A DNA stretch of 64,000 nucleotides from the NCBI GenBank assembly GCA_038049695.1, contig CP142456.1, positions 78,825,422 to 78,889,421 on the forward strand, in the 5' to 3' direction. The stretch is from Cinnamomum chago. Taxonomy: Eukaryota > Streptophyta > Magnoliopsida > Laurales > Lauraceae. The position numbers were made by a program, and so were the translations under genes. A model generated the notes under the pieces. That model was not told the origin of the DNA and did no database searches. It saw only the letters and a program-made list of their open reading frames with translations. Within the stretch, counting starts at the first letter, position 1; every line of letters begins with the position of its first letter. Shown piece by piece: positions 1-64,000 of the stretch.

Positions 1-74
1 CATCACCTGTTCAACAAGAGATGCTAAGTTGCAGTCTTATCTTCTAGGGAGAGGGTTAATTGATAATAAGGGGC

Positions 75-198
75 TTCCGAATGGTTGAGTGTTGTTGGCA
101 CTATGGTCTCACATACATGCCCGGGGATCGATCCCTGAGTCCTTAAGTTAAAAGTATCACATATAAGTATATAACCAGTAGTCCAAAAAAAAAAAAAA
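75..198 (+). mobile_element. SINE-like retroposon with tRNA-type promoter boxes
   Basis: A short segment contains an A-box-like stretch (ATGGTTGAGTG, near 81) and a B-box-like stretch (GGGGATCGATCCC, near 123), and ends in a run of 14 A at 185-198. This is the layout of a tRNA-derived SINE on the plus strand. The head is too degenerate to be a functional tRNA, and I see no clear target duplication. It lies in the presumed intron upstream of the first visible MKK6 exon. Confidence 0.4.
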
Positions 199-731
199 CA
201 GCACTACAAATTCACTAATATAGAGCTGGAAACCTGCATAGCAAAAGGGTAAAATAAATGACAGCCTCTTATTTGTTGTTATTATTATTTTATTTTGAAA
301 AGCACTTAATATGCTTCTGCATCCACATCCCCTCAAACTAGCTCCTGTTACACTAGGCATTTTATATATGTTCTATGAAAGGCTTGCTTCTACCGCATCT
401 TTATGAGAAACACAGCCATGTTTCCTTCAAGTTCAACTTGATGATGTGCTTTGCATTTTCCTTTTTTTCCTTATGCAAAGTAGTTCTTTCTAGTGAATCT
501 TATGGTTACCATTCAAATAAATAAATAAATCATATGGTTAACACTTGACCTCTTTCCATACTATTTTGTGTTAGAATGGTAGTTGCTATACATAAAGAGG
601 GAACTTCTCAAGTGGGCTCCTCCTGTATTTTCAACTATAAAATGAAAATAATTTCTGATTCATTTGCTTCCATTTGCAGTTAATAATTTCCTGTTCAATT
701 TCTCACCCTTTACTGGCTCAATTTTTTGCAG

Positions 732-3700
732 CCAGCAGATGCGAAAGAGGTTGATCACCAATTTTCATTGGAAGACCTTGAGACCATTAAAGTAATTGGA
801 AAAGGGAGTGGTGGTGTTGTGCAACTCGTGCGCCATAAATGGTTGGGAACATTTTTTGCACTTAAGGTATTATACTGGAGACATTGACTTATGTTTAGTT
901 TGTTCAACTCGGATATTGTTATTAGAAAAATACTGGTTCAGTTGCATGGATGGATCTTGGCTACCAATTCTGTGAAAATGTGATTCTTTTTTATTTGAAT
1001 TTTTATGCATCCATTTGATCAGATAGTCACTCCATATAGAAACCCTCATTTGCAGTTCAATTCTACTTAACTAAAAGGTTTGTGCTAGTAAAGGAAGCCT
1101 GCAAGACTCTACAATCTGTAAAGGTCATGCTTAATTGTCTTGAGGAGCACATGGGAGTGGATTGTGGGTTTGTTACTTGCTCAAAGCTGATAATGAAGAG
1201 GCAGAATCAAATAGATGATCATGATGCTGTATAATTAACTCTTTCTTTGTCCCTCAGCTGTGGCACACCTTGTGAGGGACAGAGGCTGTGGGAGTAAGTG
1301 CGTGAGGTCGAATCCTTAATGTAGCAAATAAATAAATAGCCTTATTTTCTTTATTTTAGACGAGCATTGAAAAAGATGGACCATTACCATTCTTGAAGCT
1401 TCAACCTCTTTAAGATTAAGATACCATCCACAATGGCTAAGATGAATAGTTCTGATGCATTCATTCTTATACTGTTACTATTTGTAATCTGTATACTACA
1501 GTAGCTGCTTTAAGAAGCAACGACAACGAGTGGTTTCTGGACTTTAGACGAGTCAATTATTGACTGAAATTTGGTTCCTACTTCAGAGACCCAGATGGTC
1601 TCCTTTAGGGCCTGTTTATTTATATGAGAGGAGTAAAAAGAAAGTAGGGGTCAAATCATGAATAAAGTAAAAGAGCAGGAGGTTAAATTAAAAGGTGCTA
1701 GAAGACAAAAGTTTACTTCCCCACTAGTTATTACGCTTGGTTGAATTAAAAAAAAAAAAAGAGAAGCCAAAAGGAGTAAAAGGCACTAGTGGTGTCACAT
1801 CAAAGTTTACTTCTCCTCTCCCCTTTTTTCCATCCAAACAACAAAAAAGTAAAACAATTGCATCACTACTTTCCTTCTTTCATCCAAACAGCATGAAGTT
1901 CATCTTTCTGCTAAACAAACAAGCCCTTAGCAGATGAAGTTGATAAAGTGATAACATTTTTTGCAGGTTATCCAGATGAACATTCAAGAGACTGTCCGTA
2001 AACAAATAGTCCAAGAGCTAAAAATAAATCAAGCCTCACAGTGTCCTCATGTGGTTGTTTGTTACCACTCTTTCTACCACAATGGGGTTATTTCTCTTGT
2101 CTTGGAATACATGGATCGTGGATCTCTAGTAGATATAATCAAACAAGTCAAAACAATACTCGAGCCATATCTCGCAGTTGTTTGTAAGCAGGTCAGCCTG
2201 CCTTCCATTTTTAGATTTTAGAAATTTTACCTAGAAAATTCCTGATGCAATCAAATGAGCCACTATTGCTTGATTCTTGTCCTTTTATCTTTTTTCTGTA
2301 CATATATCAGGTTTTGATGGGCCTAGTATACCTGCATCATGAAAGACATGTCATTCACAGGGACATAAAACCGTCAAATTTGTTGGTAAATCATAAAGGA
2401 GAGGTGAAAATAACTGATTTTGGTGTTAGTGCTGTGCTTCAAAGCTCCATGGGTCAGCGAGATACATTTGTTGGCACTTACAACTACATGTCGGTATGTT
2501 GGGTTACCATTCTCTAGCATTTTGAGTTAAAACACCGTATCTCCCTGGCCTAATCACTTACATTTCTGTAAATTTGTGCTTGAGATTTTTAAACTTCTAA
2601 CAGTATCTATATTCTGTCCTGTCCCAGCCTGAGAGAATCAGTGGAAGCAGTTATGATTATAGCAGTGATATTTGGAGTTTGGGCATGGTGATACTAGAGT
2701 GTGCGATAGGCCGTTTTCCTTATATATCATCTGAACAAGAAGAAGGTTGGCTGAGTTTTTATGAACTTCTTGAAGCGATTGTAGACCAACCACCACCTTC
2801 TGCCCCACCAGATCAATTCTCACCAGAGTTTTGTTCATTTATATCTGCTTGGTAGGTGTTTGTCCTAGCTGCTCTTTCTCATTAGTGAAATAATTACTGG
2901 TCAAGATGCTTCCAACTTGGTCGACTTGGCATTCAACTCGATTGAGTTGTACTGATATTGGTTGAAACCAAATTAGGCACTGGCACTGCATTTTAATACC
3001 ATATTTCCATTTCCTTTGTTATTTATCTTTCCTAATCAAGTGTTATTTATGCACCATTTCTTTTCTGATGAGAGATCTTTTCCCCCTTTTGTCCATTGTT
3101 TACATTTATGTCACTGTTTGGACTTCTCTAGTTCCCATTTGCCTTCTTTGAATGAAATTCCTAGGAATTTATAGTAAAGTGGGTTCTAACACTTCTAATG
3201 GAGTGTTAAAGAGGTGAGGAGTGAAGAAAATCTGAATATCAGTTGGAAATGTATATGGGACCCTCACTTTCTTGGGATTTTATTTACTAGGGTTGTGGTT
3301 GGGTGATCATTTCTTACCAATGGAAGTATATTTGATGGTCCTTTGTGGATCTTCTCCTTGACTCCTTTAATTTTGCCCCCTTCCATTAAAGGCATTGCTT
3401 AAAATTCCTAGAAGTTCAACGCCGATCAAACAGCTGGCCCCAAGTGATCTTTTTCCCCATGGATGGGAATTACATCAATTGAATGTTTGCTTCCCGACTT
3501 CATTAAATTCTCATTCCCATTCCTGGGTGCCATTGCCTGTGGTAGCTAAAGTGTTCCTAGATCGTGAGTATTATTTCAAATGGAGTTCATGTTAATGACC
3601 AGTAACACCAAAAGCTTGAGTTGCTAGTGAACGGGCACAACAATGTATATCAACAGTTCATAGATTGGATCACACACATTTATATTCTTTAGATTCATCT

Positions 3701-4919
3701 CTTACGGGCATTTATTGTGCTAGCACACATTGGTTTATCCTTGCGAGGAGATACTCTTCATTTCCACCATTAACAGATTCATGTTAGAATTGACAACATT
3801 AGAGATGCCAGCAGCATTTCAACTTGTTATATAAGAAAAATGGCATTAGCCAGCCACATCAAATCCTTCTTTCTTATTACAAACTTTTCAACAGAAACCT
3901 ATACTTTGACATGCTTTTTTTTTTTTTTCCTTTCTTTCTGGGTTCTGTTAGCATGGTTGATGCACATTCTGTAGTTGTTAGATGTATGTTAACATCAATG
4001 TGACCTTTTTTTTCCCCCTTGAATAGAAACGGTATTGGTTGTCTTGAAAAGGAGCATATGATTGTAGGTGAATGAATATGGACAGCAATGCTGGAGAAAT
4101 TGTGCATCTCTTTTGTTGACCAGTTGCTTGGGTTGTCATCTTGTAATGCTTGTGAAAGTATCAATTTATTAATTGTTGTATCCACAAATCACATGTCCAT
4201 TAGCCATTCTTCACTGAATTAAGGAAAACCTTATCAAAGAGTTCTCTCTATGGAGCTGTTTGAAATCCCACCGCCTTTCATCATTAGATCTGCTTTCTAT
4301 TTAATTTATATTATGTTTTTCAATTGTGCTTGGTAAAGCAGGTCCTTGCCTCTGCATGAAATTGCTCTAAGTGCTGTAAAATAGAAAGTGGTAAGATGAA
4401 TCCTTGTGTGGGATGACTTCAGATCCCTGTTCCACTGTGATATCCCACCAGAAGGTGCTAATTTTGAGACCTAAGCAACATGCCAAGTTTACTTGCCATG
4501 GATGCTTGAAGCTGGTGGGGCCATGCCATGTGTCTGTTATAGCATCGTTGTCAAGTTGTAACACACACTTAGCCCTTGTGCTGGCACAAGTATTCAATCA
4601 TCATCATCAAAGCTTTGGCCAACTATGTTGGGGTTGGCTGGCACAAGTATTCAATAACTTCTAAAGAATAACCATGACGGCTGTTTTGTCTCTGTGCAGC
4701 ATACAGAAGGACCCCCAACAGAGAATGTCATCTTTGGACCTTCTGGTAAGCACCATGCGATGATCAGTATTCTTGTTTTGGAATTCTTTAGGAGGTTGCT
4801 TGCTAAATCATTTCCATTGGTTACAGAGCCATCCATTCATCAAAAAGTTTGAGGACAAAGACCTTGATCTCGGAATCCTGATGAACAGCTTAGAACCTCC
4901 CGTAAATTTTTCAAGATAG
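732..4919 (+). CDS. MKK6: MAP kinase kinase, MKK6 type (3' part, 5' end outside window)
   Basis: Dual-specificity kinase that phosphorylates MAP kinases; plant MKK6 acts in the ANP-MKK6-MPK4 cytokinesis cascade. Six exons splice in frame: 732-866, 1967-2191, 2311-2493, 2628-2851, 4700-4745 and 4827-4919, all with GT-AG borders, giving about 301 residues. The glycine loop is GKGSGGVV, the ATP-binding lysine is in FFALKVIQMN, the catalytic loop is HRDIKPSN and the Mg loop is DFG. The activation loop SSMGQRDT has the plant MKK S/T-x5-S/T spacing, followed by [11 protein letters not shown] and a C-terminal FIKKFEDKD. The family is about 355 residues long, so roughly 55 N-terminal residues with the MAPK docking site should lie left of the window. 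No stop or frameshift interrupts the visible exons. Introns carry SINE and LINE scraps. Assignment to MKK6 rather than another MKK rests on near-continuous similarity along the kinase domain. Confidence 0.93.
1240..1340 (+). mobile_element. Possible SINE fragment in MKK6 intron
   Basis: A B-box-like motif (GAGGTCGAATCC, near 1305) is followed by a short A-rich tail with AAATAAATAAATA (to about 1338). The A-box region is poorly conserved. It sits in the intron between the first two visible MKK6 exons. This is a weak call; no target duplication was found. Confidence 0.27.
4597..4641 (-). mobile_element. 3'-terminal scrap of an RTE-type LINE
   Basis: The plus strand reads an ATC microsatellite, then AAAGCTTTGGCCAACTATG and TTGGGGTTGGCT. 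The same ATCATC/CCAACTATGTT/GGGGTCAGCT arrangement ends the larger RTE-like fragment at 19803-20290. Only about 45 bases remain, in the last large intron of the MKK6 gene, just upstream of exon 4700-4745. Confidence 0.4.
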
Positions 4920-6123
4920 TTTTCCTTGTTCTTTTTCAATGATTTGGATCAATTATAAACAATATTATAAAGAATTTTCAATGGACAATCATAGAGAAGA
5001 GTGTTGCAAGTTTAAATTCCAAGTGGTTGCTCTCTGTTTAAATTCCTAAATTATGTACATGCTTGCACATATGTACGATGCTCATATTGCATTAATTTAA
5101 AAAATAAAATGGTTTGGAAGTTTCATGCAAGTCTAGGACCAAGTAGGAATGTAGGATGTAGGCTTTGCCCACCAAGAAGACAATTAATAATAACCATGAT
5201 CAATGGAAATTTGCAATTTGTATGAATTTTGTAAGTACTTAAAAATTATATCTAAGCTTGACCAGGGATGAGATTTGGGTTGGGCTTGTTTAGGTTTAGT
5301 CTTGTGCTCAGGCCTGAATTTTGAAGCCTGAGTGGAATTTGGGCTGGCTCGGCTTTGTCCTCAGCTTCCCAAATTACATACTTAATGCTTATGGTATCAC
5401 CTGGTCTGGGCCTTGGTAATTTGAGTGTCATCTTTGCTTGGACCCGAGCTTTCACACATGCAATGGGGGTGCCTTCCTCTGTATGAGTACCTATCCCAGC
5501 CTGACTGAAACGCTCTTGCCAGCACAATCGAGCGTGCTAGGAGGCCCAGGCCTGGCGTGGGTCTTTGCCCCAGCTCAAATTCTCGCATTCGAATTGCATT
5601 ATCATCTTAGCATCATCCCATCAATCGTATAATAAAAGATGTAGGCTCTATATGCACGACTTTACGTCCACACCCAATGATTAGCACCAGCAGCTGGGTC
5701 GGGATGAAAAGTTGTGCAAATGGACGTATGCAGAATGACATGTAGTCAATATTTTCCTACTTTTAGTTATAAAAAATAAAGAAAATAAAACATGAAGAAT
5801 AAGCCTAAAGTCATCGTAATTTAAATCTCGATAGGTGTATATTTAAAGGCCTTATTAGATGAAAGTAGTGTTAAAAATTAGGATCTCACATGCATGTGTG
5901 CGTATGCTTCCATTGGTGAATAAGGGGAACACTCAACACAAAATATTAATACCATGTTGAGTTATTTTTAAAAATGCTATAAATGAATTTGAATATATTA
6001 TATTCTAAACACATGTAAATAGTACGCCCCCAGCTGAATTAATTTTTACAATTTTAGATTAATGATATTTTATAATATTTCAAAAGAGAATATATCCTAC
6101 TTAAAATATGCATACACATTGCT
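4920..6123. other. Intergenic: 3' flank of MKK6, no gene seen
   Basis: This stretch holds the presumed 3' untranslated region of MKK6 and AT-rich intergenic DNA. A segment at about 5250-5630 is GC-richer, with repeated GGGC/GCCC words. It may be a decayed DNA-transposon relic, but I could not find ends or a target duplication. The short open frames here lack codon structure and known motifs. Confidence 0.4.
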
Positions 6124-6133
6124 AGATAGAGCC

Positions 6134-6298
6134 TCTGTCTCTGTTTTTTTTTTTACTATCGGAGGGTTCCCAACCCTTTGGATTGGATTAATCCTTTCGG
6201 GCCTGGATGGAAGTCGGGTAAACTCCCGTATAGCCCTTGTGTGGTAGTGCAGTTTCGAACCTACAATTTCTGGGTGCAAACCGTGGTCCTAGGTCCTG
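6134..6298 (-). mobile_element. tRNA-derived SINE, family A (minus strand)
   Basis: It reads from a T-run (6144-6154, the A-tail on the minus strand) through CTATCGGAGGGTT to a tRNA-like head containing GTTTCGAACCTAC (B-box complement). It is flanked by the direct repeat GATAGAGCC (6125-6133 and 6299-6307), consistent with a target-site duplication. Related copies are at about 12190, 13578, 14718 and 35569. Confidence 0.75.
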
Positions 6299-6872
6299 GA
6301 TAGAGCCCCTTAAGTCTTAACAAGCAATATGGAGCCAAGCTAAGTTGAGCCTATTAACTGCTGCCAAGATGACCTTAAACTTGAGCTTGGCAGATGGCAA
6401 GCTGATCTTGAGCTTAAGCCAAACCAACCAAGCCAAGCCAACTTGGCTTGTTGACTTGACTAACAATGAAAATGTGCTAGGTCGAGTGATGCTTTCATAC
6501 TAAGTAAAATAAACATTTTGATATGTGAATCTTCATCATTTGATTGCTTGCCTGATGCCAACTTTCTTCTATATTCAAATTTGAGAACAGACGCGTCTTG
6601 AAACACAGCATTCATGATGACATGTATGATGTGTGTAGATCATAGCAGTGACGAAATAAAGCATACAAGAGATGAAATCATCCTCTATCATCTCTAATGT
6701 GATTATAAATAGCTAGAGAGTAAGATTATATTTAATTGTAAAGGTCAACCTCTCCCGCTGACCCTCTCCATGCATACCTCAAGTGACTGTGACCCTCTTG
6801 TGGGGTCTATTTGGGCCTACATCAATTCATTGGAAAGGTAGGCCCTGAAAGATTTCAGTGAAACTATAAATA

Positions 6873-6887
6873 TATATATATATATAT
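6873..6887. repeat. (TA)n microsatellite
   Basis: A short alternating TA run sits in intergenic DNA next to a presumed A/T-rich spacer. A second TA run occurs inside the later tandem duplication near 13897-13912, where it differs in length between the two copies. Confidence 0.7.
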
Positions 6888-7784
6888 GTAAAATTTCAAC
6901 TCTACTAGATCATCTTAAATTCTAATTTACGACCCCTGATTTTATTGGTTTTATAAGCGTCATTTTCAATTCAACATCGAGTAAAAGTTTGATGAGTATA
7001 AAAAACGAGCTTGTGGGGTAGTGAGCGTGCGGAGAGTTGAATTGATGGTGATGGGGTTGGATTAAATAATTTCACGTGCGGAGAAAAAAATGGGTTCCAT
7101 ATCTCCCTCATATCCTTCCATGACAAGATGGATTCCACCACAACTATCGTTCTCTTTCGGTCCAGATTCATTTAATTTCATTTCAATACTAATGGAAGGT
7201 CATAGCGTGTTGTGCTTAAATTCAAAACATCAAAAAAGCCGGCGTCCAAAGCTTCTCATTTCTCAACTATCTTAAAAGGTTGGTTGCCAAACATCATTTT
7301 GTTTATTACTTCTCATTTTTCAACTTTCCCACAGTTGGTTGCATGACTTATTTATTTGTTTATTTATGAAGACTTGATCATCCATCATTTCTAATTCTAT
7401 CATATATTGTATTTTTGAAGATTCAATATGCATAAGTAGTATCTGCAACATATCGGCTGTGCCAATTTGATTTTAAAGTAGTTTAGAAATTTCAGATAAT
7501 GAGTAAAAACCGAAAAAAATAAAAATAACATAGATTCTGAATATGTTGAACACTATCGATTAACTTTTTTTTTTTATAGGCATAACCAACTGTATATTGT
7601 GTTTTATTTATACGTACTACTTTGTTCTCATGTGGGAATCCAGTAGGAGAAAGTTTTGACTGTATTAGTAGGCTCGATGTTATTTGTGATTCTCACTATA
7701 TTGAAAGATAAAAAATGATAGAAGGCGTATGCCTTGATAGTTGGGAATGTTTTGCTTGTTTAAAAAGTCTTTGAACAGTTAGGT

Positions 7785-7995
7785 CTGTTTATGTCTTTAT
7801 ATTCGCTAATCCCACGATAGATGTGTTAGCCAAGCAAGGATTTGATAGGTTGATTCCTTGGGTGGGTGTGTTATTATAATTAAGGTTGGGCTGGTGCATC
7901 TCTCTTGCACCTTCTCTTTTCTTTGTTCATTTGTTTTAATTTTCTTTATCTCTTTTTTTTCTTAATGAAATTTTGTTACCGCTTAAAAAAAAAAG
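7785..7995 (+). mobile_element. L1-type LINE, 3' end fragment
   Basis: The plus strand encodes DVLAKQGFDRLIPWVGVLL then a stop (about 7818-7880). This resembles the C-terminal tail that follows the RNase H domain in plant L1 ORF2 proteins (ADxLAKQG). A T-rich 3' untranslated region follows, then ATGAAATTTTGTTACCG and a poly(A) tail at about 7985-7995. Imperfect flanking repeats (GTCTTTGAACAGT near 7768, GTCTTGAACGGT after the tail) may be the target duplication. It is heavily 5'-truncated, as is usual for LINE insertions. Confidence 0.6.
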
Positions 7996-7999
7996 GGTC

Positions 8000-9817
8000 T
8001 TGAACGGTATCAGCTCAACCAAGTACACCCTCTCATAACACTTGTCATACACATTCGCATGTTTGTTTGCATGAGAGAAGAAATGAAGTAAAATTAATGG
8101 TCAAATCACCAAGAAAGAAAAGAAGAGGGTCAAGATCAAAGTACTAAATTACAAACATTTTTCTCAGGGTTGTCAACAAGTAGATTCCAAAAACCAACAG
8201 ATTTAATTCCATATTCAAAACCAAATCTGGGTCAAAGTTTAAGCCGAAAAGGTCAGTGCCTCGGTACTCGTGGACCCAGATACTATAGGGAAATGGATTC
8301 CTTATATGGACCAATGAGGGGGTGCTACATGGAGAAAGGTGTCACATCCCATCAAAAAAATTTCTATTTCCTTGAAAGAAGAAACACTCATTTTCCACCT
8401 TAATTGGACTAAACAGGGGGATCTGATCCGTACTATAGAGGTGGAACTGAACATTGATCTAATGCTAATGTTTACTGTAGTAATACTCTGGAAAAATCTA
8501 TCATTGCAGCAAATATGTGCTAATAAGATGCTTAGTGATTTGACAGAAATCTGCAATTTTAAGATTTTGAGGTTCAAAAGGGCGAATCAGACTTTGTGAC
8601 TTTTCTCCTTTAAAAAAAACCGTTCTCTCTCTCACTCACTCACTCGTCATTGCACACGGTGCAGGACCTGTGTCTTTGCATAGAATAAATAGGAATACCA
8701 ATGAATTCATGCCATTAAACGGTTAAAATTGAAGATCAATGGTGAATAATTAAAATTTATCGAATTAAAGGAATATGAGATATGAATACTCACCTATCAC
8801 CTAATAATTCAAATCTTCATAAAGTAAAGGCCTCACCTACAATTTTTTAGATTATATCCTTCACCCCTTATTTCTTATCACTCCCGCTTCTCCTCTTTAA
8901 TAATTCTCATGAGTATTTAATTTATTATGTAATCTAATGCAAACAAGCAAACCCAAAACAAACATGAAGTGCATAATCATAGCTGTTGAATCAACTCAAA
9001 GAAGTTCACAAATATAGGCACGCAGTGGAATGTGAATTTCACAAGCCTCACTACCACGGTAGTTCCTAAACGGCCCATCATATACACACACAAATATATA
9101 GGAAAATATTTATATGCATTCATCCTCTTACAATAAAGTGAGAGACATAGTGGGGCCGACTTTATGATCTATCACATCCCTCGTCTCGTCTACTGAACAG
9201 GGGCACTTCCCACTATCAAAAGCACTGCAGTGAATACCCAATATTGTGAAAGAAGCCCCATTTCGAGTCCAATCAAGGTTTGAGCCACCATTAGATTTTT
9301 CAAATTCTACACAACTGAAAGTGTTTCATCGTAAATGGGTTGGGTTTGGTTCAGGTCCACAAGTATACTGGGCCCAGATCTGAACCTGAATTATTTACCC
9401 AAATGGTTATTCGAGTAGGAACACTGTTAGGTCTGGATGAAGATCCATTTATCAGTTTGGTCCCAAGAAGAAGCCTATCCCCAAAATCCACGTTCTGGGT
9501 GAGGGTAATCGAGGTCCATTTACAGGCTTAGTTCTAGACTTCTAGTTGCCTTGAGTGGGCCATAATGTGTGGTAATTTGGCTACAAATCCAAGTACATGT
9601 TCTCATGTGACTGCATTGGATTAGGACCAAAGACAGACAATAGGAACTAGGGGGCACCTTTCAAACAATATCACACCAAAGAAGATGAGATGGGTCCAAC
9701 TCCAAGTTCAAAGGCCCCAAACACTACAAGGAAAGTGCTTGGAATTTGGTAGTCATTACAAATCCCAGCAGTAAAACAAGTGGAATTGTCTCTGTGTTTG
9801 TCAGATTGACGATGTTT
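8000..9817. other. Intergenic, no gene recognised
   Basis: AT-rich spacer. The overlapping open frames at about 8170-8600 on both strands are short, lack recognisable motifs and have no splice partners, so I regard them as chance. There is no promoter or repeat structure that I can support. Confidence 0.4.
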
Positions 9818-9825
9818 ATGACATA

Positions 9826-10407
9826 TATCTGCTTACTTGGAATTGTAACGACACGTTAGGCTCTCGGAATACAAACTCACGTGATATTAACGGGGTTTAG
9901 GGAGGCTCTTAATGGTTCGGATCATTAATGGGTCAAATTCGTTAACACGTTAAGTTAACGGGTCGTGTACGAATTAAATCAGTAATCCGTTAATAAACCG
10001 CTTAACCCGTTAAAAATGTTTTTAGTCCCTAAGTGTCGCTACAATTAATTTATATTCATACAAAAGAAATTGAAATTTATTATTTTATAGTGGGATTTTA
10101 GGTGGGATCCACCCAAGATCCTCACTTACAGTTTTGTGTGGCTTATATATTTTTTCCTTATATATTTTTGTATAAATTTTCTTTTAATTTTTGAAATGAA
10201 TTAATTATTTAACGGGTTAACGGGTTGGGAGGTCGTGTAACCCGTTAAGTTAACGTGTCGTTTGGGTTGTATTTTCTGACCCGTTAAGTTTGGGTTGTAT
10301 TTTCTGGCCCGTTAAGTTAGCGGATAGTATACACGTTGAGGTGATTTTAATACGAATTTGCTAACCCGTAATCTGAATTCGTTAATATGACACGATTGAC
10401 AGCCCTA
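9826..10407. mobile_element. Probable non-autonomous DNA transposon (hAT-like MITE)
   Basis: The segment is packed with direct and inverted copies of AACCCGTTAAGTTAACGGG. It ends with CGATTGACAGCCCTA, whose complement (TAGGGCTGTCAATCG) resembles the termini of common plant hAT-type MITEs. A 12-base direct repeat ATGACATATATC flanks it (9818-9829 and 10408-10419). The left terminus does not match the right one well, so the exact boundary and class are uncertain. Confidence 0.4.
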
Positions 10408-10419
10408 ATGACATATATC

Positions 10420-12180
10420 CTTTCGACGAGAGTGTCAACCACAGTATATCTGAACTATTCAAAATAAATGTCTCATAAATTTATAAAATGACCGATGTTG
10501 ATAAAAAAAAATGTGATAAAAGAATACCATCAAGATTGTGTTAATTTGTTTTTTCACCCAAACATTTAATAAAGTAGCTGAATGAAACTTTAAGAGATTG
10601 CTGAATTGGCTTAGAATTACACTTTGCATTCCGAAATTATAAGTATAAAACTGCACCTTCACATGGGCACTGCTGAATAGTTAGTCCGACTTTTCTTCGG
10701 GCTGGAGAGATTAGTCTCCCCCAATGAACTTTGATGGACATAAAATTTGACAAGACCATGGAGAACACTTACTTGGAGCATCTTTTGTTTGATGCCGCCA
10801 CCTTGGGGGATTAGCCATTTGGGTTCATTTTCTGTATGGGATTCCAATCTACCGAGTACCGACCAAAAAGGAGGGAAAAGGATGGATTAGGTTAGAATGG
10901 TCAGAAGCACGGCCATTTGGAGGACACGAGGACGTGAAGGTAATAATAATGGCCAGGCACAACACTGTCGCTATTTGGAAAAGACAGCACATGTGCTTCA
11001 GTATTCCCTATATACCACTTCCTTGTCCCAATAATTACCACTTTTGCCCTCAGCCGACTGCCGACTGCCAACTACCGCATCTGACCGATTTGTTGTTATC
11101 GTAGAACGATTCAGCTGAAAACTTTCATTATTTAATGTTAGATAATGGCTCACGCCAAGGGTATTTCCGTCATTTTATAATGGAGTGTCTTTTACAATAT
11201 ACCGCCGACTTACGTAGATTGGTGGTCCTAGACTCTCTTGCTGGCCCAGCTTGAATTTGGAGGTGACACGTGTTTTATTCTTATTCCTTTTAGCCCATCT
11301 GGTTATTTTACTTTTAAAATTAAGTAAAATGAAGTGAACTAAAGTATCAAATTAAGAGGGAATAAATTATAAGTGAGTTATAAAAGTATTTTTTTCTACT
11401 TATTTAGTACATAATTTTTTTGACTTTTTATATAGAAAATTGAAAGGTTTTTTTTTCGTCTATTAGTGGATATAGGTAGTTGCTTTTTTACTTTTTTATT
11501 TTTTTAAGAAGAAAAAGATAGAGGAAGTTTTGAATTAAAATTCTTTTGATGTGATTTCTTATTTGAAAAATGAAGATTTTACTTGACTTTTACTATTCTA
11601 GTAAAATACCAAATGAGCAGAGGAATTAAATAGGTAGAGTGGTTAAAAATGAAGACGAAAGGCTAAAAATCTAGATTTATTCATAGAAAATTCTTGAAAA
11701 GATACGAGAGCAATAGAGGAGGACCATACTGGCAGGATTAAAATTTGACAGAGAGGATAGAAGTAGAAACTTGTGAGCTAACACTCCTAAAATAAAATTA
11801 GAAAAAAGTTCTCAAATTAGTGAGCCTCTCAGATTACATCATTAATGGGCCTAAACCATTAGGTTGGTCCACCTTTTAGGGTCGCCTCTGTCTGTCGTTG
11901 AAAGTGTGGGTTCTAATTGACCCAGTTGGTGGTCTACATGAGCCTAACAAACCTTTCCCATTGCACAGACATCCATACAAGAACACCCAACAAAAAAAAT
12001 CTAGTAAGCTCTATGACTTCTATAAGGCAGCGTTTTAATAAATTAGTACTTAGGTCGATGGCTAAGGTGCATGAGGGGAAAACAAAAGAAACCGCATGAC
12101 ATAAAGCCATTTGACTTTGAGGCCTTTTAATTTACAATTAAGATCAACTAGTGCAATTTTATTTGGTCCACTATTATTGT
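10420..12180. other. Intergenic, no gene recognised
   Basis: AT-rich spacer with only short, motif-free open frames (for example about 10459-10847 minus and 11917-12099 plus). I see no splice structure, coding similarity or RNA gene. Confidence 0.4.
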
Positions 12181-12189
12181 GGGTTTAAA

Positions 12190-12442
12190 TCTATTATTAT
12201 TATTTTTATTTTATTTTTATTTTTTTTGCTATCGGAGGGTTTCTAACAATTTGGGCTGGACTAATCCCTTTGGGACCCAGAGAGAAGCCAGGTAAACACT
12301 CATATGGCCCTAAAATGGTAGCACTAGTGGATTCAACCTTCGATTCATGAAGAAGGGGGAACCGGGAGTCGATACCAAGACCTCTAACTCCGAAAGAGGG
12401 AGAAACCGTGATCCTAACCACTTGGCTAACTCCTTGGAGTTA
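12190..12442 (-). mobile_element. Full-length tRNA-derived SINE, family A (minus strand)
   Basis: Read on the minus strand, the element starts GGAGTTAGCCAAGTGGTTAG (A-box), contains TGGTATCGACTCCC (B-box region) and ends ACCCTCCGATAGC plus an A-rich tail, seen as T-rich sequence at 12195-12228. The flanking direct repeat GGTTTAAA (12182-12189 and 12443-12450) fits a short target duplication. It is the best-preserved head among the minus-strand copies and is not a functional tRNA gene. Confidence 0.75.
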
Positions 12443-13049
12443 GGTTTAAACATATCCAATCCCTTATTCCTCCTGATTCTTATGTACTTAAGTGTATGGC
12501 AATCATCCCCAATGAGGGGAGAGATGCTAATGATATATTTTATATTTGATCCTTGAATCTCGATAATTAAATATAGTATTTAGTGGGGAATTAAATACAT
12601 TTGCTCTATTTCAATGCATAAAAAAAATCATTTAATCGTTTTTAAATTCTTGGCATCTTTAAAAGATCATTTAAGGCTAAAGTTTTTCATTTGCAAACTT
12701 TATCTTTTTTAAAAAGTTAATCTTTCAAAAACAACCAGAATTAACTAAAATTGGTGTAATATTTTGGGTCATTATGGTGACTAGTCACTGATAATTTTGG
12801 CATTAGTCCCTATAGAGTTTGAAATTTCGTTTTGAACATTCAGGTTTGAAACTTGGTCGAATTCTATATCTATAATATAATATAAAGAGGAATTCAATGG
12901 TTTGAAGGTTGGAAGAAATTTGGACCAGCCATGTGATCACTTGCAACTTTAATTGACAAAAAGCTTTATAGTATAAAATAATTATACTAAAAAAGGCAAA
13001 TAGGGAACCAACCCTCCTCCCATGAAACAGTAGTCACCATTCTTCTTTT

Positions 13050-13118
13050 TTTGATAATGCAGATTCCCTACTCGATGCAAACCGTGATATTAGACCAACC
13101 GAGCTACCTCTCGGGCTT
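13050..13118 (-). mobile_element. SINE head remnant, copy 1
   Basis: The complement reads GAGGTAGCTCGGTTGGTCTA (A-box) followed by ACGGTTTGCATCGAG. The body is missing. The equivalent position in the second duplication unit (about 14160-14262) keeps more of the body (AGAGAAAGTCGGATAAAATC) and a more decayed head, so the two copies have lost different parts of the same SINE. Confidence 0.5.
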
Positions 13119-13179
13119 AAACAATAGTCACCATTCATAAACGAAAACAACAAAAACAAAAAAAGGAAAAAGGTCATGA

Positions 13180-13560
13180 GACGATGGCAAAATAGTGGAA
13201 AAGGGCCGAAGCTAAGAATTGGCTACTTTCCCCCGGTTGTACAAAATGGAATCAATAATGGAGTGATTCCAGAACTTGGGAATGTAGGAGACGCAAGATG
13301 CAACCATTTTGAATGTGGATCTAATTCTGGCATGGATGTGTTCAATAAGGCTTTGATTCTTTTTTGCCCATATGGCCCAAAAAGAGTAGCAATAAAAAGA
13401 ATCAAGCCATTTAGTCTATATGCTTTATGAAAACCAGTGGCAAATTTCCATGCTCCGAATGGGTCAGCGATTGTCCATGGAAGGAACCAACCACAATCGA
13501 ACTCTCTAAGCATAGAGTAACAAACCCCTTTAGAATTTTTACAATTGTATAAATAGCAAT
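13180..13560 (-). mobile_element. L1-type LINE ORF2 C-terminal fragment, copy 1
   Basis: The minus strand encodes a CGWFLPWTIADPFGAWKFAT stretch and, after a one-base frame change, FWAIWAKKNQSLIEHIHARI. This matches the region downstream of the reverse transcriptase in plant L1 elements, whose hallmark is W-A-I-W-(K/A)-x-(R/K)-N. The frameshift and missing flanks mark it as dead. It lies in the first unit of the tandem duplication. The open frames on the opposite strand are shadows. Confidence 0.6.
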
Positions 13561-13577
13561 CAACCGGTTCCTTATGT

Positions 13578-13708
13578 CTTTTTTTTATTTGCTATCGGAG
13601 GGTTTCCAACCCTTTGAGCTAGACTAATGCCTCTGGGCCCAAAGGGAAGTCGAGTAAACTCCTCTGTAGCCCCAGTGTGGTAGTGTAGTTTCGAACCTAC
13701 AACTTTCG
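13578..13708 (-). mobile_element. SINE family A, truncated at the duplication junction
   Basis: The T-run at 13578-13590 is followed by GCTATCGGAGGGTTTCCAAC and ends at CGAACCTACAACTTTCGA. There the second duplication unit begins and the tRNA-like head is lost. The counterpart at 14718-14895 is complete. Confidence 0.75.
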
Positions 13709-14159
13709 AAGGTTTTCATTTGCAAACTTTATCTTTTTTTAAAAGTTACTCTTTCAAAAGCAACCAGAATTAACTAAATTTGGTATAATATTTTGGATCA
13801 TTATGGTGACTAGTCACTGATAATTTTGGCATTAGTCCCTATAGAGTTTGAAATTTCGTTTTGAACATTCAGGTTTGAAACTTGGTCAAATTCTATATAT
13901 ATATATATATATAATATAATATAAAGAGGAATTCAATGATTCGAAGGTTGGAAGAAATTTGGACCAGCCATGTGATCACTTGCACAGCCATCTAGTCAGG
14001 TTGACTTGGTGCAAAGCAAAAAGTTAAACCATTTTTTAAATTTAAGTGGCAACTTTAATTGACAAAAAGCTTTATAGTATAAAATAATTATACTAAAAAG
14101 GCAAATAGGGAACCAACTCTCCTCCCATGAAATAGTAGTCACCATTTTTCTGTTTTTGA

Positions 14160-14265
14160 TAACAGGTTCCAATCTTTTGGGCCAAAATAATTCATATATC
14201 CTTAGGAGAGAAAGTCGGATAAAATCCCTCGTATTAGGCTAACTAAGCTACCCCTCGGGCTTAGA
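14160..14265 (-). mobile_element. SINE remnant, copy 2 counterpart
   Basis: It reads AACAGGTTCCAATCTTTTGG, then GAGAAAGTCGGATAAAATCC, then GGCTAACTAAGCTACCCCTC. This is a decayed family-A SINE body and head, in the same position as the fragment at 13050-13118 in the first duplication unit. Confidence 0.45.
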
Positions 14266-14329
14266 CACTAGTCACCATTCAAAAATAAAAAAGGAAAAAA
14301 AAAAGGCCATTAGAGGATGGCGATAAGAA

Positions 14330-14700
14330 TAGTGGAAAAGTGCCGAAGCTAAGAATTGGCTACTTTCCTCCGGTTGTACGAAATGGAATCAATGGAGTGA
14401 TTCCAGAACTTGGGAATGAAGGAGACGCAAGATGCAACCATTTTGAAGGTGGATCTAATTCTGGCATGGATGTGTTCAATAAGTCTTTGATTCTTTTTTG
14501 TCCATATGGCCCAAAAAGAGTAGCAATAAAAAGAATCAAGCCATATAGTCTATATGCTTTATGAAAATTGAAAACCAGTGGCAAATTTCCATACTCCGAA
14601 TGGGTCAGCGATTGTCCATGGAAGGAACCAACCACAATCGAACTCTCTAAGCATAGAGTAACAAACCCCTTTAGAATTCTTACAATTGTATAAATAGCAA
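14330..14700 (-). mobile_element. L1-type LINE ORF2 C-terminal fragment, copy 2
   Basis: This is the tandem-duplicate partner of the fragment at 13180-13560, with the same WAIWAKKNQSLIEHI signature in the minus frame and the same frameshift. It lacks one AAT triplet present in copy 1 (AATCAATGG against AATCAATAATGG) and differs at scattered bases. Confidence 0.6.
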
Positions 14701-14717
14701 TCAACCGATTCCTTAGG

Positions 14718-14895
14718 CCTTTTTTTATTTGCTATCGGAGGGTTTCCAACCCTTTGAGCTAGACTAATGCCTCCTGACCCAGAGGGAAGTCGAGTAAACT
14801 CCTCTGTAGCCCCAGTGTGGTAGCGTAGTTTCGAACCTACAACTTTCTAATGCAAGCCGTGGTCCTAAACCAAATGAGCTACCCTTTTGGGTTAA
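14718..14895 (-). mobile_element. SINE family A, near complete (minus strand)
   Basis: The complement starts AAAAGGGTAGCTCATTTGG (A-box), contains GTAGGTTCGAAACTAC (a good B-box) and ends ACCCTCCGATAGCAAATAAA. This head is closer to a tRNA than the ones at 12190 or 35569, suggesting two head subtypes sharing one 3' body. Confidence 0.7.
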
Positions 14896-16445
14896 CCGAT
14901 TCTCTAGCCGATAAGCACAAAGGGCAAGTTTTAACTAGAATAATTTTCAGCCAACCATGGTTACCTTCGGTAATACAAGTGAATAATATATGTGGAATCT
15001 GCATATTTGAGAATTCTTTACTCCTAGGAACATGGATTCGTCACTAAATATTTGTATAGTTGATGAATTTATATGGATATAGATATGTATCAATGTGTAC
15101 ATAACTGAGTAGAAGTAGTATCAGTGTATAAACTTGAAAACAATGAGGATTTTCAAATCCTTTAAGAGAGGTTAATTTGAAACTCCTAAAAAAATATCAT
15201 AAATTCTCAGGTCTTACAATTGGAAAATGTGGGTTTTCCATGACTTTGTTAAAAATGATCAAGGAATCACGAAAACTTTGAGTGCCAAGCATGACCAGAT
15301 ATATAATTCATGGTATTTAATTAAATTTTGCTTCATATACAATGATTTAATCAATTTAGCAAATATATATTGAGATTGTTTTAAAGCTTCATTTATTTTA
15401 ATTCAAAGAATTGTTGTTTTCATCTTTTGTATATGCTCAAACGTAGTGCACTTGGATCCTCATTTGCACTGGGCGTCTTGAAATTCTATCAAAAAGAAAG
15501 GTGTTGGAGTTCTAGGAATTTCAAAGGTCATTTGGGACTATTTGGGCCTATTTCTTTACAAGCGTCTCTGGCGAGAACTTTCAATGTATGAAATTGATGT
15601 GACAACTTGTCCCCCTTGTATCTACATACCTTAATTTATCTAATTTCACCAAATTTCAAACCACTTAAAAGTAAAAGACAAAAAAAATAAAGCCTTTAGA
15701 ATCTTCAAAAATCTAACCTCTTTAAAATTTCAAGATGTTAGGAGGGCAGAGAGGATTTTGAAATTCTAGTGGGGGATAGTATTTGAGTTTTTGTAAAAAC
15801 CCAACATAATATAACGTTAGATAGAATTTTGGAATTCTTGTAAATAAACATAACATTTGCAAATATCATAAGACAAGCTACCACATAATGTTCAAAGAAC
15901 TCTAACACACCAAGGGTCCGTTTATTTACTAGAAATCCTGATATGAATCTGTAATGTAGGATTTTTTATTATATGATGTGACATTTTACCTGTTGACATT
16001 TGCAAGGGCCACGTTTCTTCACGAGCATTTAAAAAATTTAGCGATGTGAAAAAGGTCTCAAATGAGTGTAATTTCTTAATGCTTAAGCACAAGAGAAAAT
16101 TTAGAAACTCGACAATATATGAGTTTCAAAATTCTACAAAGAGAATTTTCACGAACTGACAAAGATACAGGCCCTAAATCCAAAAAAAAAAAAAAAAACC
16201 CCCCTCCCAAAGGGTATGGTTATTTTGACTTAAGAAGCAATAATATAAACATTTTAAGAAATCTCAACCATTTCCACCTTTCCAATGTAATTTGACCTGA
16301 CCCACCCAATCCAAAGATCAACAAGAACCGTTGAACAAATAACCCAGTGGTAATGCAGACTACCAAGAAGTGGCAAAAGAAATGGCATCTCAGTGATTGC
16401 ATCAAAAAATCAGCCCAATCAATCTGTGGAGAATGAGATAACGCT
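14896..16445. other. Intergenic spacer before the DHHC gene
   Basis: AT-rich DNA without a supported gene. It includes a poly(A)/poly(C) stretch near 16181-16206. I see no open frame with recognisable motifs. Confidence 0.4.
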
Positions 16446-16801
16446 TTGACTAGATGGTCACCAAATAACAATTCACCACCTGTACTTGAGTGGGTCCCAG
16501 TCCCACCTCCAAAGCAACCTTCTTGTCAAGAGAATCAGACTCTAGAGAGAGAAAGAGAGAGATTTCATTTGAAAAAAAAAAGGCCTCAAGATTATACTAC
16601 TCTCTCTTCCCCCTTGCATCTCATGTGCCGTTTGCTTTGGAAAAGGCGAGAGAGAGAGAGAGGAATAAACGTCAGACGTAGCAGCAGCCGCCGCAGAGCA
16701 GGCGAATCGCCACCCTTACGGGCCGTCGCCACCGGTAACCATCTGCCGACTCCTCCGGAATCTGACGCCTACGGCATGACCCGCTCGGCCGGAGAATAAT
16801 A

Positions 16802-16810
16802 AAACCCTAA
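16802..16810 (+). promoter_or_regulatory. Telo-box-like element in the 5' leader of the DHHC gene
   Basis: AAACCCTAA followed by AAACCCC lies about 85 bases before the ATG at 16893. Telo-boxes of this form are common near transcription starts of broadly expressed plant genes. The surrounding 16540-16670 is rich in GA and CT runs, another common plant core-promoter or leader feature. Regulatory function is inferred. Confidence 0.35.
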
Positions 16811-16892
16811 AAACCCCAGAAAAGAAGCTTCTTTTTACGTTTTTCTCTTTCTGCTTCTTGATACGAATCTCTCGATTCTCGTCAGGGGAGAG

Positions 16893-19800
16893 ATGTACAG
16901 CCAGAATACGGTGCAGGGATCCGGTCGGTCTTCCGTCGCCGGAGCAGCGGATGGGGCGGCGCCGAGGGTTTACGAGACCTGGAAAGGCAGTAATGTGAGT
17001 GAATCTCCTCGTTCTAGGGTTTGGATTGTCTCTCTCATCTTGTTGATTTTGTGTTGTGAGGGAATTAGGGTTTTGCTGGGGGAATTAGGGTTTTGCATTG
17101 GACTTTATAAATTCGTGAATGGAACAAAATTAGGGTTTGCGTATTCTGTTTCTGGTGTGTGATGTTTTTGCTGGGTTTTTGTTCTCTGGATTTGATGGTT
17201 TTGGTTTTCTGCTTGCATATGTAGGTAGAACAGTAGAAATAAAAGGAGTTCCGATTTTGATAGAATTAGAGTGCGTTTGGGTGGGTGTGTCTCAGATTGC
17301 AATTGGGTGGAAGAGTTTGGAAGAAGTGGATGGTCATTTCTTTGTTAACCCAGAACATCTTAGCAATTAGCATCCAAGTAATTTGCTTTATAGTGTCCGG
17401 GTTGCACTTGCAGATCCAAACTCGCACTTAAACTTTTAATCAGCTGCTGTTGTTGTTGTTGAGTCTCGGATGAAGTGATGGATTGAGAAAATGCGATTTT
17501 GGTTTATGCAGAGTGGTTTGGATGGTGTATTGCTGGAAGTTGAATTTAGGGAGGTCAGTTTCGCTGCGAACAAGGGGCTAAAGAGCTTGCAAATCAGGGA
17601 GTTCATCTTGATGCAGCAAGGGTCTGGTTGGGCTGATTGCTTTATGGGGCCGTCTATGGTCTTCTTGTCCTATCCTTGGGGTTGCCAGTTTTCTGGAGTA
17701 CTATTGAGGTTTCCTTGCCTTGGCATGCTCCTTTTGTTTTGTTGGCTGTTTTTCACCTGTTTCTTAGGTGCTGTGGCCTATCTCTTACGCTTTGTATCCA
17801 TTTCGTATTTAACTGATAAAATCTTTAACCATTGAGAGAGAGATATGGTTTATTGAAACGTTAGAGGGTAACAAGAGCAGCATTCATCAGATAAAGAGCG
17901 TTTTGTTCTATGTGATCTTAGATTGGTTGGAGTTTTAGAGTACAACTCTTTTAGCCGACTACCTATTGATGGGATATGGCTATAATGATCATGACAACGA
18001 CGACGGCAATCTTTTATTATTATTAGGATACATGTTTGAACAGATGATTTAGTATGATCAACTTCAATTGCAATTTGCCAGTGAAGTAGTAGGTGTTGCT
18101 TCTTCAAGATTCTGTGGTGTATCGGTTCTTTCAAGTATGATTGGGTAGTTTTCACCATCCATTTTTTCAAAAATATGGGTATCTATTTAATGGGAATTGG
18201 TCCCTTGTTGGGTAGCTTAGCGTTAGCTACTTAGCTGTCGATTCTGTTTGGGACCCCATTTTAGTTAGTCTTCATAGTGGAACATTTTGGTTGTCTTGGC
18301 ATCCCATTTCGGCCTATTTGTTTTTGAATACTATAAAATTGAAAAGCATAAACATATAAAAATATGAAAAATTAGGAAAGATTACCATTAAAAAAAGAAC
18401 AGATTTGGAATAATTAGGCTTCAGTACTCAATGGTATGTTGCTCTTTATTACATATGGCAGAGTTTGTGGGGCCCAATGATATCAAATATGAGAAGGTTT
18501 TGGTATCTAGTTGTATGCAAAGAATTAGTGATGGCACCCAACAATAGATGGATGGAATCTTCATAAATTTACTACGCATTCCCAACCGCTGGATTCATTA
18601 ATGTTCGCAACTCAAGGAGTCTTCAAGCAAGAGGAAACAATTGCTCAATGCATTCACAATATGAAAGAAAAAGATAAATTTTCATTGTATGCATAAATGA
18701 GAGGTTACAAAGGAAATAAAGAATTTATGATGGATGGGACGACAATCATAGGATTTCGTTTTGTGATTCCATGAGAGAGTTACATGTCAATCTCTTTTTC
18801 TTAAATAAGATTTTCTTTCTGTTTTCTTATTCACCACATGTCTACATGCTAATCAATTATCCTTCATTGATTATGTACCAATCAATTATCTTGCAAGATG
18901 ATGTCTGTTTTGGATTTTCTAAACTAAGAATGCATGTCTAGAAAATTCTTCTTGAAAATTTGCTAAACTACATAACAGATCATGGAAGCTGACCATGGCC
19001 TAGTCGTTGGTGGGCCTGTTCCAATAACCTGGCTGATCAAGGGCCTTTTCATTTGCTTCCTTTAAATATTTTGGCCCATTGCTACATCAATTAGGTCCGT
19101 TGGCTGTCCTGATTGTCTGATCTGAGGCTCTGAAATGGGTGGTTGCTCAAACAGTTGGGATGTCCAATGGATTTGTGGACCTTACTAGAATGGGTTACAA
19201 ACCTACCACAATGCTTGAACCCGAGACCTTTGGTTTCTCATTTCATCTTTCCACACAACATTGGTTCTTCAGATACAAAACTCTTTCCTTTTGGAGATTC
19301 AATTTCCTTCCAATAGAAGGGTTTCTTATATCGTTTTTTAGGTGATGAATGTTCTTGTGAAAAATGGTTTATAGTAGGTATGAAAGCAGTGGTCAATCGC
19401 ATTGGCAACTTCATGCAACTCAATCCACACACACACACACACACACGAACCCTGACAAGGAGCAGAGGAGGAAAAAAGGGGAGGGGGGGGTATTTGGTTT
19501 GGTGATGTTTTTTATTTTCAAAAATTTGGTTTGTAAAAAGGTGTTTCTTGGGCTCATCCAGTCTTTGATAAATTGATTTTATTTAGATAATTCCATCTAG
19601 CTTGTTGTTCCATTAGCAGTCTTATTGTTCGGATTTGATCAATCTGATTTCTGGGCCATCAACTAATAAGAAAATATTTTGGAGAGCCACTTTGGATGGA
19701 TGGAAACTCATTTACTGATTTGCATTGAGTTTGGCAAGCCACAATTTACAATCAACCAACAATCCTCAATTCAGACATCTCCACTGGCCAAGGGTCTGCC

Positions 19801-22800
19801 ATCATCAAGGCCTTGTCCCAACTATGTTCGGGGTCAGCTACATGAATTTTGTTTTGCCATTTCAGTCTATCTTTGGCAAAATTTTAGATAGGTTGTACTT
19901 CTTTTTATCTATCCTTTTGACTTCCATCCCTACATTTTTTCCTTGGGGGGCCATCAACTTGCATATGGAAACTCTTCCTCAACAGTCTTGTTGTTAGCCT
20001 ACGTTGGACCTATTCAAACCCTCTCTAACGAGACTCTTAATTTATAACCTATTAATGTGATCTCTAGATGCTCTCCTATCTGCACATTTCTGATTGTATC
20101 CTTTTTAGTTTTATCACACATCCATTTCAACATTGCCATCCTTATTACACTTATTTTTTGCACATATTTGTTTCTTAATTAGCCAACATTATGCTCCATA
20201 GGTCATAGCTAGTTTGATCGTTGTCTTGTAAAATTTTTCCTTCAATCTTGTTGGTATGTGCTGATCACAAAGCACCCCACGTTCTTCCTTCCTTTTTCTT
20301 TCTCTTGGGCTTGGACTTTAGAATTTCCACGACCTCCAACTTTAGGGGCCTTTTTTGTTGCAAAATATTTTGTTTTCAGTACATAAATAGCCTATTTTTG
20401 TCAATGAAGCTTTCGTCGTATCTTGATTTCAATAGGGGTATAAGTGTGAGAAACACAATGGTTTGCCTCGCTCGTAAAACATTAAAATCTTGGGAAGGTG
20501 GGATAAGCATGGTGAAGTCTGAACCTTTTATTTTTGAACCCAAATGGCATCAGGGAAGTGGACCTCAACTTCGTTTTGTTTTAACAGTTGACATAGGAAA
20601 GGCGAGTATTGAGACTAATCCATGCATTAAAATGGGCCATGGATTTGGTTAATTCTCCACACACAGATAACGAATTCATTGTAGACTTTATGGGACCCTT
20701 TCTCTTGCAATGCACATGGCATATTCCCTTGCACATATTTTTAAGGCAATAATCAGTAACATAGTTGATTTTTTTATGCAGATATTTTTCCTACAAGGAA
20801 GATTTATATTTGGACCTGATGTGAGATCTCTGGCGTTGACTGTAGTGCTCATTGCTGCACCTGTTGCAGTCTTCTGTGTTTTTGTTGCCAGAAAACTGAT
20901 GGATGATTTCTCTCATCACCTGGGAGTATCTATAATGGTGATTGCTGTTGCATTTACATTATATGTGAGTACCGATTTTTCTATGGTTCGATTTTGTTAT
21001 ACAACTTGCCCTTCTGGTTGCCATCTAATTTTCTAATGTCTTATATGTCATGGAATCAGATTGCTGGTAATCTTTCATGAGTTTTGATGATGTTTGTATC
21101 ATAACGTCTAATTATCTTAAGTGAATGATTGAATTCCCACCCCAACATGCACACCTGCACACAGACACAAACTCCTGTGTTTGAATATTGTTGGCTTCTT
21201 TTCACAATTGTATTTCGCATTAGAGCCTGGGGATACATGGGGCTATTTTATTTTCTATTTTTCTTTTTGGGTTAGGATTACACATGTAGGAGCATTTTCT
21301 ATTGAGCAAGACTATGAAAGTAAGTTGGATGGGTAAAAGCCTTGCGGAGCCCACCTGTTAATTTATTCTACCCTTACACTCACTAAAATCATGTGAATTG
21401 CCACCTGACCCATTTGACACTCCTCAGGACTGTCCTTGTTATTGGATCACACCTAATTGCTGCTGTTGTTCTTTAGGTGTTACTTCTGGGGCCCATGTCT
21501 CGGTCATCTTGGATCCAAAGGATCTAAGATTTGGTGTATTCCTATCCAAGCATAACCCTATTCAACCCCATGCCTTCCTAGGTGGGCCCATTGGGCTCTC
21601 GATATAAGTCCATGCTCAATTTGCACAACTCATCTGGGCTCAATATGAATAATGGTAGAGAATGCCTAGGCATGACTCCTTAAAAGATGCCAACCTGCCC
21701 CTGCCTGTAGCTCAGCTAGTTAGGTACATGGGTATGTGAGAGTGCATGAGTTCAAGTCCCCTGTGCAAGGAAAAAAGAAAGAAAAAGGACAAAAGAAGGT
21801 GCCCACCTCCTGTGGGACCCACTTGGATATAGGACATCAAGTGAGGCTGGGGATGGATAGCTTTGGGTTTGGATTAGGGTTATTCACACTACTTAGATGT
21901 TTAATTGCTATAGACCATGTGAAGTTATTGTGATATCCAACTATGGGTATATCTTGATCGGTATCAAATTAGTAGTAGTACGGATTCAAGGGTATAGGTG
22001 TTTGTGAATGGATTAGATTGATAATTTGATGGGTCTCCTATATGAAAAAAAGGGTGCCGAGAGAATTTGCACATGAAAAATATTTTGATCATGACCGACT
22101 CCTCAGTTCTTTTGTGCGGTCACCCTATTTTTTGGGCCACCTAGCCCACCCACCTATGATCAAGTTAGCCCCACGTACATTACCCCTTTGTAAAATGCCA
22201 CAAACCCAAATTTGACCCTTATTTAACCTTTGCTCATCTTGGTTTTGAAATCTGAAAAAGCGATATTTTCTAAAACTACTAAACTTAAGGGCCATAGATC
22301 AAGGGGTAGTGGGATTGATATTTTGCATAACCCTAGGGCTCATCAAGGTCTTTCCATCCCCACCTTCCCCATGATTGGCATTGCCCCAGGTGCGGCCGAC
22401 ATGCAAATTAGCATGTAATATGTGCAGACAATTTACAGCAAAACTGAACTCACACATATGCACTTATGGACATAGGAGATGATCCCTATGCACATGTTGT
22501 TTTAAAAGAAAACATGTGATCATGTGGAATTGAATATTCGTCGCTGAGAGATGATAAGAGAAGCCCACATTCAACTATAACCAAAATGCTCAAAATGACG
22601 GCTCTATGGTGTTTGTCAATGACCTTAATTTACAACAGTTGCTTATGGGCGCACAGTTGGATTGATCACATGTAAAACTAAAACACATAATAGGGCACAA
22701 AAAATCTTATAGTGAAATCATGCATCATGAAAGGGATTAATCTGAGATGAGCTTGTGGGTGAATGGTTTTCAGATTTAAGATGATGGGGCTCTCTCATTG

Positions 22801-25800
22801 GCTTCTGCACTCACTTTGGTAGAAATATATGTGGCTAAAATGTATGGTAATCTTTAAAAGGCATTATGCTGCAAACGAAGGGTGCAAAGGGCTCTGTGTG
22901 GGGTCCCTGACGAGAAAAATATCTCATCTGGAATTGAGCCCAGTTAATTGTGCTTGATTTCTTTCGGAGATTTCTAAATTGTTAAGGCTCTTTAATGGTT
23001 CCTGTTACCCACAAACTAGCCTACATAATTTTGTATTTATTTATGATTCTCTAAGATTAGAAATAAGTGGATTTGAACCTCTTAAATATAGGGATGAGAT
23101 TATCAGGACTCTGTTTATTTCCTATTTCACATTGAATACCCATGTAAGCCAATCGGCAAAAACACTTTTGGAGATTTTTATTTATTTTCTATGGAGGTTA
23201 ATGAAATTAATGTGTGTGTGTGTGTCAGAACCTTCTGTATGAAATTGGGTGTGAAGAGTATCAGAACCTTCATATCTTTAGAGCCAATTTGATCAGAAGG
23301 GCTGGCGTGAGGCCTGTTTCAAATCCAAGGGCTAATGCATCTATTCTTATAGTCAAATCAAGTTTGGTGTCTATCTTTCTGCTAAAATAGGTCTTTGTTC
23401 CATTGCTTTACAGCCCTTTAAATAGCTGTCTGATAGCTTAAAACTTTAAGATCAATTCGGCTGTGAGACATACATATTCCACTGCAGGGCCATAGTTGAT
23501 AGAGATTTATTTATTTATTTTTGTAACGGTAAATTTTATTGCTCCAAAAAGAAAAAGAACAAAAGACTACAAGAAGAAACCCCCAACAATCCAAAACAAA
23601 AAATCAACTAAACATAAAAAGGAATAGAAGTACGGAAAACTCCCTCTTTTGCAAGAGCATTAGTTGATAGAGATTGTTCAGTCATTTGGTTTAGAGTTTA
23701 GACATTTAGGATTTATTAATTAATCTGATTCAACCCTTATCAATCTGAATTAGATCTGCAGTAATATTAAATTACATCAATTGGTATCAGAGCAAATTTG
23801 ATACCCATAACCTTGGGATCAATTTGGGGAAAAATGTACTATTACATTGACAACTACCTTGGTAACTCAAGCTGATGCTTATAGATTCTATGGGTATGGG
23901 TTAAGATCTGACATACAAGTCCTAGCCCACTCCGTTAAAAAATCAGCTTTCAAATGGATCAATTGAATGGCTGGATAGACAACCTGAATGGACAGAATTG
24001 AAGTTGTAATTGTTGGAAGGATTTTGGCCACAGTTATGGCAATGTGTGCTCGATCTGGGGTACGGTTTGCACAATTAGACAGTGCCTGTCATCAAGCCCT
24101 AACCCGCTCTGCTAAAAAAATTAGATTCAAATGGATCAATCAGATGGCCAGATAAACAATCTGAATGTATACACTTGAAGTTGTGATTGTCATAAGCATT
24201 TTGGCGGCCAAAGTTACAACGATCATGTGCTTGATATGGGTTACAATTTACACGACAACTAGACAATGCCTATCACTATGGTTTTAAAAATTGGTCGAGT
24301 CTGAGCTGAGTCAACCCCAAAGCCTCCTTTTTCAATGATTTGTATAAAAAAGTCTTTAATTAGATCCTTTGTCCCTATTTTCCTGTTGGAAGAAGCTTTG
24401 GAGGCTTTTTGGGATCTTTTACACTAATTTTAAAAGATTGAAACCACATTTTGTGGAAGATCAGTACTGAAAGATCAGATGGTTCATTGTTCATTTGATG
24501 GCGTGAAAAACAAATCGCAAAACGTATTTATACTTACACTAGTTCATAATAACTAAAACATGGTGATTCTTAAAATTCTATATTTAAACATTATTTTGGG
24601 CTCTAGGGGCCGAATCGTTGAGACTCAGCCAACTCGACTCAACTTGAGTGGGGCCAAGTTGCCCTGGATTCCTAGTTTTGAACATCACCTATCATACAAG
24701 GAAATTTGCACAAATGTTGGAAAGATATGAATGGAGTTTGGCCATTCCTCTATAAAGGAGTAGATGAAGAATTGTTGAAGAATGAAGATTACTATTAAAA
24801 AAAAAAAAAGAATTGTTGAAGAGTCCATTGTGGGGACTCCAACCACCGAACCTAAGGTACATGAGCGAGCTGATGATCTATCTCTTGCCAAAATCAATAA
24901 GAAAGAATAAGATATATCATGATGAATTACAATACAGTTTCATTTGTGGAAGACTATCCAACTGATGATCTAAATTCAAATAAATTAGAGGGACACTGAG
25001 TCAACTAGTGTCGCTTCCATAAATCCATATGTTAACCAAGATTGATTTCATCATCAATGATCAGCGTGGTAATCTGAGGGGAACCCAACAATTGGATTAT
25101 AGAACATACTAAATCTGACGGTAAGGTGGTGTCAACAGCTGGGTCCAATGGTTTATCATCAGTATCAACACAATCCTACCATTGGAGGAAAGATCTTGTC
25201 ACCACCCATGTTTGATGCGGAAGGCTCAAAAGGAAAAACATTTGCAACATAGTGTTATTATTTGGCTAGTGTTTGATCCCGGTGAATTGTTATGAAACTC
25301 AAGGTCGAGTTTCTCTCCAACCTTGGGAATGATGCAAACGGAGCGTGCAGAGGGCTCCATATGGGACCCTTGACGGTAGGAAAGTATCTCATCTGGATTT
25401 GTGCTGAAGTTAACCTGTGCAAATACCACATTTTGCTTGATTTCTTTTGGAGATTCCTAAATTGGTAAGGTTCTTTAATGATTTCCTATCATCTAGGAAT
25501 TAACTTCCTCTTCCTTTTTGTGTTTCATTTATTCTCTGAGATTAGAAATAAGTGGAAGTTAGACCTTGTAAATTTAAGAATAAGATTGGCAGGAAATTAT
25601 TATTATTCTAAATTCATTTTAATACCCATGTAAGCCAATCCAATAAAACAGTTTTTGGAGATTTATTTTTTGGAAGTTAATGAGTTTTTGAGTTGGTTTT
25701 CTTTGTAGAGAATTCCAGTTGTTTCTCTGTGAAACTGGGTCTGAGACCCTTCATTTCCTTAAAGACAATTTGATTTAAAGGGTTGGCATGAGGCCTGTTT

Positions 25801-28800
25801 CAAATCCAAGGCCTGATGTATCCACTCCCTTCTTGTACACTACTGTTGTATTTGTTGCAATTGTTGCTGTTAGTGTTTTTTTTTTTTTTTTTCATGGTAG
25901 AGGTTTCTTTTGGCTTGAATGCAAATCAAGGTTAGCTTGTGTCTTTCTGCTAAAATGGATCTCTGATCCATTCCTTTACATCCCTTTAAATAGCTGGCTT
26001 GTCTAATAGCCTAACACTTCAAGATCAATCAGGCTGTGGGACATATATATTCCATTGCAGGGACATTAAAAAAAGGTTGATAGAGATGGTCCATTCATTG
26101 GGTTTAGACGTTTGGGATTTATTAATTAAGGCGTGTCAACTCATACGAATCTGACTTGATCTGAGTTAAACTGTTAAATTACATCATATTATCAGATGAG
26201 GTTTCACAAAACCATGTGCAGCTTTGAAAAGCATGTGCATACTTGCTAAAGCTTTAACAGAATCCAAGAAAAAGAGTGTGTTTTGTCCTGCTTCAATGCG
26301 TATCACCGACGATGATATCTAGCTTGGTGCCCATTTGAACCGCCATCCAATCATGATGGAGAATCTCAGTTAGATAGGTATGATCATGACGAGGATAGAA
26401 TAAACAGTCATCCTTTTTGGACAATTATAGCTGTAATTTTGAAAGCTCCACAAAGTGAATGGTGTAAAGATATGGTGATCAAATTCATCAGTGACTACAG
26501 GTACACTCTGAATAAAATTGGGCTATTTCTAACAAAGTTAATGCCACTATACTGTTAGTGGTTAGGCCAAGCTTTTGATGTTGTTTTCATAATAATTTCA
26601 GTGCATTTATGATCTGTATAAAGTTTTTCATTTAATCAAAAGGACTGCTTCTAACCTGATTTTTGTAAAACTGAAAGTGGAACTGGCATGTCTTGATCTT
26701 TGAAGACTGAAGTCAGATATTTGGTTTTGCAGATTTTAGCGCTTCTCCTGCTCACCTCAGGAAGAGATCCTGGCATTATTCCTCGTAACTTACATCCTCC
26801 AGAGCCAGAAGGTTATGATGGTAGCACCGAAGTTGGAGGTGGTCAAACTCCACAGTTACGCCTACCTCGCGTGAAGGATGTTGTTGTGAATGGGTTTAGT
26901 GTGAAGATCAAATACTGTGATACCTGCATGCTATATCGACCCCCTCGATGCTCACACTGTTCGATCTGCAACAACTGTGTGGAACGTTTTGACCATCACT
27001 GCCCTTGGGTGGGGCAATGCATTGGGCTGGTAAGGGCATAGATTTTACATACTGTAAAATGGACAATGTTTTCTATGAGAAAAGCTTATGAGTATGGCTC
27101 TTCCTAGGAGCACCATGAAGCAGAGACCATGGACTCTACAAACATACATGTGGCTGTAGTGTTACGGCGATTGGGACCACTGATTTAGTGGGCCTCCAGT
27201 GTGTATGGATGCAGTCCAAAAATGGCAGGTGTTTTGTCAAAATTTTGCCATTCAAGTACCGATTTTTTCCTATTGGGCATGCCCATCTGTTAATCGCTGA
27301 TCTGAAGGTCAAATGGCCCCCATAACCATGATCTGTGGCATGCTGGTCCACATGATAGCACCTGAAATCCGCAGTTCTAGTTGCCATATATAAATGTGGC
27401 TGCTCAATATGTTTTGTTTTGCACATTCAACGGAAGTTGTTAGAATTCATTCCATACCCAACAACAGAAAAATGAAAGTTACTGTTTATGGACAGCAGAA
27501 AATGGAAAATTGAAATGAATTGAGTATTTCTGGCAGTAAATAGATCAAATGTGACATTATATCATGCGGCTCTAATAAGGGTCTGTTTGGATGTTGTGGT
27601 GGTGTTGAAAAGAACTTACATTGCTGCCAAAAATCTTTTGTGGATAAGAACATGTATTAATTTATCCTTCTATCAGGATGGGGCGGATGAAATGGGAACA
27701 GGAATTTTGCTTAATGAGTGCAACAAAGAAACTAATTGTAGTTATTTGCACCATCACAACCTTTTTTGTTGTGCAAGAGAACAGACCCCAAAGAGCAGCC
27801 AAATTCTCAGTATGTGTGACCACATTAATTATTTATAGCTCTTCTTAAATTCTCCAAATATAATATTGTGGAATAATAATATCGTGTTTGTGGCCAGTCT
27901 GCTATTATGTGAATGAGCTAAATATGGGGCTTGCTTCTCTTATATATTTAAAATCTGAATGCAGAGAAATTACCGGTTCTTCTTTATGTTTGTTTTCTCG
28001 ACAACTCTACTCTGCATATATGTATTTGGGTTTTGCTGGGTATATATCAAGAGGATCATGGATGCTGAAGAAACAACGATCTGGAAAGCAATGATTAAGA
28101 CCCCTGCCTCGATGGTGCTGATTGTTTACACTTTCATCTGTGTCTGGTTTGTTGGTGGCCTCACTGTCTTCCATTTATATCTCATTAGCACTAACCAGGT
28201 AATGTACATGTCAAGTTCTTAAGTTCTGATAAGAAAGCATGGAAGGAATACAATTTATCGTTGTTATTTTTTTTTGTCAATTTTGAGGAAATGACTTTCT
28301 TTTTTAAAGCTCTGCAGACAACTTATGAGAACTTCAGATATCGATATGATCGGCATGCGAACCCATATAACAGAGGGGTGGTGGAAAACTTTAAAGAGAT
28401 ATTCTTTACAAGCATTGCTCCCTCTAAGAACAAATTCAGGGCACGAGTCCCGCAAGACCCAGGGTTACACCCCCGTTCCACGGCTGGTGGGGGTTTCATC
28501 AGTCCAAATATGGGGAAAGGTGTTGGAGATCTGGAGATGGGTCGGAAAGCTGGATGGGGAGAAGCAGTGACAGGGATTGGTGATTTTGAAGGGGCACTCA
28601 CCAATAATGGTTTGGATAATAAAGAGGGCGGGTTTGGAGACACATCCCCAAATTTAAGCCATGCCCCCCCTTCAGAGACCATTGAGGGGCGTTCAGGAGT
28701 CCATCATCCTAGGCGCTCAAGTTGGGGACGGAAAAGTGGAAGCTGGGAAATTTCACCTGACGTTCTTGCTTTGGCTTCTGGAGTTGGGGAGTCAAATCGG

Positions 28801-28839
28801 GTTGGCAATGGCAGTGCCAGCCAGGCAGCTGATGATTGA
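16893..28839 (+). CDS. DHHC-type protein S-acyltransferase (PAT05/06/07-like)
   Basis: Membrane enzyme that transfers palmitate to protein cysteines. Five exons splice in frame: 16893-16994, 20782-20964, 26733-27029, 27965-28198 and 28318-28839, giving 445 residues, a usual length for this plant subfamily. Transmembrane segments are seen at about 48-70, 85-104, 198-222 and 238-265. The DPG motif follows TM2 (SGRDPGIIP). The cysteine-rich domain [18 protein letters not shown] leads to the catalytic DHHC at residues 182-185 ([13 protein letters not shown]), and TTYE follows TM4 at 273-276. The hydrophilic C-terminal tail ([13 protein letters not shown], then a Ser/Gly-rich end) is typical of the Arabidopsis PAT05/06/07 group. 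The start is the first ATG after a GA/CT-rich leader. Intron 1 holds an RTE fragment. Intron 2, nearly 5.8 kb, holds a SINE and a complete non-autonomous LTR element. No disabling change was seen. Confidence 0.95.
19424..19446. repeat. (AC)n microsatellite in DHHC intron 1
   Basis: An uninterrupted CA/AC run of about 11 units lies in intron 1, followed by a purine-rich stretch with a seven-G run. It is probably length-variable between individuals. Confidence 0.8.
19803..20290 (-). mobile_element. RTE-type LINE, 3' part of reverse transcriptase ORF (decayed)
   Basis: The minus strand encodes [18 protein letters not shown] and, a little further on, a WLIKKQ-like stretch. This matches the C-terminal end of plant RTE reverse transcriptases (RLK-KFY-TAI-PAM-YG...W-IKK). 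Stops and frameshifts follow. The 3' end is marked by the plus-strand CATCATCAAGGCCTTGTCCC and GGGGTCAGCTACATGAAT, a recurrent RTE terminus. It lies antisense in intron 1 of the DHHC gene. Confidence 0.72.
21700..21800 (+). mobile_element. tRNA-derived SINE in DHHC intron 2
   Basis: CTGTAGCTCAGCTAGTTAGG is a clear A-box region, GAGTTCAAGTCCCC is a B-box, and a purine-rich tail (GGAAAAAAGAAAGAAAAAGG) follows. The head is strongly tRNA-like but there is no matching acceptor stem, and the A-rich tail points to a SINE, not a tRNA gene. TGCCAACCTGC before it and TGCCCACCTCC after it may be a decayed target duplication. Confidence 0.6.
22867..23779 (+). repeat. 5' LTR of the intronic retrotransposon
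   Basis: 913 bases including a nested retroposon (23508-23660) plus its duplicated target, so about 745 bases originally. It carries landmark words shared with the 3' LTR: ATATCTCATCTGG / GTATCTCATCTGG, TACCCATGTAAGCCAATC, GAGGCCTGTTTCAAATCCAA and CCCTTTAAATAGCTG. Confidence 0.83.
23508..23660 (-). mobile_element. Retroposon nested in the 5' LTR, with 15-bp target duplication
   Basis: The direct repeat TAGTTGATAGAGATT (23493-23507 and 23661-23675) brackets a 153-base segment whose minus strand ends AATAAAATTTACCGTTACAAAA and an A/T-rich tail. This is the style of plant L1-mobilised 3' ends. The 3' LTR preserves the empty site (GGTTGATAGAGATGGTCC near 26077). No tRNA-like head is visible, so it may be a truncated LINE 3' end and not a SINE. 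Confidence 0.8.
23781..23793 (+). promoter_or_regulatory. Primer-binding site (initiator tRNA-Met type)
   Basis: TTGGTATCAGAGC follows the CA end of the 5' LTR with a one-base gap. This is the standard plant LTR-retrotransposon site for priming minus-strand synthesis by tRNA-iMet. It fixes the element's orientation as plus. Confidence 0.8.
23921..24273. repeat. Two 177-bp tandem units inside the LTR element
   Basis: Units start at about 23921 (CCTAGCCCACTCCGTTAAAA) and 24098 (CCTAACCCGCTCTGCTAAAA). They share CAAATGGATCAAT, TGAAGTTGT(A/G)ATTGT, ATTTTGGC and GACA(G/A)TGCCT(G/A)TCA. The roughly 20% difference between them suggests an old duplication. They are in the non-coding internal domain and of unknown function. 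Confidence 0.75.
25330..26186 (+). repeat. 3' LTR of the intronic retrotransposon
   Basis: 857 bases, starting TGATGCAAACGG and ending TTAAATTACATCA. It has its own expansions, including a T-run near 25879-25894, that are absent from the 5' LTR. It lacks the nested retroposon and so records the pre-insertion site. Confidence 0.83.
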
Positions 28840-30870
28840 TAGGGGGTCTTAGAGATAGTGCTCCATGAAGAAAGCAATTGAAAGGAAGGTGGTATTGATG
28901 GGTTGTTTTCCAACTTATTACCTATCTGTGTAACCATGCCCCTTGCAAGGGAGAGGAGGGATTCTGCCAATTTGTATCTCTACGTGGGAATTGTTTGCTA
29001 GTAAGAATTTTTCCCTTTTACCCAAGTTATAGGATGTGTTGAAGCTGTTGAATGGTTGTAGAATGTGTTGGTTTGTGTTTTTTTTACTCTTTTCCTGTAG
29101 GGTTTGAGGAGACTGATTACGAGAATGAGGCTTTATTATTATTTTAATTAATTTTTATTTTGGGTGTATAGGGTTGATTTAGAAAGGAGGATTTCCTGAG
29201 GCTAAAATAATTGCAGTTTTCTTTTTCACAGTTTGCATACATTAACTGCAGTTATGAGTATTATGTTTCAGTGTGGAATGATATGGAATTGTAATGAACC
29301 TTTTGTATCTGCAGTTTATATTCTTTTTAGCTACTAAACGCCATTCCTAGGACTTGATTGCGCAACTGCAACCAGAAGGTTTTCAGGGAGAGGAATCGAG
29401 CATTTCTACCCCATCTTAGAAAATCAAAATCCTCTCTATTTATTGAAAGTCAGTCTGTTTTATTTCTTTTTTCTGTAAGGAAAATGTGTATATGGAACAG
29501 TAAAACCCACAAGGAAAAGACTTGTGGTGCGCAGTTACTGTAGAGGTGATATATAATCTCCCAGTAAAACCCTTCAGGGTCAAGGTCAAAGTTCATGCTG
29601 TAAGCACAATACATGCTTACAGATGAATGGTAGGTCCCACAAGGGTTGTTGCCCCCATATTTTGGGTTTTGTTTTTTATTTTTTTCTTTTAATTCATAGA
29701 TGTGTGAGTGGCATAGATCCCCAGGTTGCTGTGAACTTGTGTGACATGAGACTCCCTTAATCACTAGGGTGTCCCGTGTTCTCCAACCTCATATAATGTT
29801 TGCCTTGCCCGGGTAAAAACAGTCACTATTAATACACAGCATTCAGTTACCTTTACATTCACCTGGTTAAATTTCTAGGAATTTATTTTAAGATGTTTTA
29901 ACTTGTGTGAGTTCTTTACCAAAACCAAAAAAAAAAAAAACTTGTGTAAGTTGTTTCTCTTTGCATATGACCATTCCCATCACCTCGCATGTGAGCAGAC
30001 CGTGCCCCTTAATTGGAGTAACAAAAAAACACACCCAAAAAAAAAAAAAAAAAAAAAATTTGTTTGAAATTGCCTTTTCATCAAATCAGGTTGTTTACAA
30101 TCTAAAAGAAGATTTGGACATGAGAGGGCCCCAAGCTGACCCGTTTGCTACACTATTTACAAGATTACTTGATCATTTCTCTCTATTACTATTCAATACT
30201 TAAATGATGAGGCCATCTTTTTCTCCTTTCTTCCAGAGGGCCCACTTATTCTTACTCTAATCCATTCACGAACACCCAAATCCATCCATTAAATTAGCAC
30301 CGGTCCTAGTTTTACCCTGAAGGGGACATTACTCAATGTTGGATTTTACCACAGTAAATTCACACATAATATACCTAAAATCAAGTGTCAAACATCATTT
30401 TATCATACTAGTATTTTGAAGACAAGCTATTCATCTATTTATCGTGCTTGATTATCATGCATTCAAGAGGGTCACGCTCACACACAGTAACTTCACGTTC
30501 TATGATAAAATATTTCAACACTGCTAGTATGCATTCAGGCAAATTTTTCTCCTATGGGACATTCCTATGTGGACATTCCCGAACCCACCTGAATTTCACA
30601 GCACCCACCTTGATGACGTGGAAAATTCCCCATCCATTTATATGGCCTGACCCAGTAGGAACACAAAAATGCCAACTTTCTGTGGGGCCCACCTAAAGGA
30701 CAGACAACTAAAAGCAGAGTGATCTTAACGCTTAATTTTAACTTTTAAGGACTTAAAAAATAAACGCGCACACATCAATGAAAACTTATTGTGTTAATAT
30801 CTGACCGCAAATCAGACCTGGATTAGTATCAAATTAGCATCGAAGTTAATTTAAGAGGATTAGATGTATG
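28840..30870. other. 3' flank of the DHHC gene and spacer
   Basis: The first few hundred bases are presumably the DHHC 3' untranslated region. Poly(A) runs near 29927-29941 and 30037-30058 may be retroposon tails, but I could not identify bodies or target duplications. No gene was recognised. Confidence 0.4.
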
Positions 30871-30879
30871 TGAAGGGAT

Positions 30880-31051
30880 TGTAACATAATAGAATTTCCC
30901 CTTAGGAGGGTTTTATTATGTAGTTGTGGTGTGAGGGGGTACATTTCTCTTGTACCTCTGTTTCTTTTTCCATTTTCTTTTCTTCTTGTACTCTTTATTT
31001 GTATTATTTTCTCTTTTAATATAAGTTACTGTTACTGATGAAAAAAAAAAA
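30880..31051 (+). mobile_element. Possible L1-type LINE 3' untranslated tail
   Basis: A T-rich stretch with GTACATTTCTCTTGTACCTC, then TTTTAATATAAGTTACTGTT and a poly(A) run (31041-31050). This parallels the tail of the L1 fragment at 7785-7995 (CATCTCTCTTGCACCTTCTC ... TTTTGTTACCG plus A-run). No coding part is present. Confidence 0.4.
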
Positions 31052-32101
31052 CCTTCTTTTCATTATTTAGATTTTGTTGTATGAGAGCACGCTAGTAGGT
31101 ATTCTTTCTTGAAATTTAGGGCGAAACCGTCAGGGACACCGGCCATAAAAGAGGTGACATTGAAAAAGGAGAATGAACCTGCTGCTCAAACTTCAGGTTC
31201 CCTTTGATTACTAGCTCTCACTTTCTTTCTATGTTACTTCAAAATCTTACAATGGTTTAGGAGGTCAGTTATAATCTTGGTAGACCATTATCAATAAATG
31301 AGGGTTCATGCATTTGAAATTTGAAAAACCTGAGTCACCTGCAGGTAACAGTTGTTCTGTTCATTTCTATAATTAGTCCAAAGCAGTTAAAGTTAAAGGG
31401 TGCCCAGACCAAGTTCCAATTCTGTTGTAGTGTTTTTGCAGGAAGGCCTTTATGTTCATTCATCTGAGAAATATGCTCATGGGATTGGTCTCAATTCAGT
31501 TACAGTGTTATTGGTACTTCATTTTCTCTTTTGTTTCTTTTGATTTATAGTATGACTATTGATCTTGCTTTCATTGGCTAGTTTCATCTTGTTTTGAATT
31601 TGCAAAATTGATAAAGAGTGTTAAAAAGAGAAATTGATGATGATGCAGTCGGTCGACAGTCGAGCACCAAAGAGATCAGTTCCTCCCAGAGACGGTCATT
31701 CGGAATTAGCGACGTACTCTATGCGATAAATGTTTCACAATGGCAAATGTTTGGCGCTTCTGATCTTAGAGATTTCCCTTACATTCTCCTAAAAAATGCA
31801 ACAAGAGGATTTCATGATGAGAGCTAGATAGGAGAAGGGGAGTATGGTTCGGGCTGGAATGAGCTCAATGATGCCTACTTAAATCATGAAGACTGGATCG
31901 TAAGAATGCATCTTTATCTCATTATAACAGAATTTATACATGTAGAAGGATTGTCAGGCCTTGAGAGTTCTGTACATGTTAGGCCAATGACCACACCATG
32001 AGCATGGGCCTTAGAACGCAGATTAGAATATAGCAGCTACCCTGTTTTCCTTCCATTGGATGTGGAACACTGAAGTTTGTGAATAATCATCTGTTCCATT
32101 A

Positions 32102-32563
32102 ACCAATTGGATATTCCATTAAGGAGTGCTAGTGGCATAGTCTGTGTTCTATGGAACTGAGATCCAAACCATGGGCCTCATATAGAAGACCCAATTCCCC
32201 AGGACTATAGTTATACAGCAAATACATATCCTTGTTCTTGATTAATATGTTAATATTTCACTGTTGTATTGAACTTTTATAACTTCGTCTCATCAACAGG
32301 AAGAACTGAGCTATTTGGGTCATCTAGAAAAGACCAATTGGATGTTCCATTGAGGAGTGCAAGTGGCATAGTCTTTGTTCTATGGAACTGAGATCCAAAC
32401 CATGGGCCTCATTTAGAAGACCCGATTCCCCATGAATATAGTTATACAGCAAATACAGATCCTTGTTCTTGATTAATATGTTAATATATCACTGTTGTAT
32501 TGAACTCTTATAACTTCATCTCATCAACAGGAAGAACTGAGCTATTTGGGTCATCTAGAACAG
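32102..32563. repeat. 231-bp tandem duplication spanning a splice acceptor and exon start
   Basis: Two direct copies (32102-32332 and 32333-32563) share ATTCCATTAAGGAGTGCTAG-type sequence at the start and end in the acceptor CTCATCAACAG followed by GAAGAACTGAGCTATTTGGG. The exon start EELSYLGHLE is therefore present twice. Only the second copy continues into the kinase coding sequence. Confidence 0.88.
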
Positions 32564-33046
32564 ACTAATGTTGTGAAGCTTATGGGGTATTGTTTAGACT
32601 ATGAATATGTCCCAAATGGCAATCTGGATTACCACCTTTCTAGCAGTGAGTAACTTATTTTTTCAAAAAGTAAAGATAAAAATCTATCTTCTCTTCATGT
32701 AAGCAGTATCTGCAAGTAATGATTATGCCATTCAAATGTATGATTTGTTTCTCCAATTGAGCAAAAGATCATCATTTTTTCTTATTTTTATTAAATTTTC
32801 AGGAGGTGTGAACGATCGACCTCTCTCTTGGGCTATAAGTCTAAAAATAGCACTTGGAATTGCTACAATACTAGCTTATTTTCACACTCAGCGCCCTCAA
32901 TTTGTATTTAAGGAATGCAAGGCAGCTAACATCTTAGCTTGATTTTGTATGTGCCTCTGATATGCCATTTTATTATAACAAGTTCATCAACTCATCTTTC
33001 TAACAATTACTGCTTCATTCAGGGTTGAATTTATTAATAGTTCTAC

Positions 33047-33464
33047 TAGAGATGTAAATGGGTCCCTGATTCTCCGATTACCCGGAGGTTGTGATCCGTT
33101 AAAAATCTGGTTTGGGTCCTTATTAAGGCCCGAACAAGTAAATAGGTCCGGGTTTGGTTCCACCATGGTTCAGACCCGTGGACCCGAGACCCAACATATT
33201 ACCTTAATTTTTTTTTTCGAAAATCTCTCTTAAAAGTTATATTTTTTTAATATAATTTTCTACCAAGACCCGGGCCCAGATCCAGACCCGTCCCATATAT
33301 GATTCTAGTTTCGGTTCTGGAGTTAAGAAACTGGTTCTGAAACAGTTTCGGATCCGGATCATGTTCCACCTTCTCCTTAACGGTTTTGGACCGGAACCGA
33401 CCCGTTTACAACTTTAGTTCTATCGGTTAAAATCTCTCTCCGGAACCGACCTATTTACAACCCT
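33047..33464. mobile_element. hAT-type MITE with exact 8-bp target duplication
   Basis: AGTTCTAC occurs directly before (33039-33046) and after (33465-33472) the element. The left end TAGAGATGTAAATGGGTC and the complement of the right end AGGGTTGTAAATAGGTCGG are imperfect terminal inverted repeats of the common plant TAGRGNTGTAAAYGGGTC hAT type. The interior is rich in GACCCG/CGGGTC words. The rightmost ~50 bases are tandemly doubled (33391-33440 and 33441-33490), so an internal copy of the right end precedes the true one. Confidence 0.8.
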
Positions 33465-33483
33465 AGTTCTACCGGTTAAAATC

Positions 33484-33509
33484 AATCTCTCTCTCTCTCT
33501 CTCTCTCTC
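33484..33509. repeat. (TC)n microsatellite
   Basis: An uninterrupted CT run of about 13 units directly right of the hAT-type MITE, followed by a short C-run and a GT-rich stretch. Another (CT)n run of about nine units is at 34302-34319, just before the last RLCK-like exon. Confidence 0.85.
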
Positions 33510-34653
33510 CCCCCGAGTGTTTGTCTGTGTGTGCACAGGAGACTTAATGGTGACTAGGAAAGGAATGCAAGCGTAAGAGATAGATGTCAGCCAAAATGGA
33601 ATTCTTAATGACCTATTATTAGTGTCCCCTAAAATGTACAAAAAAAAAAAGAAGAGGTGCGGTGCCTCTACAGCTATTATTTGTTAACTGATGAAATTTC
33701 TTAAATATTAGATTAGCATTTTCATAGATGAAATATTCAAGCTACCAGAAAATACTTTTATCGCCATGTGGACTTACTTTTTCTCCAATTGTTTTTTCAT
33801 ATTACAGGACTATAACGCAAAGAATTCTGATTAATTATGGGATGGTGAGGGATCGCCGGATTAGAGATAACCATAGTGATTATGTTGCCCCTGAAGACTC
33901 ATCAATAGGTAAATAATATGTAACCGATTTCTAACGATAATTCTTTCAAACAGCCTCATGAAAGGCTCCTAGTTATTCAACTTCAAGATTCTTTCGTTGC
34001 TAGATGAAACAATATTGAAGACAGTTGGAAGTTGAATGTGTAATATTGATTGTGATAAGTCATGAACACTGCTAATTGTGAAGAAATGAGAAGACTTTTA
34101 AACCATAGGATACCTAATACAAAATATGCATGTGGACACTGTGAACTACTATTAAGAACACTACAAAAATATTGAATGAGACTTCATTCTCAACTACTTG
34201 TCTAATGCACTGAATTTCCAATTATTGGTCCTCACAAAAGATGATACAGAAGGGAGGTTTCCTTTCATTTTCCTCTCTTTTTTTTAATAAGGAATCTGAT
34301 CTCTCTCTCTCTCTCTCTCCCCCTCAGTGCAATTCACAACAGTGAGCGATGTATATGCATTTGGCATCATACTGTTGGAAATCTTAACAGGGAGGAGAGC
34401 TCTTGACAGCAGCAGGCCAGGAAAGGAGCATATTCTTGTTGATTCGGCAGCATCTTATTTAAGCGGCGATACAAACCACCGCAGACTGGCTATCATGGAC
34501 AAGAAGCTTAAGGGTCAGTATCCAAAACGACAAGCCTGTGAAGTTGCGAAGCTCGCATTCTCTTGCCTCCAGGCGGCTGAGACTAGACTGAATATGGACC
34601 TCCTGGTGTTGAAATTTGAAACTGAAGGAGCTGTTGAAAATCCAAGAATTTGA

Positions 34654-35568
34654 CAGAATTTCCACATGTTCGCCTATTATCAATGTGCCAAACTTAAGCA
34701 ACCAGTCTGGAGATAACCCCTGCTAGGTGCTCAAGAAATCATTTTCCAAACTACAGTGCTGATGAAGAAGAAGCAGACGTTGCTAGTTCACCTGCCTCAT
34801 TGGAGTTGTTCATGGATCCTGCTATGGAGATGTCCAAGAGAGAAATGTGGAGACAGATTAAATTAGATTGAATGAATAAGTCCCATTCATTCAGTTGTGC
34901 AGACAAGCAATGCTCTTGGTTTTACATTTGGGACCCTTTTTAGACTCTCTTCTTGATGAGAAGAGATGGTTGATTTTTCTTTTTTTAGCTGCAGTGTGAT
35001 ATCTTTCCATGTAAATATATGGCTTCTTTGTCACAGTGTAAATGATCGAGGAGCTTTTAATGATTCAACTGGGGCCATTTTCAGTGAAGATGATAATTTG
35101 TTGTGAATTGATGCAAGTGTGTTCTAATTGCTAATAGTGATTATCGGACATTGTGTGAAAGTTTGAAACCTAGGGGTGTACATAGGATTCTAATGATTTG
35201 AGAATACTGATAGTAAAACTGATCAATTTGGTATTTTAATCATGTTGTTCACAGAATCAATTGGGTGAACTCATCAAAAACCAATGTCAAACCAAAATTA
35301 CATGGGCTCCAAGTAAAGCCAAAACTAATAAAAGAGTCAAACCTGAAATTGAAATTGAGAGGTCAAAATTGAAATGGAAGCGTCAATATTATCATTAGAG
35401 AAATTGACAAATCCCCAATTACTCCTACTGTCCTACACTATCAGATCACAACCGTCTATCTCCACTCAAACCAAATCTATAATCACTATTCATCTCCCAT
35501 TCCATCAAATCACGACCATCAATCTCCACTCAAGCAAATCCCCAATCACTAATTATCTCATATGGCCT
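34654..35568. other. 3' remnant of the RLCK copy and spacer
   Basis: About 34690-34870 still resembles a kinase tail and 3' untranslated region (acidic run from GATGAAGAAGAAGCAGACG). Beyond that I see only AT-rich spacer. The open frame at 35374-35592 has no motif and runs into the SINE. Confidence 0.35.
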
Positions 35569-35795
35569 AACCCTAAGGGATTGGCCGAGTAGTCAGGACC
35601 ACGGTTCCTCTCTCTTCCAGAGTTAGAAGTTTTGGTATCGACTTCCGGTTCCCCCTCTTTAGGAACCGAAGGTTGAATCCACTTGTGCTACCACTTAGGG
35701 GCCACAGGGGTTTTACCCGACTTCTCTCTGGCCCCGGAGGGAATAGTTCAATCGAAATGATTGAGAACCCTCCGTTAGCAAAAAAAAAAAAAAAC
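35569..35795 (+). mobile_element. Full-length tRNA-derived SINE, family A (plus strand)
   Basis: The head GGATTGGCCGAGTAGTCAGG (A-box) is followed by TTGGTATCGACTTCC (B-box region), the shared body (ACCGAAGGTTGAATCCACTT, GAGAACCCTCCGTTAGC) and a 15-base A tail. ATCTCATATGGCCT before (35554-35568) and ATCTCCTATGGCCT after (35796-35809) form a near-perfect target duplication. It lies about 200 bases left of the giant MULE. Confidence 0.85.
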
Positions 35796-36009
35796 ATCTC
35801 CTATGGCCTCAAATCACAATCATAGGAAAGTATCTTAATCCTTACTTTTAGGAACTTAAATTTGATTGAAAATTGCTAAACCATTACATGACCTATCTAG
35901 ACATTCATTGGCCAAACTATAAATTTTTTTTTTTGATGGCGCTTAAATTTCAATATGGACCAAAAAAGACTTTGAGAGGAAATATCACCCTTTTTATTAT
36001 TTATTTTAT

Positions 36010-36155
36010 GGGGATTTAACGGGAAAAACCCTCTTAAACACTCTATTAATGAATTTAGACCTAATAAAACCCGACAGACAGAAGTGGCCCTTAAGTTACG
36101 TTTCTTTTTTTTTTTTTGTCTTCTAGTGACATAGTCGATATCGACGCTCATTCAT
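36010..36155 (+). repeat. Left terminal inverted repeat of the MULE
   Basis: It matches the complement of 54340-54487: GGGGATTTAAC then GAAAAACCCTC at the tip, a T-run plus GTCTTCTAGTG in the middle, and ATAGTCGATATCGAC at the inner part. Similarity is patchy (roughly 70%), so the two repeats have diverged. Downstream (36160-36290) is a pyrimidine-rich leader-like stretch, presumably the promoter and 5' untranslated region of the transposase gene. Confidence 0.85.
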
Positions 36156-36424
36156 AAGTTTCATATCCAGTTTCGCGTCTTCTTTTTCCCTTTTCATCGT
36201 TCGTCTCACGTCTGCAACACTGCCTGGCGACGAACAAGAGCTGCAACTCTTTATTTCACTCCATTAAGGGTGGTGGTTGCACTCTTTTAAGAGGGATAGG
36301 TACACACTTGAATCTTTATTATTAGTTTTGATGGTTTCCCCAAAACTTTTCATTTACCCAATTTGTTGATTCATATTCTACCTTTTATATGTTACCAGCC
36401 CTAGACAAGTAATGAATGACCTTG

Positions 36425-36700
36425 CTCTGTCCAAGAAGATGGCACCCAAGTGCATCTACAGTTGTGAACGGTGGATATTTGCTCCGAAAAAAACCCATCC
36501 ATCTTTGATTTTCCATACGTTTTTTGGGTTTAGTGTTTTAAATGTGCAATTTTTTGACTATCCCAAAAAATGGCACCCAAGTGCATCTAGAGTTTTGAAC
36601 GGTGGATATTTGCTCCTAAAGTGACACTACCATCTTTAATTTGCACATACGTTTTTGGATTTAGGGTTTTAAATTTACATGTATTTGACAATAAAGAAAT
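36425..36700. repeat. Subterminal tandem repeat, about 133-bp units
   Basis: Two units share ATGGCACCCAAGTGCATCTA, GAACGGTGGATATTTGCTCC, CATACGTTTTT and GTTTTAAAT (about 36437-36568 and 36569-36697). A third, decayed unit follows near 36848-36925 (GGTGGATATGCTCCTACAGT). They lie between the left terminal repeat and the first transposase exon. Confidence 0.75.
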
Positions 36701-37423
36701 CACTTCTCTTCTTCACTGTATTATTTATCCTAACTAAAACTAAAACACAACATTCATGCGCCATGTTAATTCATTTTCATCTATTTCCTTTTACAAGATT
36801 TAGAAATTTTAACAGCATATTTGCCTTGTCTCATGAAATTGTTATAAAAGGTGGATATGCTCCTACAGTTACACTATCTTATTTAGTTTTCATAATCCCT
36901 TTTTGGTTGAGGGTTTAAAATGCGCATAATCTCTGTATGTCATTGTTGAACAATACAATTAGTACACCCTTAGAATATCACAATGCATTTACTTTAAACA
37001 TACATTTGGCCTTTCACCATGGGCACTGTTTATGTATACATATTTACCTTTTATTCCTATCACTATTATAAACTAATTTAATATTTATAAACAGCATGTC
37101 AGATTGCGAGGTTCTAATCATATTCCACTACGATGGAAACTTTGAATTTGATATTATGCGTCCCGTCTATAACGGAGGAAAGCAGAAGATGAGGTATTTA
37201 TCAACCGACATAACATATGGGTCATTGGTTGCTGAAGCAATCGAAGCATCTAATTGGGATTCATCTACTAAAAGTTTAAGCATACAATACCTTCATCACA
37301 ATGGACGTGCATTTTCACTGGCTAGCATTGAAGATGATAATGATGTGAACAGAATGATCAAAGCATCGGGTCAGGATACAAATGGGATCTACTTATATGT
37401 TTCTAAAAGTTGGAACAATGGAC

Positions 37424-39630
37424 TGTAAGTCCTGGGGATCCGAACCCTAGAGGGGGGGTGAATAGGGTGAGCTCCAATTATGACCAATTTTAATCAAATT
37501 TAACTTCTTAAAAACAAACTAGTCACATGTGATGATTTATCATGCAAGATGCGGAAGCTAACAAAAGAATCACCACAAAGCAAGCACCATCACACAAGTA
37601 TTTATAGTGGTTCGGCCTCAATGCCTACATCCACTACCGGCTTGTGATCCAACACCCCACCGGATTTCCACTATTTATGCTTTTCAATAGGCTAAGCAAT
37701 AACCTTTACAATATGCTTTCCAAGGCTAAGCAATAACCTTTACATTGATGTTTTTCAAGGCTTAACATCAACCTATACATTATGCTTTTATAGGCTAAGC
37801 AATAACCTCTTCAACCACAAGGTTGGTTATCTCTCTAAATTAGTGTCTATAAACACTTGATGGAGATTCAATTAAGCTCATTACAATGCCTCTTAATTAA
37901 GTGGATATGGAAGTGAAAAACTAATACACACTCACACTATGAATGCAAAGATGAAAGTACATGAAGTGTGTGTGTGTGGTCCTCAATCATTTTGAAAATG
38001 AAAGCTCATAAATGTATGCCTAAGGCTTTTGAAAGTTTTAGCTCAAAAACATTTATGATTGAGGAAATGCTAATCACATGTTAAAAGTAACAACTTGTTA
38101 ATGAGATCAAAGATTTACAAGTTGTATGAAATTAATTAGCTCTAAACATGTGAAGCATATGGATGTCAATCAAATCAACAATGAAGCTCAAAACATAAAA
38201 AATAGATTGATTGAAAATAGGGGACAAATCATATGTAATTATAAATACAGCTTGAAAAAGATATACCTATCAAAGTAAGGCAAGTTGTGAAACTTTAAAA
38301 CAATAATACACATATGATTTGTAAAGATGTTGAATCCAAAACATAAGATACATTTGAAAGAGATTTTCTTATAATGGAAAAACAACAACCAAAGATTCAA
38401 CAAAGTATATGAATCATGTTACATATTTCATTAACATGATCTACTTAGATTTACCAAAGATAAAGTACTACTTTGATTGAATCAATGGTGATGCATCCAA
38501 AACAATAGATCAATTCAAAATATAGAACATGCTAAGGATACAACACATCATAGTTTATCATGTTACTAAAGATTTACCTAAGATAAAACAAAACATGAAA
38601 ACATATGATTTGTAAAGAAGTTGAGTCCAAAACATAAGATAGTTTTGAAAGTGATTTTCTTATGATGGAAAACAACAACCAAAGATTCAACCAAGTATAG
38701 GAATCATGTTACATATAATTTCAAAGGTTCTTTCATTAACATGATCTACTTAGATTTACCAAATAAAGTACTACTTGGATTGAATCATATGGTGTTGTAT
38801 CCAAAACAATAAATCAATTCAAAACACAAAACATGTTAAGGACACAACACAAACATAGTTTAACATGCTAGAAATGATTTACCAAAAATAAAACAAAGCA
38901 TGAAAACATATGATTAAGGAAAGTAAAGCCTACTTGGTGATTTAACTTCATTAATCCAAGCTTTAGCTTTCCTAATGCTCCCCTTCATCCCATGGTTCTT
39001 TTCCCTTGAATATGCCTCAAAACCTCTCAAGGAGGGGCTTAAAATTCCCAACATTTGGCAAAGGAAAGAACTCATATTTATAGCAAAAAGTGCCCAACGG
39101 CTAGTCCTCGGTCGACCTAGACACTGGTCTCGGTCGACCTAGAACACACAACGGTCAGATTTCTGACCGTTTGAGCTTCATGTCACTTTTTACTGCAGTG
39201 TCCTCGGTCGACCGAGACCTCTGGGTCGGTCGACCGACGACACTGCCGGGCCACCCCCCTTTTTGCAAAAATTCCAACTTTTGCCTATTAGAAGGTAATT
39301 CTCTGGGAGACCTTTTGGCCACTAAATCAAGCTTAAAAAACATGTTTTAAAGATTCTAATGGTTTTTAAAACATGAACATAAAAAGCCAAAAAAGATTCA
39401 AAACTTTTAAAACAAAGGCTTGCTTGATTTCTTGAAAACTCTTTTCTAAAACAAATGCATCCAAGATTTAAAACAAAACATGCATAAATCAATACTTTTA
39501 CAACTCTTTAAAAACAATGCATGTATAAAACAAGATATCAAGATTTCTAAATCAATGCAAATGTGTGTGAATCAAATGAAGCTTGAATGATAATGCATCC
39601 ATCAAATTGCAATCTACAAAATACCTAACA
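37424..39630 (-). repeat. 3' LTR of the Sirevirus-like element
   Basis: 2207 bases, against 1767 for the solo LTR. The difference is explained partly by an internal tandem duplication. Shared landmarks include CCTAGAGGGGGGGTGAATAG, TAGTGGTTCGGCC, TAGGCTAAGCAATAACC and the TCGGTCGACC(G/T)A palindromes near 39105-39240. A TATA-like GCTATAAATATGAG (minus strand) sits just downstream of the palindromes. Confidence 0.78.
38311..38907. repeat. Roughly 300-bp tandem duplication inside the LTR
   Basis: Units of 291 and 306 bases (38311-38601 and 38602-38907) both start CATATGATTTGTAAAGA and share CCAAAACATAAGATA, ACAACAACCAAAGATTCAAC and TTAACATGATCTACTTAGAT. The unit is single or absent in the solo LTR, so it expanded in this lineage. 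Confidence 0.82.
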
Positions 39631-42600
39631 ATCTCCCCCATTGCAATTTGATGGCAACTCACTCACCAATGAAAAACACACTTAGTCTTCAGCTCCCCCT
39701 AAGCTGGACAAGTCTTGAAATCTTCTTGGATGCTCCTTCTCTTAGCTTGAGCTCTTTTCTTCATTCTTCATGATGCTTGGTGCTTGATCATTCTTCAATC
39801 TTTCTTTCTTTATGGCCAAGCATCTTCTTTAGCTCCAAGCTTTCTTTCTTCTAGTTGCTCTCCCCCTTTGAGCATGCCTCTTTCTCCCTTTGGCAAGGTA
39901 TGTATTCTCTCCCCTATAGAAGATCATACAAAACCTCCCCTTAGGAAGCTTGGACATTCTCTTTACCCTTTTGAGAACTTGCATAATTTCTCCCCCTTTG
40001 CCATTAAATTGCAAAGGTACCTACACACATGAAATAAGAAAAATACCTTTAGTAGCAGCTGTTAACAAATGAAATCGAAAATGAAATACATAACAGGCTA
40101 TCATGTGAGGTAGTAGTCTCTAAGGGCTCAAAGGCAATCCAAGGGTGAATTTGATCAAAACTAATACTTCCTATGAAGGTTTACACTCCCCTTCAATCCA
40201 TTCTCTTCTTTTGTCAAACTTTTGACAAGATTTAACTATTAGATTCAAGAAGTAGATGGTTTAACCAAATGAGGATCAACTTCAAGGAAATGATTAGATT
40301 CATTTAACTATAAGGCTCATATGATCAAATTGCCAAAAGAGAGCTAGGTCTAAAGAGAAAAGCAATCATGGGATACCAATTGGAAAAACAAAAGAATACC
40401 AATTGAGATTTAAGGATAAGTCTATTAAACAAAATCACTCTAAAATGGATTTAAAGATATACCTATTAGGAAAAATCCAAATTAGAGCTATCCATGAAGC
40501 AATGGGGTTTATTAATCATAGCATCAAATAATCTAACTATGGAGAACATATGCTATGAAAATTTTGAACTCATTTCATTCAATCAATAAATATGACTATT
40601 AAAGTGCAAGATGAGTGAAATGAAATTCAAACATGAAGCCAACCTCAACTAATAACCAACCAATATTATGAACACATAAACATGGTGGTCATGAGATATA
40701 CCTATATGAGCAAAAGAGGTGGCAACATGAAAATTATGATGCTAATGGTGTGTGACATGGAACAATCATATTACTTATCAATGCACACAAGGTTTATCAC
40801 ATTCACAAGAAATCAAATCAATCAAAAAATATACCAATTGAAACCAATTGAATTTGATAACATGATAAAGAGCAAGAATGTGACAAACACAACATTCCAT
40901 CAAGCATCATAAATGGATATTCATCACTTTTAAAGATATGACTAATGAGCATAGTGATGAACAAGATAAATTGCAATGCAAAAGGATATAACTTTGTAAA
41001 GCATGCAATTTTCAAAGTGTCAAAATCATATGAAGTCAACATCTAAGATATCCATCAAACATATAGAAATATGAGGAATGGATTTCAAAGAGTTTCATAT
41101 GATTAAGATCACTACTTATGAAGTTGAAACATGTATAAAGATGATATCACTTAGAGAAAATACATGAATCAACATCATAACCATCCAAAAAGAATATGAC
41201 TAGAAGGCATAGAGGATGGATTTTAGTTCTAGTATGGTTTCTACAAATATAATAAATAACACAACCATACATAGAACGATTTGACATTTGCATAGAGAGG
41301 ATTAATCAACATTCAAGATCTAACTCATACCAATCATCAAAAAGAATATAACTATGTAAGCACAAGTAGGTATGAAGTTAAAATGATCAATCTATCATGG
41401 AACATCTCCACTCTTAGCAAATGTACTAAGCTTACAATGCAATGGAAAATGGATATGTGGTTTAAACCAAATGAACTTAGCACATAAAATCACATATGTA
41501 CTTAAAAAGCTCAAATACAAGATTTTACTATAAAGCACATAAACAATCATCAAAATGCATTAATGAGAATATACCAAGTTAGGCACATACATGCAAATCA
41601 ATGAAACCATATCCAACCAAGCAATGTAAGACATCAAAATCAATTTGCATAAAGAATGTAACTAAATGAGCAAAGATGCAAATTGTTTGTAAAAATTATT
41701 TCCTTTCAAATGATATAATCATAATTAGGCACAAGGAAATAAATTCAAGGAAAATGCTTCTATAAATACAACCAATAAAGCTTAGAACATTTTTCAAAGT
41801 TTCTCAAATCACTTCAATTTATGAAAGAATCATTTATAGAATTATGAGCAAGTGATTTTGAAAAACAAGAAGTGTACTATTGTAAAATTTTCAATTTGTA
41901 AAACAATAGACACTCACAAATTTTCCATACCAAGAGATATAACTTGAAAATCAATGGAAAACTTAAATAGCTCCAAATCATTTGATTTACAAAAAGGATC
42001 TAACTATGACAACCATCAAATGATTTTCCAACATCGATTGATCATGAAAAAACTAGCTATGAAAGCATTTGTAATCACAATCAATTGATCATGAATAGAT
42101 ATGCACTACAAGAGATATAACTATATGAACAAAATGCAAATCCATCATGAAAATATTGCAATCAAAGGATTTTGAAAACCATGAGATATAACTTAAAAAG
42201 TTCATGAATTCCCTGATCGTGACACATTTCGGAAGACTGTGGCTAAGTTCGCAATTTATGGAAATTTTACTCTGAAGCACTTGAAGACAAACATGTACAA
42301 AGTGACAGCATGCTGTAAAGATCAGAATTGCCCTTGGCACATTCATGCCTCTATCGTGGAATCAGGACCACAATTCAAAGTGCGTACGTATAATCCTGTC
42401 CATAGATGCTCGAAGCCAATGATGGGAATGGCACATAAACAGGCGTCAGCATTGTTAATTTCGGAGTTCATCATGGATAGAGTCCGACAAAATGTCAATC
42501 TGAAACCAAAAGAGATCATGAACGACTACCAAATGGAATATGGGACAACTATTAGTTACAGGAAGGCACATGTAGCAAAGGAGATAGCCCTGCGTGCAGT

Positions 42601-43888
42601 GCGAGGCTCTTACGAAGAGTCATTTCAAATGCTGCCTAGTTATTGTATTGAACTGCAGAGGACCAATCCAGGCACAATAACAAACATAGACACCACATCT
42701 GAGGACCGTTTCAGAAAATTTTTCTGGGCATTCGGAGTTTGTCTAAGGTCTTTCATTACTACGTGCAGACCAATGATTGCTATAGATGTGACACATCTCC
42801 GAGGGAAGTATCCAGGTGTCTTGCTCGTTGCCGTTACACACGATGCCAATCATAAGCTCCTCCCCATCGCTTTTGCCTTTGCGGAAGCCGAACGACGTGA
42901 CAGTTGGGAGTGGTTCCTTGCAAACCTACATATAGCGCTGGGTGAGCCTAATAACTTGACTATTGTGTCGGACCGTCAAAAGGGTCTTATTCCGGCGCTC
43001 TTGAACACCATACCCTCCGCAAAGCATTGTTATTGTTGCCGTCACATTGCCGAGAATATTAGGGTAGCTTTCAGTGATGCGGCAATTGTTATGAAATTTT
43101 GGCGTGCTGCCAAAGCAAACAGGCCGTTTGAGTATGATGCATATATGGCCGATATTCGGGCAGTCAACCAAGAGGCATTCACTTACATTGATTCAATTGG
43201 AAGGCAACGTTGGGCTGATGCACATGTAGAAGGACGGCGGTATGACATGCTCACTAATAACGCTGCAGAATGCACAAATGGCCTCTTAAAGGACACAATG
43301 GTCCTTCCTATTACAAAACAGGTCGAGGAAATACGGGCCAAGCTAATGGAATTTTACCAGAAGCGCCATCTTGAATAGGAAGCAATTACAAGCCGTCTAA
43401 CACCTTATGCGGAGAAAGTTTTGGAAAAAGAAAGTGAAGAAGCTCGACGATTGCATGTTCGTGTGGCTGGTCTAGTTGAGTTTCAGGTACAATCTGCGGA
43501 GTACGTGGACGTCGTCGATCTTGAACGCAAGACTTGCACATGTCAAAAATGGGAGATTTTGGGGATCCCGTGTTCTCATGCATTGGCTTCAATGAGAGTT
43601 AGAAACTATGACCCATATGAATTCTGCGAACATTGGTACCTATCAAGTGTATATCGTACGACGTATAGTGAAGTGTTGCATGCTACCCGAGACAGTAAAC
43701 AATGGGAGCAGACATCTGATGAACGAGTTTTGCCACCACGAGCTACTAAACAGCCAGGGCGGCTAAAGAAGAATAGGATTCGGACCGAGGATTGTGGCCG
43801 CCAACGGAGGGTAGTCACCTGTGGTAATTGTAAGGAGAGGGGGCATAATCGACAAAGTTGCCGCAATCCACCGTCGCAAATTTGAAGA

Positions 43889-44520
43889 TGGAAAGGGAAT
43901 GCAAGAGTCAACGTGAACTCCTTTTTGGTTGGTGTTGGTATTTTGTATAACAGCAATCTGGACAGTGTATAGTCTACTGAAGCATTTTTTGGAAGGGGAA
44001 TGCAAGAGTCAACGTGAACTCCTTTTTGGTTGGTGTTGGTATTTTGTATAACAGCAATCTGGACAGTGTATAGTCTACTAAAGCATTTTTTGGAAGGGGA
44101 ATGCAAGAGTCAACGTGAACTCCTTTTTGGTTGGTGTTGGTATTTTGTATAACAGCAATCTGGACAGTGTATAGTCTACTGAAGCATTTTTTGGAAGGGG
44201 AATGCAAGAGTCAACGTGAACTCCTTTTTTGTTGGTGTTGGTATTTTGTATAACAGCAATTTGGACAGTGTATAGTCTACTAGAGCATTTTGTATAAGGG
44301 GAATGCAAGAGTCAACGTGAACTCCTTTTTGGTTGGTGTTGGTATTTTGTATAACAGCAATTTGGACAGTGTATAGTCTACTGGAGCATTTTTTGGAAGG
44401 GGAATGCAAGAGTCAACGTGAACTCCTTTTTGGTTGGTGTTAGTATTTTGTATAAATGTGATAGAAGATGTTGCCGTGATGGGGCTTTGTACATTTTGTT
44501 CGGCGCATTTTTTGGAAGGG
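43889..44520. repeat. Tandem array of about six 101-bp units just after the transposase stop
   Basis: Units begin GGAAGGGGAATGCAAGAGTC at about 43890, 43991, 44092, 44193, 44294 and 44396. They run through AACGTGAACTCCTTTTTGG, GGTATTTTGTATAACAGCAA and GGACAGTGTATAGTCTACT. A partial seventh unit (GCATTTTTTGGAAGGG) ends near 44520. Copies are almost identical. The array starts within five bases of the transposase stop codon, so it would form its 3' untranslated region. Minus-strand open frames repeated across it are a by-product. Confidence 0.92.
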
Positions 44521-44704
44521 CATATTGTGTTGTGCCCATGTCTTTTCTTTTTGTAAGGATGAATTCCTTTTTGTGGTTAATATATGTTGAAAACTCTATT
44601 AATTTCTTGTGGATGCAAATGGTTTTAATTTTTCCAGCCTTATTGAGATATTGGCCAAATCTAGCGCCAAAAAACATCTGTTTTGTTTCACCTTAAAATA
44701 AGTG

Positions 44705-45056
44705 CAGACAGTCGATATCGACTGTGCCTGTGTTTTTTATGTTTCAGTTAAATGGTCGATATCGACTATAGTAATAGTCGATATCGACTATGTCTGTGTT
44801 TTTTATGTTTCAGTTAAGTGGTTGATATCGACTATAGTAATAGTCGATATCGACTATGTCTGTGTTTTTTTATGTTTCAGTTAAATTGTCGATATCGACT
44901 ATAGTAATAGTCGATATCGACTAGTGTTTTGTATGTTTCAGTTAAATGGTCGATATCGACTATAGTAATAGTCGATATCGACTATTTCTGTGTTTTTTTG
45001 TGTTCCGTTAAATAGTCGATATCGATTGTAATAATGGTCGATATCGACTATTTGTT
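44705..45056. repeat. Palindrome array, core TCGATATCGA, between the convergent MULE genes
   Basis: Eleven copies of the palindrome TAGTCGATATCGACTA or close variants lie in about 350 bases. They are mostly in pairs joined by TATAGTAA and separated by TGTGTTTTTTATGTTTCAGT, giving tandem units of about 65-70 bases. The same palindrome occurs once in each terminal repeat (about 36132-36146 and 54352-54367). Such arrays can be protein-binding sites or form cruciforms; a binding site for the element's own proteins is inferred, not shown. Confidence 0.9.
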
Positions 45057-45814
45057 GTTGAAAAACAACATAACACATTCATGAGGAAAAAGTCTGAATA
45101 TGTACAGACATTCACATTCCCATATACATGCTTCCCATACATTCATTCCTCCAATCCATGCTAATAATCCATTCTCATTCCATGAGAATAACAACTTTCA
45201 AAATTCATTGTTACTAAATTGTCCATGAGAATAACAAAACATTAGAATATGATAAATAACAAACCATTGTTACTAAAAGTGTTCCCACTACATAAATCAA
45301 CAACTTTCAAATTAGATAATGTCTTCTTCATCAATTTCAGTGCCCACAAGGTCCACAATTTCATCTACACGAAGTCAAAAAAAATGAATTAAATCATGTC
45401 ATTCGGGGTCTCCAACAACTGGCCAAAAACCGCAACAACTGAGGATGATCAAATCGGTAGGTTCAACAACTCAGGGAGATTCAGCCTATTAGCATTAACC
45501 TGCCAACTTCTCTTGAATAACTCAATGACAATTCTGCTTCGGAAGTAAGGGATGTCGGACTGCGTAAATGTGATTGGACGGCGGTGAACACAATGCTCAG
45601 CGAATGCAATAGCGAAAACTCCGCAATCATTACCATTGTCTTGATGAGGAATGTCTTCCTTGATCAGTATAGACCATAGAAATGGATCAGTCCACCCAAA
45701 ATGCATATACATAGCGTTCAACCACCCAATCTGCAACAATGTCAAAATTAATCAAAAGAGGGTAAAGAAATAGTATAGTTGAAGGTAATTAATTTTGTTT
45801 AAAATAATCAAGAT

Positions 45815-45985
45815 TGATGAAGGGAGAGAGACGAGAATGGGGATTGGCTTATTAGGTTAGAGTTGAAATGGGTCGTGGGGACTTGGGCTATTTTTAAGTG
45901 GGGGCTGGGCCAAAGAGGCCTTAGGGCCCGTATGGGAATTTTCCAGTGTTGGTGGGGGCTTCAGCTCCCAACCCACAAGTCCATG
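45815..45985. mobile_element. hAT-like terminal fragment in a PMD-Ulp1 intron
   Basis: It shares a nearly identical ~150-base stretch, in inverted orientation, with the left end of the 52046-53809 element: GGCTTATTAGGTTAGAGTTG, GGCCAAAGAGGCCTTAGGGC and TTTTCCAGTGTTGGTGGGGG. The terminus itself (CAGGGGCGG-type) is decayed or missing here. It lies in the intron between coding blocks 46393-46178 and 45730-45449. Confidence 0.65.
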
Positions 45986-47973
45986 TGTAGTCTCCTGTAC
46001 CAATCCCATGATAAACTAGTTTTTCCTCCTGGGTTTGTGATATGTTAGTACAAGACCTCTCACTGTGTTGTGTGATTTATGGTGGAGGAGATGAATGCGT
46101 TAAGGTAAGAAGTTTGCTTTACAAATGAGTTTTGGCCTAGTTGAGTTGGGACGTGAAACCAAGTGTACAATACTTACAAACTGCTCCGCCTTACTCCGCG
46201 TCAAACGATCACCAGCCAGACTGTTGTAGAATTCCCACCTTCTTTCATCAACGTAGCCCACAACCAACGTGAAATGGTTCCTGTAGTGTAGTACAAACAC
46301 TAGAGTACGACAATCTCGGGCTTCCCATACCCTGTGGCGATGCTTGCCGAAGGCAGCTTCAATACTGGCATCGGATCCATCCTGCCACCAACTCTGCATA
46401 CAGTAATGTATCCACAATATGAATGGTTAACACACAGTTGTGATATAAATCAGAGGGGTTTGTTCAAATTAAAGTGAATGACAATTTATCACAGACTTAC
46501 GGATATGCTTGGGTTCGAGACGAAAGCTGTGGGACATCCGTCTCTCATAATCTCAAAGTAAAAGTACATAAGATTGGTGTCCAGCCAAGTTCCCTCTTCA
46601 AGTGCTTTCTTTAGATCATTGCTGGATACCATTGTACAAATACTTGCTAGTTCATCTCCTCTGCATGAAAGAGATGTTTGTTAATAAACACAATTATTAC
46701 AGCAAATATATTAATGAAGATAGGTACAGTGTGGAAAAACACTAAGGAAACTTTCGCGCTTACTTTGTACTGTAATATTCGTTAAAACCCCTGACCAAGA
46801 ATTGCTCCTGCTCATTTAACACATAGCCCGAATGCACCATATAATGAGAGTAATCTGAAAACTTTACAGGCACCTTACGCATGCGGGGCAATCGCTTTAT
46901 TCTCCAAATCAAAGACACTATGGTAGCGGGGGGTGCTGCAGCAACTATAACGGAATCACTACGAACTGACACCGGGGTGTCGAACAATGCTCTGGCTATT
47001 GGGGGGGTGTCAAGCACCTCTTCAAATGGGGGTAAGTCAGCTGGCTCACCTTTACTTGGGGCGTCGTCACTTTGTTTCTTGCCATTTCTCTTGTAAATCT
47101 TCGCTTTTGTACTTTTCTAAGCAGCTTTCTTGACTCTCATGTGAGAGGGACCGGTCAAATCTGGATCAGCATCACTCTCTTTAGCTTCCTGAGAGGGAAC
47201 ACTGATGTGGGATGGACCAACATCAGTCTCGGGAACAGCATGAGGGGAAACAGTGTGTGTTGGACCAGGACCAGCATGGGTATCGGGAACACCCTGAGGT
47301 GGAGCACCGCGAGAGGTTCCAGTGTTTGTCTGCATATAAACAGTAAGGAACATCGTTATACTATTTAAATAGTAAATTGAAGTTCGGGCTGGGCGGTTTA
47401 CCTTCTCTACATCCTCATCGGAATCTGAACTGTTACACTCTTTCATGTTGAAGTTTTCGAATGATGTCCCGAATGCTGCTTTAAATGTCTTGAGCTTTTT
47501 CCGGATGGAATCCGCCAGCCTGGACATGCTTTTCTTCCTCCTGTCCGCCCGATCGCAAGATCGCTCTAAGCCAGCAACAAGTTCTTCGACCTGAATACAT
47601 CCCAATTCATGTAATCAGTTCAAATCAACATTACTACCATATGATTGGAAAAAATCAATTTTTATGCATAAAATTACTAACAAATTTCTGTGGAACAACT
47701 GGGGTTTCCTGCTGAGCAGGGGCTTTGGCCTCGGTACCCTCCTTGTGCTCAACCCTGCCTATGTGTTGGACAGTGTTAGCAACATACCAGAGTAAGTACT
47801 CTTCAGAATGTGCAGGCTGGGTGCACTCCTCCCCGTGCAATTGGAGTTGCCTTCTCGCAGCCCACAATCCTGCTATCTCTTCACCTATATACAAGCTGTA
47901 ATCAATTACCACTCTCTCGACACGTTCTCTTCTCACGTATGGAATACTGAAGGGAGGGGGTACAAGTTGCTTG

Positions 47974-49740
47974 TGTTAGGTCTTTTGTATTTGCAATTTG
48001 ATGGATGCATTTGCATATTGGCATCATGTGAATTCACACACATGCATTGATTTAAAATATCTTGAAATCTAGCTTTATACATGCATAGCTTTTAAGTTTT
48101 GGAAAAGCTTTTGTTTTATGCACGTTTTGGTTTTAAACTTGGATGCATTGGTTTTAGAACCCAAAACTCTTTTGAAAACCTAATTCATTGTGCATTATAT
48201 TTGGAAAATCATCTTGTGAATTTAGGTTTGAGCTTTGCATACTTTCAACCCAAAAAGAATCATTTGTGTATGCATTTTCATTTGAAAAGAGTTGTATTCA
48301 AATCAAGCTAGCCTTTGGTTTTAATCTTGTGAATCATTTTAGGCTTTGTGTTTCTCATGTTTTTAAACATCTTAGAATACCTTAAAACATATTATTTAAG
48401 CTTGATTTAGTGGCCAAAAGATCCACCAAAGAAAAACTTTGAAAATGGCAAAAGTTGGATTTTTGGCCCCAGGGACTCGCCCGACAGTGTCGTCGGTCGA
48501 CCGAGGACACTGCAGGGCCCTGGACAGTTTTTGAACTGTTTCAGGCCAACGGTCAGAAATATGACCGTTGTGCTTTCTCGGTCGACCGAGACCTGTGTCT
48601 AGGTCGACCGAGGACTAGCCGTTGGGCACTTTTTGGCTATAAAGTCCATTCATTTCCAACCTTTTTCAAGGCTTGATACATGAACTTTTGAGACCATTTT
48701 GGAGCCAAAGAAAGGGGAAGAAGTTGGAAATGCTAGAGGGCTATTTGGAAATCAATCTCATGAGTTTTTAAAAGGTACATCTTCTAAGTTATTTTGATTT
48801 CCATTCAAATGAAATTCATGCATGTTCAAATCCTTTGTATTTTCATTTATGCATGATTTCAAGCCCTTAAAGAGTTGTTTTGCAAACTCAATATCTTTCT
48901 TGGTAAATTAGATTAGTTTGCACACACTCTTATCCTAATCACATATGTTCTTAGACTTCAACTTTCACTCAACTTGTTTATCTTAATTCTTCAAAGTTGT
49001 TTGAATCTTTTATGTGATTAGTTTTCTCTTCAATCATCATTTTATAAACCTTGATTTTAAAATGCATCATGCATTCATTTAAAAGCTTCATTGTTAAAAT
49101 TGATTGAAGAAACTCATACATACACTTTGTGCACACACTTTAGTTTATTTTAGTGTATGTTTGTAATTGGAATTTCATTTTCCTATTAGCCTATTTAAGA
49201 GGCAAATTCCATCGTGCTTAAATTGTAATCTCTTAGAGTGATCTTTTGTGAAGACACTTTCTTTGAGAAATCTATATTTGTAAAGGTTATTGCTAAGCCT
49301 AAGAAAAGCAACTTGTAAGGTTATTGCTTAGCCTAATAAAAGCATAGTGTAGGGTTATTGCTTAGCCTAAGAAAAGCATCTTGATAGGTTATTGCTTAGC
49401 CTTGAAAAGCATCTTGTAAAGGTTGTTGTTGAGCCTTAGAAAAACAACTTTGTAAGGGTTATTGCTTAGCCTAGTAAAAAGCATAATTAGTGGAATCCGG
49501 TGGGGTGTTGGAGACACAAGCCGGTAGTGGATGTAGGCACGTTGGCCGAACCACTATAAATATTGGTGTTGTGGTGCATGCTATGTGGTGATTGATTTTG
49601 TATTAGCTTCCGCATCTTGTTTGTTTAATCATCACATGTGACTAGTTTAGTTTTAGAAATTAAAATTGGTCGAAATTGGTCATACTTGTAGCTCACCCTA
49701 TTCACCCCCCCTCTAGGGTTAGGATCCTCGTGGACTTTCA
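47974..49740 (+). mobile_element. Solo LTR (Sirevirus-like) inside a PMD-Ulp1 exon
   Basis: 1767 bases starting TGTTAGGTC and ending GGACTTTCA, flanked on both sides by GCTTG (47969-47973 and 49741-49745), a perfect 5-bp target duplication. Removing the LTR and one GCTTG restores an open frame across the junction. Landmarks include the palindromic CGGTCGACCGAGG near 48495-48612 followed by GGCTATAAAG (TATA-like). The right part has four to five degenerate GGTTATTGCTTAGCCTA repeats (about 49285-49470). Recombination between the two LTRs of a full element is the usual origin. Confidence 0.92.
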
Positions 49741-51159
49741 GCTTGAGCCCAAATTGCTTCATGACTCGCCACGTGTTATGGCGCTCAACAATCCAGTACC
49801 ACAATACAACGGTCGATGATGAAAAAAGATCGCGATCCCCTTTGGGTACGCTCAATCGGAATTTCTTAGGGTAGTTGGCGTACGGTTGCCAAGTGAACTG
49901 CATACGGTCATACAAACGAATCCAGTAAGACATGCAATAGGTAATCAAATTAAAAACATGTTAAATTGCATTGGAAACCAAATATATCTTTACCCCATCA
50001 GCCGACAAGGTGTTTAGTTGGTGCCTTACTTCCTTGACCGTTGCGAGGGGTGGGTGTTCCCCCAACCTCCTATGCCATGTCTTAAACAACGGAAATTGTA
50101 TGTCCTTCTTCCAACTACGATCTGGCAGAGGACACCGTCCAATGGTCATTCTAGAATAAGCCCATATCTGTGATGGAAAACAGCAAGATGCAGTCGTATG
50201 TTAGCTTTTAAATTTTTATCCAAAAATGGTAGGCATGCGAATTAATCACCTGTAGAAGCTGCAAAGGTCCCGTGGGTGTCCTTCTGGACTTACTATCCTC
50301 CTCTTGTTGATCTTTTCCCTTTCCTTCAGCCACTTGCGGATCCTCGTCCCACCAAGTTGCTTTTGCAAGCATTCTATAAAGGTTTGCAAGGCATGCGGGG
50401 GCCCATGCGTAAGGCTTGAATTCTTTAAACAACTCAAGCAGAAAAGCAGGACCCCTTGCACCGGAAGTCTGTATGAAGATTTGTCCGGACACCAAAAAGA
50501 ACAGATAAGCACGAGTGGCTCTAATCTCATCATCTTTGTTAATCTTAAAATCCTCATCCTGCCAGGCAGAAGGCTTGAAGTTGTCTTCAAGCCACTTAAA
50601 TTTTATCGTTATGCCAATATAGTCTTGCTTCTTCTGGGGCGTGATCCCAAGCAACTCCTGGCACACTGGCTCTACAAACCTCCCAGGGAAAGTCCGACCG
50701 GTTACGACCGGGCCATCCACTGGCAAGCCATAGATATAAGCAACGTCTTCAAGTGTTATAGTGGCTTCCCCCGTTGGTAGATGGAATGTATTTGTTTCTG
50801 GACGCCACCTCTCAATCAACGCTGTTATCAACGCATGGTCTATCACCATACGATCTATCTCCGACAAGTGGTGTAGTCCCGTCCGCCGAACGTATTGCTT
50901 CTGAGTGTCTGTCAGCACCCATATATCCTTGTCGGGGTTTGTTGGGATACATCTCATGCGACCAAGTTCCTGTAAGAACAATAATTATTGAGGTGACTCC
51001 AAGGAAAATACAATCCAACTAAGAGATTGAAATTATAGTTATATTATTGATATAGGTCCACATTATACCTCTCCTTGACGAATGCCTTCTGAAATATGAT
51101 TTCTTTGTGAGAATAGGAGTCCTCCCTCAGCATCGTTGGTGTTCTCTTTGTGAACCTGT

Positions 51160-52045
51160 AAAGAAGAAAGTGGAATGTGGTTGTGTTTATATAGGAGCAA
51201 GCATTTCTAAATCTTGATAGAACTACAATTGATGCCAAAGTCTGTTATGAGTCCATATCACTTATGGTTTATGATTTGCCTCATGTTAGACATGGGGAGC
51301 TAATGTACAGAGGGGCACATGATTTTATATTATTGAATAAGAAAGCTGATATCACATGAATGGCTAAAGAATCAACATTGATTTACTCAGGCTAAGCATG
51401 ACTGACCACTCCTTCATAGTTCACTACTTCAAGCACTGTCCACCATTCCACCAAGGAATGGTGCATGCTGTGGATCCACAAATCTTGCAAGTGTCAGTCA
51501 ACATAAAGCACAGCATGCCCACAACGACCACAAAGAAGGAAAGTAATATATTCAATTTTGGAGTCAACTAATCGATATAAGTAATGTCGTATGTGGGGGT
51601 GAATTGAATATTTAGTTATAGTACTCCACTACCCACAGACTATATTATAATACTCTCAATGGGTAGCTATGGGTAGGCCACATATTAAGTAATCCCGTAT
51701 TACATAACTCTTTCTATATTGATCATTAACAAACCACCACATGTAAGTGGAATGGCCAAATATACAAAAGCACGTAACGAAAAAAATAAATAAATAAATA
51801 AAAACGAACAAAATTTGCATCTAACTTGCCACTTTGGGAACATAACATCAAGGACAGCGAACAAACCACCCATATCTAACCTTTGTTGCACGTAAAAAGT
51901 AGTCGTACATTGTGATGGAAAAGGGTTTCGGTCCATGGTATGAACCAAAAACCAGGGGCGGACCCACGTTATCTTGAACTGGGGCAGTCGGCCCAGATCA
52001 AATCCAGTTTTGTACATCAAGTCCAATTAGGCTGTAGCCTATGCA
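51160..52045. other. Upstream region of the PMD-Ulp1 gene inside the MULE
   Basis: No coding block could be assigned. A second CAGGGGCGGACCCACG start at 51953 resembles the hAT-like left end at 52046 and may be a decayed or tandem terminus. The minus-strand frame at 51700-52026 has no motif that I recognise. Confidence 0.35.
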
Positions 52046-53049
52046 CAGGGGCGGACCTACATGTTGTGGGTTGGGGGCTGAAGCCCCCACCAACACTGGA
52101 AAATTCCCATACGGGCCCTAAGGCCTCTTTGGCCCAGCCCCCACATAAAAATAGCCCAAGTCCCCACGACCCATTTCAACTCTAACCTAATAAGCCAATC
52201 CCCATTATCGTCTCTCTCCCTTCATCACTCTTCATCTCAGGCGACCAACATTGGCGCACTACCATCGTGATGCCGTCCCTCCCTCTGGTTGATGCTCTGC
52301 TCCTCTTCTCTCTCTCTCTCTCTCGTGTTTTCCATTTATCTTTGCATCAAATCTTTGAATACAGATTGTTCTTTTGTTCTTGGTTTTACTTATCATTTGG
52401 ATGCGTTGCTGTTTTTTAGTATTACATTTGTTTGAAGCGTGTAAGATCTAGATATCTATTATGTTGTGTAGCTTGGGAGTTTTGGTTGTTGAGAAATTTG
52501 ATTGATACGTGTGGTTCTTAGATTTGATTCAATCGATAACATATGACTAGAATAAGAGATAGATGACCTACAGTGATTTCATATTATTGAGCATTGAAGG
52601 AGATTATGGCTCCTAATTTTTACTCGGTTATGTCGGATAGTCTTTCTTTGTTACCTATGAGATTAGAAATTTTGTTAAATGCATTTTTTTGGAATTGATT
52701 TCTTTCACTATGATGAAGTCGTGTTTAATGTTTATCTTATGAATAAAAATTATTCGTTTACGCCGGATATGATTAGGACATGTTTGACACGAGAAAGTAA
52801 GACATCCAAAAAAAAAAAACAATTATAAAATTATTCAACTAAATTCATTTGATTACCTAAAATTAGCGTTGGTTGTCGATTTAAGATTACCTATGTTTTG
52901 TTTAAGTAAAGCATAAAACTGTAGGAAATGAGCCACATGTTTAGAAACCTGTTTGATATAATTACCAAAATTTGTGAAACGTCTCTCAATTTGGGAGGGG
53001 GTATGCTAACTTCATGAAATTATGCATCTCGTAAAGTAAGAAATGAAAA

Positions 53050-53115
<66 letters not shown>

Positions 53116-53809
53116 GTGAAAATTTAAGAAAGGGAAAGAAACAAATTCCCTTGGATTCATGTCTCTGTTGATTAATTTGACTTCATACTTTATAAGCGTG
53201 GGCTGATCAGTGTTCTGCTCTAAAAATCTTATGAGGTTTCTAGTTACTGAGCTTCTTGATCATTTGAGTTTGGTGAGGGCCAAATTTAGTATTTTATTTG
53301 TTTGAAGTAAAAGATTATTAACCATAACCATTCATTAAAAGGATAAAACGGTATTATAATGATTTTTATGTTTTTGTTGCATTAATTGTCCATCTGTTTT
53401 CTTTTATTTCTTTTTCTATTTGTTTGATGGAAAAACATACAAGTCAAACAAATTAAATTTGTTAAAACAAATTGATTGACCTCATTTTAATTTCCATTAA
53501 TTGTCCTCCAGTTCAAGAGCCTTCTTTTAATTACCATCATCACATCTAGAAAACATTTTTTTTCTCGTTTTTTTTAGAACTAAGGGTACCTTAAATTTTT
53601 ATTCATGTGTATATTTTTTGTGGCTCTATCTGTGTGTATCATGATTGAAGTGGATTGGTCTTTGTTTAAATGACTCTTTAACCACATGTTTCTCAAGTGG
53701 GTTAGTTCTCTGTTGCCAAAGTTAAGAAGAACAACAAAACAGTAATTGAATTACTTTTCAAGTGATTCTAGTAAGCCCCCCTCAAACAAAAATCCTAGGT
53801 CCGCCACTG
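52046..53809. mobile_element. Non-autonomous hAT-like element nested in the MULE
   Basis: The left end CAGGGGCGGACCTA and the complement of the right end (CAGTGGCGGACCTA) are matching inverted termini of hAT style. The 1.76-kb interior has no transposase frame. A perfect 8-bp target duplication is not present: CCTATGCA precedes the left end, while CCTATGCT lies eight bases beyond the right end. The right flank may have been altered, or the true boundary is at 53817. It separates the PMD-Ulp1 gene from its terminal repeat. Confidence 0.6.
53051..53112. repeat. Compound (TG)n(AG)n microsatellite
   Basis: Ten TG units followed directly by about 20 AG units, inside the nested hAT-like element. 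The long uninterrupted purine stretch is likely length-variable. Confidence 0.9.
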
Positions 53810-54339
53810 GCAAGGATCCTATGCTTCAATGATGCAAAATTTCTTCCTCAAACCATAAAGCAGGCTACTTCACATTCGCTACTTGGAATCTAGTTGGCAA
53901 ATTCCATTAACATGTTATATTCATTCAAAACCCATTCATTATGATTCAGAAAACCCCACAGAAAAACCCAAAAACGGCAAGGATGACAGTGAATCACTTT
54001 CTACACGGACAAACTAGAAACTGTAAATAAAATTGCATTTTCATGAAACTACAAACTTAAAAATAGATTGCAAGGTCGTTCCCTTTCAAATGATCATTCC
54101 CATCGAAAAACAATAAAACCCACTCCAACTTTAGGCGCCAAATATGAAAACGAAAACAAAAAATACCTCCATGTGCGTCAAAGGTTGTAGAATCTTTGAA
54201 AAGTTGGACCGAATGTGATAGAGGACCACCGCCTGAGACCACCGATGGGAGAGAACAATCGCCAGCGAGGATGAAAGCGAAAAAGGTAAAGGAAGAAGAA
54301 GACAGTGAAGGTTAAAAGCGGTTTCGTTGCGGTTTTGTA

Positions 54340-54487
54340 TGGAATATGAATAGTCGATATCAACTATAGCACTAGAAGACAAAAAAAAAAGGTAAACGTC
54401 AATTAAGGTCCCATTATGTTCGCCGTTTTCTAGTGGGGCCAAATTTAATAATACCTCATTTATGAGGGTTTTTCAGGTTAAATCCCC
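54340..54487 (-). repeat. Right terminal inverted repeat of the MULE
   Basis: Complement of the left repeat, with tip GGGGATTTAAC, GAAAAACCCTC, a T-run plus GTCTTCTAGTG, and the palindrome variant ATAGTTGATATCGACTAT. Just inside (about 54180-54310, minus strand) is a pyrimidine-rich leader-like stretch with a possible splice donor after GCACATGGAG (GTATTT), a candidate first exon of the PMD-Ulp1 gene. Confidence 0.85.
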
Positions 54488-54821
54488 TTATTTTATTTAT
54501 TTTGCTTACCTGTCATGAGCTGCGATATTTAGCGATAAGATAATCCCAATTTTTTTAAATAAATATCCTATATATATTTTTTTAATTTTGAAAATTAATA
54601 TAATGTATTTTCTTTATTTCTTGACCAATTGAAAGTGTTTTGAAAGCTCGATGATTCCTCTCTTGGTTTTGGAAACTAATCTCCGAAAAAATCTCCTCTC
54701 TCCCGATCATTCCAAAACCGAATATATCATCTCTCATCTTTCCAAAACGCAATCAAAAGCAAAAAAAGCTCTCGATTTTCAAAGCAAAAGAGCTCTCCAA
54801 TTCTTGAAAAACCCACCAGAT

Positions 54822-55859
54822 ATGACGAGTCCTTTCTTCTTAAATTACATCAATACCCCTCGCCGTCCTCGCTCTCAACGCCGCCGCGGTCCCGCTCCAA
54901 ACCCCGTCGGCCAACAGCATTCTCCTCCAACTCCGAAACCCGTTCCGATCCCGGTCCGATTCGTCGGATACGATACGGACAGATCCGAGGCCGCGACGAA
55001 GATCCAGAAGCTCTTCCGAAGCTTCATTGTGCGGAAGAACGTGAAGAAGATCGTCAAGATCAAATTCCAAGTCGAAAAGATCCATAGTCAGATTTCGCAC
55101 GACTTCGATCTGGTGGCGCGAGATGCCAAGGAGCGGCTTAGATTGAGCGAGAAGCTGATGTCTCTGCTCTTTCGATTGGATTCGGTTAGCGGAATCGATC
55201 CCGCAGTGAGAGATTGCAGAAAGGCCGTGATCCGCAGAGTGGTTGCGTTACAGGAGGCGTTAGATACGATCTTCGACAAGCAAGAAACCGAAACCGAAAC
55301 CGCTTCTGATTTCGTCGATCAAACCCTAGAAACTGAAGGTGTTGTTGAATCGAACAAGGATGAGTGCAGTGATCTTGAGAGCCAAACCTTAGAGGCGGTG
55401 CATGTGCAGGATCCAGCTGGATCTGAAGCTGTTGTTGATGATTGCAAAAATACGTTCTTTACTGTTGATAATCAAGCACTAGAAACCGCATATACAGATG
55501 AAAAAAGCTTTGAAAAGCTCAAGGAAGGAAATCAACAAGACCTAGAAACCAAATCTAAATGTATGGAGAAGATGAATGAAGAAGGTAGTGTGGAAGGAAG
55601 GATCGAAGAAGAAAAGGCTAAGGAGGAGGTTGTGCGATCTGTGGAAGAATCGAAAGGAGTGAAAGAAGAAGTGGTTGAGAAGGTGAGGGAGGAGAATGAG
55701 AAGTTGAAGGGAATGGTGGAGGAGCTGTGCGAGTGGAATGCGGTGCAGAGTCGGTTGATTGAAGCGCTTTCGCAGAGAGTGGACAAGTTGGAGGAGACGG
55801 TTGCGAGAAGTGAAAGACTTCGTAAGAAGAAGAAGATGTTGGTAAGATGGATTGTTTAG
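54822..55859 (+). CDS. IQ-motif and BAG-domain protein (BAG5-like)
   Basis: Predicted co-chaperone: BAG domains bind the Hsp70 ATPase domain, and an IQ motif next to the BAG domain, as in plant BAG5-7, binds calmodulin. A single exon encodes 345 residues from this ATG. A basic, Pro/Arg-rich N-terminus (RRPRSQRRRG) is followed by an IQ motif at about 57-76 (AATKIQKLFRSFIVRKNVKK), a BAG helix bundle at about 84-160 (ISHDFDLVARDAKERLRLSE...RVVALQEALDTI), an acidic Glu-rich middle, and a C-terminal coiled coil (about 270-340) with a basic end. The frame is open upstream to an ATG at 54651. I prefer 54822 because the upstream part is pyrimidine-rich and leader-like. The longer form would have 402 residues. 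The MULE ends only 335 bases upstream. Confidence 0.82.
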   Translation: MTSPFFLNYINTPRRPRSQRRRGPAPNPVGQQHSPPTPKPVPIPVRFVGYDTDRSEAATKIQKLFRSFIVRKNVKKIVKIKFQVEKIHSQISHDFDLVARDAKERLRLSEKLMSLLFRLDSVSGIDPAVRDCRKAVIRRVVALQEALDTIFDKQETETETASDFVDQTLETEGVVESNKDECSDLESQTLEAVHVQDPAGSEAVVDDCKNTFFTVDNQALETAYTDEKSFEKLKEGNQQDLETKSKCMEKMNEEGSVEGRIEEEKAKEEVVRSVEESKGVKEEVVEKVREENEKLKGMVEELCEWNAVQSRLIEALSQRVDKLEETVARSERLRKKKKMLVRWIV

Positions 55860-57225
55860 ACAATTTATTAGGCCCATGGTTTTTTTTTTTTTTCCTCCTC
55901 TTGGTAAGACTAAGAGGACTTGTTTAGTCCCATATGCTTTCTTTTTCAGGTTTTTAATTTCCTTTTCTTTTATAAGTTTAGGATGCAAAAGTCCAATGCG
56001 TAGTTTAGTTTTGGAGTAAATCGATAATTTTCATATGGATTTTAAACATGAACCGAAGATTTTGATTGGATTTTTACAAGTAGATTCAAAATTTTCATGT
56101 AAGTGTAAATAATTAACTCCATTTGAAAGAAAGGCCGGGGACACATAACTAACTCCATTTGAAAGAAAGGCCGGGGACACATCCATTTTACTTATGAGGA
56201 AAGAGGAGACCCATAATTTTCATATAGGTGTAAATAATTGACCCGAAATGAAAGAAAGGGGACACATCTCTTTTTACTGGGGATGAAAGAGGGATTGTTG
56301 GGTTTGTCTTTTTATTTATTTTTATTTGTGCTTGATATGAAATGGTTGGGTTTGGGTGGAGATTTTTTTTTTTTTTTAATTTTCTTTTCTAGTGGAATCA
56401 ACTTCTAATGAATTTGAGTGTCTAATAAAAAGAGGAACAGGAGCGGGTGCATTGGAGATTGTTTTAAATGACTGTCACATGATGAAATGATGAGAATATA
56501 AGTTTTTTTTTATAAGAAACATGTCCCTCCTTTGAGGGACCCACTTATGAAATAAAATATATAAATTAATCAATCCTCATCTGATTTCACTCTAAGAGGA
56601 GGTGGGCTCACCATGAGATAAAAAATATAAAGTTTATGATATTCATTAATCTAAGATTAGGCAGTTTCTCAGAATCTAATGGTGGGCCTAGTCCCTCTTA
56701 TAAAATCAAGAGGTTTGTCTAGTAGGGTCCCACTTAGGTAATTCTACATCGTATCAAATGAATGTAAAATATTTCACTTCTTTCGTATCTCCCACATGCA
56801 AGAAGTCATCTCAGTACTATATGATTGATGGTGCTGTATTTGTTTATGCAATTTGTGATCAGATCCTATTAAAATATCCAAACAATTTCAACTGATGGAC
56901 CAGATTTTGACTCACTTGTTTAGGTTTCTAATGCGTGATCCAAATCATTTAATGTTCTTATACTAATTATAAGCAAACACAATGTATATATAGTTTCAAG
57001 TATTAAAACTCTAATTTTGATGGATCTGTGAAAACCTCTCAATATATCCAAACACATGTAAATTATTGGAGGTGCTTAAACTCACGTGAAATGGTGATTT
57101 TTATAAAGATAGATATGTGTTTCACTTATATAAGTAGATAATATTTGGCTATGTAACGTTTACATGAGTAAAACTCATTTTCATAAAATGCAAACCATCT
57201 GTCCCACCCACAAACAAAGAACCCT
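55860..57225. other. 3' flank of the BAG gene and spacer
   Basis: Includes the probable 3' untranslated region and a short direct repeat (next entry). Otherwise it is AT-rich spacer with no gene recognised. Confidence 0.4.
56114..56185. repeat. 36-bp direct repeat, two units
   Basis: TAACTCCATTTGAAAGAAAG followed by GCCGGGGACACAT occurs at 56114 and again at 56150. A decayed third copy (AAATGAAAGAAAGGGGACAC) is near 56239. Confidence 0.85.
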
Positions 57226-57227
57226 GT

Positions 57228-57258
<31 letters not shown>

Positions 57259-57260
57259 GG
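57226..57260. repeat. (GT)n followed by a 19-G run
   Basis: About seven GT units are followed by T and 19 consecutive G (57242-57260). Such a run can form a G-quadruplex and is also a place where assemblies mis-count bases. It directly precedes the Ty3/gypsy remnant. Confidence 0.85.
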
Positions 57261-57289
57261 TGGGTTACTAGAGCTACTTGGGAAAAATT

Positions 57290-58445
57290 TATTCAACCAC
57301 GGGTGAAGCGAAAGCAATACAGAGCAAAACATTGTAGTAGTAGGCTACTAGAAACGTGCAATTTTTTGTTGCAAATGGTTGCATTTCTGGGTCATATAAT
57401 TACCAGAGACGGATTAGCTGTTGAGAAGAATGTATCGGAAGTTCGGAACTTCTTAGAGCTGGCAGGCTATGATAGGAGATTCGTCAAGGACTTCTCTAAG
57501 ATAGCAGCACCATTACCGAAACTGACTCGGAAGAATACTCTATTCCAATTGAATGATGCATGTGAGTCTAAGTTTCCAGACATTTTGAAGTAGATGCTGA
57601 TTTCAACCACAATCCTGGCTTTACCTGAATGGAGAGAATGATTTGAGATTTACTCAGATACCTCAGGTATTGGATTGGAATGTGTATTGATACAGAATGG
57701 TAGGGTAATTGCCTATGGTTCGCTTCAGTTGAAAGAATATGAAAAGAATTATGCTACGCATGATTTAGAGGTCGCTGATGTTGTATTCGCTTTGAAGCAA
57801 TGAAGACACCATCTGTACGGAGAGACTTTTGAAGTCCATTGTGATCATAGAAGCCTTCAGTACTTGTTCACTTAGAAGGATATCAATCTGAGGCAACGGC
57901 GTTGGTTAGAGCTCATCAAGGACTATGATTTTTTATTCACATATGTACCTGGAAAAGGTAATGGCGTAGTGGATGCTTTGAGTTAGAAATCTGTCGTAGT
58001 GAATGCTTTGAGTTAGAAATCTGCTGACTTGGCATCATTAGTGGGTGAATGGAGTATGATTGAAGAATTTAGGGATTTGGATGTGTCCATGGATATGGTG
58101 GACGATAAAGTGATGGTTGCAACAATGTCCGTATTCGAACTGATTCTTATCCAGCAAATCAAGGATAGACAATTTGAAGATCCTGAATTGGTAAGAATTG
58201 AGGATAACATTGCAACGAAACTAAACTTCGTGTTGGTGGAGTTCTTTATTTCAGAGATAGATTATGTATATCAGTACAAGAAGATTTCAAGCAAGCAGTA
58301 ATGTTTGAAGCTCATCATGCCAGATATTCTATGCATCTAAGAAGCACTAAAATGTATATAAATCTCAAGAATAATTTTGGTTGAATAATATGAACTGGGA
58401 GATAGCGGATTATGTACCTTCTTGCTTGACTTGTTTTTTCCATTA
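57290..58445 (+). mobile_element. Ty3/gypsy pol remnant (RT, RNase H, integrase start)
   Basis: Plus-strand frames show the end of a reverse transcriptase (VAFLGHIITRDGLAVE then NVSEVRNFLELAGYDRRFVK), RNase H ([36 protein letters not shown]), a chromodomain-clade style tail (QRRWLELIKDYDFLF, PGKGNGVVDAL) and the HHCC start of integrase (MYINLKN... then IADYVPSCLTC). Stops occur, and about 16 codons are missing between GLAVE and NVSEVR. A short repeat (GTAGTGGATGCTTTGAGTTA, near 57966 and 57996) marks a small duplication. No LTRs were found. This is a dead fragment. Confidence 0.85.
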
Positions 58446-60399
58446 AAAGAAAAAAAAAGCATAGAGTTTTGAAGGGCCTAACAAAAAAATCTTCCAACAA
58501 AGCTTGCGAGACATGATGCACGTACTGCACGATAAACGTGAACCACGAAATGGCATCTGCGAAAGACTTTGTATATGTTTACATGTACTATTACTTTATA
58601 ACAAATTCCCCATATTATTAATCACTACATGGCATTTTTACTTTTTCGTTTTTTCTTCCCTTCAGATGATAATCTCATGTGAAAGATATTTTAGATGATA
58701 ATGGCATCTGTGAATGAAATGCCCACCCGCCAAATGGGAGTCATTGAAAGGTTGACGCGACTTCGAAGTTCAAACAACGCATTATATTTAGACCGTGGAG
58801 AGATAAAACAAAGCAAGAAGCTTTCCTGGTAGTCGTGGAGAAGCTTGAGGGTATCTTCATTTTGTATTTATGGAATACTAGTTATTCTCTGCACGTGCAA
58901 GGCATGTGCAACAAATATATATGAAGAAAATTATAGGTGGTGTTGAAAAACCACCTAAATAGGTTGCATTTGGTTTTGATCACATGCAAAGGGAGATAGA
59001 TGGGATTATGGGATCATTGTTGGCATTTAAGGTTGGGAGTTGGGTGATTCTAAAAATATGACAATATTTCATCTAGGGCCTATTTGTTTGCATTGAAACA
59101 CATGATTAGTAGTTAAAAATGAAGTGACAAAGGCATAAACTAAAATGTTTAGAGTGGTACTTCCGAGATGATTCATTGATACAACAGAAAAAATTTCGGT
59201 GATTTCAAAAGTACTACTACTCATATTATCACTAAATTGAACCAAGGCTTGCAAGTTACAACCAAGGGTAGTAAGAAAAGATATATTCCACTTACATACA
59301 TCCCTAAGTCCAAAGATAGCCACTTTGCGATCCCTTATTCGACTTAGCCGCATTTAGAGTATCACCTACACTTAAATAGGATTATGTGCATTAACAACGA
59401 CACCAAACATTAGGAAAATTTACATTTTAACAAACATAAAACCCATCTACGTGCTAGTACTTGTTGAGATTGCGCAACTTAGAAATGAAAATTGTCAAAT
59501 GGAGCCAAAGGGTTAATTTTCTTCCCTGTCACACTGATGATGGAGTATGCATTTAATCTTGGGCAGTGCTAACTTTGTTATGCTTATAAGGAGTTGCGTG
59601 GTTAATTTATTGCCGGTTGGCTGAATTGCTAAATTATTAAAGCTCTTAGATCAACTGGTAATTGGGCTGCATCTTGTGCTAGGCTGAAACATTAAACTGA
59701 TGATGAAGGAGGTGCAAATATCTACCAATTTCTCTAGACACGATATTGATAAAATGTAGATGGTATGATGGCTAGCACTGATGGTGACAATCATATGACA
59801 ATCAGCTCACATCTATTTTTAGTTGAGCAATGAATACATATTAAATATAAAATGACAAAAAGAATTTCAAAATCCAGCAATCACCAAAACAGAGGAACAA
59901 CTCATTAGCTGCATGAAGCTTAATGAACTAAGCTTTAGCTGTTTTCCCTTCCTCAAGTGTCCGTTTACCATCATATACTAGAATACAAAACAAAAGCCAT
60001 TAAGATAATGATCAAGTATAAAATAATATTATTGGTATCAAAGAAATGCAACAAATAAAATAAACAACTTAAATCCAAATACTACAATCTATAGGCGGAG
60101 GCAATGTAGCAGTTTTAGGAGGAGAAGTTTGAGGTGAGATGTTAAGGCATCTTAAATTGTCAATTTCATTTTCCTACGTACTCTTCTTCCTCCCTTTCTT
60201 ACTCTGCAAATCATATAGAAACAAAAAATGTGGATACTTTTATTAATGGTTAAAATAATGTACCTTTTCGCATTCCCTTTCTATCAATATCAGGAATCAC
60301 TTGTGGATTGGAGGTTTGTAGAACCATGCACTCTGCAAATTCAAATTCACTCTCATCAAAACTGTTGTTGTGGGAGCTAGATTTATAGAAGATATGTCT
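58446..60399. other. Spacer, no gene recognised
   Basis: AT-rich DNA. Minus-strand open frames (for example about 59069-59353) show no motif. Part of the region near 59880-60200 could hold decayed 3' exons of the FKBP copy to its right, but I could not align any. Confidence 0.35.
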
Positions 60400-61125
60400 A
60401 GATACATTCATGAAGATGTGAAACATGTCATTCATTATAGAGTGAAAGTCAAAATTATAAGCTCCAAATCCATTTGAACAAGTAACATACCAGTATTGTT
60501 AAAAGATGAAGATTCTCATATAAAGTATTGCAATGATGGTAATTGGCATCCAAAGAAAATAAAGATGCTAAGGATGCACTTACATTGAGGTTTGACAGTC
60601 ATCAACAGCTTTTCCCCATTCTTCATCGTTTCCACAACCTTTGACAGAGTAGGACAAAAGAATTATGATTGGAAGGCCACACTTACATAAGTAAATTTAT
60701 AAACAATTAATTGAGAACTTGTGCTCAGTTAATCAATCAACAAACTTACCATGTTTAACAGTATAGTCCACTCGATAAGATTTGGAGATCACAGTTCCAT
60801 CTTCAAGCCGAGTTTCATATTTCACTGTGGCGAAAAGAGATTGAAAAACACATTACAATTTAGTAGATCATATTTTCAAACCTGCAAAGTTATCAAATTA
60901 GTGCTACAAAATTCTATACCAAGAACTTCATCAAGGTCCTTGGGATTGTCGCATTTCTTTCCCTTTGCAATTGCATTGGGTGGAATGGTTGGTGGAAACG
61001 TTGACTCTAGCTCCACAAGCCAATTCAAGGGGGATGGTAAAGATAGCATTCTCGGCCTTCTTCATTGTTATAATGCCTAGGTCACATTCCTTTATCACTT
61101 GACGTATCATTTAAAAAGGCACATC
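60400..61125 (-). pseudogene. Decayed ROF1/FKBP62-type immunophilin copy
   Basis: Intact ROF proteins are FK506-binding prolyl isomerases with three FKBP domains and a TPR domain. On the minus strand four pieces follow their order. The first (about 61115-60920) has RQVIKECDLGIITMKKAENA and FTIPLELACG, then a frame change to PPTIPPNA and NPKDLDEVL. The second (60824-60750) is KYETRLEDGTVISKS. The third (about 60663-60584) is FCPTLSKVVETMKNGEKLLM plus TVKPQ. The fourth (about 60470-60250) starts QMDLEL and has a weak QVIPDIDRK. A stop near 61108, the frameshift near 61012 and loss of the segment between two FKBP domains show that it is dead. Splice sites and intron phase between the first two pieces are preserved, so it arose by DNA duplication. 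No TPR part was seen. Confidence 0.75.
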
Positions 61126-64000
61126 AAAAAACAATTAGAAGAATGTAGTTTTCAATGCTACACCTAAATGCAAAAGGAAAGACAAATTAGCATATTGCAA
61201 TAATTTGTTGAGCACTATGACAACAAATATGAAATTTCTTAGAATTCATAGGATTTATTTATTTTTATTAAAGATCTACCTATAGTTCATAAATTGACAT
61301 AAAATAATGTCATTAGAAGACCAAATAAAACACTAACTCTTGCCACTATACTGATGTGAAACTTAGCTTATCAACAATGTTAGAAGTTTGCCAAATGGTT
61401 TCAAAGAAGCTTCACCCATAAACACTGCAATTGACACTTACAATGTTTAGAGCACGTAGCGCCCCCCCCCCCCCCCCACCAAAAAAAAAAAAAAAGGTTT
61501 ATAGCACGTGTAAGGGATCCACCAAATATGCCACGTGCCTCATGGACTTCACAAAAGATACAGCCAATGCATTCCTAATAAAATTTGCAATAAAGCAATG
61601 GCCAACAACAAAATGAAATTCCTTGTTGATGATGAATATGATCATGGGAGAGAAATAATCATTAACTGTCCATGTACCTACTACTGACATTGTCTAGATA
61701 GAAATAGATAAGAAACGGAGAAAACGTTTCTACTACTGAACATTGCTTTGAGTTCATGGACTAAAAAGGAGGGTCATTAATAGTCCATGTTTGTGTATCC
61801 GAAAAGAAAATGGAAAAGAAAGTACTAAGGGAAGAAGGGGAGGAGGGAAAAGGTAAGAAATTGTTTCTTCACAAAAAGGCAAACCAACATGAGTTTTATT
61901 AAATAAATGGTCTTAATAAAATGAGGCCCTACCTACATGCATTATCTCTTATTATATTAAGTAACAATCATTTGATGGCATGCATAATAATGACAGCAGT
62001 ATGGGGTGCATCTATACCGTCACTAAGGGACCATTGGATTTTCACAAACTCAGTGCAGGTAACCTGAGTTACTTTCCAGTGAAAGTTTCTTTTGATCTTT
62101 GATATAACCAAGATGTAAAACAAAGTTACATTTATTTAGATTATAGGTAAACTGGTTGCTCTTTGTCTTTAAACAACTAATCAAGATTATGATTTATAAA
62201 CAGTCCGTTGTGTTAATTACCCTGCTCACTTGAGTAATCTTATAATTGTATCAATGATAAATCATATGATTTAAAATTACGAAAGCAATTGTAGGAGTTT
62301 CATGGAAATGTTGAGAATTAGGCCAAGAGCAGAATGAGGAGAAATCAGCAGAAAGTCGATGGAGAGAGGGGAAAAATTATAATATCTTGTTGAAGTTGAG
62401 AGTTAAATCTGGTGAGTGTGTATGGTCTGGAAGAGAAGGAAACGCCATTTGCATCATTGAGATGACAAGTCCTCCTCTTTCCAATGCCACTTATCCTTTT
62501 TCCCCTAAGAAAATGAAGAGAAATCAAGGATTTACTGAAGTTTCATGAAAAACTTGCACCAATCAAGACCACATCCAGAGACAGACATGAAAATATGATC
62601 TCAAGAAAAATATTTTCAAAAAATGGCACAATTAAAGATAAACATTTTCAAAACAAGAACCCAAAACATCAAAATATATAATAATTAGTCATGATAAAAT
62701 AAAATAAAATAAAATGTTGACAAGCAGAAGCCTTCAGTCAAAGCCACATTTTTTTTTCTTTTTTTTTTTTGATGGTAACACACCAAAACCCAAATCTAAT
62801 CTAATAAAAAAACAAGGAAAGCTACCAAACTACCATTACATTCACTGCATTGTTTTTCATTTTCAATGTATAATCTTTACATTCAAATATTTAGATAAGT
62901 GTCATTCTCACCTCATAGGCATTAATATCTGGAAAAAAAGGACCTACAACTAAAGCATGGTTAGCCAGCTCTTTGATAACAAACTTAGTAGCAAAACACC
63001 AAATCCTTCACATTTATAAGTGAAAGGGAATTAGGAGAATGGAAGAAAATATGTAATTAATATGCAATCATGTTTAAGAGAATGGAGAGGCTGCATCTAG
63101 TTTTCCTTTCTTAGGGCGGTGCGGTGCAGAGAAAAACGAAGGAGAAATGAAGTGGACTAACCTTCGTGCCCATGAACACATGTCTAGAGAAAAGATATGC
63201 ATTTAGAGCATTTAGAGTGACTGTTACTGTTGTTGCATGCTTTTTAGCAATATCCATCTTTTGCCTTCCCACTTCACTCAAAGCAAGTCTAAAGTGCTTT
63301 GTAAGTAGCTGCATTGCAAATAGTCTTAGCTGGATTAGTTAAGGATATGTTTTACATGAATATAAAAACATGAATTACTGTGTAATTGGTGTTCTATTAC
63401 GACTCAATACTCAACCAAATTTATGAATTTGAAATCTTGGGTACAGATAAATTAAAGTAGGAAAAACTCACAAATTGAATAGAGAGTGGAGGCTCATCTC
63501 TAGAAAATCATTGTAGAAAGCTCCAATCCATGTAGTTGATGGATGATGGTGTCTTGCGGGTAGGAGATAGAAGAAGCACTCAGCTTGGGGTGGTGACAGA
63601 TGAATAAGGAACTGCATGAGCACTATTTTTTTGTGTTTTTCAAAGAAGACATGACGTAATTTACAGTTTTCATGCCACTCCAAAAGAATTTATGATGGTT
63701 TATGATCAATATAAATTTGATTCATGATAGTTTGAAGTTCAATTTGCATATATAGTAAGAATTATGTGATTTAAAAGAATGCAGAAGGTCATAATTCATT
63801 GTTTGCATAGAAAAGTGTGTGTCAATTTGTAAGACAGAGAAGTAGAAATAAAAGACTAATAATCAGATAAAAACAAAACTCTATAGATAGCATCTTTTTC
63901 AAAAACATCCATAAAAAAAGGTGGCTATAGTTGTATGCTCGAAGTAAGACAAAAGAAAGGAACTATCAGCCTAATATGATTTTGATACATAGTTGAAGTG
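61126..64000. other. Spacer to window end, no gene recognised
   Basis: AT-rich DNA in which I find no gene or supported repeat other than the homopolymer block at 61462-61495. I looked for 5' exons of the FKBP copy here, on the minus strand, and found none that I can defend. Confidence 0.4.
61462..61495. repeat. C16 plus A15 homopolymer block
   Basis: Sixteen C followed by ACC and fifteen A. The A-run could be a retroposon tail, but no body was identified. The exact lengths are error-prone in sequencing. Confidence 0.8.

What the first reader, a model, noticed from the sequence alone, without database searches (positions are those of the whole stretch)
36010..54487. Complete 18.5-kb MULE with perfect 9-bp target duplication and two convergent genes
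Terminal repeats starting GGGGATTTAAC, exactly flanked by TTATTTTAT on both sides, delimit one unit. It holds a MuDR-type transposase and a PMD-Ulp1 protease gene, each transcribed inward from its own terminal repeat. Most plant MULEs are far shorter, and this one can be taken apart layer by layer: MULE first, then LTR and hAT insertions. An Ulp1-carrying MULE is known in principle (Kaonashi-like), but this PMD fusion and internal layout may be undescribed. The target duplication is AT-rich, which slightly weakens it.
Basis: partly seen in the sequence, partly recalled or inferred. Interest (0 to 1): 0.88.

Follow-up and report, generated by a model that had tools for sequence, protein, structure and literature searches.

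The report
Jumping gene with possible anti-silencing kit
A decayed plant jumping gene carries, besides its mover enzyme, a second gene whose first part is predicted to fold like a known plant DNA-binding anti-silencing protein, and a short DNA motif repeated in its middle and at both ends that could be that protein's target.

The parts
36001..36009 (.). left target-site duplication TTATTTTAT
36010..36145 (+). left terminal inverted repeat
   Evidence: BLAST 103/136, E 2e-22; blocks
36134..36145 (.). palindrome GTCGATATCGAC in left TIR, offset 125
37096..37423 (+). 5' coding part of the MuDR-type transposase gene, before the LTR element
   Evidence: frame; 97% identical to the start of Cinnamomum P0132 over 109 residues
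37424..39630 (-). nested LTR (TGTTAGG...ACTTACA on the - strand) of a truncated LTR element
   Evidence: purine tract GGGGGAGAT just inside (read)
39631..42202 (-). remaining part of the truncated LTR element; far boundary approximate; stands where P0132 has 157 residues that this copy lacks
42206..43375 (+). transposase: DBD_Tnp_Mut and MULE domains
   Evidence: relatives
43376..43378 (+). in-frame TAG in the transposase; relatives P0121, P0122 and P0123 are open here
43379..43885 (+). transposase: SWIM zinc finger and C-terminal zinc-knuckle-like motif
   Evidence: SWIM 5.1e-10; knuckle below cut-off
43889..44455 (+). 101-bp tandem array, 5.6 copies, directly after the transposase stop
44710..45051 (.). 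66-bp tandem array with 11 copies of the palindrome, between the two genes' 3' ends
45449..45730 (-). last exon of PMD-Ulp1 gene (Q and C of the Ulp1 domain)
45807..45978 (.). 172-bp insert in the Ulp1 intron, 97% inverted match to 52064-52235
46178..46393 (-). exon of PMD-Ulp1 gene (H and YNSL of the Ulp1 domain)
46501..46660 (-). exon of PMD-Ulp1 gene
46764..47116 (-). exon of PMD-Ulp1 gene, downstream of a TAG at 47117-47119 (stop, or a splice acceptor)
47120..47329 (-). exon of PMD-Ulp1 gene, proline-rich linker with loosely repeated peptides
47402..47590 (-). exon of PMD-Ulp1 gene, linker
47682..47968 (-). exon of PMD-Ulp1 gene after the solo LTR
47974..49740 (+). nested solo LTR, duplication GCTTG at 47969-47973 and 49741-49745
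49746..49897 (-). PMD exon, cut by the solo LTR
49994..50167 (-). PMD exon
50250..50969 (-). main PMD exon (plant mobile domain)
51069..51155 (-). exon upstream of the PMD
   Evidence: resembles the start of P0002
52046..53809 (.). hAT-like ends in the first intron of the right gene; duplication unclear; further end at 51953
54167..54172 (-). inferred first coding exon ATGGAG|gt of the right gene
   Evidence: read; inference
54353..54364 (.). palindrome in right TIR, one mismatch, offset 124
54353..54487 (-). right terminal inverted repeat
54488..54496 (.). right target-site duplication TTATTTTAT

Best explanation
A TIR Mutator-like element of a Lauraceae-type plant, now decayed. Shown: matched ends and duplication; a MuDR-type transposase gene and a convergent gene for a protein with an N-terminal plant mobile domain, a low-complexity linker and a C-terminal Ulp1-like domain; a palindrome in both terminal repeats and in a tandem array between the genes. 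Supported by model comparison: the PMD has the fold of the DNA-binding part of VANC21. Inferred: the PMD-Ulp1 protein binds GTCGATATCGAC in the terminal repeats (where both genes should have their promoters) and in the array, and relieves host silencing of the element in a sequence-specific way, as VANC does for VANDAL elements and as KIU (VANC with Ulp1) does for its own; the Ulp1-like part would act on SUMO or a like tag on chromatin proteins, or only bind it, since its usual catalytic Asp is Asn.
Against: No binding or methylation data. The window's own PMD piece (E up to 1) and Lauraceae P0002 and P0015 do not match DUF1985; every DUF1985 match is below Pfam's cut-off and the 46 proteins are related to each other. 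A profile search of PDB sequences with the PMD alignment did not find VANC21. TM-scores are modest (0.40, 0.49). VANC21's motif is not a palindrome. A shared fold does not show a shared function; host PMD proteins MAIN and MAIL1 promote silencing. Both TIRs share ancestry, so the palindrome in them is one event, and flanks beyond it do not resemble the array clearly (best 19 of 500 shuffles, 22 comparisons). No second copy of this element was seen.
Confidence: 0.5

Rival explanations
1. The palindrome is a site for the transposase, or for a host factor driving the TIR promoters; the array is an internal reservoir of such sites, and the PMD-Ulp1 protein does something else.
For: The palindrome lies in the inner conserved block of both TIRs (11/12), a usual place for transposase or promoter sites (recalled for MuDR).
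Against: In the TIRs the palindrome is joined to a conserved GTCTTCTAGTG block (15/17 with its flank) which the array lacks; beyond the 12 bp the array and TIRs are not clearly alike.
Confidence: 0.25
2. The array is a hairpin-forming spacer between convergent genes (terminator, insulator or small-RNA source) and its likeness to the TIR is a relic of copying.
For: As RNA, 44700-45060 folds at -148.2 kcal/mol against -78.5 for shuffles (z -13.9, 0 of 100 as good); it lies between the two 3' ends.
Against: Any array of palindromes folds so; that alone does not explain why the same 12-mer stands at the same offset in both TIRs.
Confidence: 0.13
3. PMD-Ulp1 is a captured host gene carried as a passenger without role in transposition.
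For: ULP capture by MULEs is described as frequent (PMC2528002); PMD-C capture by MULEs was inferred twice (PMC5418596); this copy's gene is broken.
Against: A whole multi-exon gene starting inside its own TIR, with four diverged Cinnamomum proteins matching its Ulp1 or pre-Ulp1 part and the same H, N, Q, C in window, P0001 and P0108, speaks for long upkeep.
Confidence: 0.12

Closest known systems
VANDAL elements with VANC (VANDAL21/VANC21; VANDAL6/VANC6), Arabidopsis
   Same: MULE with a second gene beside the transposase; PMD model matches VANC21's DNA-bound structure; tandem repeats of a short motif in non-coding DNA (PMC5735166, passages).
   Different: Here the second protein is a Pfam PMD with Ulp1 part, the motif is a 12-bp palindrome that is also in the TIRs; VANDALs are called non-TIR (PMC13317346, passages).
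Kaonashi (KI) MULEs / KIU genes
   Same: Ulp1-carrying gene in a MULE, opposite in strand to the transposase (PMC2528002, passages).
   Different: KI-MULEs are non-TIR and KIU is described as a VANC with Ulp1 (PMC13317346); here TIRs of about 136 bp and a PMD.
MULEs with captured PMD-C in grasses and Amborella
   Same: PMD-C carried by a MULE (PMC5418596, passages).
   Different: There the PMD is fused to the transposase; here it is a separate convergent gene fused to Ulp1, in a Lauraceae-type genome.
ULP1-carrying MULEs of melon, rice and grapevine
   Same: Ulp1 sequence downstream of the transposase, both TIR and non-TIR forms (PMC2528002, passages).
   Different: No PMD is mentioned in the grapevine paper ('mobile domain' 0 occurrences).
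Maize MuDR (recalled)
   Same: Two convergent genes, each begun from its own TIR.
   Different: mudrB has no PMD or Ulp1 domain (recalled); no mudrB test was run.

Membership tests
TIR-MULE (Mutator superfamily) | long terminal inverted repeats | tested here: met
   103/136 identical, E 2e-22
TIR-MULE (Mutator superfamily) | 9-bp target duplication | tested here: met
   TTATTTTAT both sides
TIR-MULE (Mutator superfamily) | MULE/MuDR transposase domains | tested here: met
   PF10551, PF03108, PF04434 above cut-off
TIR-MULE (Mutator superfamily) | multiple copies with the same ends in the genome | not testable with these tools
   The genome search not answered in 14 calls; no plant DNA collection at hand
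Autonomous MULE | intact transposase gene | tested here: not met
   TAG at 43376, LTR element and 157 missing residues against P0132
Kaonashi (KI) MULE | non-TIR ends | tested here: not met
   TIRs present
Kaonashi (KI) MULE | Ulp1 domain on the strand opposite to the transposase | tested here: met
VANC protein | DUF1985 by profile | tested here: not met
   window piece no match at E up to 1; 23 of 46 relatives match below cut-off
VANC protein | VANC21 DNA-binding fold | tested here: met
VANC protein | target motif in tandem repeats of non-coding element DNA | tested here: inconclusive
   array and motif present; that it is a target is untested
VANC protein | binds DNA and removes methylation | not testable with these tools
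   needs experiment
Plant mobile domain (PF10536) | profile match over most of the domain | tested here: met
   1.8e-62, profile 1-288 of 347
Ulp1/SENP C48 protease | profile match | tested here: met
   1.2e-8; P0001 to SENP1 7.5e-9
Ulp1/SENP C48 protease | His-Asp-Gln-Cys catalytic set (residues recalled) | tested here: not met
   H, Q, C kept; Asp is Asn (YNSL) in window, P0001 and P0108

The most novel reading that the evidence does not exclude
PMD and the VANC DNA-binding domain are one fold family: host silencing proteins MAIN/MAIL1, retrotransposon PMDs and the anti-silencing VANC/KIU proteins descend from one sequence-specific DNA-binding module. This MULE keeps a complete kit of it, a PMD-Ulp1 anti-silencer with its palindromic target both in an internal array and in the TIR promoters.
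Probability: 0.42. Interest if true: 0.88.

Novelty: new variant of a known kind. Interest (0 to 1): 0.72.

Why it matters
[quoted passage not shown] A fold match to a DNA-bound anti-silencing protein turns that into a testable statement: PMDs bind specific DNA. It would tie a host silencing pathway (MAIN/MAIL1) and transposon counter-silencing (VANC/KIU) to one protein family, and this element offers a named 12-bp candidate site for a direct binding test.

Tried and rejected
Nested second element: inverted repeats inside the unit (37.4-39.6 kb against 48.0-49.7 kb) first looked like the arms of another transposon holding the transposase; they are two LTR insertions of one family in opposite orientation (85% identical over 1497 aligned columns; the solo copy with its own TSD). 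TIR-like units in the array beyond the palindrome: not supported. Ulp1 structure: single-sequence model of P0001 had pLDDT 33 and was dropped. Sequence search of PDB for PMD: window exon best E 1 (ribosomal protein); PMD profile gave 4 chains, all clathrin light chain, E 0.3 or worse, no VANC21. Viral fold library: 18 matches to E 10, none under 0.001. Control for DUF1985: 18 transposases at E up to 10, DUF1985 not among the 25 of 26 families shown, the 26th unseen. Paper searches: PMD with Ulp1 gave no paper, PMD with DUF1985 none (65), DUF1985 with Ulp1 one (68, listing only), VANC21 with crystal structure since 2024 none (82), VANC with PMD two (86), whose passages treat them apart or, in PMC8616336, side by side as counter-silencing ideas. 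The library lacks most subscription journals; the 2022 EMBO J paper on VANC evolution (recalled) is not held, nor was a paper for 9lnj found, so a published PMD-VANC link is not excluded. PMC9899485 held none of the terms asked.

The tree puts the window's PMD with 12 Lauraceae proteins (100/100) next to nine other rows (98/87), eight of them named eudicot proteins, several called MAIN-LIKE 2; the tool warns that this second join may be a long-branch effect, and the root is a midpoint.
Full report
Observation. The unit 36010-54487 has terminal inverted repeats (103 of 136 columns identical, E 2e-22) and an exact 9-bp duplication TTATTTTAT; the first 11 bases occur only at these two ends in the window. 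The repeat has two conserved blocks, 25/28 at the tip and 15/17 plus 11/12 at the inner end, with 43/67 between. The duplication is AT-rich; identical 9-mer pairs in the flanks number 4 of 2704, the true pair included.

Genes. On the + strand the transposase shows DBD_Tnp_Mut 1e-10, MULE 1.4e-18 and SWIM 5.1e-10. On the - strand a gene of at least eleven modelled exons has PMD (1.8e-62) and Ulp1/C48 (1.2e-8); the eight introns modelled are GT-AG and in phase. An ATGGAG|gt just inside the right TIR (54172-54167) is the inferred start. Cinnamomum P0001 carries PMD and Ulp1 in one protein, 45% identical over 93% of the query piece, which backs the gene model.

State. The copy is dead as it stands. 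A truncated LTR element (37424 to about 42202) stands where P0132 has 157 more residues; the transposase frame has a TAG at 43376; a solo LTR (47974-49740, duplication GCTTG) cuts a PMD exon; a further TAG at 47117-47119 may be a stop or a splice acceptor. hAT-like ends lie at 52046 and 53809 without a clear duplication. Less these, about 10 kb remains.

Source. The transposase query found 29 proteins at E up to 1e-3 among the 7997 candidates scored (a cap), among them P0132 of Cinnamomum micranthum (96% identical over 24% of the query), unnamed P0123 (93% over 60%) and unnamed P0121 (81% over 99%, 691 residues). The right gene's later piece found one protein, P0001, among 7994 scored. The PMD piece found 519, of which 120 were listed; two of the 120 (P0001, P0015) carry PF02902, but full-length fusions were outside the length limits. 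The window is therefore most likely from Lauraceae; this is inference. Blastp of the linker piece against the 149 proteins fetched matched 18; the Ulp1 piece matched 4 (P0001, P0108, P0015, P0016), all named Cinnamomum micranthum. In the tree the window's PMD lies with 12 Lauraceae proteins, 100/100.

Motif. GTCGATATCGAC, allowing two mismatches, occurs 13 times in 64 kb: in the left TIR at offset 125, in the right TIR at offset 124 (one mismatch), and 11 times at 44711-45048 in a 66-bp tandem array between the genes; a simulated sequence gives 0.4. The array's palindromes alternate at 22 bp and 39-45 bp (positions). Outside the 12 bp, array and TIR are not clearly alike: in 22 comparisons the best was reached by 19 of 500 shuffles. 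A second, 101-bp array follows the transposase stop and could also be a target.

Ulp1 part. P0001 matches SENP1 at 7.5e-9. His, Gln and Cys of the active site (assignment recalled) are kept in the window, P0001 and P0108, while Asp is Asn in all three. Activity is open.

Mechanism. Literature, seen as passages: VANC21 binds a 9-base motif in tandem repeats of non-coding VANDAL21 DNA and causes loss of methylation (PMC5735166; PMC10398659); KIU are VANC genes with Ulp1 that act on their own kind (review PMC13317346); a review suggests that transposons may make PMD proteins against silencing (PMC8616336); PMD-C is fused to MULE transposases in grasses and Amborella (PMC5418596); PMD-protease fusions are mentioned (PMC7156037). 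Put together, the best reading is that PMD-Ulp1 binds the palindromes in array and TIR and frees the element from silencing. Shown: anatomy, motif distribution, fold likeness of a relative. Inferred: binding, effect, role of Ulp1. Rivals are a transposase or promoter site, a hairpin spacer (RNA z -13.9), and a passenger gene.

Novelty. MULEs with Ulp1, MULEs with PMD and VANC systems are each known. A PMD-Ulp1 second gene in a TIR-MULE with the target-like palindrome in both array and TIR, and the PMD-VANC21 fold link, were in none of the papers my ten searches returned as read here; subscription papers are mostly missing, so this is a limited claim.

Noticed in passing
54651-55859: Open frame for a BAG-domain protein with an IQ motif (PF02179 1.5e-11); its ATG is 164 bp from the MULE's right end, so the MULE sits just upstream of a host gene.
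   Followed up: partly
47974-49740 and 37424-39630: Two LTRs of one family in opposite orientation, 85% identical over aligned columns, one solo with perfect 5-bp duplication inside a PMD exon.
   Followed up: yes
43889-44455: 101-bp tandem array, 96% matches, right after the transposase stop.
   Followed up: no
45807-45978 and 52064-52235: 172-bp inverted pair, 97% identical: the same hAT-like family in the Ulp1 intron and the 5' intron.
   Followed up: partly
12.2-14.9 kb and 22.9-26.2 kb: Direct repeats of 70-92% identity elsewhere in the window.
   Followed up: no
PMD proteins of alignment A2: 10 of 46 PMD proteins also match DUF7745 (PF24924), best 3.3e-6: perhaps another member of the same fold family.
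   Followed up: no
47120-47329: Proline-rich linker with loosely repeated peptides; VANC variable regions are said to hold tandem peptides (PMC5735166).
   Followed up: no
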